A stretch of DNA of 46,163 nucleotides from Sulfurospirillum sp. (GTDB lineage: Bacteria; Campylobacterota; Campylobacteria; Campylobacterales; Sulfurospirillaceae). The notes under the pieces were generated by a model. The model ran no database searches. It was not told the DNA's origin and worked only from the letters and a program-made list of their open reading frames with translations. The stretch covers positions 1 to 46,163 of the forward strand of contig JACUTU010000011.1 in the NCBI GenBank assembly GCA_014859685.1. The letters run 5' to 3'. Positions within the stretch are counted from its first letter, which is position 1. Every line of letters begins with the position of its first letter. Below are positions 1 to 46,163 of the stretch, piece after piece. Both the position numbers and the translations under genes were made by a program.

Positions 1-90
1 CTAAATTCCTTGCACTAAAGCACAACCTTGCGGTCGTATTGTCTGTTTCCTTTAGGTTTAAGCACAACTTGATAGGCATCATATTTTTTT

Positions 91-1890
91 CTAATCAAGT
101 TTGAGTACGGTTAAAAAGGCTTCTTGTGGCAATTGTACTTTTCCAATGGATTTCATGCGTTTTTTTCCTGCTTTTTGCTTTTCTAGCAGCTTTCTTTTTC
201 TTGTTATATCACCACCATAACATTTTGCAGTGACATTTTTGCCCATAGATTTTACCGTTTCTCTTGCGATAATTTTATTGCCGATACTCGCTTGGATAGC
301 TACTTCAAAGAGTTGTCTAGGAACAATCTCTTTCATAGCTTTCACAAATTCTCGACCTTTATACTGTGCATTTGTTCGAGGAACAATGATGGACAGCGCA
401 TCGACAACTTCTCCAGCAACCATAACATCAAGTTTGACCAAATCGCCCTCTTTGTAGCCAATTGGGTCATAATCAAAACTTGCATATCCTTTTGAAACAG
501 ATTTGAGCTTGTCATAAAAATCCATCACGATTTCATTCATGGGAATGCTATATTCTAAAAGAACTCTAGTTTCGTTTATATAATCCATCTTTTCTTGTAC
601 GGCTCTTTTGTTGTTTAAAAGTGTGATTATATTGCCTAAAAATTCACTTGGCGTAAGAATAGTGGCTCTCACATAAGGTTCAGTTATCTTTTCTATCTCT
701 TGCACGGGTGGAAGTTCGCAAGGATTTTGGATCTGTAGCGTTGTGCCATCTGTTTTTTCCACGATATAAGTAACTGTTGGGGCGGTTGCGATGAGGTCAA
801 GATCAAACTCTCGCTCAAGCCGCTCTTTGATAACTTCCATATGTAAAAGTCCCAAAAATCCAACACGAAAACCAAAACCCAATGCCACTGATGTTTCTGG
901 TTCATAACTGATACTCGCATCATTGAGTTTGAGCTTATCAAGTGCATCTCTCAAATCTTCAAATTTATCTGTTTCTATTGGGTAGATACCCGCAAAAACA
1001 AAAGATTTGATCTCTTCAAAACCAGCAATTGAATTTTTTGTTTTATGTTTAAAATCAGTAATCGTATCGCCAACACGCACATCGCCTATGTTTTTGAGTC
1101 CAAGTACAACGATACCGACTTCTCCTGTGCGTAGGATATCTGTTTTTTGTAAAACAAGCGGGTGTGGATACATGAGGTTTAAAACTTCATGCTTTTTACC
1201 AGTTCCCATCACATAGATCTCTTGACCTTTTTTGATGCAACCATCATATAGGCGTACAAGTGCCAAAGCACCAAGGTAGTTATCGAACCAACTATCATAT
1301 ATGATCGCTTTTGTAGGTGCTAACTCATTTCCATCAGGTGGCGGGATCCGTTCAATGATGGCATCAAGTAGCTCTTTGATGCCGATACCACTTTTTGCAC
1401 TCACGCTAATAGCCGCTGAGCAATCAAGCCCTATGGTATGCTCTATCTCCTCTTTGACTTTTTGCACATCAGCCGCAGGGAGATCTATCTTGTTGATAAC
1501 GGGTATGAGTTCAAGATTATGCTCAAGAGCTATATAGACATTAGCGATTGTTTGTGCTTCGACGCCTTGACTTGCATCTACGATAAGCAACGCACCATCA
1601 CTTGAGGCGAGTGATCTTGAAACTTCATAAGAAAAATCCACATGACCTGGGGTGTCTATGAGGTTAAGGATATAAGGTTCGCCATCTTTTATGTAAGTAA
1701 GCCTCACACTTTGCGCTTTGATGGTGATACCTCTTTCTTTTTCGATATCCATTGTGTCCATCATTTGTGTACCCATCTCCCGCAAACTCACCGCACCACA
1801 CTCTTGAATGAGTCTATCTGCGAGTGTGCTTTTGCCGTGATCTATGTGGGCTATAATCGAAAAGTTACGAATATTTTGCATACGAGGCAT
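91..1890 (-). CDS. lepA: Elongation factor 4 (LepA), translational GTPase
   Basis: Ribosome-associated GTPase that back-translocates or remodels stalled ribosomes. The 599 residues match the usual family length. G1 reads [10 protein letters not shown]3 DTPGHVDF and G4 NKID in the N-terminal third. The C-terminus carries the lysine/arginine-rich LepA tail ([20 protein letters not shown]). The first ATG (1890) overlaps the prs stop by one base (TAATG); a second ATG three codons later (1881) begins MQNIRN, the more typical LepA start, so the N-terminus could be three residues shorter. Transcribed after prs. The 90 bases downstream hold no clear gene, though AAGGAA at 6-11 could be the ribosome binding site of a gene starting outside the window. 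Confidence 0.97.
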
Positions 1891-2819
1891 TAGAGAAATA
1901 AACCATTAACACTTTCATTGTGATACACGCGTCTTATGACTTCAGCAAAAACTGGAGCAACGCTTAAGACTTTGATCTTGTCACTTTTTTGTTTCAACGG
2001 AATGGTGTCTGAGACAATAAGTTCATCAAGATCGCCATTTTCTATGCGTTCATACGCTGGACCACTGAGAACTGGATGTGTACAACAAGCCATAACGCTG
2101 GTGGCACCTTTTTGTTTGAGGATAGCAGCAGCTTTGACGATCGTGCCTGCTGTATCGATCATATCATCCACTAAAATAACATCTTTGCCACTTACATCGC
2201 CGATGATATTCATAACTTCGCTTTCATTTGCTTTTTCGCGTCTTTTGTCCACGATAACCATATCGACACCGAGTTTTTTAGCAAAATTTCTCGCTCGTGC
2301 AACGCCTCCTATATCGGGACTTGCTATGATTGGATTTTTGAGGTTTTTGTTTTGGATATATTCATGAAAGATGATAGAGCCATAGAGGTTGTCCACAGGA
2401 ATATCAAAGAAACCTTGAATTTGTCCTGCATGTAAGTCGATAGTCACAACCCTATCAACGCCTGCTATCTGGATCATATTTGCTACTAGTTTTGCGGTTA
2501 TCGGAACTCTTGGAGCAGCTTTTCTATCTTGCCTTGCATAGCCAAAATAGGGCATGATAGCCGTTATGGAACTAGCAGAACTTCTGCGTAGTGCATCTGT
2601 TAAAATCAGCAATTCCATAAGATTGACATTTGCCGGGGCGCAAGTAGATTGGATGATGAAAACATCTTTACCCCGCACACTTTCACTTATTTGAACACTA
2701 ATTTCACCATCGCTAAATCGCTTGATATCGGCAGCAGAAAGCGGTAGTGAAAGATATTTTGCCACATTTTTTGAAAACTCAGGATTGGCTGTTCCTGCAA
2801 AGACCTTATAGCCTCTCAT
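1890..2819 (-). CDS. prs: Ribose-phosphate pyrophosphokinase (PRPP synthase)
   Basis: Makes PRPP from ribose 5-phosphate and ATP for nucleotide, His, Trp and NAD synthesis. The 309 residues are the normal class I length. Landmarks are the N-terminal [10 protein letters not shown], the flexible-loop region [22 protein letters not shown], and the PRPP-binding loop [10 protein letters not shown] near residue 215. The start ATG at 2819 has AAGGAAGAGC in front as ribosome binding site. It is first in a two-gene unit with lepA (one-base overlap) and divergent from the membrane-protein gene at 2944. Confidence 0.97.
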
Positions 2820-2884
2820 TGCTCTTCCTTTAGGATTAAAAGTAACTTATTTTACTCAAAAAGGACTTAAAAACATATTTGGAC

Positions 2885-2917
2885 ATTAACGCTAGATTAA
2901 CAAAGAGGCGTGATAAT
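2885..2917 (+). promoter_or_regulatory. Promoter with tandem ATTAAC boxes, 11-bp period
   Basis: ATTAAC at 2885-2890 and again at 2896-2901, then 10 bases, then a GATAAT -10-like hexamer at 2912-2917. The same arrangement with identical spacing precedes the EF-hand gene (4271-4303). Direct repeats one helical turn apart at the -35 position are typical of OmpR-family response-regulator sites; the regulator is not identified. Confidence 0.55.
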
Positions 2918-2943
2918 TTCATAAACAGTTTTAAGGAGTTTTT

Positions 2944-3558
2944 ATGTTTAGTCTGCGAAGATTTACATCTTTATGTATCGCTTTTTCGTTTTTACTTGTA
3001 AGTTATACGGGTATTTTGCTTTTTATAGTGCCAGAGGGTCGCATCGCGTATTGGATCAATCTCAAACTTTTGGGCTTGAGCAAAAATCAGTATGGAGATC
3101 TACATGTAACCTTTAGTGTCTTGTTTTTAGTAGCAGCTTTTTTGCATCTCTATCTCAATTTCAAGCCACTTTTAGCATATTTAAAAAATAAACAAAGAGA
3201 GTTTACACTGCTTAGCAAAGAGTTTGTTTTAGCTATCGGGTTGAGTATTTTCTTTTTTGTTGGCACAGTGTATGAGGCACCTCCGTTTCAAAATTTTTTA
3301 GATTTTGAAACGGAGGTAAAAGAACTTTGGTCGCAAGATGGTGGTGTACCGCCTTATGGACACGCCGAGCTTTCAAGCTTAAAAGCTCTTTGCAAAAAGA
3401 CTTATCTGGATTTAGAAAAATCAATAGCCACGCTCAAAGCAAAAGGTTTTGTAGGTGTTGAGGCAAATAAAAGTCTCAAAGATATAGCTACAACAAACAA
3501 TGTTGCGCCAAATGTACTTTTTAATATCATAGATATAGAAGAAAATGAACTACAATAA
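2944..3558 (+). CDS. DUF4405-like inner-membrane protein
   Basis: Predicted membrane protein of 204 residues. Hydrophobic segments lie at about 7-30, 53-75 and 92-112. Histidines in or next to helix 2 (GDLHVTF, FLHLYLNF) are placed as in small b-type-cytochrome-like DUF4405 proteins, so haem binding is possible but not shown. The C-terminal 90 residues are soluble, with a short helical segment (HAELSSLKALCKKTYLDLEK) and an IATTNNVAPNVLFNII motif resembling a helix-turn-helix-like module found at the end of similar proteins. Start ATG follows TTAAGGAG. Monocistronic, with a tandem-ATTAAC promoter in front and a bidirectional hairpin at its stop codon. Confidence 0.7.
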   Translation: MFSLRRFTSLCIAFSFLLVSYTGILLFIVPEGRIAYWINLKLLGLSKNQYGDLHVTFSVLFLVAAFLHLYLNFKPLLAYLKNKQREFTLLSKEFVLAIGLSIFFFVGTVYEAPPFQNFLDFETEVKELWSQDGGVPPYGHAELSSLKALCKKTYLDLEKSIATLKAKGFVGVEANKSLKDIATTNNVAPNVLFNIIDIEENELQ

Positions 3559-3579
3559 GGCTAGTTTTTATTAGCCTTA
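3556..3579. terminator. Bidirectional hairpin terminator
   Basis: An 8-bp perfect stem, TAAGGCTA / TAGCCTTA, with an 8-base loop between two convergent genes. The left arm begins with the TAA stop of the DUF4405-like gene. T-rich or A-rich flanks make it usable in either direction. Confidence 0.75.
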
Positions 3580-3583
3580 CATT

Positions 3584-4171
3584 TTATGTATCTTCACAAT
3601 TATATTTTAATATCTCTTTTAGAAAAATTTCAAAGTCATTTTTTGTCGCACCTGCAAAAGAATTGTCTAAAAATTTATTGATCCCTTTGCTGGCGTGTTC
3701 TATGATCGGAACTATCTTTATGCCTGTAGTTTCACTCATAAATCGTGATTGATCTCCCTCTTCATAAGCATGCAAAAGAATGGAGCGAGAAAAGTTATTG
3801 AGGATGTGATAGTAGATATGGAGAAATTCAAGTTCATTGACCTCTAAGCCATAAAAATGCGTACAGATTTTCCATTCGTGCGAAGAGATGGGGTGTACTT
3901 TTTCTTTTTTAATACTGATACCTATCTCTTCTTTGATCTCTCGTTTGAGTGCATCAAGTATCGGCTCATCAGCTTCCATGCCACCACCTGGAAAACCAAT
4001 GCGTCCATCCCATCTATCTATCATGATGACAGCAGGACAACGCATGCGAGAAATCTCATCTTTAAAGTATTTCCAAGGAGCTATCTCTTTGGTGTATATG
4101 GCCAAAAACACAGCATTTTTTTTATCTTCATTTACTCTGCCAAAGGGGACTCGTGTGATTGTATTACGCAT
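3584..4171 (-). CDS. Nudix hydrolase, NUDT16-like
   Basis: Pyrophosphohydrolase of unknown substrate, 195 residues. The full Nudix box GX5EX7REUXEEXGU is present at about 63-85 (GGMEADE ... REIKEEIGI), preceded by DGRIGFPGG, a pattern resembling the NUDT16 (RNA decapping / IDP hydrolase) branch; that resemblance is by eye. The C-terminal 90 residues are less conserved. Convergent with the DUF4405-like gene and divergent from the EF-hand gene. Confidence 0.85.
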   Translation of the reverse strand: MRNTITRVPFGRVNEDKKNAVFLAIYTKEIAPWKYFKDEISRMRCPAVIMIDRWDGRIGFPGGGMEADEPILDALKREIKEEIGISIKKEKVHPISSHEWKICTHFYGLEVNELEFLHIYYHILNNFSRSILLHAYEEGDQSRFMSETTGIKIVPIIEHASKGINKFLDNSFAGATKNDFEIFLKEILKYNCEDT

Positions 4172-4227
4172 ATTTTCTCATTGATCAATTTTACAAGTAT
4201 AGTTCGTTTTTTTTAAAAGTATGATTA

Positions 4228-4269
4228 AGTGTCCTTAAGCACTTTTGCAAAAAAGTTCGTAACATCAGT
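4228..4269 (-). mobile_element. 42-bp miniature inverted-repeat element, smallest copy
   Basis: Read on the minus strand it starts ACTGATGTTACG and ends GCTTAAGGACACT, matching both ends of the longer copies with almost no interior. It is flanked by perfect 5-bp direct repeats GATTA (4223-4227 and 4270-4274). The right-hand duplication provides the first bases of the upstream ATTAAC box of the next promoter. Confidence 0.75.
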
Positions 4270-4270
4270 G

Positions 4271-4303
4271 ATTAACATACGATTAACACAGTGGTATTAT
4301 AAT
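4271..4303 (+). promoter_or_regulatory. Promoter with tandem ATTAAC boxes, 11-bp period
   Basis: ATTAAC at 4271-4276 and 4282-4287 (in fact GATTAACA repeated twice), 10 bases, then a perfect TATAAT at 4298-4303. Layout and spacing equal those at 2885-2917. A miniature element ends two bases upstream. Confidence 0.65.
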
Positions 4304-4331
4304 TTTTCTATATTTATATTAGGAGTTCGTT

Positions 4332-4778
4332 ATGAAAAAGTTTATCTCTTTAGTTGCCATTTTGGCTATAAGTTCATCTATCTATGCTGCAAGTCACAGT
4401 ATGCCAAACCTTGAAGCGTATGATAGCAATAAAGATGGTTACCTTTCTGCAACTGAGTTTGATGCGATGAAAACGCAGAGAATGACTGAAAACGCAGAAG
4501 CTGGCAAAATGATGAAAAATGCTGGTAAATCACCACTCTTTAGTGAAATAGATAAAAATGGTGATGGAAAAATCTCAAAAGATGAAATGAAAGCTGGTTG
4601 TGAATCCCATGTTACTGCCAAAAAAGGACAAAAAGAAAATATGCAAAAACAAGGAAATATGCAGGGTCACAAAGGCGGTATGCAAGGTAAGATGGGCAAT
4701 ATGAATAATGACCAACAAGCTTTTCAAGAGGGGTACCAAAAAGGGTACCAAGATGGCTATGAAAAAGGCAAAAAATAG
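4332..4778 (+). CDS. Secreted EF-hand protein with Gln/Gly/Met-rich tail
   Basis: Predicted periplasmic calcium-binding protein of 148 residues. A Sec signal peptide covers about residues 1-19 (cleavage near IYA-A). Two EF-hand loops follow, DSNKDGYLSATEF at 31 and DKNGDGKISKDEM at 74, each with the 1,3,5,7,9,12 acidic/polar ligand pattern. From about 95 the protein is low-complexity, rich in Gln, Gly, Met, Lys and His, and ends in repeats of the type YQxGY (EGYQKGYQDGYEKGKK). The Met/His content could bind copper, which is speculation. Start ATG follows TTAGGAG. Monocistronic with its own promoter and terminator. Confidence 0.85.
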   Translation: MKKFISLVAILAISSSIYAASHSMPNLEAYDSNKDGYLSATEFDAMKTQRMTENAEAGKMMKNAGKSPLFSEIDKNGDGKISKDEMKAGCESHVTAKKGQKENMQKQGNMQGHKGGMQGKMGNMNNDQQAFQEGYQKGYQDGYEKGKK

Positions 4779-4783
4779 TATTT

Positions 4784-4807
4784 AAAAGGGGATTAAATCC
4801 CCTTTTT
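4784..4807 (+). terminator. Rho-independent terminator
   Basis: Stem AAAAGGGGA / TCCCCTTTT with a 5-base loop, followed by T, just after the EF-hand stop. The A-tract on the left arm also lets it act for the convergent LOG gene. Confidence 0.85.
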
Positions 4808-4808
4808 G

Positions 4809-5552
4809 CTATACCTCTTTTTCATTACTGATAAGCTGTATCGCTTTTTTATAGTACTGTGTTTCACAAAATCCATCTTCTTTGAGATCATTGACATGTA
4901 AGATAAGTCTCTTTTCTAATTGTTGTGCTATAAAATCTAAATCATCGCTACATGTAAGGAGTTCTACATCCGCAGCATCAATTGTTTTATGTTCGACAAG
5001 CGTTGTTTTTATAAAATCAAGCAGTTTCGCCCAATAACTTGTACCAACTAAAAATATACTGATTTTGTTTATTTTTTGTGTTTGTGTGAGCGTAAGTGCT
5101 TCAAAAAGTTCATCTAAAGTACCAAATCCCCCAGGAAAAATTACATAGGCTATAGAGTACTTTACAAGCATCACTTTGCGTGCAAAAAAATAATCAAATT
5201 TGATACTTTTGGTGGTGTATTTATTGCCATCTTGTTCGCTTGGTAGGGATATATTGAGTCCTATTGATTCTGCTTTGCCACTCTCAAAAGCTCCTTTATT
5301 TGCAGCTTCCATGATACCGCTTGCACCACCTGTTACGATATTGTAGCCTTGATCGGCTAATTTTTTGGCAAGAGTATTGGCTTGTTTATAGTAAAGATTG
5401 CTTGCGTCAAATCTTGCACTTCCAAAAAAAGTAATGCAAGGTCCAACGGCTTTCATCTCATCAAAACCCTTTGTAAAATCACTCATAATGCGTAGCACAC
5501 TCCAAACATTGGAATGCTCTGTGTCTTTGATATGAAAAGTTCCTGAAGTCAT
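4809..5552 (-). CDS. LOG family protein (TIGR00730-type Rossmann fold)
   Basis: Nucleoside 5'-monophosphate phosphoribohydrolase-like protein of 247 residues (formerly called lysine decarboxylase-like). Diagnostic motifs are VTGGASGIMEAANKGAF around 85-100 and PGGFGTLDELFEALTLTQ around 155, matching the family PGGxGTxxE motif. Its ATG abuts the fliY stop (TAGATG), so it is translated from the flagellar operon as the last gene. No flagellar role is known to me; the link may be only transcriptional. Confidence 0.88.
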   Translation of the reverse strand: MTSGTFHIKDTEHSNVWSVLRIMSDFTKGFDEMKAVGPCITFFGSARFDASNLYYKQANTLAKKLADQGYNIVTGGASGIMEAANKGAFESGKAESIGLNISLPSEQDGNKYTTKSIKFDYFFARKVMLVKYSIAYVIFPGGFGTLDELFEALTLTQTQKINKISIFLVGTSYWAKLLDFIKTTLVEHKTIDAADVELLTCSDDLDFIAQQLEKRLILHVNDLKEDGFCETQYYKKAIQLISNEKEV

Positions 5553-6416
5553 CTAGCGCAACTTCTCAAGTCGTTCTCGTTTGCTACCAATCTCTGTGAT
5601 TTGGATCCCAAAGTTTCCATCGATGATGACAACTTCTCCAAGTGCTATGACTTTATCGCCAACAAGTACTTCAAGCGGGTCATTTGCTAATTGATCAAGT
5701 TCTATAACTGAACCGATATCCATACTTAAAACATCTTTTAAAAGCATCTTTTTTGAACCTATGCGTACGCGAATAGGTAGCCTTACATCTTTGATAAGCT
5801 CGATATTTCGCATCTCTTCGTGGCTTAGAAGTGTTTCTTGAGGTTTGCTATTTTGTGACTCATCTGGAGTTACATGTAAGGATTCCTGCTCTTTTGATTC
5901 TACTTTATTGCCAAGAAGTGAGGCTATATTTTTATCGATCGCCAATACAAAATGATCGCTTGTGCTTTGTATGCTTAAATCAAAAATATAAACAGTGTGC
6001 AAGCCATCAAACGATATGTCCCCTGTAGCTTCTATGAAACGCACATCTTCGATATTGAAACCGAGTTTTGGTAAAGTTTTTTGTCCGCCCAAAGAAGTGG
6101 CAAAAGATCCTAAGATGTTGGAGATGATCTCTTTTGTTGCATCAATATCATCATCATCCATTTCCTCTTTCTCGATACCTTCACCGCCAAGCATTATATC
6201 GCCTATTGCTGTTGCTAGTGTTGCGGCGATGCTTATTTTCATTTTCGCGGTTGTATCACCACTTACGCTTATGTCTAGCATAGCTGCCGGTGGTGTGAGG
6301 TTTATTTTCTCACCAACAAGCATCTCTTCGTGGAGAGAAATTTTTGGAGCAACTCCCGTTAAACCCTCGATAGTAGAGACGATTTCGTGCTCTAAAATAG
6401 TTATAAATTCGCTCAC
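5553..6416 (-). CDS. fliY: Flagellar motor switch phosphatase/switch protein FliY
   Basis: C-ring component with an N-terminal CheC/FliM-like region and a C-terminal SpoA (FliN) domain, 287 residues. The segment DATKEIISNILGSFATSLG around 90 resembles a CheC helix. The last 85 residues (LIKDVRLPIRVRIGSKKMLL ... IGSVIELDQLANDPLEVLVG) form the FliN-type domain. Start is GTG, overlapping the fliM stop by four bases (GTGA), a tight translational coupling. Campylobacter and Helicobacter use FliY in addition to FliN. Confidence 0.93.
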   Translation of the reverse strand: MSEFITILEHEIVSTIEGLTGVAPKISLHEEMLVGEKINLTPPAAMLDISVSGDTTAKMKISIAATLATAIGDIMLGGEGIEKEEMDDDDIDATKEIISNILGSFATSLGGQKTLPKLGFNIEDVRFIEATGDISFDGLHTVYIFDLSIQSTSDHFVLAIDKNIASLLGNKVESKEQESLHVTPDESQNSKPQETLLSHEEMRNIELIKDVRLPIRVRIGSKKMLLKDVLSMDIGSVIELDQLANDPLEVLVGDKVIALGEVVIIDGNFGIQITEIGSKRERLEKLR

Positions 6417-7480
6417 TCTAACTCCTCGCTTGCGTTGCTTGCATAGATTTTTTCCATTCTTTTGTATTCTATCTGCTCAAGTGCAGATTTTACATCATCT
6501 TTATCCGTTTTGATAAGTTGTTCAATTTTGACTGATTTTCTAAATCTGTGTATGCCAATCTGTGCTAAAAATAACTCTTTTCTATCGATGGCAACTACCG
6601 CACGATCATCTGCATTGCGATCAAGTCTAATGATATCCCCATTTTGCAAATCTAAAAGTTCTCCGACACTCAATTCGGACTTTCCGATAATAGCTTCGTT
6701 GAAAACTTCTGCTCTGCCAACAAGCGCCGTGAGTTCTTTGTTTCGACTTTTTTTAGCACTTGTTTCTCCAAGCATGATATCGCGATTGGCAAGCCGTGAG
6801 AGGATAGGCTCAAGATAGATAACAGGATAGCAAAGGTTGATCATACCACTTGAATTGCCGATAATGATTTCCATAACTACCATGATAACGATCTCATTTT
6901 GACTGACGACTTGTACGACATTTGGACTTGATTCTTTTGTTTCAACATTTGGGTACATGTCAGTGATTGGCGCCCACGCTTCTTTGAGTCTTTGCATCAC
7001 GATACGCAAAATAGCATCGAGTAAATTGAGTTCTATATCGGTGAGTTCCCTCGTAGACTCAAAAGCTTCCCCGATGCCACCTAAGAGTCTATCTATCATA
7101 GGAAAAGCGATAGAGGGATTGATCTCAATAACACAGCTGCCATCGAGTGGTTTGATAGAAAAAACATTGAAACTTGTAGGACTTGGCAGGGACATCAAAA
7201 ATTCACCATAAGTCATCTGATCAACTGAATGGAGTTGAATTTCAACGATACTGCGCATGATGGAAGAGATCTGTGCTGCAAGATTTCGTGCCATCTTGTC
7301 GTGGATACCTTTTACAGCGCGTAATTGTTCTTTGGAGACTCTATTTGGTCTTTTAAAATCATATAAAACTATCTGCCTTGTATCGCTATCATCAGAAGTG
7401 TTCAGAACTTCGGTATCGCCCTCTTCATCAACAACTTCTAAGAGAGCATCTATCTCTTCTTGACTTAAAATATCAGCCAT
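6413..7480 (-). CDS. fliM: Flagellar motor switch protein FliM
   Basis: C-ring protein that receives CheY-P, 355 residues. The N-terminal peptide ILSQEEIDALLEVV is the conserved CheY-P-binding motif. The middle domain runs to about 230, and the C-terminal SpoA domain includes GELLDLQNGDIIRLDRNADD. The ATG at 7480 lies inside the fliA 3' end (8-base overlap), with GAGG in fliA serving as ribosome binding site. Fourth-to-last gene of the flhF-fliY operon. Confidence 0.96.
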   Translation of the reverse strand: MADILSQEEIDALLEVVDEEGDTEVLNTSDDSDTRQIVLYDFKRPNRVSKEQLRAVKGIHDKMARNLAAQISSIMRSIVEIQLHSVDQMTYGEFLMSLPSPTSFNVFSIKPLDGSCVIEINPSIAFPMIDRLLGGIGEAFESTRELTDIELNLLDAILRIVMQRLKEAWAPITDMYPNVETKESSPNVVQVVSQNEIVIMVVMEIIIGNSSGMINLCYPVIYLEPILSRLANRDIMLGETSAKKSRNKELTALVGRAEVFNEAIIGKSELSVGELLDLQNGDIIRLDRNADDRAVVAIDRKELFLAQIGIHRFRKSVKIEQLIKTDKDDVKSALEQIEYKRMEKIYASNASEELE

Positions 7481-8186
7481 TATTTCGTGCCTCTAACAAT
7501 TCTCTAATCTTTGAGAGAAGTTTTTTGTGAATTTGAGAAATTCTTGATTCGCTTATCTCTAAAATTCCACTTATTTCTTTGAGATTTAACTCTTCAAAAT
7601 AGTACAATTGTATGATCATTTGTTCTCTTTCATCGAGTTTTGTGAGTATTGATTGGACTATTTCAAGAAGTTCTTCCTGCTCTATTTTACTACTTGTGTC
7701 ATTTTCGCTGAGTATAGTCATCTGTTCGTTGATAGACATGACACTTATCACTTTTGAACCATTTCTAGCTTCTTGTACTTTTGTTAAATCTTCACAAAGA
7801 AACATTGCTAGTTCCTCATCGCTTGGTTCTTGCTCTTTTTCGCTTAAAAATTGATCAATAGCTCTATCAACAGCTTTGATGAGTCTTCGATCGGCTCTGC
7901 TGATGATGTCAAGACTTCTTAGGTAATCAAGCATAGATCCGTGTACTCTTTTACGACCAAAACCCCAAAAAGAATCATTTTGCTCTTTATCGTAACGACG
8001 CGATAATTTTATCATCTCCTCTGTACCTATGGAGATAAGATCATGCACATCGATACAAGAGGGCAACCTCTCTTTGAGTTTATAAGCCATAGCCCGAACA
8101 GCTGGCAAATACTGCACAACAAGTGTGTCTTGCTCTTTTTTAAGCTGTTGCAGATAGGGATTAGGCTGCTTGTTTTTTAGAACCAT
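7473..8186 (-). CDS. fliA: RNA polymerase sigma factor for flagellar genes, sigma-28
   Basis: Sigma factor for late flagellar genes, about 237 residues. Region 2 contains DLISIGTEEMIKLSRRYD and SFWGFGRKRVHGSMLDYLR; region 4 contains LDEREQMIIQLYYFEELNLKEISGILEISESRISQIHKKLL, where the helix-turn-helix is visible. I place the start at ATG 8186 (MVLKNKQ); an upstream GTG at 8201 is also in frame, and neither has a strong ribosome binding site. It overlaps the preceding small membrane protein and is coupled to fliM. Confidence 0.94.
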   Translation of the reverse strand: MVLKNKQPNPYLQQLKKEQDTLVVQYLPAVRAMAYKLKERLPSCIDVHDLISIGTEEMIKLSRRYDKEQNDSFWGFGRKRVHGSMLDYLRSLDIISRADRRLIKAVDRAIDQFLSEKEQEPSDEELAMFLCEDLTKVQEARNGSKVISVMSINEQMTILSENDTSSKIEQEELLEIVQSILTKLDEREQMIIQLYYFEELNLKEISGILEISESRISQIHKKLLSKIRELLEARNNG

Positions 8187-8526
8187 CACGGAGCGGTACA
8201 CCTTTTAGATTTTTTTCATACTGTTCATTTATCTTTTCTAAATCAAGAAGCAAGTTGTCCATTTTTTTCTCTCTTACATCAAGTTCGCCTATAAAATATT
8301 CACTTATTTGCTCGTATTCTTTTTTGTTGAAAATATCTCTGCCAAAGCGTTTAACATCTACAAAATTCATAATCACAATATGAATAAAAAGATAGAAAAA
8401 GAGGGTTATTTCTATGGTGTAGAGCAAAATATCAGATGCATCATTGAAGTGCAATGTAGAGAAAATAACCCCGATAAAAAAACCACATACAGTAAAAAAA
8501 TAGATAAAATTCTCAGGTCGCATCAC
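8161..8526 (-). CDS. Small membrane protein of the flhG-fliA operon
   Basis: Conserved small protein of 121 residues, in the same place as Cj0062c of Campylobacter jejuni (position recalled, not searched). Two hydrophobic helices at about 7-25 and 33-54 are followed by a charged, probably coiled C-terminal region (YFIGELDVREKKMDNLLLDLEKINEQYEK). No known domain is recognised. It lies between flhG and fliA and overlaps fliA, which suggests a role in flagellar assembly or polar placement, but that is inferred only from position. Confidence 0.8.
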   Translation of the reverse strand: MMRPENFIYFFTVCGFFIGVIFSTLHFNDASDILLYTIEITLFFYLFIHIVIMNFVDVKRFGRDIFNKKEYEQISEYFIGELDVREKKMDNLLLDLEKINEQYEKNLKGVPLRDGSKKQAA

Positions 8527-8547
8527 AAAAATATCCTCTTAAAAATA

Positions 8548-9420
8548 CTAAAACTGTTCAATTAACCGCTTAAAAAAGCTTCCAAAACCCCTGTGTATGT
8601 CATCTTTAAGCACTTTTCGTTCCAATCTAAAGATGAGATTATTAACAATTTTTTTAAGTTCAAGTGTACATGTAGCGCTTGGCGCGTCATCACTGAAGAG
8701 TGTTCTTTGCTTGATACTTTTTGCTATAAGTTTATCATTTGATAAATTTCCTAGATAATTTAATTCCAAATTCTCAATGTTGGCCGTTGCTACTTTGGCT
8801 ATTTTTTCGTAAATGAGTTCCGCTTCTTTCTCGCTTCTTGTCATATTTAAAATGAGATGAATAGTGGATTTTACTTTGCTTGTGATTTTGATCGTAGCAT
8901 ACGCATCTGTGATCGCTGCTGGATCTGGAACAGTCACTACAACAACTTCATCTGCTGCTTCTAAAAAGAGTTGTGTATGCCCACCGATGCCAGCACCTGT
9001 GTCGATGATCATAAAATCAAGCCCATCAAGTACTTGTGTTTCTTCAAAAAATCTTTCATATAAAAACTGGTCATTGAATTTTAAGATTTCATCACCACTT
9101 TCACCGGGAATAAGGATAAGATTTTTTTTAATTTGTATGATGATATCAGAAAGCGAGCATTCACCTTTGAGTACATGTAAGATATTTTTATCGATTCTAG
9201 CATTAAGAATAACATCGAGATTTGCTAGTCCAATATCTGCATCAAATAAGCCTACTTTATAGCCATTTTTGGATAAAATATTTGCCATATTGGCACTAAT
9301 GGTGCTTTTGCCGACACCACCTTTGCCACTTGTGACGGCTATAAACTTGGTTTGTCTTTTTTTTGTATTGGGAGTTTTATCTTTTACAAGTTCTTGTAAT
9401 TTATTTGCTTGGTTTTGCAT
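8548..9420 (-). CDS. flhG: Flagellar number regulator FlhG (MinD/ParA ATPase)
   Basis: Partner of FlhF that limits polar flagellar number, about 290 residues. The deviant Walker A VTSGKGGVGKSTISANMA is near residue 27, and DADIGLANLDV and MIIDTGAGIGG are the switch motifs. I choose ATG 9420 (MQNQANK), because GGAGG precedes it by eight bases; an earlier in-frame ATG at 9444 lacks such a site. The start lies inside the flhF 3' end (20-base overlap), so the two are coupled. The C-terminal end is basic (ERKVLKDDIHRGFGSFFKRL), suited to membrane contact. Confidence 0.94.
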   Translation of the reverse strand: MQNQANKLQELVKDKTPNTKKRQTKFIAVTSGKGGVGKSTISANMANILSKNGYKVGLFDADIGLANLDVILNARIDKNILHVLKGECSLSDIIIQIKKNLILIPGESGDEILKFNDQFLYERFFEETQVLDGLDFMIIDTGAGIGGHTQLFLEAADEVVVVTVPDPAAITDAYATIKITSKVKSTIHLILNMTRSEKEAELIYEKIAKVATANIENLELNYLGNLSNDKLIAKSIKQRTLFSDDAPSATCTLELKKIVNNLIFRLERKVLKDDIHRGFGSFFKRLIEQF

Positions 9421-10675
9421 TTCGCTCCCTCCTTTTAAAGCCATCTAGCATACACTCAACTAAAAAATCACTATTGGCAACCACGAGATCATCTGGCACT
9501 TCTTGTCCTATAGAAAAGTAGCTTACCGGTTTATCTACATCATAAATGAGCGAGAAAACCGTTCCAAAAACTTTTGTTTCATCAAATTTTGTAAAGATGA
9601 AAGTGTCTATGTCTAAAAAGGAAAAATTTTCATAGATATCTTTGAGATCTTCAAGTTTGCTTCCTGCTGAGAGAACTAGGTTTACATCGATTTGATAATC
9701 ACTGTTTTTGATAAAATAATCTAATTTTGTGAGCTTTTCTTTATCGTATTGACTACTGCCAACCGTGTCTATGAGGATGAGATCACAATGACTCAGCGAA
9801 CGCAAGGCGGCATTAAAATCTTGCGGGTCTACAACATCTTCTATCGGCAAGCGCATCATTTTTGCATACTGAAATAACTGCTCCACGGCTCCAATGCGGT
9901 AAGTATCGAGAGTGATAATCCCAACTTTTTCTCTTTTTTCTTTCAAATAAGAGTAGCGAGCTGCAAGTTTTGCTATGGTTGTAGTTTTGCCAACCCCTGT
10001 TGGACCTACAAACATCATCAATCTTTTAGAACCTTTCTGCACTTCTATCTCTCGTCGCACTGGCACCATCTTGCGTAACAATACTTGAAAATAGCGTTTG
10101 ATAGTTTCAGAATTTTCACGCATCTTGCTAGGCATATGTTCAAGCGTGAGTTTCATAATGTTTTCGAGATGGTCGCTTCCCATGCCACTTGTGCGTGCGA
10201 GTTTGTAAATCTGTGAAAATTCAGGCGGAATGGCTAAGTTATTTCGCAAAGGTGCTTTTTCTTCCCAAAACATCTCTTGAATGAGTTTAATTTTATCAGC
10301 AAGTTTTGAAATCTCAAATTTTATATCCGCTCCATCATCATTGGTGGGCGTTTTTTCTTCTATGCTAATAGGAGCGTTTTTTCGTCTTAGCAATGGCGAT
10401 TCTGTGACTTTTGCAATGTCAGATATTTGTTTGGCAGCTTGTGAGATATTGACAAGGACATCCTCTTTGTTGCTCATCGTATCCCTGCGTAGCAACTCTT
10501 TTTTTACAACTTTTTTATCTTCAACTGCCACGACTATCTCATAGAGTGCCGGTGTATTGATCGTCTTTTTTTTAAGCTCTTTGGTGCTGATTACAAGTGC
10601 ATCTTCGCCACAAGCTTCTTGAGCTTTTCGCAATGCTTGCGCTGGAGTTGCGGCACTAAAAGTAAGAAACTTCAC
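9401..10675 (-). CDS. flhF: Flagellar biosynthesis GTPase FlhF
   Basis: SRP-type GTPase that sets the flagellar pole, 424 residues. The N-terminal B region starts KFLTFSAATPAQALRKAQ. The NG domain has G1 VGPTGVGKTTTIAKLAARY near 225, IDTVGSSQYD as G3 and FTKFDET as G4. Start is GTG directly after the folK stop (TAG-GTG), with AGGAGGAAG upstream. Its 3' end carries the ribosome binding site of flhG. Confidence 0.96.
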   Translation of the reverse strand: MKFLTFSAATPAQALRKAQEACGEDALVISTKELKKKTINTPALYEIVVAVEDKKVVKKELLRRDTMSNKEDVLVNISQAAKQISDIAKVTESPLLRRKNAPISIEEKTPTNDDGADIKFEISKLADKIKLIQEMFWEEKAPLRNNLAIPPEFSQIYKLARTSGMGSDHLENIMKLTLEHMPSKMRENSETIKRYFQVLLRKMVPVRREIEVQKGSKRLMMFVGPTGVGKTTTIAKLAARYSYLKEKREKVGIITLDTYRIGAVEQLFQYAKMMRLPIEDVVDPQDFNAALRSLSHCDLILIDTVGSSQYDKEKLTKLDYFIKNSDYQIDVNLVLSAGSKLEDLKDIYENFSFLDIDTFIFTKFDETKVFGTVFSLIYDVDKPVSYFSIGQEVPDDLVVANSDFLVECMLDGFKRRERNAKPSK

Positions 10676-11152
10676 CTAAATCTTCCTCCTAAAATTGTGT
10701 AAACTTGCCATCGGGATGATAACAGAATCCCTTTTTTGCCAATGTGGATGAGGGATGATAAGTTTTTTATGTCTGTAACATACATCATCAAAAAATATTA
10801 TATCCAAATCAAGCGTTCTTGGGGCATTTTTAAAACTTCTGCGTCTTTTAAAAATTTTTTCTACATGTAAGAGAAATTTTAAAAGCTCCCTTGGTGCAAA
10901 AGTTGTTTGCAATACAAGAACTGCATTGTAAAAATCATTTTGATCTGCAAATCCAAAAGGCGGATTTTGTAAGATAAAAGAACTTTCTTTGATCCACACT
11001 TGTGGATGTTTTTGTAAGGTGTAGTATACACGCTCAAATCGTTTCAAAACATTTCCCACATTGCCACCTATTCCCACCAATGCGGTATGTTTAAAATGGC
11101 TTTTTGTTGTGTTTATCTGAGGAAAGTGAACTTGCTTGTGGATCTTTAGCAT
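10676..11152 (-). CDS. folK: 2-amino-4-hydroxy-6-hydroxymethyldihydropteridine pyrophosphokinase
   Basis: Folate-pathway HPPK, 158 residues. The family signature is clear: ALVGIGGNVGN near 24, FYNAVLVL, and the metal-binding APRTLDLDIIFF near 112, followed by IIPHPHWQKRDSVIIPM. It starts seven bases inside the 3' end of the M24 peptidase gene and is followed at once by flhF. The folK-flhF junction is conserved in Campylobacter. Confidence 0.95.
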   Translation of the reverse strand: MLKIHKQVHFPQINTTKSHFKHTALVGIGGNVGNVLKRFERVYYTLQKHPQVWIKESSFILQNPPFGFADQNDFYNAVLVLQTTFAPRELLKFLLHVEKIFKRRRSFKNAPRTLDLDIIFFDDVCYRHKKLIIPHPHWQKRDSVIIPMASLHNFRRKI

Positions 11153-12183
11153 GACCCTAATATCTGGGCTCCATTATTACTTAAAACAACAGTATCTTCG
11201 ATGCGTACCCCAAATTCTCCACCGAGATAAATTCCTGGCTCAATTGTAAAAACCATTCCTTCTTGTAGGAGTGTTTCGCTTCTTGCTCCGATAACTGGCA
11301 GTTCGTGGATATCAAGTCCTACACCATGTCCTGTGGAGTGGATAAAATATGCACCATAACCAGCCTTGTCGATCACTTCTCTACATGCTAGATCTACTTC
11401 ATATGCCCTAATGCCGGCTTTTGCTTTTTTAATGCCAGCTTCCTGTGCTTTTCGCACGGTATCATAAATTTTTTGCTGCGTTGCATTTGTGAAAGTTTGT
11501 GCTTTTTCAAAATTAATTTCGGGTGTAAATTGGCTTGTTCTTGTGCGATCTGAGCAGTAGCGTTGGTACTTGATGCCAGCATCAAATAGCACAAGTTCAT
11601 TCTGAACCAAACAATCACTCGTCGGTAATGCATGTGGTTTGGCAGCATTTTTTCCAAGTGCTACGATGGGGGAAAAGCTGAGCGCAAAAGCACCTTGATC
11701 CCGTAAGAGAAATTCCGCTTCAAAATGCAGTCTCTCCTCGCTTAAATCTCTGCCTTCTTGTGCTAAAAATGCAGCAAAACGATCAAAGGCTTTAGCCCCA
11801 AAATACGCAGCTTTGTCCAAAATTTCAATCTCTTGTGCTGTTTTTATGATTCTTTTTTCCATCGAGAGATTTGCCATCTGGGTAAATGTAATGTCCTCAA
11901 GCCCTAAGCGCATTTTTTCATATGCTTGCAAACTCCACTCATTTGGATTAAAAAAGATTTCTTGTATCTTTGCATTTGCGATAGTCTCGCGAACGCTAAC
12001 AAAAAGATCTCGTCTGTCCCCCTCGATCACCTGTGCATTTTTTACATACTCTAGCGCCTCATTTGTGTATCTTGCATCTGTTATGAAAAACGCTTCACTG
12101 CCAAAGCGAAGATATACCGCATTGTCGCAAGAAAAACCGCATTCATAGTAGAGGGCATTTTCATCTTTGAGTATGTAATTCAT
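11146..12183 (-). CDS. M24 family aminopeptidase (Xaa-Pro type)
   Basis: Cytosolic metallopeptidase of the pita-bread fold, 345 residues. A creatinase-like N-terminal domain is followed by metal ligands in the expected order: LFDAGIKYQRYCSDRTRT (two Asp) near 200, HSTGHGVGLDIHELP near 283, TIEPGIYL and GVRIEDTVV. This composition fits PepP/PepQ; I cannot decide between aminopeptidase and prolidase by eye. Translationally close to aroQ upstream and folK downstream. In Campylobacter jejuni this gene is, as I recall, not in the aroQ-folK operon. Confidence 0.9.
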   Translation of the reverse strand: MNYILKDENALYYECGFSCDNAVYLRFGSEAFFITDARYTNEALEYVKNAQVIEGDRRDLFVSVRETIANAKIQEIFFNPNEWSLQAYEKMRLGLEDITFTQMANLSMEKRIIKTAQEIEILDKAAYFGAKAFDRFAAFLAQEGRDLSEERLHFEAEFLLRDQGAFALSFSPIVALGKNAAKPHALPTSDCLVQNELVLFDAGIKYQRYCSDRTRTSQFTPEINFEKAQTFTNATQQKIYDTVRKAQEAGIKKAKAGIRAYEVDLACREVIDKAGYGAYFIHSTGHGVGLDIHELPVIGARSETLLQEGMVFTIEPGIYLGGEFGVRIEDTVVLSNNGAQILGSC

Positions 12184-12187
12184 CGCA

Positions 12188-12667
12188 TTAGGCTTTTTTT
12201 GACTCAGCTTCTTGAGCGGCTTTTATTGCTGTTATTTCACCTAAAATTTGAGACATAGAGATCATAGCTAGATGATAGCCAAATGGTCCAAAACCACTGA
12301 TAAGCCCTGTGCAAACGGCTGCTGTAATAGATTTTTGGCGAAACTCTTCTCGTCTGTAAATGTTGCTGATATGTACTTCAACAACAGGCATAGAAACCGC
12401 ACTGATAGCATCGCGAATAGCTATAGAAGTATGAGAATAGGCTGCTGGATTGATGATGATACCATCTGCTTCACCCAAACATTCTTGGATGCGATCCACG
12501 ATTTCACCCTCAAGGTTTGATTGGAAAAATTCGATTTCGATATTGTTTTGTTTCGCAACTGCTTGCATTTGTGCGTGGATCTCTTCTAATTTCATAGGCC
12601 CATAGATATTTTGTTCTCTATGCCCTAACATATTGAGATTTGGACCTTGAATAACAACTATTTTCAT
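12188..12667 (-). CDS. aroQ: 3-dehydroquinate dehydratase, type II
   Basis: Shikimate-pathway enzyme, about 159 residues. [16 protein letters not shown] includes the catalytic Tyr; [15 protein letters not shown] and [16 protein letters not shown] give the substrate-binding Asn and catalytic His. I use ATG 12667 ([10 protein letters not shown]), which follows AAGGATG; an in-frame ATG eight codons earlier has no ribosome binding site and adds non-family sequence. First gene of the long flagellar operon. Confidence 0.95.
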
Positions 12668-12693
12668 AAACATCCTTTGTGTAAAATTCAATT

Positions 12694-12702
12694 ATTATAC
12701 CA
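12694..12702 (-). promoter_or_regulatory. Extended -10 promoter of the aroQ-fliY operon
   Basis: On the minus strand TGGTATAAT, a perfect extended -10, lies 27 bases before the aroQ start. The -35 region is AT-rich without a consensus hexamer, as is usual in this phylum. Confidence 0.6.
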
Positions 12703-12841
12703 ACACTTAGCATAATTTAAATTTACACAAAGGTTTCTTAGGAAACAAATCGAAATAAGGCTTTTCGTGGAGCTATTGTTCACTTCACAACAAAGCTTTT
12801 AAGAAATTTATTTGGGAATTGAGTTTTCAAAAGATTTATTA

Positions 12842-12943
12842 ACTGATGTTACCCACTAAAACTCCCTAAAGCTACGAAAAGGGTACTTTTTGAGAAAATG
12901 AGAGGTATTTACGAACTTTTTTACAAAAGTGCGTAAGGTCAGT
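12842..12943 (+). mobile_element. 102-bp miniature inverted-repeat element
   Basis: Ends are ACTGATGTTACCCAC and, inverted, ACTGACCTTACGCAC (12 of 15 identical). It is flanked by exact 5-bp direct repeats TATTA (12837-12841 and 12944-12948). The interior holds GCTACGAAAAGGGTAC and GAGAAAATGAGAGGTATTT, both shared with copies at 14352, 37816 and 41811. It has no coding capacity. The right target duplication overlaps the stop codon of the methyltransferase. Confidence 0.85.
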
Positions 12944-12945
12944 TA

Positions 12946-13950
12946 TTAATTCTTTTGTAATATATGCAGATACTCGCAAGTGGAGTCTGCTTTGTGGTTT
13001 CTGTTCGCAGTCTTGTCTGCTTTAAACCTCTGATACTCTTTCGTTTTCAAATCATATTTACCGTACTTTGACATGATATTTTTAACATCATCTTCACTCA
13101 TAAGCCCCTCGTTGTTATAACTCAAAAAGATATATTTGAAGTTCGCATTTTTGATAAGCTCTTCAAAGCTATGTGCAACTTCATTTTTTTTGCAATAACT
13201 AGAGCGATTATACTCTCTAAGTCCAGTTTTGCCTTTTGGAACAAACTCATCATAAATTGCGATAGTATTTAAAATATGGTAGTTCGCACTATATTGTCTT
13301 TGGTTGTAGGGTGGATCAAGATACAAAATGTCCCCCTCAATCTTTTTTATCAACTCATTGCTGTCGCTCTTATAGACCTCATGAGAGTTATCGTTAAGCT
13401 CGAAATATGCAGGCTCCAAAACAAGCTCTTTTTGTGCCGATTTTTTAAGATGCTTTAGAAATGCTCCGTAAACCGAAGCTGTGTTTGCAACTTTATCGGC
13501 ACTCTCCAAAAGTGAAGCCAGCAGAAAATAGTACATGCTGTCGTCTATCTTTTTGCATTCCCCCCACTCTTTTAGCTTTGTTCTCATCATATCTATTTTT
13601 TTACCGTTAATATCGCTAAAATATTGTCGCCCGCTCCCACTACCCATGCAGTAATGATTGTAGATAAAACCACTGTCTATAAGTGCTAAAGAGTTTAGCT
13701 CTTCTATAAAATCTTCTTTATTTTTTATCTCTTTATGATTTTGGATATAGTTTTTGTTAAGTACATAGCTATAATCTTCCAGATCATTACTGATAACTTT
13801 TTTGACATCTTTTTTAAAAATCCGCCCGACAATCCCCGTCCCCGCAAAAATATCGCAAAATACCTTCTGGGATAAATCATCCCCTACAACATCTATAATT
13901 CCTTCTTTTAAAAACGATGCTAATTTGAGTTTTGAGCCGATGTAGTTCAT
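12946..13950 (-). CDS. D12-class adenine-specific DNA methyltransferase
   Basis: N6-adenine methylase of 334 residues. The N-terminal NYIGSKLKL and motif I DIFAGTGIVG (residue 33) form the SAM site; motif IV LDPPYNQRQY is at 211-220. The order of motifs fits the Dam/D12 (alpha) class. The recognition sequence is unknown. No intact restriction endonuclease gene adjoins it, so it may be an orphan or the survivor of a restriction-modification system. It starts next to a chimeric methylase fragment and stops at the edge of a miniature element. A decayed relative lies at 45185. Confidence 0.9.
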   Translation of the reverse strand: MNYIGSKLKLASFLKEGIIDVVGDDLSQKVFCDIFAGTGIVGRIFKKDVKKVISNDLEDYSYVLNKNYIQNHKEIKNKEDFIEELNSLALIDSGFIYNHYCMGSGSGRQYFSDINGKKIDMMRTKLKEWGECKKIDDSMYYFLLASLLESADKVANTASVYGAFLKHLKKSAQKELVLEPAYFELNDNSHEVYKSDSNELIKKIEGDILYLDPPYNQRQYSANYHILNTIAIYDEFVPKGKTGLREYNRSSYCKKNEVAHSFEELIKNANFKYIFLSYNNEGLMSEDDVKNIMSKYGKYDLKTKEYQRFKADKTANRNHKADSTCEYLHILQKN

Positions 13951-13952
13951 AA

Positions 13953-14195
13953 CTAGTTCATATCCAAAAAAGCTCTATGGCCATCAACGACTATTTTTTT
14001 ATCTGCTTCAGTTTCATTAAAAAGTTTTTGCTGTTTTTCATTAGGGATAGATTTGTACTTAACCTCTATAAGTGTTTTATTATCCGTCATAAAGTCAAGC
14101 TCTAGCACGACTTCGTTTTCTTTTGTATAGCGCCTTATAAGCTGATTTGGAATTTGTGGTATAAAATTACCATGATATATATCATTGTGTTTCAT
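13953..14195 (-). pseudogene. Chimeric fragment: DNA methylase piece joined to DUF4143-like C-terminus
   Basis: An 80-residue reading frame. Residues 1-31 (IYHGNFIPQIPNQLIRRYTK, then ENEVVL) read like the segment of a COG0863-type methylase just before its SAM motif, but the expected DPFxGSGTT does not follow. Instead residues 32-76 (ELDFMTDNKTLIEVKYK, then PNEKQQKLF) resemble the nuclease-like C-terminal end of DUF4143 ATPases. In-frame coding resemblance extends upstream of the ATG (SKPEEFIQ), with a stop about 20 codons before. I read this as a deletion fusion and a non-functional relic; a small expressed protein cannot be ruled out. Confidence 0.5.
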
Positions 14196-14351
14196 TTGTA
14201 TAAATTCCTCGGGTTTGGATATGTAAAAAAGTTGTAATAGTATAATAACCTAAATGACATTATGATTGCAAAAATTACTCCATTTATGAAAAATGTGCGA
14301 TTGTAGAGAGCTTAACAAATACTTTAGGAATGGGAAGTTCTGCATTTCATA

Positions 14352-14425
14352 TCATTTTCTCGAAAAGTACCCTATTGTAGCTTTAGTGGGTTGTAGGAAC
14401 ATTTGTCTCTACAATAAAACACAAG
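14352..14425 (-). repeat. Damaged copy of the miniature element
   Basis: TCATTTTCTCGAAAAGTACC, then GTAGCTTTAGTGGGT, then ACATTTGTCTCTAC, matches the reverse complement of the interior of the copy at 41811 and partly that at 12842. Neither terminal repeat is recognisable. With the copy at 12842 in opposite orientation it brackets the methyltransferase genes. The rest of 14196-14470 is AT-rich and shows no gene. Confidence 0.65.
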
Positions 14426-14470
14426 TTTTTTAGAAAAATCAACGCATTTATTTTAGTATGTCGCAGCAGT

Positions 14471-15196
14471 TTATAATATCGATGAGTAGTTGTATTTGAG
14501 TTGTATATTATTTCTCTTAATATACTCCAAAGTAAAATGGCTTGCATGGATAAAATAAGATTCTTTTGCGCCTATTTTATCCAAAAACATTGTAGCTTCT
14601 TCATAGTTTAGGTGATTACCGTTTGAAAAATTTGGTGCTAAACAAGCATCGATATAGCATTCATCTATGGCGTGGAGAAGCAAAAACTTCATCGATTCTT
14701 CTGATATTCCCGCACAGTCTGTTAAATAGGCTATAGTTTTATTTTTGGTTTGTATCAAATATCCCGTAGTGTTTTTGGAGTGTTTTAATCCAATTGGAGT
14801 AAATTTGAATTCATTTGCTTTGATTGGATTAAAAGGGATATTTTCCGTGAAGTTTATAGCCTTTGGATGCTTAAACAAATCTGCAAAACCATCTTTGTCT
14901 CTTGGGTGATAGCAAACTATTTTATCACTGCTATATCTTAATCTTAAAAGACCCAAGGCATGATCGGGGTGAAAATGAGTTAAAAATACAGCTGCGATTT
15001 TTTTTCCATCAAAAATAGATGCGATATCTTCTATTCCTGCATCCAGCAAGACAATTTCACCATTTTCACACTCTATATATGCACTTGTAGCTAAGTTTTT
15101 TTTATCTTTTTGCCTATATTCTTGGCAAATACTACAATCGCAATTGTGCGATGGAATACCTCCGCTATCGGCTGTACCTAGAAATTTTAATTTCAT
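14471..15196 (-). CDS. phnP: PhnP-like phosphoribosyl 1,2-cyclic phosphate phosphodiesterase
   Basis: Metallo-beta-lactamase-fold phosphodiesterase of 241 residues. [11 protein letters not shown] gives the dimetal HxHxDH motif at 74-79; an N-terminal CxCxxC (Cys 19, 21, 24) is the structural zinc site of Phn[12 protein letters not shown] and [12 protein letters not shown] closely follow the E. coli PhnP pattern as I recall it. It acts on the cyclic phosphate produced after C-P lyase. No C-P lyase genes are visible here, so its role may be general recovery of ribosyl phosphates. Its ATG overlaps the chemoreceptor stop (ATGA). A phnN-like remnant lies beyond the chemoreceptor. Confidence 0.85.
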
Positions 15197-17121
15197 AATG
15201 ATTGTTGTATTTCAAATTTTTTATTTTTTAACTCTTCTGATATATTACTGCCTGTTTTTTGAATTTCCTTGGCGATTTCGAAAACTTTATTTGAAATGTC
15301 AAGATTACTTTGTGTATCTTCATTGATCTCTTTAAACGAATTATAAAGCAATGAAAGTGACTTTGATTGTAGTGAAATGTCCTTTTCTGAATCTTGAATT
15401 CCCCTCACTAAACTATCAATGTTCTCATTAATCCTCATAAGACTGTCTTGCGTTTTCTCCGCAAGAATTCTTACTTCATCAGCTACAACAGCAAATCCTC
15501 TTCCATGCTCTCCTGCGCGTGCCGCTTCGATGGCAGCATTAAGGGCCAAGAGGTTGGTTTGATCAGCAATGTCATTTATAATTTCTACAACATCTTTAAT
15601 ACCATGAGACCTTTTTGACAAATCTTTTAAATTATTAGTTGCTTCAAGAAAATTTTGATTGGCAGTTGCAATATGTGTCGCAGCATTACTTATGGCTTGC
15701 GTTTGCTTCATTGTTGTTGCTTGAAGTCTCATAACACCGTCATCTAAACTGTTAGATCTTTCAACAAGGTTGATACTTTCTCCTTTTGATTGTTGCAACA
15801 ATCTACACATCTCATCACCTAATTGATTGATACTCATTGCTACTTTACCATAAGCTTCTGGAAATCTTTTTGTAAAATCATATTTTGCATAACTCTCCAA
15901 AATATCTAAAAGCATAGGGATGCTTCTCGCAATATTATGCTCTAAGTCGTATTGAAGTTTTTTAAGTATATCTTTAAGTTCCATCAGTGATTCGGTTTTG
16001 GGTGAAGCTTCTAAGGTAGCCACCATATTGCCGTTTGCAAGTTCTAAAGCAAATATTTTTGTGTTTTCTAAAAATTCAAAATCACCTTTTATTGTCTCTT
16101 GTATCTTAGATATACTATGGTTTACTTCTTGTGCCATTTGTCCTATTTCGTCATTATTGTATATCTTTATAGAGTCAACTTCTTTTGCTTCTTTGTTTAA
16201 ATATTTAAAAAAGTTATCAAGGCTTATTTTAAATTTATTTAAAGAACTTAAAATATTTTTGAATACAAGCCCTAAAAATACCTGCACGATTATCACAAAG
16301 AAAATACTCACTAAAATGGCATAAATTGAAAGCTTTGATATTTTACTGTCGGTAAGTGCTATGCTGTTTGTATAAAAAATCTCAAGAGATTTTTCCGCAA
16401 TATTTACAGTTTCTCTCATTTTTCCCTCTAGCCCTTCCTTTGAAGTAAGTCCTAAGAGTTTATTTCCTTCAACGAGTGCTATAAAATCTTTTTTATAATC
16501 TTTGAGTGTTTCAACCAAAGGAGCATTGTCTTTGATGATAAGATTGCTTAGCTCTTCAAAAGTTTTTAAAAAATTGTCAAGATACTTTATATCTCATCTA
16601 AGCATAAAATCTTTTTCATGCCTTCTTAATTGCAACAATAGTGAGAGAGCCTTGTAGTCTTCAAGCATATTAAAACTCTCTTCAACATCGTGTACTGATT
16701 TTCGCAATAACCCATAAAGTCCATCTTTTGCATGAAGTCCAATGTTTTTTTGTTGCATGACATATTCTTGAAAAATAATATCATACTCTATGAGCTGCTT
16801 TTTAAATGTGTTAAATTCATCTGATTGAATATCATATTTAAGAGATAATGTTTCAACTTTTTGAAAAATTTGATTAAGTTGCTTCATAATTGTTTTGAAT
16901 TTTTCTAAATATTTTAAATCGAGTCGCAACATAAAATCTTTTTCTGCTCTTCTAAGTTGAAGCATATTAGCCTCAATGGAAACAATGCTTGATTTAAGTT
17001 CGCCATAATTTTTCGTATCGTTTAAAAAAATATTCACAAAAAATGATAAAACACCAAAGCCTACAAAAACCATAATCACAACGATTCGGATTTTATTTTT
17101 GATAGAAAAATTATCTAACAT
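15193..17121 (-). pseudogene. Methyl-accepting chemotaxis protein, split by an in-frame TGA
   Basis: If read through, a 642-residue chemoreceptor: TM1 at about 10-32, a long helical periplasmic sensor, TM2 at about 262-285, and a cytoplasmic domain with the hairpin tip ([19 protein letters not shown]). The sensor has two copies of one motif: LRRAEKDFMLRLDLKY (about 55) and LRRHEKDFMLR-stop-DIKY (168-179). The single TGA is codon 176 (16594-16596); comparison of the copies suggests a Leu TTA changed to TGA. Everything after the stop remains in frame. ATG 17121 has GGAG ahead and a TATAAT at 17148-17153. It could be a recent nonsense mutation, a sequencing error or read-through. Confidence 0.85.
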
Positions 17122-17173
17122 ATCTACTCCATTTTACAAATTTCAAAATTATATTCCTAACTATCTTAAATAT

Positions 17174-17323
17174 TTATTGTGCTGCAATTTTTTGCTCACT
17201 TCTTTGAATTCTTTTTAAAATTGCCTCTTCATTCTCTCTGCCTCTATCTTTAAGTCTAAGATAGAGCATCTCTTTTGGTATCCCGTAGATATTTTCATGA
17301 GGAGATAAAAAATCAACTTTCAC
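17174..17323 (-). pseudogene. Internally deleted phnN-like remnant
   Basis: A short frame, GTG at 17323 to TAA at 17174, encoding 49 residues. IYGIP near residue 12 matches the conserved YGIP of PhnN (ribose 1,5-bisphosphate phosphokinase), and YLRLKDRGRENEEAILKRIQ matches its C-terminal RLxxRGRExxExIxxR segment. In PhnN these two are about 35 residues apart; here they nearly adjoin. The N-terminal Walker A is missing. Proximity to phnP supports the reading. The remaining bases 17122-17173 and 17324-17385 hold only promoter and leader sequence. Confidence 0.45.
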
Positions 17324-17385
17324 GCATAGAATTTTTGTTGTCTTCTTATGCTACAATTCTGATTATTTTTTACAAAAGGACTTCT

Positions 17386-18606
17386 TTGCAGATAATACAA
17401 GCAGATTTTATTCTTACATGTAATAATGATTTTGAAATCATAGAAGATGGTGCGGTTGCGTTTGATGAGCGGATACTTGCAGTTGGAAAAAGTGAAGATA
17501 TCTTGAAACAATATCCTACATGTGAGCCTTTGAGGGCTGCTAAAAATGCTTGCATTATGCCCGGACTCATCAATCCTCATGTTCATTTAGAGTTTTCGGC
17601 AAACAAAACCACGCTTGCATATGGGAATTTTATGTCGTGGCTTGAAAGTGTGATTCAAAAAAGAGAAGAGTTGTTGGAGCTGTGTGATGCGGAACTTTTG
17701 GATGCGACGCTTGAGATGATGTTGCGAAGTGGTACAACGAGTTTTGGAGCGATTAGTAGTTTTGGATTTGATTTTGAGGCTTGTTTAAAATCTGTGCAGC
17801 GGGTTGTGTATTTTGCTGAAGTTTTGGGCAGTCGTCCCGATAGTATCGATATCCTTTTTGCTGATTTTACTTCAAGACTGAGGGCTGCTGAGGATACCCA
17901 AAGCGCCTCGATGATCCCTGCTATTTCTGTGCATTCGCCCTATTCGACACATCCATTTTTGGCTCGTAATGCACTTGATTTGGCTAAAAAAAGAGGCTAT
18001 AAAGTTTCAACGCATTTTATGGAAAGCAAGGCTGAACGCGATTGGCTCGATAGCAGTAGCGGAGATTTTTATAGTTTTTTTGCGAACTTTGCTCCAAATG
18101 CAAGGGCAATGTGTAATGCAGAAGAATATATAGAACTTTTTGCAGGATGTAAAACTCTCTTCACTCATTGCGTGCAAGCAAAGGCTGATGAGCTTGCTTT
18201 GATTGCAAAAAATGGTGGTTTTATCACTCATTGTCCTGTATCAAATAGACTTTTGGGTGTGGGAAAATTTGATCTTGAAAAGCTTACATGCAAGGATACT
18301 TTTACGCTCGGTACGGATGGGCTGAGTTCAAATATCTCACTCAGCCTTTGGGATGAGATGCGGGCTTTTTTACTGATGCATGAAAAAGAGCAAATCAGCT
18401 CGTTGGCAAAACTTGCACTTGCAGGCGTTACACGAAATGCAGCAAACGCACTCGGACTTGAAGCGGGGCAGATAGAGCAAAATTGTTATGCCGATATGCT
18501 TGTTTGCTCGCTTGATAACTTGGTTGTCAAAGAGGATTTGGCGTTGCAACTTGTACTGCATACCCATAAACCAACGCAGATTTTCATAGGGGGAAAAGCG
18601 GTATGA
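17386..18606 (+). CDS. Aminodeoxyfutalosine deaminase-like amidohydrolase
   Basis: Amidohydrolase of about 406 residues, very likely the Campylobacter/Helicobacter type that deaminates 6-amino-6-deoxyfutalosine in the futalosine route to menaquinone (Cj0067/HP0267 type, assigned by family and context). Metal and catalytic motifs: NPHVHLEFS near 60, STHFMES, HCPVSNRLLG and LGTDGLSSN. I choose TTG 17386 (MQIIQADF), which follows AAAGGA; the frame is open upstream to 17275, but that stretch has no family character and overlaps the phnN remnant. Its TGA overlaps the sppA ATG. ubiE at 27914 serves the same pathway. Confidence 0.85.
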   Translation: MQIIQADFILTCNNDFEIIEDGAVAFDERILAVGKSEDILKQYPTCEPLRAAKNACIMPGLINPHVHLEFSANKTTLAYGNFMSWLESVIQKREELLELCDAELLDATLEMMLRSGTTSFGAISSFGFDFEACLKSVQRVVYFAEVLGSRPDSIDILFADFTSRLRAAEDTQSASMIPAISVHSPYSTHPFLARNALDLAKKRGYKVSTHFMESKAERDWLDSSSGDFYSFFANFAPNARAMCNAEEYIELFAGCKTLFTHCVQAKADELALIAKNGGFITHCPVSNRLLGVGKFDLEKLTCKDTFTLGTDGLSSNISLSLWDEMRAFLLMHEKEQISSLAKLALAGVTRNAANALGLEAGQIEQNCYADMLVCSLDNLVVKEDLALQLVLHTHKPTQIFIGGKAV

Positions 18607-19454
18607 TATTTTTTAGATTTTTAGCAAAAGTGATGAACTATATTCAAAATCATTTTAAAGCGTTTCTTTTTTTACTCATCGTTTTTTTAGTGTTTAACCC
18701 TTTTTCAAGCGAAGTGTTGCGGGTGCCAAATCTTACAACAATCAATCTTGAGGGTGAGATATCAAATATTGATAATTTGCTCGCTTCCATCGAAAAAGCG
18801 AGTCTTGATGCAAATATAAAAGGTGTTTTATTGCGTGTCAATTCCCCTGGCGGCGCACTTGCACCCTCTATTGAACTTTCAATGGCCATCAAGAGATTGA
18901 GTTCGCTCAAGCCCGTGGTTGCCTACGCTAGTGGTAGTATGACAAGTGGAAGTTACTATGCCTCTATTTGGACGCAAAAGATCATCGCTAATCCAGGGGC
19001 TTTTATCGGTTCTATCGGAGTGCTTTTTCAAGCGCCAAATATCGAAGAGTTTGCAAAAAAAATCGGAATTAGTGAGCAAGTGATCACTGCTGGAGCGTAT
19101 AAGCAGATGGGAACTTTTACAAGAAAGTGGAGTGAAAAAGAGCGAAAAGCTTTGGAGGAACTCATTGAAGATGCGTATGCACTTTTTGTAAGCGATGTGG
19201 CAAACGCAAGAGGCTTAAAGTTGGAAGATGCAAAAGAGTTTGCTGATGCGAGAGTTTTTATCGCACAAAAAGCAAAAGAAAAAGGACTTATTGATGCTGT
19301 TGGATCCTTACATGTAGCACAAATTGAGCTTGAAAAAATGGCACATGTAAGTGAGCCTATTTGGGCGAAACCAAGTGAAATGGAGCTTTTCTTAAAAGAG
19401 TTAAAAGGTGCAAATATCTTTTCACTTTTAAATCTCAAAAGTGGCTTGATGTAG
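18603..19454 (+). CDS. sppA: Signal peptide peptidase SppA, short form
   Basis: Membrane-anchored serine protease that clears cleaved signal peptides, 283 residues (single-domain type). An N-terminal anchor lies at about 17-35. VNSPGG near 80, the nucleophile region GSMTSGSYYAS near 114, and the general-base Lys in TAGAYKQMGTF near 166 complete the S49 pattern. It overlaps the amidohydrolase stop by four bases (ATGA); this pair is also adjacent in Campylobacter jejuni. The last 27 bases overlap the 3' end of the convergent kinase gene. Confidence 0.93.
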   Translation: MIFFRFLAKVMNYIQNHFKAFLFLLIVFLVFNPFSSEVLRVPNLTTINLEGEISNIDNLLASIEKASLDANIKGVLLRVNSPGGALAPSIELSMAIKRLSSLKPVVAYASGSMTSGSYYASIWTQKIIANPGAFIGSIGVLFQAPNIEEFAKKIGISEQVITAGAYKQMGTFTRKWSEKERKALEELIEDAYALFVSDVANARGLKLEDAKEFADARVFIAQKAKEKGLIDAVGSLHVAQIELEKMAHVSEPIWAKPSEMELFLKELKGANIFSLLNLKSGLM

Positions 19455-21119
19455 TTTTTTTGGCAAAATCAATTCGATGCAAGCACCTTCTTTGGCATTG
19501 CTTGCTAGAATTGTTCCGCCAAGATGTTTTTCCATGATAATTTTATTCATATACAGCCCAAGCCCCGTTCCATCTTTGTAATTTTTTGTTGAAAAGTATG
19601 GATCAAATACTTTATCCAAGATCTCAGCATCGATGCCTCCAGCGTTATCTGTGAATTTGATTGAGATTTCATTTCTATCTTCAGCTATTTGCACCATGAT
19701 ATACGGTTTTAGTGGCTGTTTTTCCATAAGTGCTTCTTTGGCATTTGTAAAAATATTGATAAATACTTGCAAAAGTTCTTTTGGATAGGCATAAGTTGCT
19801 ATATCTTGTGAATTATCAAAAATAATCTCGATGCCATGTACTTCAAAGCTTTTTCCCATAAGTGTAAAAGCACTCTGCAACAAATTATCAAGCGTTATGC
19901 TTTTTTTGTGTTTATCTGGCTTGAAAAAGTTGCGAAAATCATCAATGGTAGCTGAGAGGTAGTGGGTTTGTTTGGTGATATCTAGTAACTGTGTTTTGAG
20001 ATCTTGCATACTCAGCTCATCAAGTTCTAAATCAAGCAAAATGTTATTGATACACATTTCGATGATGCTGATAGGCTGACGCCATTGGTGTGCGAGCATG
20101 CTCATCATTTCTCCCATTGCGGCATGACGCGATTGCACCAGAAGCATCTCTTTAGCTTCGTTCAATTTTGCTTGATTTCTTCTTCGCTGTACAAGCCGCC
20201 ATGTTTCATTTGCTATAAGTTGCAGGGATTCTAACTCTGTGGAATCATAATCGCTTGTTTTGTTACCTACGCCACAAAGCATCACAACTTTACCATCTTC
20301 AATCACGGGTAGAGAGATAAATCGCTCTAAGTGCACGTGACCTTCTGGAAGCCCTTTTTTATTTTTTGCATTTTTATAGTCGTTGAAGATAAGCGCTTTT
20401 CTTTGTCGCAAGGCTTCTGCCCAAATACCTGCTTGATCTGCTGAATAATGTCTATCAAAAACCGCATTGCAGTAGTTCCGCAAAGTTTGATGCGACCATG
20501 CTATAAATTCTATGGTTTTTTCATCATCATTCACAAAGTGTATAAAAGAAATAACACTGCTCGTTAAATTCTCGCAAAATTCCATAGCTTTTTGCAAAAA
20601 ATCACTCTCGCTCAGTGTTTCATTGAGTTGGGGAAGGCTCAGAAGCACTTCCGCTCTTTTGGCGTGGAGAAAATTGTATGCCTCGCTCTCTTTGAGTTTT
20701 GTGATATCAATATGTGTACCAATCATACGCGTAGCATTTCCCTCAGAATCATAAAAAGTTTTACCTCGATCATCGATCCAAACCCATGAGCCATTTTTAT
20801 GGCGGAGTCTATGGATATTGTGATAAAAGTGAGTTTTTTTGTTGATGTTGTCTTGTACATCTTGCAATGCTTGTGCAAGATCTTCGGGATGGACTCGTTC
20901 TTGCCAACTCGAAAAATCATTTGCTATTTCCTGCTCTTCATATCCTAACATCTCCTTCCAATGGCGTGAAAAATAGATTGAGTTATTTTTCAAATTCCAA
21001 TCCCATAAGCCAACACGCGAGCTTTCTATGGCTTGCATGTAGCGTTCTTTTTGCATTATAAGTTCGGCTACATTATTATTGAGCTGACAATCACTTTCGT
21101 TTTTTCTTTTTTTGGTCAT
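19428..21119 (-). CDS. PAS-GAF sensor histidine kinase
   Basis: Soluble hybrid-free histidine kinase of 563 residues. No membrane segment is seen. A PAS fold with PAC motif covers about 25-145 (RVGLWDWNLKNNSIYFS, MIGTHIDITKLK), a GAF domain about 155-320, the DHp helix carries the phospho-acceptor in MLAHQWRQPISI, and HATPase_c has NIFTNAKEAL (N box), DNAGGID (G1) and GTGLGLYMNKII (G2). Translated with the upstream response regulator (ATGA overlap at 21116), its probable partner. Ligand unknown. Confidence 0.93.
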   Translation of the reverse strand: MTKKRKNESDCQLNNNVAELIMQKERYMQAIESSRVGLWDWNLKNNSIYFSRHWKEMLGYEEQEIANDFSSWQERVHPEDLAQALQDVQDNINKKTHFYHNIHRLRHKNGSWVWIDDRGKTFYDSEGNATRMIGTHIDITKLKESEAYNFLHAKRAEVLLSLPQLNETLSESDFLQKAMEFCENLTSSVISFIHFVNDDEKTIEFIAWSHQTLRNYCNAVFDRHYSADQAGIWAEALRQRKALIFNDYKNAKNKKGLPEGHVHLERFISLPVIEDGKVVMLCGVGNKTSDYDSTELESLQLIANETWRLVQRRRNQAKLNEAKEMLLVQSRHAAMGEMMSMLAHQWRQPISIIEMCINNILLDLELDELSMQDLKTQLLDITKQTHYLSATIDDFRNFFKPDKHKKSITLDNLLQSAFTLMGKSFEVHGIEIIFDNSQDIATYAYPKELLQVFINIFTNAKEALMEKQPLKPYIMVQIAEDRNEISIKFTDNAGGIDAEILDKVFDPYFSTKNYKDGTGLGLYMNKIIMEKHLGGTILASNAKEGACIELILPKKLHQATFEI

Positions 21120-22633
21120 ATTTTTAAGCCTTTAAATTCTTTCACTAATTTCATTTGTCTTGAAGAAAGATAATCTATGAGGACTTTTTGGATACTGTGT
21201 TTGAGATCAAAAATGCAGATGAGTTCAAACTCTTTTTCGATTGTGATGATTTTGAGTACTTTTGCAATTGTGTTGATGATGTATGGTTTTACATCATCGC
21301 TAAATACCATATCTAAAACTATCTCATCGCCTTCTTTTATGCCAGCTGGTAGATAATTTAAGTGTATTTTTGTTGATTCTTTGGAGACATTGACTATGTG
21401 TGCTTTTGTATCAAATTTTCGCTTTTCATAAAAGATAGTGAGTTTGTGCTTGCTGTCTGGTTCCAATATAAGATATTTTCTTTGGCTTGGAGTAGTTTTT
21501 AGCATGCGACATTTGCCAATCTTGATAGTTTGGGTTTGAAAATTGACATCTATTACGCTATCTGCTTGCAAATCACAAGGAAAGAGTTCACAGTTAAGAA
21601 CCACTTTTTTTTCTAATCTAGCAGCTTTCAGTTGCATAGCACTTGTTTTGATGATACTATTTGCTCGCTCCACTTGCAGCAAAATGCCATTGTTGCAAAC
21701 CGTAAGTCCTTTGAAAAAGTTGTAGAGTTTGATAACTGCACCTCCATCTTTGGCGGCACGAAGCAGGCTGTAGATGGTTTTTTCATCCTGCAAAGCTTTG
21801 TCGTGTTCGAGTGAATTTTTATCATAAAGTGCAAGCAAATTGAGCTCGGTAATGTCTGTGAGTGAAAGGATATAAAAGTCATCATCATCGCTCATCTGCG
21901 AAAGCTTGAGGATAAAGTGGCAAGGAGAAAAGTTTTTATCTAAAATCTTTACATTGTATAGTTTATCCATATCTTTTTTTATCCGCTCTAAGCACACATC
22001 TTGTGGTGTTCTTGCGTATAAAAAAGTATCGTGATAAATCAGCATTTGATTAAAATTTTTGAATTTTTCTTTAAAATCTAGTAGTGTTTTTGCATCAAAA
22101 AAATTCAGTGCTTGTTCGTTTGCAAGTACAGCTACATCGCCTTTGAGCATGATGATAAAATTGTCTTGATGGTTGAAAATATTATGCAGATAATTGTTAA
22201 AAACCTCTTTTTGATGCTCCTCATACATATCTTTTGCTATGGTATAGAGCGTGGAGGTGATCTTATCAACTTGCATAGGTTTGATGAGATAGCCATCGAC
22301 TTTTAAGGCTATGCTCTGAAGGAGATACTCTTTATCATCATACGCTGAAGTGATGATAATTTTTGTATTTGGTGCGATTTCTTTGATCCGCGTTGCCATC
22401 TCAATGCCGTTTAATTGTGGCATTTGAATATCAGTGATGACGAAATTTGGCTTATATTTTTCAAAAACTTCCAAACCTTCTTGCCCATCTGCCGCTTCAT
22501 ATACCATTGCAAAGAGTTTTTTAAAGAGGCTAGTTGCTTTTTCTTTAAGCCCTAAATTGTCCTCGACATAGAGTAACTTATAAGGATTCAGTAATCTTCG
22601 CAACTCTTTTACATCTACACTTGTTTGTATCAT
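21116..22633 (-). CDS. Response regulator with PAS-like and PilZ-like regions
   Basis: 505 residues with a receiver domain at about 15-130 (phospho-acceptor Asp in FVITDIQMPQLNG, switch Ser in IITSAYDD, Lys in YLIKPMQ). The middle, 150-280, is PAS-like (FYILSLTDITELNLL). The C-terminal 130 residues (RKYLILEPDSKHKLTIFYEK, later IVNVSKESTKIHLNYLP and IKEGDEIVLDMVF) have the look of a PilZ barrel, suggesting c-di-GMP binding, but the canonical RxxxR and DxSxxG motifs are only partly recognisable. First gene of the pair with the PAS-GAF kinase; divergent promoter with the next kinase. Confidence 0.8.
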   Translation of the reverse strand: MIQTSVDVKELRRLLNPYKLLYVEDNLGLKEKATSLFKKLFAMVYEAADGQEGLEVFEKYKPNFVITDIQMPQLNGIEMATRIKEIAPNTKIIITSAYDDKEYLLQSIALKVDGYLIKPMQVDKITSTLYTIAKDMYEEHQKEVFNNYLHNIFNHQDNFIIMLKGDVAVLANEQALNFFDAKTLLDFKEKFKNFNQMLIYHDTFLYARTPQDVCLERIKKDMDKLYNVKILDKNFSPCHFILKLSQMSDDDDFYILSLTDITELNLLALYDKNSLEHDKALQDEKTIYSLLRAAKDGGAVIKLYNFFKGLTVCNNGILLQVERANSIIKTSAMQLKAARLEKKVVLNCELFPCDLQADSVIDVNFQTQTIKIGKCRMLKTTPSQRKYLILEPDSKHKLTIFYEKRKFDTKAHIVNVSKESTKIHLNYLPAGIKEGDEIVLDMVFSDDVKPYIINTIAKVLKIITIEKEFELICIFDLKHSIQKVLIDYLSSRQMKLVKEFKGLKI

Positions 22634-22659
22634 AATTTCAACCTTGTGTACGCAATAGG

Positions 22660-22700
22660 CTTATTTTAGCATATCTTTGTAGGGTTTATGCTAAAATAAG
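22660..22700. promoter_or_regulatory. Palindrome containing overlapping divergent extended -10 promoters
   Basis: CTTATTTTAGCATA (22660-22673) and its exact inverse TATGCTAAAATAAG (22687-22700) are separated by 13 bases. Each arm carries TGCTAAAAT, an extended -10 reading outward: rightward to the SBP-type kinase, leftward to the response regulator. The two promoters overlap, so they may compete or share one operator. Confidence 0.6.
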
Positions 22701-22725
22701 TGAGCCTTTTGGTGAGGGAGATGTG

Positions 22726-24360
22726 ATGTTTCGAACTATTTTTTTACTTGTTTGACTCCTTACATGTAGCTATTCTACAACTTTTAAATCTGCAAGTGAA
22801 TTGGGTTATCCGCCCTATTGCCTTGTAACAAATAGCAAGGCAGATGGCTTTTCGGTTGCACTTCTCAAAGAGACGCTGAAGATTATGAACCATGAAGTAA
22901 GCTTTTATGTTGATGCTTGGGCAAAAGTGAAAAATGATCTTGAGATAGGTGCTATCGATGTTTTACCGCTCGTAGGAAGAACGCCAGAACGCGATGCGTT
23001 GTTTGATTTTTCCGTGCCTTATCTTGTGATGCACGGGGCAATAGTTGTAAGAGACGAAGATGATTCTATCCATAGTTTTGCAGATCTCGCACAAAAAAGT
23101 GTACTTGTGATGCAAGATGACAATGCTCATGAATATCTTTTGAGAAAAAAGGGTGACTATAAGATAGTAAGTGTTCCAAGCTTTGAGGAGGCTTTGAAAA
23201 TTCTATCACAGGGAAAACATGACGCTGTAGTTGTGCAAAAACTTGTTGCAGTGCAACTCATCGCAAAACTGAAACTACCCAATCTTAAAATAGTATCAGC
23301 AAACATCGAAGACTTTAGGCAAGATTTCTCTTTTGCAGTACATGAGGGAGATAAAGAGTTGCTTGCGATTTTAAATGAGGGTTTATCGATCGTTATGGCA
23401 AATGGAACTTATGCAAAATTGTATAAAAAATGGCTGATGCCCTTTGATGATAAAAATCCCCAATTAGAAAATACTATCAAAATTTTAGTATCGCTTCTTG
23501 CTTTGCTTGTTATGATTTCTGCTGTGGGTTTATTGTGGCATCGATCTTTAAAAAAACAAGTGGCACTCAAAACACGACAACTTAGTGAATCCAAAAATCA
23601 ACTCGCAGCACTCAATGACTCACTACACCATAGAATTCAAAATGCAATAGCAGAGCTCAAAGAAAAAGACCAACTTATGATAACCCAATCAAGACAAGCG
23701 GCTATGGGTGAGATGATAAGTATGATAGCGCATCAATGGCGGCAACCACTTTCTATCATCTCGATGATCGCAAACAATCTCTCTCTTGAGGCTGAACTTG
23801 AAAACAATCTTGAGAATTCACAGATTCAAACAGCTCTACAAGAGATAAACCAACAGGTACAGCATCTCTCTACTACTATCGATGATTTTAAAAATTTTTT
23901 CAAACCCAACAAGGAAAAACAAAGCCTACATGTAAGTCAAATCGTAGATGATACACTCCACATCATAGGTTCTTTGCTGCGCAATAATACAATAGAATTT
24001 ATCACAGAAATTGAAGAAGATAGGGAGATTTTGATCTATCGCAATGAGATAATTCAAGTGCTGATAAACCTTATCAACAATGCAAAAGATGCTTTGCAAG
24101 GCAATAAAAATCCAAAAATTATCTTCCGTGCTTTTAGTGATGAAAAAGGCTTGCATCTGTGCGTCATAGATAATGCAGGAGGGATTGCACCTGAGATTTT
24201 GAGTAAACTTGGTGAACCTTATGTTTCTACAAAAGCACTCAGCGGTACAGGACTTGGCATATATCTCTCAAAAATGATCATACAAAAGCATTTTGGAGGT
24301 GAACTTACTTGGCAAAATTTAAAAAATGGTGCTTGTTTTTGTATCTGTTTGCCGCAATGA
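22726..24360 (+). pseudogene. Periplasmic-binding-domain histidine kinase, in-frame TGA in signal peptide
   Basis: From ATG 22726 the frame reads MFRTIFLLV, then TGA (22753-22755), then LLTCSYSTTF and the mature protein, so a signal peptide is cut by one stop codon. Translation from TTG 22801 would give an intact 519-residue frame but lose export of the sensor. Domains: amino-acid-type SBP_bac_3 at about 1-210, TM at about 222-245, coiled linker, DHp with MIAHQWRQPLSI, HATPase_c with NLINNAKDAL, DNAGGI and GTGLGIYLSKMI. Everything after the stop is in frame. A single-base change or sequencing error explains it; recoding is less likely. Confidence 0.8.
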
Positions 24361-24380
24361 TAATGCGGATATAAATGTGT

Positions 24381-25892
24381 CTATTGTTTGTGCATAAATT
24401 GTTCTAAAGTTTTTACACTATCTAATGAAACTGTGTCCAAATCCACATCAAGTATACTAAGTGCTACAGCGTGCATCGCTACATGTGATATCACATGGTT
24501 GATTTCATCTTGTGGATCAAGTGGGGTTTGTGATAAAAATACAAAATCATTAGCATGGATACGAAACGCTAAAGTTCGTGGATAGAGTGCATTCAAAACA
24601 TGCGCTATTTTGCGTAAAAAAACATCCCCTGCTTCCCAACCAAAAGTATCGTTATACGCTTTGAAATTGTGTAGTGAAATGATGCGAAGTGTGTGATAAA
24701 AAGAGTTGTAAGCATTTTTTACAAGCACAATGCTTAGATAATCTTGATTGTGCAAATGTGTGACCCTGTCTCTGTAAAAATAAGCAAATCGCTCCTCTTC
24801 GAGCGTTGTTGTAGGTAGTTGTGAGATATTTGTTTGAATTTTGATATCTTTAAAAACCTCTAATGCAGCTTTAACAACTTCTGGATGGAATTGGCTTTGC
24901 GTACAAGCTTGTAACTCATCAAATGCTTCTTGAACGCTCTTTTTATGTTTATATATCCGATTCGTTGTCATTGCATCAAAAGCATCTGCCACTATCATCA
25001 CTCTAGCAAGCGGATGAATAGCATCGCCTGCTAAACCTTGCGGATAACCCTTGCCATCATAGCGTTCGTGGTGTGAGATGATGATATGGATCAAAGGCTC
25101 AAAATAGGGAATATGTGAGAGAATATCAACCCCAGCACTTACATGCTCTTTGATGAGGCTGTACTCTAAATCATTGAGATTCGAGGGGTTGAGCAAGATG
25201 GCATCTGGTGTAGCAATTTTGCCAATGTCGTGCAGTATGCCTGCTCGATATACAAGCTCACAATCCTCACTACTAAAACCAAGAGCAGTTGCTAGCATCT
25301 TTGAATAATTCGCCACCCGTTGCGAATGCCCCGCTGTATAAGAATCGCGTCGTTCTATCATATTTATAAGAGCTAAAAGTATCGTCTCATAATCAGCAAC
25401 CCGCTCCTGCTTCAGTTCTTGATACTCTTGAACTTTTTGTGCGACAAGTTTCTCTAAATTGTGTTGGTATAAATCCACCTCTTTTTCAGAGTAGATACGA
25501 CTTACTATCTCATATAAAACTTCATTGATTTGAGTATATTCTATAGGTTTGATGATGTAAGAAGAAACTCCAAGCGATATAGCCTCCATAAAATACTGGC
25601 TTTCTGTGTAAGCTGAGAGGATAATCGAATGTTGTTTTGGATTGATTTTTTTGATGGCACGAATCATCTCAATGCCATTCATGTAAGGCATCAAGATATC
25701 GCTCAGTACGATGTCTGCTGGTCTTTGTTTGAACGCTTTCAATCCCTCTTCGCCATTGCTTGCAACACGCACATCTTCAAAGAGTTTAGAAAGATAGGAA
25801 TGCATAACTTCTCGAAGTTGCACATCATCCTCAGCATATAAAAGACTCAATCCTTTTGCTTTTTGTCGTATCTCTTGAATTTTACTTAGCAT
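24381..25892 (-). CDS. Response regulator with HD-GYP and degenerate GGDEF domains
   Basis: 503 residues. Receiver domain at about 14-130 (Asp in IVLSDILMPYMNG, Lys in YIIKPIEY), coiled linker, HD-GYP phosphodiesterase at about 170-350 with ILHDIGK, HHERYDGKGYPQGLAGD and VADAFDAMTTNR. A GGDEF-like fold at about 375-480 has RIHANDFVF where GGDEF is expected, so cyclase activity is unlikely. Predicted to hydrolyse c-di-GMP under phosphorylation control. It ends 20 bases from the convergent kinase and follows the diiron protein gene by nine bases. Confidence 0.92.
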   Translation of the reverse strand: MLSKIQEIRQKAKGLSLLYAEDDVQLREVMHSYLSKLFEDVRVASNGEEGLKAFKQRPADIVLSDILMPYMNGIEMIRAIKKINPKQHSIILSAYTESQYFMEAISLGVSSYIIKPIEYTQINEVLYEIVSRIYSEKEVDLYQHNLEKLVAQKVQEYQELKQERVADYETILLALINMIERRDSYTAGHSQRVANYSKMLATALGFSSEDCELVYRAGILHDIGKIATPDAILLNPSNLNDLEYSLIKEHVSAGVDILSHIPYFEPLIHIIISHHERYDGKGYPQGLAGDAIHPLARVMIVADAFDAMTTNRIYKHKKSVQEAFDELQACTQSQFHPEVVKAALEVFKDIKIQTNISQLPTTTLEEERFAYFYRDRVTHLHNQDYLSIVLVKNAYNSFYHTLRIISLHNFKAYNDTFGWEAGDVFLRKIAHVLNALYPRTLAFRIHANDFVFLSQTPLDPQDEINHVISHVAMHAVALSILDVDLDTVSLDSVKTLEQFMHKQ

Positions 25893-25901
25893 ACAGCTTC
25901 C

Positions 25902-26657
25902 TTAATACCATTTTTCTATCAAATCCCCACCGCAACGAAGTGTTTCAAACCAAGCTAAAAATTCTTGGCTTGTTTGTTTGTTAAAAATATTGCCATGTTG
26001 TGGTGCTATGAATTCGATATCATACCCCCGCACACTCTCTACCCATGCTTTACAAAAAATATTGCCTGCCATATACCGTGTGTGAAATTCTTCTAAAAAA
26101 GGCTGCATCCTCTCAAAATCCTCTACATACTTTTGTTGGCTATAAAAAGGAGAAATACTTGCGCCAATGTCCCCGCTAAAAAGTATTTTCGCATACGCAT
26201 CATAGAGCGAAAAATTGCCAGGAGAGTGGAGAAAATGTGCCGGAATGATTTCAAGTGATGTATCTTCAAGGTCGATCGAAACACCTTTGTCATAAAGTGG
26301 TAAAATTCTACTCATATCTAGCAAGCCATAATGGCTCATAAATCGTGTCCAAATAGAGGGCAAAAGTAGCTTTGCAGGCGTAGCAACCGCACAGCTAGCG
26401 ATAGAATCAGCGACATCTGGATCTTGATGAGAAAAAAAGATGTATTCTAGTTTGTCGATACTGATGTGGCGATTTATGGCTTCAACAAGAACATCAAACA
26501 TATCTTTGCTCCCAGGATCTAGCAAAATCGCTTTGTTTTTGTGAATGATGAGGTATTGGTTGACACCTAAAAAACTCTCACACATATTTTCATCATCAAA
26601 ATGAAATGAGATACATTTGTGTATGCCATCATCAAAAAGTATATTTTCATTTTCCAT
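25902..26657 (-). CDS. Diiron metallo-beta-lactamase-fold protein, possible O2 sensor (ODP-like)
   Basis: 251 residues of the flavodiiron-type lactamase fold with no flavodoxin domain. SHQDPDVADS places His 77, Asp 79 and Asp 81 as H-x-D-x-D, the variant seen in oxygen-binding diiron proteins (ODP) rather than the HxHxDH of hydrolases. Further ligands are HFLHSPGNFS, LFSGDIGAS and APQHGNIF. ODP is known as an O2 sensor linked to chemotaxis in Treponema; here the neighbour downstream is an HD-GYP response regulator. Start ATG follows GAGGAGGAAG. Could instead be an O2 or NO reductase module. Confidence 0.75.
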   Translation of the reverse strand: MENENILFDDGIHKCISFHFDDENMCESFLGVNQYLIIHKNKAILLDPGSKDMFDVLVEAINRHISIDKLEYIFFSHQDPDVADSIASCAVATPAKLLLPSIWTRFMSHYGLLDMSRILPLYDKGVSIDLEDTSLEIIPAHFLHSPGNFSLYDAYAKILFSGDIGASISPFYSQQKYVEDFERMQPFLEEFHTRYMAGNIFCKAWVESVRGYDIEFIAPQHGNIFNKQTSQEFLAWFETLRCGGDLIEKWY

Positions 26658-26669
26658 GGCTTCCTCCTC

Positions 26670-27917
26670 TTAATTTTGTAAAGAAACTTTATCTATAACT
26701 TTCGCTTTTATTATATCATTCGCACTGTGTAGTTCAAAATCATCACCAATGTGTAGCTCTTTGAGTGTAGATTTTTTGGCATTTTTTACTACTTGTGCAT
26801 AATTTGCATGGAGATTTTTGGCGGGGTTGTTTTGTTCTAAAATGGCTTGAAGATTTTGCAATTTACTTTGTTTTTGAGTTAAAAATTTTTGTGTTATAAA
26901 AGTTAAGTTTTCCCCAATTTGTCTTACATGTAAGGAATTTTGGGTGAGTATAAAATCAAACTTTTGCGAAAAACGAGATGTCAAAAGTGCAATCTCTTTT
27001 TTATTGATAGCAAGTTTTCCCTCAAAAGAATGTATACGAAACAACTCAGCTAGATGTGTGATGAGTTGATTTTTTGCCATAAGCATTCGTTCAAAATATC
27101 CCTTGTATTGAAGTGCAATCTCATCAAGTCGCAATAGCATCTCTGTTTTATCAGGCAATACCATCTCCATAGCAGCACTTGGAGTTGGCGCTCTGAGATC
27201 TGCTACAAAATCGCTAATCACAAAATCTATCTCATGCCCTACAGCACTCACAAGCGGTGTCTTACATGCAAAGATTGCATCTGCGACACATTCTTCATTG
27301 AAAGCCCACAGATCCTCGATGCTTCCACCCCCTCGTGCTATGATGATGAGATCAACTCCTAAACTTTCGGCTCGGGCGATATTTGTAGCGATACTGTATT
27401 TGGCACTCTCGCCTTGCACGAGCGTGTCGAGTATCTTGAGTTGTACGAGCGGCCATCTGTTACTTGCAACTCTGAGCATATCTTGGAGCGCAGCACCTGT
27501 GGCTGAAGTGACAAGTGCTATGGTGTTTATGGTTTTTGGAATTGGTTTTTTTGCGTTAAAGTAGCCTTTTGCTTGGAGTTTTTGCTTGAGTTGTTCATAG
27601 GCTAGTGCCAATGCACCCTCGCCATCTGGTTCGATGGAAGTGGCATTGATTTGGTAAGTACCCCGTTGCACAAACACAGAGATACTGCCGTGTACGACTA
27701 CGCCCTTACCCTCTTCAAGGCGAAATTTGAGTTTGTTAAGATTGCCTCTGAACATAACACAAGAGATGGCGGAATTTTCATCTTTAAGGGTAAAATACAC
27801 ATGCCCTGAGTTGTGATAAGTGATACGAGAGAGTTCCCCTTTGATGCTTACATGTAAGAATGTAACCTCTACAAGAGATTTGATCTGATTGTTGAGTTCG
27901 CTAACGCTTTGTATCAT
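26670..27917 (-). CDS. xseA: Exodeoxyribonuclease VII large subunit
   Basis: Single-strand DNA exonuclease subunit, 415 residues. The N-terminal OB fold (SGHVYFTLKDENSAISCVMF) is followed by the catalytic core with ARGGGSIEDLWAFN and AVGHEIDFVISDFVADLRAP, then the coiled C-terminal region. The ATG overlaps the ubiE stop (ATGA). xseB is not in the window. The protein is followed 12 bases later by the diiron protein gene, so all may be one transcript. Confidence 0.95.
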   Translation of the reverse strand: MIQSVSELNNQIKSLVEVTFLHVSIKGELSRITYHNSGHVYFTLKDENSAISCVMFRGNLNKLKFRLEEGKGVVVHGSISVFVQRGTYQINATSIEPDGEGALALAYEQLKQKLQAKGYFNAKKPIPKTINTIALVTSATGAALQDMLRVASNRWPLVQLKILDTLVQGESAKYSIATNIARAESLGVDLIIIARGGGSIEDLWAFNEECVADAIFACKTPLVSAVGHEIDFVISDFVADLRAPTPSAAMEMVLPDKTEMLLRLDEIALQYKGYFERMLMAKNQLITHLAELFRIHSFEGKLAINKKEIALLTSRFSQKFDFILTQNSLHVRQIGENLTFITQKFLTQKQSKLQNLQAILEQNNPAKNLHANYAQVVKNAKKSTLKELHIGDDFELHSANDIIKAKVIDKVSLQN

Positions 27918-28630
27918 CTTTTTTTGGCGATCACAAGTGTGGAGATATCCATCGAAAAGCTTTTCGCAAATTCGGTACTAAAGCCAGCTATATCGAGTTC
28001 ACTTTGCAACATTGAAGAAGTCAAAAATCCCTCTATAGAATTTGGCAAGTATTCGTATGCCTCTTTGTTTTTAGAGATAAAACCACCAAGTTTCGGGAGT
28101 ATTTTGTTGAGATAAAAGTTTTTTATAGTATGTAAAAATCCTTTTTTATCATCTTTTGTAAATTCTAAAATCACCACATAACCGCCTGTTTTAAGCACGC
28201 GGGCAAATTCACCAAACGCTTCCACTCTTTGCACTACATTGCGGATACCATAGCTGATGCTGAGGATATCTACACTCGCATCTAGTAGTGGTAAATTTGT
28301 TGCTTCGCTGATGATGAACTCAAAATTTGGAAATTTTTTCTTACCAACATCGGTCATTCCCACAGAAGGATCAATGCCTACAATTTTGCCTATGTTGCGC
28401 CCCGCTTTTGTGGCTTGTTTTTGCCAATACCCCATCATGTCACCCGTGCCACACGCTACATCTACGAGCAAATCAATCGGCTTTTCATACCTTGCAAATG
28501 TCTCATCGCAAGCCTTTTTTCGCCACTGTATATCCACTCCCATACTCAACACACGATTTGCAGTATCATAAGTTGGGGCTATGTCATCAAACATCTTGAC
28601 TATTTTTTCTTGTTTATTTTTGCTTTGCAA
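27914..28630 (-). CDS. ubiE: Demethylmenaquinone methyltransferase
   Basis: SAM-dependent C-methyltransferase for the last step of menaquinone synthesis, 238 residues. FDDIAPTYDTANRVLSMG is the family N-terminus; DVACGTGDMMGYW is SAM motif I; SISYGIRNV is the second signature. Start is TTG at 28630 behind AAGGAAGATATT. As organisms of this group make menaquinone by the futalosine route, the quinone product is expected to be menaquinone rather than ubiquinone. Confidence 0.94.
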   Translation of the reverse strand: MQSKNKQEKIVKMFDDIAPTYDTANRVLSMGVDIQWRKKACDETFARYEKPIDLLVDVACGTGDMMGYWQKQATKAGRNIGKIVGIDPSVGMTDVGKKKFPNFEFIISEATNLPLLDASVDILSISYGIRNVVQRVEAFGEFARVLKTGGYVVILEFTKDDKKGFLHTIKNFYLNKILPKLGGFISKNKEAYEYLPNSIEGFLTSSMLQSELDIAGFSTEFAKSFSMDISTLVIAKKR

Positions 28631-28910
28631 AATATCTTCCTTATGTTTACATGTAAGCTGATTTTACAATAAATTTGCTAAAGTGTGGTTGAGCGGACGG
28701 TTAAAATCACAGTGTTAAAATAAGCAGTTATTAACATGATATCTTCACAAAAAATAACCAAATTAAAAGAAATAATGAGATATTTTTTTAATTTTAAAAA
28801 TTGCTATGTGAAAAAATTATCAATTTGTGATGTTTTAATCCACAAGTGGCTTCAAATAATTTTTTTTTATAGTATAATTTTCGGAAGTTATATTTTATAG
28901 GAGGTTGCAC
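28631..28910. promoter_or_regulatory. AT-rich divergent intergenic region with TATAAT promoter
   Basis: About 280 bases between the divergent ubiE and ATP-grasp genes. TATAAT at 28873-28878, preceded by a T-tract, fits a promoter for the ATP-grasp gene. A TTACATGTAA palindrome lies at 28647-28656. No gene, hairpin or miniature element is visible in the rest. Confidence 0.5.
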
Positions 28911-30275
28911 TTGTTAAAGTCAGAAAATGCTATAAAAGAAGAATTTTGGAAGATATTTTCAAGTCAAGATAGACAAAAGATTAAAGATTTTCGTAAGCAT
29001 ATGGACAACTTTGCTGTAAACTTCAATCTCTACAAAGATGGAAATTTTATCGAAAGATCGTTGCCTTTTGATGTTATTCCTAGAATTATCGAGAAACAAG
29101 AGTTTCAAAAGATTCAGCAAGGTTTAGAGCAGCGCATTCTTGCTCTCAATGCTTTTTTGCAAGATCTCTATACTGATGAAAAGATTGTCAAGCAAGGTCT
29201 TATTCCTCGTGAATTTATACTCCAAGCCAAGGGCTATGTAAAAGAGATGCGGGGATTTACACCACCTAAAAAAGTTCGTACGCATATCAATGGTATCGAT
29301 CTTGTTAAAGATACAAAAAATGATGAGTGGGTGATTTTGGAAGATAATTTGCGTGTGCCAAGCGGTGCAAGTTATCCTCTTTCCATTCGTGATAAATACA
29401 GAAAAGTGTATCCAGAATATTTCTCAAAACTTAAAATAAATCCTATTAAGCAGTATTCGAGCTACCTCAAAAATGCTCTTGATTATGTAAACTGTGGTGG
29501 TATAAATGTTGTATTGACGCCGGGAAGATTTAATTCTGCTTATTATGAACACAGCTATCTTGCCCGCATAATGGGTGCGCAACTCGTAAGAGCTGATGAA
29601 CTTGTTGTGATTGATAAAAAGGTGTATTTTAAAAACTATGATGGACAAAAAATTCTCGTAGGCTCAATCTATCGTAGGCTTGATGATGATTTTCTTGATC
29701 CGAAATTTTTTGAACCTGAGAGTTTGATTGGGGTGCCATATCTGGTAGAGGCGTATCTTGCTGGCAATGTTGCTATCCTCAACTCAATCGGCAATGGGGT
29801 TGCTGATGATAAGGGTATTTATTATTTTGTGCCGCAGATGATAGAGTATTATCTAGGTGAAAAACCTTTGATGCGTAATGCACCGACTTACTTGCCATAT
29901 TTTGAAAAGGATATGCGTTATATCGAAGAGCACATAGATAAACTAGTGATCAAAGATGTGGCCGAAGCCGGTGGTTATGGTGTGTTGTTTGGACACACGA
30001 TGTCAAGTATCCAGCTTGAGGATCTCAAAACACTCATCAAAGTAAATCCTCGCCGTTTTATCGCACAGGAGTTGATTGAGTTTTATGATGAAGAGTGTTA
30101 CATCAATGATGAACTGACTCCTAGAAAAGCTGATTTTAGGGCTTATGTTGTTATGGCTGAAGATGTAAAAGTTTGGGAATGTGGATTGACCCGATATGCG
30201 ATTGATGCAGGAAATTATCTTGTAAACTCATCGCAAGGTGGCGGTTTTAAAGATACTTGGGTAGTGGAGTTGTAG
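28911..30275 (+). CDS. Circularly permuted type 2 ATP-grasp protein (stand-alone)
   Basis: Predicted peptide ligase of about 455 residues. Family landmarks are FILQAKGYVKEM, EDNLRVPSGASYPL near 140, LTPGRFNSAYYEHSYLAR near 200, YRRLDDDFLDP, NGVADDKGIYYFVPQMIEYYLGE and SSQGGGFKDTWV at the end. I choose TTG 28911, six bases after GGAGG; a TTG at 28905 touches the ribosome binding site. It is followed with no gap by the alpha-E gene. Homologous with the N-terminal half of the protein at 31921. Confidence 0.88.
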   Translation: MLKSENAIKEEFWKIFSSQDRQKIKDFRKHMDNFAVNFNLYKDGNFIERSLPFDVIPRIIEKQEFQKIQQGLEQRILALNAFLQDLYTDEKIVKQGLIPREFILQAKGYVKEMRGFTPPKKVRTHINGIDLVKDTKNDEWVILEDNLRVPSGASYPLSIRDKYRKVYPEYFSKLKINPIKQYSSYLKNALDYVNCGGINVVLTPGRFNSAYYEHSYLARIMGAQLVRADELVVIDKKVYFKNYDGQKILVGSIYRRLDDDFLDPKFFEPESLIGVPYLVEAYLAGNVAILNSIGNGVADDKGIYYFVPQMIEYYLGEKPLMRNAPTYLPYFEKDMRYIEEHIDKLVIKDVAEAGGYGVLFGHTMSSIQLEDLKTLIKVNPRRFIAQELIEFYDEECYINDELTPRKADFRAYVVMAEDVKVWECGLTRYAIDAGNYLVNSSQGGGFKDTWVVEL

Positions 30276-30932
30276 ATGCAAGATTTATTGACAGGAAATG
30301 TAGCAAGTTGTTTGTACTGGATGGGAAGATATTTGGAGCGTTGTGAAGCTTCTTTGATAGAGGTTTCACGGGCATTTGATATCATCATTGATGTGAATGT
30401 CAATGAAGGGGTGATACTCTATGAGAAACTTGATGAGCATATAACCTATAATGGAGCATCGGATTTTTTAGATGTTGCTATTTTTGGAGATCATGGAGGC
30501 AATTTGCTCAAGGTTATCATGGCAGCGAGAGAAAATGCCATCATCTCGCGAACACAGCTTGAGACAGAAGCTTTTGGTTCGATTATAAAACTTGCAAGAT
30601 TTATGCAAGATACTTCTAAAAATCAAACAAAGATTGATTGTACATTTATCAATGAGGCTTTATCACTTACTAGTGAGACTTGGGGCAAGCTAGATCAAAG
30701 ACAAAATCGCCATAGGGCGGATTATTTTATCAGGCTTGGAAGACTTGTTGAAAAAGTTGATTTTAAGTTGCGACTTGAAGATGATAAAAATTTTGCATTG
30801 ATTGTTATGGACGAGATAGATACTATAGTACAGATTTTAGCACCACATGTAACCTCTAAAGATCATACAAATAGCAGCAAGGCTGAACTCATCGTCTCAA
30901 TCAACAATAAAATTGACAAAATTATAAACTGA
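30276..30932 (+). CDS. Alpha-E domain protein (stand-alone)
   Basis: All-helical partner of the permuted ATP-grasp ligase, 218 residues. The signature ASCLYWMGRYLERCEASL starts at residue 9, and SNNxxNxx-like helical sequence follows. Its ATG directly follows the ATP-grasp stop. The last codon and the TGA stop (AAC TGA, 30927-30932) come at the first bases of a miniature element inserted at 30928, so the original C-terminus was probably different. Biochemical role unknown. Confidence 0.87.
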   Translation: MQDLLTGNVASCLYWMGRYLERCEASLIEVSRAFDIIIDVNVNEGVILYEKLDEHITYNGASDFLDVAIFGDHGGNLLKVIMAARENAIISRTQLETEAFGSIIKLARFMQDTSKNQTKIDCTFINEALSLTSETWGKLDQRQNRHRADYFIRLGRLVEKVDFKLRLEDDKNFALIVMDEIDTIVQILAPHVTSKDHTNSSKAELIVSINNKIDKIIN

Positions 30933-31005
30933 TGTTACGCACGAAAACAAACGCATCTTTTTTTCTAAAAAAACTTGCATTTTGCAAAAAGTGCGTAAGG
31001 TCAGT
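30928..31005 (+). mobile_element. 78-bp miniature inverted-repeat element
   Basis: ACTGATGTTACGCAC at the left and GTGCGTAAGGTCAGT at the right (13 of 15 complementary), with exact flanking 5-bp duplications TATAA (30923-30927 and 31006-31010). The interior is short and A/T-rich and differs from the other copies except near the right end (TTTTGCAAAAAGTGCG). It lies between convergent genes and supplies the stop codon of the alpha-E gene. Confidence 0.9.
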
Positions 31006-31026
31006 TATAAAAACACAAGAAGCGGA

Positions 31027-31917
31027 TTAGTCTTCCCTTGAAACATCTACTTTCACTTCTAACTCACTTTCTCCGCTACTAAACACAACGCCTTTGAGTG
31101 GAGAAATATCATAATAATCTCTACCATATCCTAGCAATATGTGCTGGTCTCTTGGAATGAGATTGTTTGTTGGATCAAAATCAACCCAACCTATACTTGG
31201 AATATACAAAGAAAACCACGCATGTGAGGCATCTGTTCCAAAAAGTTTTTGCTTTCCCTTTGGCGGAATTGTTTCTATATAGCCACTCATATATCGAGCG
31301 GGCAGTCCGATGGTACGCAACGCTGAGATGGCAAACTGTGCAAAATCCTGACACACTCCTTGTTTGGCTTCAAATATTTTTTCTATAGGTGTGGTTACAT
31401 CGCTAAAACCAGCAACAAATTCAAAATCTTCATAAATCCTTGTCATAAATTCTTTTGTAGCTTCAAAGAGATCTCTTTTTGGATGGAAAGATTGCATGGC
31501 ATATTCTCGTATCTTCTGTGAGCTTTTAGGTATAAGTTCTGAATCAAATAAAAAAAGTTTGGCAAAAAGATCTGAAGGCGAAAAGAGTGTGATTCTTTTG
31601 ATAGCAGCTTCGTAAGTAATGCTATTTGTCTTACATGTAGCGATTTTCTCTTCGATCGTGCTTGTCAAAATCTCAACTTTTGATTTGCCTATCACTGTGA
31701 ATTTTTCATGCGGCTCTCGGATAAGCATATGTGAAGTATTGTTATGAAAAATATCATAAAAATCATAAATTTCATAAGGATGTGGCGTAACTTTCATACT
31801 AAAATCAAGTAGCTTTTGGTACTTGTTACTTTTTGGTTTAAGCCTCGCTAAATTGTGGCTAAAAGAGACTATTCCCTCGTAATTAAAACTTGTTTCGTGA
31901 TAAATGTTATAGATCAT
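31027..31917 (-). CDS. Transglutaminase-like cysteine protease
   Basis: 296 residues: N-terminal beta-rich transglutaminase-associated region (about 1-140) and core domain with the Cys-His-Asp triad in KQGVCQDFAQFA, DASHAWFSLYIP and GWVDFDPTNN. In this gene family the domain is taken to be a peptidase acting on products of the partner ligases. It follows the fused ATP-grasp/alpha-E gene by three bases, as third gene of the minus-strand operon. The predicted product has no signal peptide and should be cytoplasmic. Confidence 0.9.
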   Translation of the reverse strand: MIYNIYHETSFNYEGIVSFSHNLARLKPKSNKYQKLLDFSMKVTPHPYEIYDFYDIFHNNTSHMLIREPHEKFTVIGKSKVEILTSTIEEKIATCKTNSITYEAAIKRITLFSPSDLFAKLFLFDSELIPKSSQKIREYAMQSFHPKRDLFEATKEFMTRIYEDFEFVAGFSDVTTPIEKIFEAKQGVCQDFAQFAISALRTIGLPARYMSGYIETIPPKGKQKLFGTDASHAWFSLYIPSIGWVDFDPTNNLIPRDQHILLGYGRDYYDISPLKGVVFSSGESELEVKVDVSRED

Positions 31918-31920
31918 GGT

Positions 31921-34413
31921 TTACTCATCATAGTGTGAAAAATAGGTTTTTGAAAGCTCATTTGTAGCCTCTATAAAATACTCAGTAAGTTCTGAAAGTA
32001 TTCCCTCAAGATTTTTATATATTGTGCCATCTTCTCCAAGTTGCAAAATCTGTGATACTTTAGCTAGTTTGAGCGTTGTATAAGCCTTAAATATCGGCTC
32101 TTCATAGGTCGTAAGGTATGTTTTAGACTTTGGCAGTGCTTTAAATTCTTTTAAAAGAGCATTGGTGAGAAATGTCAAAGATTTTGGAAACTGCGGATTG
32201 AGAAGTAAAAATTCGATAACATTTTCTTGTAAAAGGGAACTTTTATAAGAAGCTCTATACGCATTAAAACTCTCCGATGCGTTTAAGATAGCCTCTAGCG
32301 TATCATAAGTAGCTGATTTATCAAGCTTAAGACAAAGCATTGAGCGAATTTGTGAGATAAGCAGCAGCGAACTTTCAATTTTAAAACCGATATCAAATAG
32401 AAGCAACCCTTGCTCCTTAAACATACTCTCATCAACAAGTTCTTTATAAGACATAAGATAGATGAGCAGATTGTCTAATTCACTAAGCGTTGTTCTACTT
32501 GTGTGCGATGGTTTTTGGATAAAGGCATTCCATTCTTTATCGAGTTTATCATAGACTTTCCAAGATTCCATAGCAAGCAGATTCTTTACATTGATTGAAG
32601 TGTTTGAAAGCATTGAAATCGTAAAGGTAAGTGAGCCTTGTTTGTGTTTGTCTTTGATGAGTTGATTGATCTCAAGCATTGGATTTTGGTCAAGTTGCAA
32701 TGCTTTTTCTTTATCTTTTTCCAAAAATCCTGGGTATGTCATCGTCAAGTGTGTCAGTGTATTTTCTAAAACTTTTTGTGCTTCTTTGGAGGATGGATTT
32801 TCAAAACGATAAAAATTGGTCAATTTTTTGACTGTATAGCGGATGAAACGAGCCGTAATAATGCTACGAGCTAGGTATCTTCCAAGCCAATAGAGATTTT
32901 CTGCTTGCAAAGTTGGGATATTTTGAATGCAAATATCTACATGTGGAATGTGATTATAATTAACTACTCGATCAAGTTCCTCTTTTTTGCCAAGTATCCA
33001 AAGATCTTTGCTGGTGCCGCCTCGCTGTGAAGAAACCATAAAAGTATCTTTGGAAGTAGAAACCCGCACAAGTCCACCATTCATCACCGAATATTCTTTC
33101 TCTTGCTTGAGCACAAATGCCCGAATGACTGCATTGCGAGGCTCTATATGGTCGTTGTGATAGTAAGGTGTTGTTGAAAAACTAATCTCCTCTTGGGCTA
33201 TGTATTGGGTTGGATTTTGTAGCACTTTTTCTTTGAGTTCTACTATGCCTTGCGTGTCAAGTTTTTTACAAAAGTATGTTTCTATCTGCTCTGTTCTATC
33301 TATCTTTTTAATGATAAGCGAGGACATATTTTCAAAAACATATTCAAGCTCTTTTTTCTGTCCGCACCACCATGTTGCGATTTGTGGCAAGATAAGTTCT
33401 TCATCAAGAAAATAATCAGCAATTGCGTTCATGAAAGGATTGAGCCCGATATTTTCCAAAATAGCACTGCCTATTGGGTTTATCATCTTGAGATTGTCTT
33501 GACGCACCGCTTCTATAAGCCCTGAAGTACCTAATTGTGAATCATTTTTGAGTTCAAGCGGATCGGCGTAGCGATCATCAAGTCGCCTAAGGATGGTGTT
33601 TATTTTTTTAAGTCCACTCAGACTTTTAAGCCACAAAGAGCCATTTTTGCTTAAAAGATCATTGCCCTGTACAAGGTTTATCTCGAGAAAGGAACTCAAA
33701 AAGGCATGCTCAAAATAGGTCTCATTGTGTGGTCCTGGCGTGAGCAATACAGCCTTGTCCATCTGTGAACCGCAGAGTTCATTGATGAGGTTTTTGAACT
33801 CTTGAATGAAGACAAACAATTTTCTTGTGTCAATATTTGGATAGAGTTCGTTGGAAACTACATTCATAGTAAGCCTGTTTTCGATAGCATAACCCAAGCC
33901 AGAGGGTGCTTGTGTACGGTCGTTGATGACCCAAAAATTTCCATTTGGTCCTCTAGCCAAATCTGCTGCATAAAAATTAAGGTCATAGTTTTCTTTAAAA
34001 CCAAAATCAAAAACCTCCAAACAATAGCCTTTGTGTCCGAAAATAACTTCAGCTGGGATTATATTTTCTTTGAGCAACTTTTGTTCACCATAGATATCTT
34101 TGAAGATTAGGTTAAAAAGTTTTGCCCTTTGTTTCAGCCCGCATCGAACTTTGGACCAATCCTCTTCTGTGACGATAAAAGGAATCGGATCAAGACTCCA
34201 TGGACGGTTATTGCTATCTTTTGGGGTATTGTAGATGTTGTAAGTAACGCCATTGTCCTCAAGATGCCAATCAATCTCAGCTTGTTTTTGCTTGAGTGTT
34301 TCATTGCCTGCTTCTAAAAGCTTGTCATAAAGATATTGCCAATGCGGACGAATTTTTTTATCTTTGTCAAACATTTCATCAAAAGATGCTTCACTGCGGT
34401 ATGTATTGAACAT
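31921..34413 (-). CDS. Fused circularly permuted ATP-grasp / alpha-E protein
   Basis: About 830 residues. The first ~480 are the permuted ATP-grasp ligase (VIFGHKGYCLEVFDFG, NDRTQAPSGLGYAIENR, LTPGPHNETYFEHAFLSS, LRRLDDRYADPLEL, SSQRGGTSKDLWILG). The rest is an alpha-E domain starting at AENLYWLGRYLARSI. It is thus a fused relative of the two separate proteins at 28911 and 30276. I prefer ATG 34413 (MFNTYRS) preceded by AAGG; the in-frame ATG at 34434 overlaps the upstream gene by 16 bases and has a weaker site. Confidence 0.88.
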   Translation of the reverse strand: MFNTYRSEASFDEMFDKDKKIRPHWQYLYDKLLEAGNETLKQKQAEIDWHLEDNGVTYNIYNTPKDSNNRPWSLDPIPFIVTEEDWSKVRCGLKQRAKLFNLIFKDIYGEQKLLKENIIPAEVIFGHKGYCLEVFDFGFKENYDLNFYAADLARGPNGNFWVINDRTQAPSGLGYAIENRLTMNVVSNELYPNIDTRKLFVFIQEFKNLINELCGSQMDKAVLLTPGPHNETYFEHAFLSSFLEINLVQGNDLLSKNGSLWLKSLSGLKKINTILRRLDDRYADPLELKNDSQLGTSGLIEAVRQDNLKMINPIGSAILENIGLNPFMNAIADYFLDEELILPQIATWWCGQKKELEYVFENMSSLIIKKIDRTEQIETYFCKKLDTQGIVELKEKVLQNPTQYIAQEEISFSTTPYYHNDHIEPRNAVIRAFVLKQEKEYSVMNGGLVRVSTSKDTFMVSSQRGGTSKDLWILGKKEELDRVVNYNHIPHVDICIQNIPTLQAENLYWLGRYLARSIITARFIRYTVKKLTNFYRFENPSSKEAQKVLENTLTHLTMTYPGFLEKDKEKALQLDQNPMLEINQLIKDKHKQGSLTFTISMLSNTSINVKNLLAMESWKVYDKLDKEWNAFIQKPSHTSRTTLSELDNLLIYLMSYKELVDESMFKEQGLLLFDIGFKIESSLLLISQIRSMLCLKLDKSATYDTLEAILNASESFNAYRASYKSSLLQENVIEFLLLNPQFPKSLTFLTNALLKEFKALPKSKTYLTTYEEPIFKAYTTLKLAKVSQILQLGEDGTIYKNLEGILSELTEYFIEATNELSKTYFSHYDE

Positions 34414-34418
34414 ATTGT

Positions 34419-37400
34419 TTACTGCCTTGCCCATTTTCTACGAAGATCAAGCGTCATCGGGTACTCGATATTTTCATCAAGTTTTTCATATAAAAAGTGA
34501 TCCTTGCAACCAGCTTTTGCAACTACGGCTCTTTTTGCACCATTGATATCGTTTAAATTTTGTTCTATATATGCTGGAGTTACTGGAGTGATATCGCCTT
34601 GTGTGTGGTTAAAATCCCAAAATCTGTTGATTCTTCTTGATTCCGCTTCATAAGAGTTTATTGGAAATGTATCGTAACTTCTGCCACCTGGATGGGCAAC
34701 AAAATAGTTCATACCGCCGATGGAACGGTTATTCCAAGTATCTACCAGATCAAAAACAAGTGGTGTATCTACACCGATAGTTGGATGCAACGCAGACCAA
34801 GGTTGCCATGCTTTGTACTTCACGCCAGCTACAAATTCACCCTCTACACCAGTTGCAGCAAGTGGGATTTCAACACAGTTACATGTAAGCTTATAGCGTT
34901 CTGGAGTAAAATTATTGACTTTAACTTGCACACGCTCTAGTGATGAATCTACATATCTAGCAGTTCCTTGCGAGGCACTCTCTTCTCCCAAGACATGCCA
35001 CGGTTCAATTGCTGCTCGAAGTTCTATGTGGATATTGTTGATGGTATTCATTCCGTATAGAGGAAAGCGGAATTCAAAAAATGGATCAAACCAATCAAGA
35101 CTAAAAGGATATCCTTCGTCATTTAAAAATCCAACGATATCTTTTATATCTTCTTTAACATAATGTTCAAGCAAGAATTTGTCATGCAATTGAGTTCCCC
35201 ATCGTACTAGTTTATGCTTATATGGTTTTCTCCAAAACAAAGAAACAAGTGTTCGTACAAGGAGCATTTGCATAAGTGACATTTGCGCGTGTGGTGGCAT
35301 ATCAAAAGCCCGCAATTCAAGGATACCTAGGCGTCCTGAGCTTGAATCTGGTGAATAAAGTTTGTCGATACAAAATTCACTTCTATGTGTGTTGCCTGTT
35401 ATGTCTGTGAGCATATGGCGAAACAGTCTATCGATCAACCAAAATGGTACTTCACCCTCGGTTGGAATTTGTGAAAAAGCAATCTCAAGTTCATAAAGAT
35501 TTTCCAATCTTCCCTCATCAACTCTCGGCGCTTGCGAAGTTGGGCCGATAAAAGCTCCTGAAAAAAGATAAGAAAGTCCTGGATGGTGTTGCCAAAAAGT
35601 GATTAAACTACGCAACAGTTCTGGATTTCGCAGTAGTGGACTATCGCTAGGTTTCATGGCGCCTATAGTGACATGATTGCCCCCGCCTGTGCCTGTGTGT
35701 TTGCCATCTGTCATAAATTTTTCAGTACCAAGGCGTGAAAATCTAGCATCTTCATAGAGTTTGAGTATATTGTGACTCAATTCACTCCAAGTTTTCGATG
35801 GATGGATATTTACCTCGATGACGCCAGGGTCTGGGGTGACTTTGATGCGTTCTATCCGCAAATCATGCGCTGGCTCATACCCCTCAAGCACTACTTTCAT
35901 ATCAAGATCTTGTGCAACGACTTCGATCGATGCGATGAGATCCAAAAATGCTTCCGTATCATTGAGTGGCGGCAAAAATATAGTGAGTTTGCCATCGCGG
36001 ATTTGGGTACAAAGTGCTGTTTTAATAAATTTTTCGTATCTATTTTTATCAGTAGTTTTACCATCGCTAGATTTTTGTCTTTTTAAAGCGTCACTCAAAT
36101 ATTCTCCAAGTTCAGGATGGGAGGCGAAAAGATCAGGTTCGAAATTCAAAGCAAGCTCTACATGTGGCTTTTGGATGAGTGATTCTAGTGGTAAACGAAG
36201 TCCAAGCGGTGAGTTGCCAGCACCTAAAAAAAGATGTCCTCTGCGAAATTCCCACTTACATGTAAGCCATTTTGTTTTATGAAAATTGAGTGGCAACACA
36301 AATCCAGCTGGTTTATTGAGTCCTTTTTGCAACACTTGCGCGATACTTTGTCGCTCAAGCGGATCATCAAGATTACATGTAAGTGGATCAATATCAAGCG
36401 GTAATTCAGCTTCTTTCATAATGTAATACACCGGATCTTCATACGCATCAATGATGTTTTGATCACTCACGCCTAAAGTCAGTGCAAGTTTACTGAGGAA
36501 TTTTTTCGCATCAGCGTCACTGTAATCAAAAGAGGCGTTCATATCTGCCAAAAGATCTGGATTTTGCCAAATAGCTTTTCCGTCTTTTCGCCAAATGATG
36601 GAAGTCTGCCATCTTGGAAGTGGCTCTCCTGGGTACCATTTGCCCTGCGCATAGTGCAAAAGTCCACCACTTGCAAAAGAACTTAAAAGTCTTCGAGCTA
36701 ATGTGTCTGCAAGTTCTCGTTTGTGTTCACCATCGGCTGTAGTGTTCCACTCTTTAGCTTCCATATCATCAATGGAGACAAAAGTAGGCTCACCGCCCAT
36801 GCTCAAGCGAACATCATTTGCTAAGAGTTCTGCATCAACTTTAAAGCCAAGAGCGTAAATCTCATCCCACTGTTTTTCTTTGTATGGTTTTGTTACCCTT
36901 GGTGATTCGAAAATTCTTGTAACCTTGTTTTCATAAAAGAGTTCACTCTCACACTTTTCACTCAAGCCATCTATCGCATGAGCGCTCTCATATGATGGAG
37001 TGCATGCGAGCGGTATATGTCCCTCACCCGCAAAAAGCCCACTGGTGGCATCAAGCCCAACCCAGCCAGCCCCTGGGATAAATACTTCACACCATGCATG
37101 TAAATCAGTAAAATCTTCAGGTGGCCCGCTTGGCCCATCGAGGGATTTAATGTCCGCTTTGAGTTGCACAAGATAACCCGAAACAAATCTACTTGCAAGT
37201 CCTAAGTGGCGTAAAACTTGTACAAAAAGCCATGCAAAATCACGGCAACTTCCAAGACGCGAAGTGAGTGTTGTTTCACAAGTCTGCACTCCTGTTTCGA
37301 GGCGAATGGTGTAGTTGAGATGCTGGTTTATTTGCGTGTTAAGATAGACTAAAAAATCGATAATAGGCTTTTTTGTAAGATCAAGTTTTGCCATAAATTC

Positions 37401-37784
37401 TTTTAAAAGTTTTCCATCTTCTTCTATCTCAAAGTAGGGCAATAACTCTTTTTGGAGTGTTTTTTTATAGCTAAAAGGATACTCTTTTGCATACTCATCT
37501 ACAAAAAAATCAAAAGGATTCATCGTAATAAGATCAGCTTGAATTTCAACATCAATTTTTAGCTCTTTTGTTTTGTTTGGAAATACAACGCGTGCGAGGT
37601 AATTTCCAAAAGGATCTTGCTGCCAATTGATAAAATGATCTTTCGGTTCTATATTTAGCGAATATGCTTCTATGGGAGTTCTTGAATGTGGCGCTGGACG
37701 CAATCTAATCGTATGTGGAGCTAATGAAACAAAGCGGTCATAGCTATAATGTGTTTTATGGGATAATACAACTTTAAGTGACAT
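34419..37784 (-). CDS. Transglutaminase-like / DUF2126 fusion protein
   Basis: 1121 residues. About 1-290 is a transglutaminase-like region with triad GSCRDFAWLF, DLHAWCEVFIP and GWVGLDATSG. About 310-1121 is DUF2126, including LSMGGEPTFVSIDD, HTGTGGGNHVTIGAMKPSDS and GILELRAFDMPPH; Iyer, Aravind and colleagues interpreted such proteins as permuted glutamine-synthetase-like ligases (from memory). First gene of the minus-strand operon, followed by the fused ATP-grasp protein. A miniature element lies 32 bases upstream of its ATG. Confidence 0.9.
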   Translation of the reverse strand: MSLKVVLSHKTHYSYDRFVSLAPHTIRLRPAPHSRTPIEAYSLNIEPKDHFINWQQDPFGNYLARVVFPNKTKELKIDVEIQADLITMNPFDFFVDEYAKEYPFSYKKTLQKELLPYFEIEEDGKLLKEFMAKLDLTKKPIIDFLVYLNTQINQHLNYTIRLETGVQTCETTLTSRLGSCRDFAWLFVQVLRHLGLASRFVSGYLVQLKADIKSLDGPSGPPEDFTDLHAWCEVFIPGAGWVGLDATSGLFAGEGHIPLACTPSYESAHAIDGLSEKCESELFYENKVTRIFESPRVTKPYKEKQWDEIYALGFKVDAELLANDVRLSMGGEPTFVSIDDMEAKEWNTTADGEHKRELADTLARRLLSSFASGGLLHYAQGKWYPGEPLPRWQTSIIWRKDGKAIWQNPDLLADMNASFDYSDADAKKFLSKLALTLGVSDQNIIDAYEDPVYYIMKEAELPLDIDPLTCNLDDPLERQSIAQVLQKGLNKPAGFVLPLNFHKTKWLTCKWEFRRGHLFLGAGNSPLGLRLPLESLIQKPHVELALNFEPDLFASHPELGEYLSDALKRQKSSDGKTTDKNRYEKFIKTALCTQIRDGKLTIFLPPLNDTEAFLDLIASIEVVAQDLDMKVVLEGYEPAHDLRIERIKVTPDPGVIEVNIHPSKTWSELSHNILKLYEDARFSRLGTEKFMTDGKHTGTGGGNHVTIGAMKPSDSPLLRNPELLRSLITFWQHHPGLSYLFSGAFIGPTSQAPRVDEGRLENLYELEIAFSQIPTEGEVPFWLIDRLFRHMLTDITGNTHRSEFCIDKLYSPDSSSGRLGILELRAFDMPPHAQMSLMQMLLVRTLVSLFWRKPYKHKLVRWGTQLHDKFLLEHYVKEDIKDIVGFLNDEGYPFSLDWFDPFFEFRFPLYGMNTINNIHIELRAAIEPWHVLGEESASQGTARYVDSSLERVQVKVNNFTPERYKLTCNCVEIPLAATGVEGEFVAGVKYKAWQPWSALHPTIGVDTPLVFDLVDTWNNRSIGGMNYFVAHPGGRSYDTFPINSYEAESRRINRFWDFNHTQGDITPVTPAYIEQNLNDINGAKRAVVAKAGCKDHFLYEKLDENIEYPMTLDLRRKWARQ

Positions 37785-37815
37785 GGTATTCCTTTTTTGT
37801 CTGCATTAAATTTTA

Positions 37816-37908
37816 ATTGACTTTACGCACTTTTGTAAAAAAATTTGTAAATACCTCTAATTTTCTCGAAAAGTACCCTTTTCGTAGTTTTAATTGTGTA
37901 GCATCAGA
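37816..37908 (-). mobile_element. 93-bp miniature inverted-repeat element
   Basis: In minus-strand reading it runs TCTGATGCTACAC to GTGCGTAAAGTCAAT, with interior CTACGAAAAGGGTAC and AGAGGTATTTACAAA as in the copy at 12842. Flanking duplications are exact: TTTTA at 37811-37815 and 37909-37913. It lies upstream of the transglutaminase/DUF2126 gene, between it and the DMT transporter 3' end, and may carry or displace promoter elements. Confidence 0.8.
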
Positions 37909-37988
37909 TTTTAAATATTTTTGTGTATAAAAACTTCTGTAAAAAAGGCGTTTTGTTGATGAGAGTATAGCGAAAATTTGACCTTGAT

Positions 37989-38882
37989 TCAGCGTAAATT
38001 TGCTTGATTTTTTACAATTACGCTCAGCCAGATACCAATGGCGATAAAAGCAGCTCCGATGAGATGATAAAAGTAGAGTTTTTCTTTTAAAAAAATATAT
38101 GCAAGTACAAATCCAAAAAGTGGCATAAGGTGCGTGAATTGCCCTGTTTTGTTTGCACCTATGGCATGGATACCTTGGTGCCAAAAATAAAAAGACAAAA
38201 CAGAAGTAAAAAGCGAAATGTAGATAAATACCCAATAATAACGCTTTACAATAATTATATCAGTCGCAAAATTGCTGCCTATTGCAAAGTAAATCACACC
38301 TAATACCAGTGTGCCGATAGCAACAACGGTGGAGAAAAATTCCATATCACTCAACTCTTTTGGTCTGAATTTAAGCAAAACAGAATAACTAGCCCACATC
38401 AGTGAAGAGGCGATAACCCACAGATCCCCGCTATTGAACTGTAACTCTAAAAGAACGCTAAAATCGCCTTTTGTTATAAGATATATAACGCCGATTGTTG
38501 AAAGTATTATGCCTAAAAGTTGTTTTGTACAGATATCTATCTTGATGATCAAAAAAGAAAGAATAAGGATAAGAATCGGAATGGAAGAGTTAATTAAAAG
38601 TGCGTTCATCGCGGTTGTGTCTTGTAAGCCAATGTAAAGAAATGTGTTAAAACTAGTGATACCAAGCACGGATGCAAGCGTGATGATAAAAAAATTCTTT
38701 TGTAGGCTTTTAAGGATTTTTTTATAACGCATTATCAAGATTGGTGCTATGATAAAAACAACACCAACCCAGCGGAAAAACGCTAGTGAAACGGGATCAA
38801 TTGCACTTGAAACATATCTGCCGATGATAAAATTGCCAGACCAAAACAAAACACACAAAATGAGCAAGATATAAACACGCAT
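37989..38882 (-). CDS. DMT-superfamily (EamA) transporter
   Basis: Inner-membrane permease of 297 residues with about ten hydrophobic helices in two EamA repeats (for example VLFWSGNFIIGRYVS and ALAFFRW near the start, WVIASSLMWASYSVLLKFRP and GAAFIAIGIWLSV later). Substrate unknown. Its start overlaps the stop of the zinc permease gene by one base, so it is probably co-transcribed with the zinc operon; a role in metal or metallophore export is only a guess. Confidence 0.85.
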   Translation of the reverse strand: MRVYILLILCVLFWSGNFIIGRYVSSAIDPVSLAFFRWVGVVFIIAPILIMRYKKILKSLQKNFFIITLASVLGITSFNTFLYIGLQDTTAMNALLINSSIPILILILSFLIIKIDICTKQLLGIILSTIGVIYLITKGDFSVLLELQFNSGDLWVIASSLMWASYSVLLKFRPKELSDMEFFSTVVAIGTLVLGVIYFAIGSNFATDIIIVKRYYWVFIYISLFTSVLSFYFWHQGIHAIGANKTGQFTHLMPLFGFVLAYIFLKEKLYFYHLIGAAFIAIGIWLSVIVKNQANLR

Positions 38883-39685
38883 TAGGCGAAAAATTTTTTA
38901 TAGCTTAAAAAAAGAATAAACGAAATGCTAGCAACCAAGATGATGCTAGCCCCAGAAGTGAGATCAAAACTGTAAGAAAATATGAGTCCTGTGATGCTAA
39001 AAAATGATGCGAAACAAACCGCATAAAGCATCATGCCTTGCAAGGATACTGAAACCTGTTCGGCGATATAAGTAGGAATGCTCAGCAAGGCGATAACAAG
39101 AATAAGTCCAACTGCTTTGATGGCGATGACTATACAAAGTGCTGCAAGAACGAGAATGAGCGTGTAAAAAAAGTTTACATGTATGCCTCGAAGTTTTGCA
39201 TATTGCGTATCGTATGAAACCGCCAAAATATCGCGATACCAAAATGTAACAATAAAAATTATCAGAGCAACAAGTGCGTACATGTAGTACAAATCAGCTT
39301 GACTTACAGCTAGCAATGAACCAAACAAATAACTCATAAGATCAACATTGTATCCTGGTGTAAGATCTACTAAAATGATTCCAATTGCCATGCCAACAGC
39401 CCAAATTAGTCCTATAAATGTATCTGTTCGTTCCCGTTCGTTGATGGTCATATAGGCTATGAGCAACGCAGCAAGCACTGAAAAAAGCGTAGCTCCTGCA
39501 AAGAGTGGCAGACCAAAATACACAGCAAGCCCAATGCCGCCATAAGAAGCATGTGCGATGCCTCCAGTTAAAAATACCATTCTATTAACCACGATAAGTG
39601 AGCCGATGATTCCAGCTGCGATACTCACTAATAATGCTGCTAAGAGAGCATTTTGCATAAATTCATAAGCAAATATATCCATCAT
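38882..39685 (-). CDS. znuB: Zinc ABC transporter permease
   Basis: Membrane subunit of an ABC-3 family metal importer, about 267 residues and seven to eight helices. GGIAHASYGGIGLAVYFGLP is the family signature loop. Start is ATG 39685 or the adjacent ATG 39682; both overlap the znuC stop (ATGATGG). Part of znuA-znuC-znuB order. Zinc rather than manganese specificity is inferred from the neighbouring regulator and the His-rich binding protein. Confidence 0.9.
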   Translation of the reverse strand: MMDIFAYEFMQNALLAALLVSIAAGIIGSLIVVNRMVFLTGGIAHASYGGIGLAVYFGLPLFAGATLFSVLAALLIAYMTINERERTDTFIGLIWAVGMAIGIILVDLTPGYNVDLMSYLFGSLLAVSQADLYYMYALVALIIFIVTFWYRDILAVSYDTQYAKLRGIHVNFFYTLILVLAALCIVIAIKAVGLILVIALLSIPTYIAEQVSVSLQGMMLYAVCFASFFSITGLIFSYSFDLTSGASIILVASISFILFLSYKKFFA

Positions 39686-40416
39686 AATTTTGCTACCAAG
39701 CTTAGTAGTTCTACTTCGCAAAAATGTTCATTTTGGGTGAAAAATTTGTTGCGTTTGAGGTGACTCATATCGTGAAATGAAAGAGTTTTGTTGATATATG
39801 CTACTTTTTTTGCATACTCCAAGCTGATCGCTATATCATGACTGATAACAACGATTGTGATATCTTCATTGAGTTTTTTCAAAAGTTCATAAATCTTTTT
39901 TTGCCCTTTAGCATCTATATTTGCCGTCGGTTCATCGAGTAAAAGTAGTGTTGGATGTGCGCACAAAGCCCTTGCGATCATTACTCTTTGCCGCTCGCCT
40001 CCAGAAAGATCGCCTATCTTTTTCTGAGCAAACGCTTCCATGCCAACTTGTGTCAAGGAACTCATCGCACACGCTATTTCATCTTTGCCATAACCTATAA
40101 ATGGGCGTTTTGAACCTGTATGTCCCATCATCACTACTTCTAAAACTTTTATGGGAAAATGGGTGTTTACATTTGTGTTTTGCGGAACATAACCTACGCG
40201 CATGGACTTTTTGTCCGTTTTTTCTCCAAAGAGTGTGATTGTGCCACTTTTAGGTTGTAATACGCCTAAAATAAGTTGCAAAAGTGTACTCTTGCCACCA
40301 CCGTTTGGCCCGATGATGGCAAGAAAATCTTTTGTGCTTACATGTAGATTGATATTTTCTAAAACGAGTTCATCTTCATAAGAAAAAGAAACATTTTCAA
40401 TCTTTATGATTCCCAT
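39682..40416 (-). CDS. znuC: Zinc ABC transporter ATP-binding protein
   Basis: ATPase of 244 residues. Walker A GPNGGGKST near 36, Q-loop VGYVPQN, signature LSGGERQRV, Walker B TLLLLDEP and switch His in VVISHD are all intact. It follows znuA by six bases and overlaps znuB. Confidence 0.93.
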   Translation of the reverse strand: MGIIKIENVSFSYEDELVLENINLHVSTKDFLAIIGPNGGGKSTLLQLILGVLQPKSGTITLFGEKTDKKSMRVGYVPQNTNVNTHFPIKVLEVVMMGHTGSKRPFIGYGKDEIACAMSSLTQVGMEAFAQKKIGDLSGGERQRVMIARALCAHPTLLLLDEPTANIDAKGQKKIYELLKKLNEDITIVVISHDIAISLEYAKKVAYINKTLSFHDMSHLKRNKFFTQNEHFCEVELLSLVAKL

Positions 40417-40422
40417 AAAATC

Positions 40423-41283
40423 CTATCTATTTGCTATAGCATTTGCCATATTGATGAGTGTTTGTTCCCAGTCTGGGCTTAATGGGCTTATCTTGATAAC
40501 GCGTATGCCCAAATCTTCAGCGATAATTTTAGCACTTTTATCTGAAAATTCGGGTTGTGCAAAGATAGCTTTGATATTTTCCTCTTTCGCTTCTTCTAAA
40601 ATCATAGCCAACTCTTTTGGTTTTGGCTCTTTGCCCGCAACTTCTATCGCTAATTGTTCAAGATTGTATTGGTGAGCAAAATACCCCCATGATGGGTGAA
40701 AAACCATAAATTTTGCATGTGGTGCTACGCTTTTGAATATCGTTTGGATTTGTGTATCAAGCGCATCTACTTTTTGCACAAATGCAGCATGATTTTTTTC
40801 ATAGACGGCACTATTTTTACTATCTAATTGCAAAAGAGTTTCAAGCATATTTTTAGCGATAATTTTAATATTTTTTGGACTTGTCCATACATGTGGGTCT
40901 TTGCTAATAGCTCCTTTACTCTCTTTGTGGGCATGTCCATGTCCGTGTTCATGCTCTAGCATGTCTATCTTTTCTATGCCTTTTGTCACATCAACCACTA
41001 CTAATTTCTTGTTTTGATTGGTAAATTTTTCAAGCCACGCATTTTCAAATTCAACGCCAATAGAAAAATAGATATCTGCTTTGGAAATTTCTATCATCTG
41101 TGATGGTTTTGGTTCATAAGAGTGGATGTTCTCACCCGCTTTTATCATCAAAGTATTCCCCACTAAATCCCCAGTGATCGCCTGCAAAATCGCTTTTTGC
41201 GGCAAGATGCTCACTACAGCATTGATTTGTGCAGAAGCACTCCCTAAAAATGCACACAAAAAAAGTGCAAAGTATTTTTTCAT
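40423..41283 (-). CDS. znuA: Zinc ABC transporter substrate-binding protein
   Basis: Periplasmic zinc-binding protein of 286 residues with a Sec signal peptide (MKKYFALFLCAFLGSASA). Cluster 9 metal ligands are visible: His in ENIHSYEPKPSQ, DPHVWTSP, FHPSWGYFAHQY and an acidic site near FAQPEFSDKSAK. A His-rich loop HEHGHGHAH near 115 is typical for ZnuA and argues for zinc. First gene of the operon; a palindromic operator lies 15 bases ahead of its ATG. Confidence 0.93.
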   Translation of the reverse strand: MKKYFALFLCAFLGSASAQINAVVSILPQKAILQAITGDLVGNTLMIKAGENIHSYEPKPSQMIEISKADIYFSIGVEFENAWLEKFTNQNKKLVVVDVTKGIEKIDMLEHEHGHGHAHKESKGAISKDPHVWTSPKNIKIIAKNMLETLLQLDSKNSAVYEKNHAAFVQKVDALDTQIQTIFKSVAPHAKFMVFHPSWGYFAHQYNLEQLAIEVAGKEPKPKELAMILEEAKEENIKAIFAQPEFSDKSAKIIAEDLGIRVIKISPLSPDWEQTLINMANAIANR

Positions 41284-41297
41284 CAGATTCTCCTATT

Positions 41298-41312
41298 TGC
41301 AACTCAGTTGCA
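41298..41312. promoter_or_regulatory. Zur operator 1 (znuA side)
   Basis: TGCAACTCAGTTGCA, a perfect 7-1-7 palindrome located between promoter and start of znuA, in the position expected for a repressor. A second near-identical site lies 51 bases away (centre to centre). Confidence 0.75.
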
Positions 41313-41329
41313 TTTAATTTTTGAAATGA

Positions 41330-41335
41330 TATACT
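41330..41335 (+). promoter_or_regulatory. Probable -10 of zur
   Basis: TATACT lies between the two palindromes, so that operator 2 covers the transcription start of zur. The -35 region is A/T-rich without a consensus. Confidence 0.4.
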
Positions 41336-41348
41336 TTACTATCTTAAA

Positions 41349-41363
41349 TGCAACTGAGTCGCA
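41349..41363. promoter_or_regulatory. Zur operator 2 (zur side)
   Basis: TGCAACTGAGTCGCA, the same palindrome with one mismatch, flanked by further symmetric A/T bases. It lies 17 bases before the zur ATG, predicting autoregulation. Confidence 0.7.
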
Positions 41364-41380
41364 TCAAATAGGAGAGATAA

Positions 41381-41764
41381 ATGGCAAGCGTAAAAGTACT
41401 TTTGGAGGGAAAAGATTTTAAACTGACACAAGCAAGAAAAGCATTGTTGGATATATTTGTAAACTCTACTAAGCCGTTGAGTTACGAAGATATTAAAAGC
41501 ACTCTCTCCATGGATAAAGCGACTTTTTATCGCAATATCACAAAATTTGAAGAGCAAAAGATTATAAATGCCATAGAATCCCATGATAAAAAACGCTACT
41601 TTGAAATCAAGGCAAAATCACACGCACATTTTATCTGTACCACATGTAACAGCGTAGAGTGCATTAAAAACGGTATCTATGTAACGCTTAAAAATTACAC
41701 CATCTCAAATGTGATCTTACAAGGAATTTGTCCTACATGTAATCTGGCAAACGATAAAAATTAG
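41381..41764 (+). CDS. zur: Fur-family regulator, probably Zur
   Basis: Metal-responsive repressor of 127 residues. The winged-helix region contains LSYEDIKSTLSMDKATFYRNITKFEEQKII. Two CxxC zinc motifs, ICTTCNSVEC and GICPTCN, are in the C-terminal domain. Divergent from znuACB with two shared operators, which is the argument for Zur rather than Fur or PerR. ATG follows AGGAGAGATAA. Confidence 0.88.
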   Translation: MASVKVLLEGKDFKLTQARKALLDIFVNSTKPLSYEDIKSTLSMDKATFYRNITKFEEQKIINAIESHDKKRYFEIKAKSHAHFICTTCNSVECIKNGIYVTLKNYTISNVILQGICPTCNLANDKN

Positions 41765-41810
41765 CAACTTTTAAAATTAAAAAAATATCTATGGGGTGAT
41801 ACTTTATCTC

Positions 41811-41937
41811 ACTGATGTTACGCACAAAACGAACTTGTGCGTTTTAGTAGCAGGGGCAAATGTCCCTATATCCCCCTAAAGCTACGAAAAGGGTACTTTT
41901 CGAGAAAATGAGAGGTATTTATGAACTTTTTTGCAAA
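41811..41937 (+). mobile_element. Longest, 3'-damaged copy of the miniature element
   Basis: Begins ACTGATGTTACGCAC, contains a small hairpin (GTGCGTTTT, GGGGCAAATGTCCC) not kept in the short copies, then GCTACGAAAAGGGTAC and GAGAGGTATTTATGAAC, and loses similarity after TTTTTTGCAAA. The right terminal repeat and target duplication are missing. It may be closest to the parental form. The rest of 41765-42067 is A/T-rich leader with a TATAAT at 42025-42030. Confidence 0.75.
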
Positions 41938-42024
41938 TCAAGTTCACACAATTAAATTTTATGAAATTTTGCATTGTTTCAAGAGAATTTATGCTAACAT
42001 TAACGCATTTAAAGATTATAAAAG

Positions 42025-42030
42025 TATAAT
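42025..42030 (+). promoter_or_regulatory. Candidate -10 (TATAAT) of chemoreceptor gene
   Basis: A perfect TATAAT 37 bases before the chemoreceptor ATG, in strongly A/T-rich sequence. Other AT-rich hexamers nearby make the exact site uncertain. Confidence 0.4.
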
Positions 42031-42067
42031 TATAGATTATAAAAAGTTTTGCATTCAAGGAGCAATT

Positions 42068-43759
42068 ATGAATATCGCTACAAAAACGGTTATTGTCGTT
42101 TTAAGTTTTTTAACGCTTACAGCAGGGTCGATATTGGCTATGTCGGCGTATTTTAGTTTTGAGGATTTGAACTCATTTACAAAGCAGTATGCAGACGCAG
42201 CACATGAAAAGGCACAAAGCAAGGTTAAAAACTATACACAAATGGCACTAAGTGTTGTATATGATATATACAATCGCGAAATTGCTGTTGGTGCAGAAGA
42301 AGCAGTAATCAAAAAGAAAATCAAAGACGCTTTGCGTTCAATATCTTTTGATAACAACGAGGGGTATATGTTTGCTTATGATACAAAAGGTGTGCGAGAA
42401 GTGATGAAAGTAGCTCCACAAACTGAGGGTACAAATTACTATGATTTGCAAGATAAAAAGGGCAATTATCTTATCCGAATGCTTATAGAAGAAGCGCAAA
42501 AAGGTGGTGGTTATGTGACTTACTATTTTCCAAAAATAGATAATGGACAAGCTTTGCCAAAGATAAGTTACGCACAAATGTTTGAACCATACAAATGGAT
42601 TGTAGGAACGGGAGAGTATATAGATAACATTGATGCAGAAATAGCAACGATGCGCTCTGCAAACGAAGAGAAGATACTAAAAGACTTGCAAATATTTACT
42701 GCGATTGTGGTGTTTTGTGCGATCAGTGGATCGTTGTTTATCTTTTTTCTACTCCGTACTATTTTGAGTCGACCATTTCAAGATCTCATAGAAAACACAC
42801 GAGATCTTTCAGCTGGCGAGGGTGATCTGACTAAAAAACTTGCTATCAAAGGAAATGATGAAATTGCACGAGCAAGTGCAGAGATCAATAACTTTATAGA
42901 TAAAGTCAGGGATATGACGGTTGCCGCTAAACATATATCTTCAGAAAATACTTCGATCGCGCACGAGTTATCAGCTACATCACTTGAAGTGGGCAGATCA
43001 GTCGAAAATTCTACGCAAACTATTCAAGATATAGTTTCGAACTTAGAGCAAAGAGCGCAAAAAGATTCACAGATTTTTGAAGAAACCAAGCAGAGTAAAA
43101 ACGATCTCGAACTAGCGACAAATCTCCTGAGTGAAGCAAGTGAATCGATCTTGAAACTTGCTGAAAATGTAAAAACAAATTCGGTTCAAGGTGTAGAGTT
43201 AGCCGCACGAATCAAGCAATTGAGCCTTGATGCAGAACAGGTCAAAGAGGTACTTGTGGTTATCGGTGATATCGCTGATCAGACGAACTTGCTCGCACTT
43301 AACGCTGCCATAGAAGCTGCTAGGGCTGGTGAGCATGGAAGAGGTTTTGCAGTGGTTGCTGATGAGGTGCGAAAACTAGCGGAACGCACACAAAAAAGCC
43401 TTGCAGAAATCAATGCCACGATCAATATCATCGTACAAGCCATCGTTAATTCAAGTGATGAGATGAGTACAAATGCCCAGCAGATAGTAAGTATCAATGA
43501 TGAAGCAACGCTTGTTGAACACAAGATTTCTCTCTTGAGTGAAACGATGCACAAAGCAAATGCAATGGCAGATAAGAGCGTACACAGCTACATGGAGCAA
43601 GAAAAAGAAAAAGAGCAGATGTTGCAACGAATTTCTCAAGTCAATAAAATTGCCAGTCAAAATGCTCGAAGTGTTGAGGAGATAGCAAGTGCAAGTGGAC
43701 ATCTTGAATCCATGGCAGAAACACTCAACAATAAACTCGCCGAATTTACAACCAACTAA
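42068..43759 (+). CDS. Methyl-accepting chemotaxis protein with single Cache sensor
   Basis: 563 residues: TM1 at about 7-30, periplasmic sCache-type domain at about 35-190 ([35 protein letters not shown]), TM2 at about 203-228, HAMP, and signalling domain with [19 protein letters not shown] and [21 protein letters not shown] use ATG 42068, which follows CAAGGAGCAATT; the open frame continues upstream to an ATG at 41921 that lies in a mobile element and adds no family sequence. Ligand unknown, probably a small organic acid as in related Cache receptors. Confidence 0.93.
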
Positions 43760-43765
43760 ACTTTA

Positions 43766-43799
43766 AAACCCCTGTGAAAAAACTCTTCACAGGGTTTTT
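43766..43799 (+). terminator. Rho-independent terminator
   Basis: Stem CCCTGTGAA / TTCACAGGG with a 7-base loop and T5 tail, directly after the chemoreceptor stop. Confidence 0.9.
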
Positions 43800-43864
43800 A
43801 TATTTTTTTCACATAGTTACGATACATTACACTGCAAATTTACAATTGTATCGAGGAGAATCTG

Positions 43865-45160
43865 ATGTTACAAGAAGTTTTTCAAAAAAGTGCTGTGTTC
43901 GTTGCGAAAAAAATAGTGCAAAAAGCGATGAAATCACAGTTAAAAATTACGCGTGTAAACCAAGAGATACAACGAAAATTTGATAAAAATAAAAAATACC
44001 TACTCTATATCCATATCCCATTTTGTCATACTTTCTGCCCATTTTGTTCATTTCATAAGTTCAAATATGATGAAGATTTAGCGCACAAATACTTCAAATC
44101 TTTGCGTTTAGAGTTACAAAAAGTTCATGATGAGGGTTTTGCTTTTGATTCTTTGTACATTGGTGGTGGCACGACGCTCATCAATGAACCCGAATTGCTC
44201 CAAACGATCACTTTTGCAAAACAGCTTTTTGAAATAACGGAAGTTTCATGTGAAAGTGATCCAAACCATATAGATCCCGAAAAACTCAAAATATTTGAAG
44301 GGTATATCGATCGTCTTTCTATCGGCGTACAGAGTTTTGATGATACGATTTTGCATAAAGTGCTACGATATGAGAAATTTGGCAGTGGCGATGTGATAGA
44401 AAAAAAACTTAAAGCCATGGCAAAGATATTTCCAAATACAAATATAGATCTTATCTTCAATTTTCCAGGACAAACAAAAGAGATGCTCGTGCGAGATCTC
44501 CAAATCGCCAAAAATCTCGGTGTTTCGCAGATAACACTCTACCCACTTATGAATTCAAATCTTACAAGTGCTACGATGTATGATGCTTTTGGGGCAAATA
44601 CAAGTGATAAAGAGTATGCGTTTTATACTATCATCCAAGAACAGATGCTGGATTTTGAAAAAAATAACGCATGGTCATTTTCCAAAAATAAAACAGCGTT
44701 CAACGATGAATATGTAGGTGCGCATGAAGAATACATCGGTGTTGGGAGTGGCGCATTTAGCTTTTTGGGAGGCAATCTTTTTGTAAATGCTTTTGACCTT
44801 GAAGAGTATGCTTCGCTTGTTTCAAAAAGATCCCACGCTATCATTGCACAAAGTAGCTTTGCACAAAAAGATCAGCTGAAATACCACTTCCTCACTTGGC
44901 TTTTCAATGGTACGATAAATATCCAAAATTTTGAAAAAACCTTTGGAACTGTAATGAAAAAAAGTCTCAAATTCGAACTTGCTATGCTCAAACTCACAAA
45001 AAGTATCAAGATAGAAGACGGCGTTATCACAACAACCGCTTTTGGGGATTACCTTGCCTTATGCATGATGAAAGAGTTTTATAGTGGTATGGATACAGTG
45101 CGTGCGATGTTTAGACAAAATCTCTTTGTACATGTAAAAGAGGGAAAAAAGATCCAATAA
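43865..45160 (+). CDS. HemN/HemW-like radical SAM protein
   Basis: 431 residues, coproporphyrinogen-III-oxidase family. FCHTFCPFCSF gives the CxxxCxxC iron-sulphur motif (about 53-60), IHIPFC precedes it, and IGGGTTLINEP and LSIGVQSFDD are the family motifs. Such paralogues include true dehydrogenases, haem chaperones (HemW) and haem-utilisation proteins; I cannot decide. ATG 43865 follows GAGGAGAATCTG. The N-terminal 40 residues are basic and not part of the radical SAM core. Confidence 0.85.
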   Translation: MLQEVFQKSAVFVAKKIVQKAMKSQLKITRVNQEIQRKFDKNKKYLLYIHIPFCHTFCPFCSFHKFKYDEDLAHKYFKSLRLELQKVHDEGFAFDSLYIGGGTTLINEPELLQTITFAKQLFEITEVSCESDPNHIDPEKLKIFEGYIDRLSIGVQSFDDTILHKVLRYEKFGSGDVIEKKLKAMAKIFPNTNIDLIFNFPGQTKEMLVRDLQIAKNLGVSQITLYPLMNSNLTSATMYDAFGANTSDKEYAFYTIIQEQMLDFEKNNAWSFSKNKTAFNDEYVGAHEEYIGVGSGAFSFLGGNLFVNAFDLEEYASLVSKRSHAIIAQSSFAQKDQLKYHFLTWLFNGTINIQNFEKTFGTVMKKSLKFELAMLKLTKSIKIEDGVITTTAFGDYLALCMMKEFYSGMDTVRAMFRQNLFVHVKEGKKIQ

Positions 45161-45184
45161 TTGCATTGATTATAAAATCTTATA

Positions 45185-45558
45185 ATGGAGTTTACCTATA
45201 AAAATTACAATGAACAGGCAAATCGGAGCTATTTTTCAGATACCAATGCCAAAAAGATTGACACCATTCGTTTAGAAATTCAAAGACTCTATGATACAAA
45301 AACAATCGATGCTAGGTGCAATTTTTTCTTCTAGCCTCATTGCTTGAGAGTTTCGAAGAGCTTATCAAAAATGCAGACTTTGCATATATCTTTCTAAGTT
45401 GCAATGATGAGGGGTTTATGGGCGTACAAAAGATCCAAAGTATGATGCAAAAATATGGAAAATACACGCTTTTTAAAACCGATTATAGGCGTTTTGCTAT
45501 CCACCAAAAACACACAAAGAACACAACAAATGAATGCTTACATGTAATCAAAAAGTGA
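45185..45558 (+). pseudogene. Decayed D12 adenine methyltransferase with internal deletion and frameshift
   Basis: Two fragments of the family seen intact at 12946. Fragment 1 (YFSDTNAKKIDTIRLEIQRL) corresponds to intact residues about 97-145. A frameshift near a T-run (45321-45330) moves to another frame, where LLASLLES is followed directly by FEELIKNADFAYIFLS, matching residues 143-150 joined to 262-277; about 110 residues including the LDPPY motif are missing. The C-terminus (CLHVIKK) is preserved. Region 45161-45184 has no other feature. Confidence 0.85.
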
Positions 45559-45585
45559 TATAATCGCTGAAAAAAAGGCAAAAAA

Positions 45586-46163
45586 ATGGCAATAGTTGCA
45601 AAAGTATATCGAGGTTCTATCGTAGATCTCACTCATATCGCACATGTGGCAGTTGTAAATCACGCGGGAGAATTGCTCCATAGCGTTGGTGATCCAAAAC
45701 GGGTAACTTTTATCCGTTCATCGGCAAAAATGGTGCAAGCCCTCGCATCTCTTGAGAGTGGGGCTGTGGATGCGTATGGTTTGAGCGAGCAAGAACTTGC
45801 GTTGTTATGTGCTTCACACAATGGTGAAGAGATCCACACAAGCACCGCAGCAAATATATTGCAAAAAGCAGGGTTGGGCATACAACATTTACAATGCGGA
45901 ATACACCCCTCATTTAATTCATTTGTTGCCAAAGAGCTAGAAGAAAAAGGTGTTACGCTCAACGCCTCACACAATAATTGCTCTGGTAAACATTCAGGAA
46001 TGCTCATAGCAGCGAACTATAAAAAAGAGGATTTGAGCAATTATCTAAGTATCAATCATCCCGTGCAACAGCGAATTTTGCAAACACTCAGCGAGGTGTG
46101 TGCGTACCCAAAAGAGCAGATTGTGATTGCAACTGATGGCTGTGGTGTTCCTGTGCATGCTCT
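45586..46163 (+). CDS. Asparaginase of the Rhizobium etli type, 5' part (runs off the window)
   Basis: 192 codons are visible from ATG 45586. The sequence resembles the COG4448 asparaginase family: RSSAKMVQAL, CASHNGEEIHTSTA, and the Cys/Lys/Ser cluster NNCSGKHSGM, which is the active-site signature, then TDGCGVPVHA at the end. It hydrolyses asparagine to aspartate and ammonia if functional. The visible part has no signal peptide. The frame is open to the last base, so the gene continues beyond the window. Confidence 0.85.
   Translation, partial: MAIVAKVYRGSIVDLTHIAHVAVVNHAGELLHSVGDPKRVTFIRSSAKMVQALASLESGAVDAYGLSEQELALLCASHNGEEIHTSTAANILQKAGLGIQHLQCGIHPSFNSFVAKELEEKGVTLNASHNNCSGKHSGMLIAANYKKEDLSNYLSINHPVQQRILQTLSEVCAYPKEQIVIATDGCGVPVHA

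Follow-up and report, generated by a model that had tools for sequence, protein, structure and literature searches.

The ATP-grasp, alpha-E, transglutaminase (TG) and DUF2126 genes of a Sulfurospirillum contig (JACUTU010000011.1; the window analysed is the whole stretch of 46,163 nt) probably form one ATP-dependent amide-ligase system that includes a pseudoenzyme, and not two systems, because the fused ATP-grasp-alpha-E protein has lost its catalytic residues and co-occurs obligately with the stand-alone pair. Judged by conserved residues and domain content, the system is best read as a pair of active ligases that differ in fold, plus two domains of the transglutaminase fold and a single pseudoenzyme made up of two domains.

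Table 1. Genes of the ligase locus, with window positions and main domain matches
Feature	Position	Strand	Supporting match
CP-ATP-grasp, stand-alone	28911-30275	+	PF14403 438 bits; 3N6X homologue E 9e-108
alpha-E, short, 218 aa	30276-30932	+	PF04168 60 bits, profile positions 3-172 of 294
TG, transglutaminase-fold	31027-31917	-	PF08379 + PF01841
Pseudo-ATP-grasp-alpha-E fusion (predicted)	31921-34434	-	PF14403 + PF04168
TG-DUF2126 fusion	34419-37784	-	PF09899 1268 bits

All five genes are intact, with Pfam matches far above chance (Table 1), which bears out the sequence-only reading as to their number, their domain types and the presence of both split and fused versions. That reading had also started the stand-alone ATP-grasp at 28911; the TTG found there has GGAGG 6 nt upstream, and the relatives begin at the matching residue. 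The pair and the trio are convergent and separated by about 90 bp, and since the halves lie on opposite strands, a single transcript is impossible in the window. Opposite-strand halves were also seen in other Campylobacterota loci, and the convergent layout is one among several arrangements known across loci. A strict-pattern search of the window gave no sigma-54-like promoter motif and so lends no support to nitrogen control in this organism; sigma-70-like sites were not more frequent there than in shuffled sequences. The host genome (2.1 Mb) belongs to the class Campylobacteria, and the nearest named relatives of the DUF2126 gene are from Sulfurospirillaceae, Sulfurimonadaceae and Arcobacteraceae. 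A foreign origin was considered on base composition and rejected, the GC content of the locus (0.36-0.41) resembling that of its flanks; in an empty-site comparison, the flanking genes were on separate contigs or far apart in congeners.

The catalytic residues were followed in a census of 110 ATP-grasps (54 stand-alone, 56 fused) from Campylobacterota, Bacteroidota, Pseudomonadota, Verrucomicrobiota, Thermodesulfobacteriota, Nitrospirota and Poribacteria. The stand-alone ATP-grasp of the window has E146, N148, K350, GGYG (356-359), D410 and N441 (numbers follow the 456-aa open reading frame from 28905); the E, N and GGYG are kept in 54/54 stand-alone proteins, D410 and N441 in all 53 that reach those columns. 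E146 and N148 of the 'LEDN' motif are presumably Mg ligands and GGYG the phosphate-clamping loop; we infer this from their place in the motif and from what is known of glutathionylspermidine synthetase, but the solved relative 3N6X retains the same LEDN, GGYG and NSSQGGG motifs. Among the 56 fused ATP-grasps, GGYG, N148 and D410 are found in none, and E146 and N441 in one each, the window copy showing E146N, N148R, D410V and N441S, with EQIE in place of GGYG. The product of 31921-34434 thus lacks both the presumed Mg ligands and the Gly-rich phosphate loop by which an active ATP-grasp is recognised, while K350, R407, K449 and D450 are mostly retained in the fused proteins.

The alpha-E domains follow the same pattern. 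In the window, the stand-alone alpha-E has E21-R22, R85-E86-N87 and E159, and its REN (85-87) is kept in 54/54 stand-alone homologues (one Lys-for-Arg exchange being scored as kept). REN is present in 0/55 fused alpha-E domains, D162 and R166 are lost likewise, and in the Campylobacterota the Glu of the 'ER' motif has disappeared from the fused form, too (0/15). Because the ATP-grasp and alpha-E motifs were lost in the same paralogue, the conserved alpha-E residues may well be part of the ATP-grasp reaction; the joint loss suggests this but does not prove it, and offers an initial, testable lead on what alpha-E does. The window's alpha-E is without the C-terminal stretch of about 100 aa found in other phyla; with lengths of 217-239 aa in most Campylobacterota relatives vs 309 aa and more elsewhere, the short form is typical of Campylobacterota and no truncation specific to the window.

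In the tree, the fused ATP-grasps group in one clade and the stand-alone ones in another, each with an SH-aLRT support of 100. Between two close relatives, the fused gene has a dN/dS of 0.036 (0.034 for the ATP-grasp part and 0.039 for the alpha-E part), matching the low values of its active neighbours, and thus it is not decaying; 33 columns are invariant in 45 sequences of the fused protein. Its predicted fold (pLDDT 87.9) superimposes on 3N6X with a TM of 0.86 and lies near the glutathione synthetases, and no significant PDB match was obtained for the alpha-E fold when it was searched as part of this model. On this evidence, the fused protein is predicted to be a pseudoenzyme, an ancient and conserved paralogue of the ATP-grasp and alpha-E pair. 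Residue loss is no proof of inactivity, since pseudoenzymes sometimes retain a residual activity or gain a new one, and the fused protein could be an active enzyme with altered chemistry (e.g., a nucleotide sensor or an acyl-transferase that needs no metal) rather than a scaffold: strong purifying selection, its own invariant columns, the four retained residues and the preserved fold would all agree with this. However, all or nearly all of the 56 proteins lack the presumed Mg ligands E146 and N148 and the entire phosphate-clamping loop, together with the residues of the alpha-E partner, and we consider such an activity unlikely. The conservation and obligate partnership of the pseudoenzyme would fit a role in scaffolding, in regulation or in holding the substrate.

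The ligase of the fused set, and the second ligase of the system, is predicted to be DUF2126, an amidoligase of the glutamine synthetase (GS) fold. In an AlphaFold model of middling confidence (pLDDT 73), VIA-align placed residues ~300-910 of TG-DUF2126 on glutamine synthetases, with Z reaching 15.1 and an rmsd of 3.9 over 258 residues, as well as on gamma-glutamylmethylamide synthetase, YbdK and glutamate-cysteine ligase; with Foldseek alone, the likeness to glutamine synthetase was weak (E ~0.17), and a sequence search against solved structures matched only the transglutaminase part. The motifs GGEPTF, GTGGGNH and E.R.F.MPPH, invariant in 40 DUF2126 sequences, argue for a working active site without proving it. 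In the transglutaminase-fold domains, C180, H229 and D245 of the TG domain in TG-DUF2126 are invariant in 40/40 sequences, the separate TG has an intact triad (C189, H232, D248), and the Cys-His-Asp triad was present in 68/70 TG homologues. In the TG2 of some relatives (G056, G109), the catalytic Cys is replaced by Ser.

Most Campylobacterota relatives have two further genes, X1 and X2, downstream in the stand-alone operon, which encode AstE/AspA-like proteins (PF24827) of about 315 aa each. The zinc ligands His, Glu and His of X1 are kept in 13/13 sequences; in X2, the first two are missing from nearly all sequences, and the third is replaced by Glu in 13/13. X1 and X2 are therefore predicted to be a second active/inactive pair, in this case of AstE-like deacylases. 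Close X1 homologues (at least 55% identity) were found in 10 of 200 genomes of the class, always adjoining a stand-alone ATP-grasp, and the 188 genomes that have no such ATP-grasp gave no close X1 match; conversely, 10 of the 12 ATP-grasp-bearing genomes have X1 and X2 beside it, the two without being the window's genome and G122. Because both branch among relatives that retain the genes, the simplest reading is that X1/X2 were lost twice. No remnants above chance were detected in the window. A weak M14/AstE match in a 450-aa frame on another contig of the same genome was rejected as an X1 orthologue. The nearest solved relatives of X1 are deacylases of the desuccinylase/aspartoacylase type, including an N-acetyl-diaminobutyrate deacetylase.

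Iyer et al. are said to have predicted, in 2009, a system of ATP-grasp, alpha-E, transglutaminase and DUF2126 (a GS-like amidoligase). The corresponding proposal for this locus, peptide tagging of proteins in the manner of ubiquitin or pupylation with a tag-removing peptidase, would be in line with the intact transglutaminase-fold triads and with the domain content of the published prediction, as described in papers that cite it. The peptidase, however, is not apparent: the genome has neither Anbu nor the AstE-like pair. The only PF00227 match in the 2.1-Mb genome encodes a protein of 178 aa directly upstream of a 440-aa AAA protein, which is the HslV-HslU layout; beyond this HslV-like gene, no Anbu or other NTN peptidase was found, and the sequence-only reading had likewise noted no Anbu at the locus. 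Furthermore, our literature search found no report of a modified protein, no interaction was seen among the Yersinia operon proteins, and the substrates of the AstE/DoeB-type relatives of X1 are small N-acyl amino acids, so that a small molecule is favoured as the product. Tagging is thus an improbable function. In the literature covered by our search, which did not extend to the text of Iyer et al., no mention of DUF2126 or of an inactive ATP-grasp was found.

Co-occurrence across genomes ties the two sets together. Any copy at all was found in 22 of the 44 genomes of the window's family, both sets in 17, the stand-alone set only in five and the fused set only in none. Among 25 genomes outside the class with DUF2126, the stand-alone ATP-grasp occurs in 25 and the fused one in 22, a tally sorted by open-frame length with one frame ambiguous. 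No genome surveyed had the fused set without a stand-alone ATP-grasp, in a sample that is non-random because loci were drawn by similarity to the DUF2126 of the window. Of 50 loci flanked by 9 kb or more on both sides, 28 have the stand-alone and 35 the fused ATP-grasp, with both nearby in 21. The order ATP-grasp, alpha-E, TG-DUF2126, pseudo-ATP-grasp-alpha-E, TG on one strand recurs in 10 loci from several phyla, an 11th co-directional locus has an extra TG ahead of it, and the same five genes are found on an IncFII plasmid of a clinical Enterobacter roggenkampii. Across 37 loci, the distances between stand-alone proteins correlate with those between fused ones (Mantel r 0.66; 0/2000 permutations as high), host ancestry contributing to this value. 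The stand-alone ATP-grasp is also present in genomes without the fused set and in Anbu operons, suggesting that it has an independent role as well.

That these are two independent ligase systems with two products, the split and fused sets being adjacent by chance, is very doubtful: the split set does occur alone in five of the 22 family genomes with any copy and with Anbu elsewhere (PMC5666114), its operon has extra genes of its own in relatives (TG2, X1, X2), and the halves are on different contigs in two Campylobacterota genomes, but the fused set is never without the split one, co-directional operons of all five genes are known from several phyla and from a plasmid, and the degenerate fused ATP-grasp leaves DUF2126 as the only ligase of the fused set. 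The sequence-only reading is therefore upheld in part. Its domain assignments, its predicted peptide- or amide-ligase theme and the absence of Anbu agree with our results, as does the co-occurrence of the sets in relatives (17/22 family genomes, 22/25 DUF2126 genomes of other phyla), and the phylogeny that it had proposed separates split from fused ATP-grasps. Its suggestion of two products finds no support, the fused ATP-grasp being degenerate and the sets co-occurring obligately, and neither does that of two ATP-grasp ligases acting in sequence: in all phyla covered, the fused copy is without the predicted Mg ligands, the Gly-rich loop and REN, a loss of catalytic residues that the reading had itself named as grounds for its refutation.

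In a single system with a pseudoenzyme, the stand-alone ATP-grasp would activate a carboxylate as acyl phosphate and join it to an amine, with alpha-E helping to form or serve the active site, and DUF2126 would make a second, gamma-glutamyl-type amide in the same pathway. The transglutaminase-fold domains might cleave amides by hydrolysis or pass them on, whether in editing, transfer or recycling, and the non-catalytic pseudo-ATP-grasp-alpha-E might pair with the active ATP-grasp/alpha-E and/or DUF2126 to scaffold them, hold the substrate or regulate them. In the Campylobacterota variant, AstE-like X1/X2 would accompany the ATP-grasp, having been lost from the window's genome. More tentatively, and with rather less confidence than we place in a single system, the locus could represent a widespread amide-synthesis complex of paired active and pseudo-enzymes (ATP-grasp and alpha-E and, in Campylobacterota, the AstE-like protein with its zinc-less copy), in which the REN of alpha-E is part of the ATP-grasp active site or reaction. 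If this widely distributed system consists of an active ligase pair, a GS-fold ligase and a pseudoenzyme, the fused protein is not a target for assays as a lone ligase, and the five genes should be treated as one unit.

Published work on related genes provides some hints to the purpose. In Burkholderia cenocepacia, four cluster genes (BCAM1233-1236; I35_5080-5083) are activated by NtrC/sigma-54 and were 6-9.4-fold down in an ntrC mutant (PMC5491218), a correlation of the system's domains with urea metabolism has been described for marine metagenomes (PMC3597751), and the ATP-grasp of the Yersinia Anbu operon frees Pi from ATP with no substrate added (PMC6376114). Taken together, these observations make amide formation and turnover under nitrogen limitation the most likely purpose, and we see about an even chance that the system serves in the storage, scavenging or recycling of amide or amine nitrogen. 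The NtrC control also suggests nitrogen limitation as the condition under which to look for the product.

Among known systems, the Anbu operon of Yersinia and Pseudomonas (PMC6376114, PMC5666114) shares the stand-alone ATP-grasp, alpha-E and transglutaminase with the window, but this four-gene operon includes Anbu and has neither DUF2126 nor a fused pseudo-ATP-grasp. The stand-alone ATP-grasp family has a solved structure in 3N6X, a putative glutathionylspermidine synthase of Methylobacillus flagellatus; 3N6X is, however, a single protein, and its motif residues are missing from the fused copy of the window. A B. cenocepacia locus (L149, from another strain than that of the NtrC study) has the domains of the window in one direction: ATP-grasp, alpha-E, TG and TG-DUF2126, then pseudo-ATP-grasp-alpha-E and TG. 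It differs by its full-length alpha-E, the extra TG after alpha-E and the co-directional order, and the published nitrogen control refers to B. cenocepacia. With the system of Iyer et al., the window has all domain families in common within one neighbourhood, namely an intact CP-ATP-grasp, an alpha-E with ER/REN, DUF2126 and TG with Cys-His-Asp. It departs from that system in having no NTN (Anbu) peptidase, a short alpha-E and relatives that carry AstE-like proteins, and in a fusion that is predicted to be a pseudoenzyme accompanying an active copy.

Two AstE-like proteins, X1 and X2, are encoded in tandem and linked to the stand-alone ATP-grasp gene, an arrangement seen only in Campylobacterota; zinc ligands are kept in X1 and gone from X2, in L048 and in the equivalents in 13 loci. 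Stand-alone operons of some relatives also carry a third transglutaminase-fold gene with Ser in place of the catalytic Cys (L048 and L050) or, in G191, adjoin an additional short alpha-E gene with an N-terminal extension of ~57 aa. Within the fused set of G044, an inserted gene for a Cys/Met-metabolism PLP enzyme separates the transglutaminase-DUF2126 and pseudo-ATP-grasp genes. In the window, the five-gene locus adjoins a zinc-uptake-type ABC cluster with a divergent Fur-family gene, which we note only as a neighbour of the system.

Features of the compared loci (L), genomes (G) and window
Feature	Location	Remarks
Five-gene operon, complete	L150 9597-18794	NZ_CP116251.1, Enterobacter roggenkampii IncFII plasmid, clinical
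X1 + X2	L048 11230-13133	equivalents in 13 loci
Third transglutaminase-fold gene	L048 13130-13900	
Third transglutaminase-fold gene	L050 13721-14491	
Additional short alpha-E gene, stand-alone	L053 14814-15635	G191
Cys/Met-metabolism PLP enzyme gene	L054 7853-9079	G044
ABC-3 permease, ATPase, ZnuA; divergent Fur-family gene	window 38882-41764	

Because the five-gene operon of Enterobacter roggenkampii is plasmid-borne and flanked on both sides by IS-element transposase genes, it can move as one unit.
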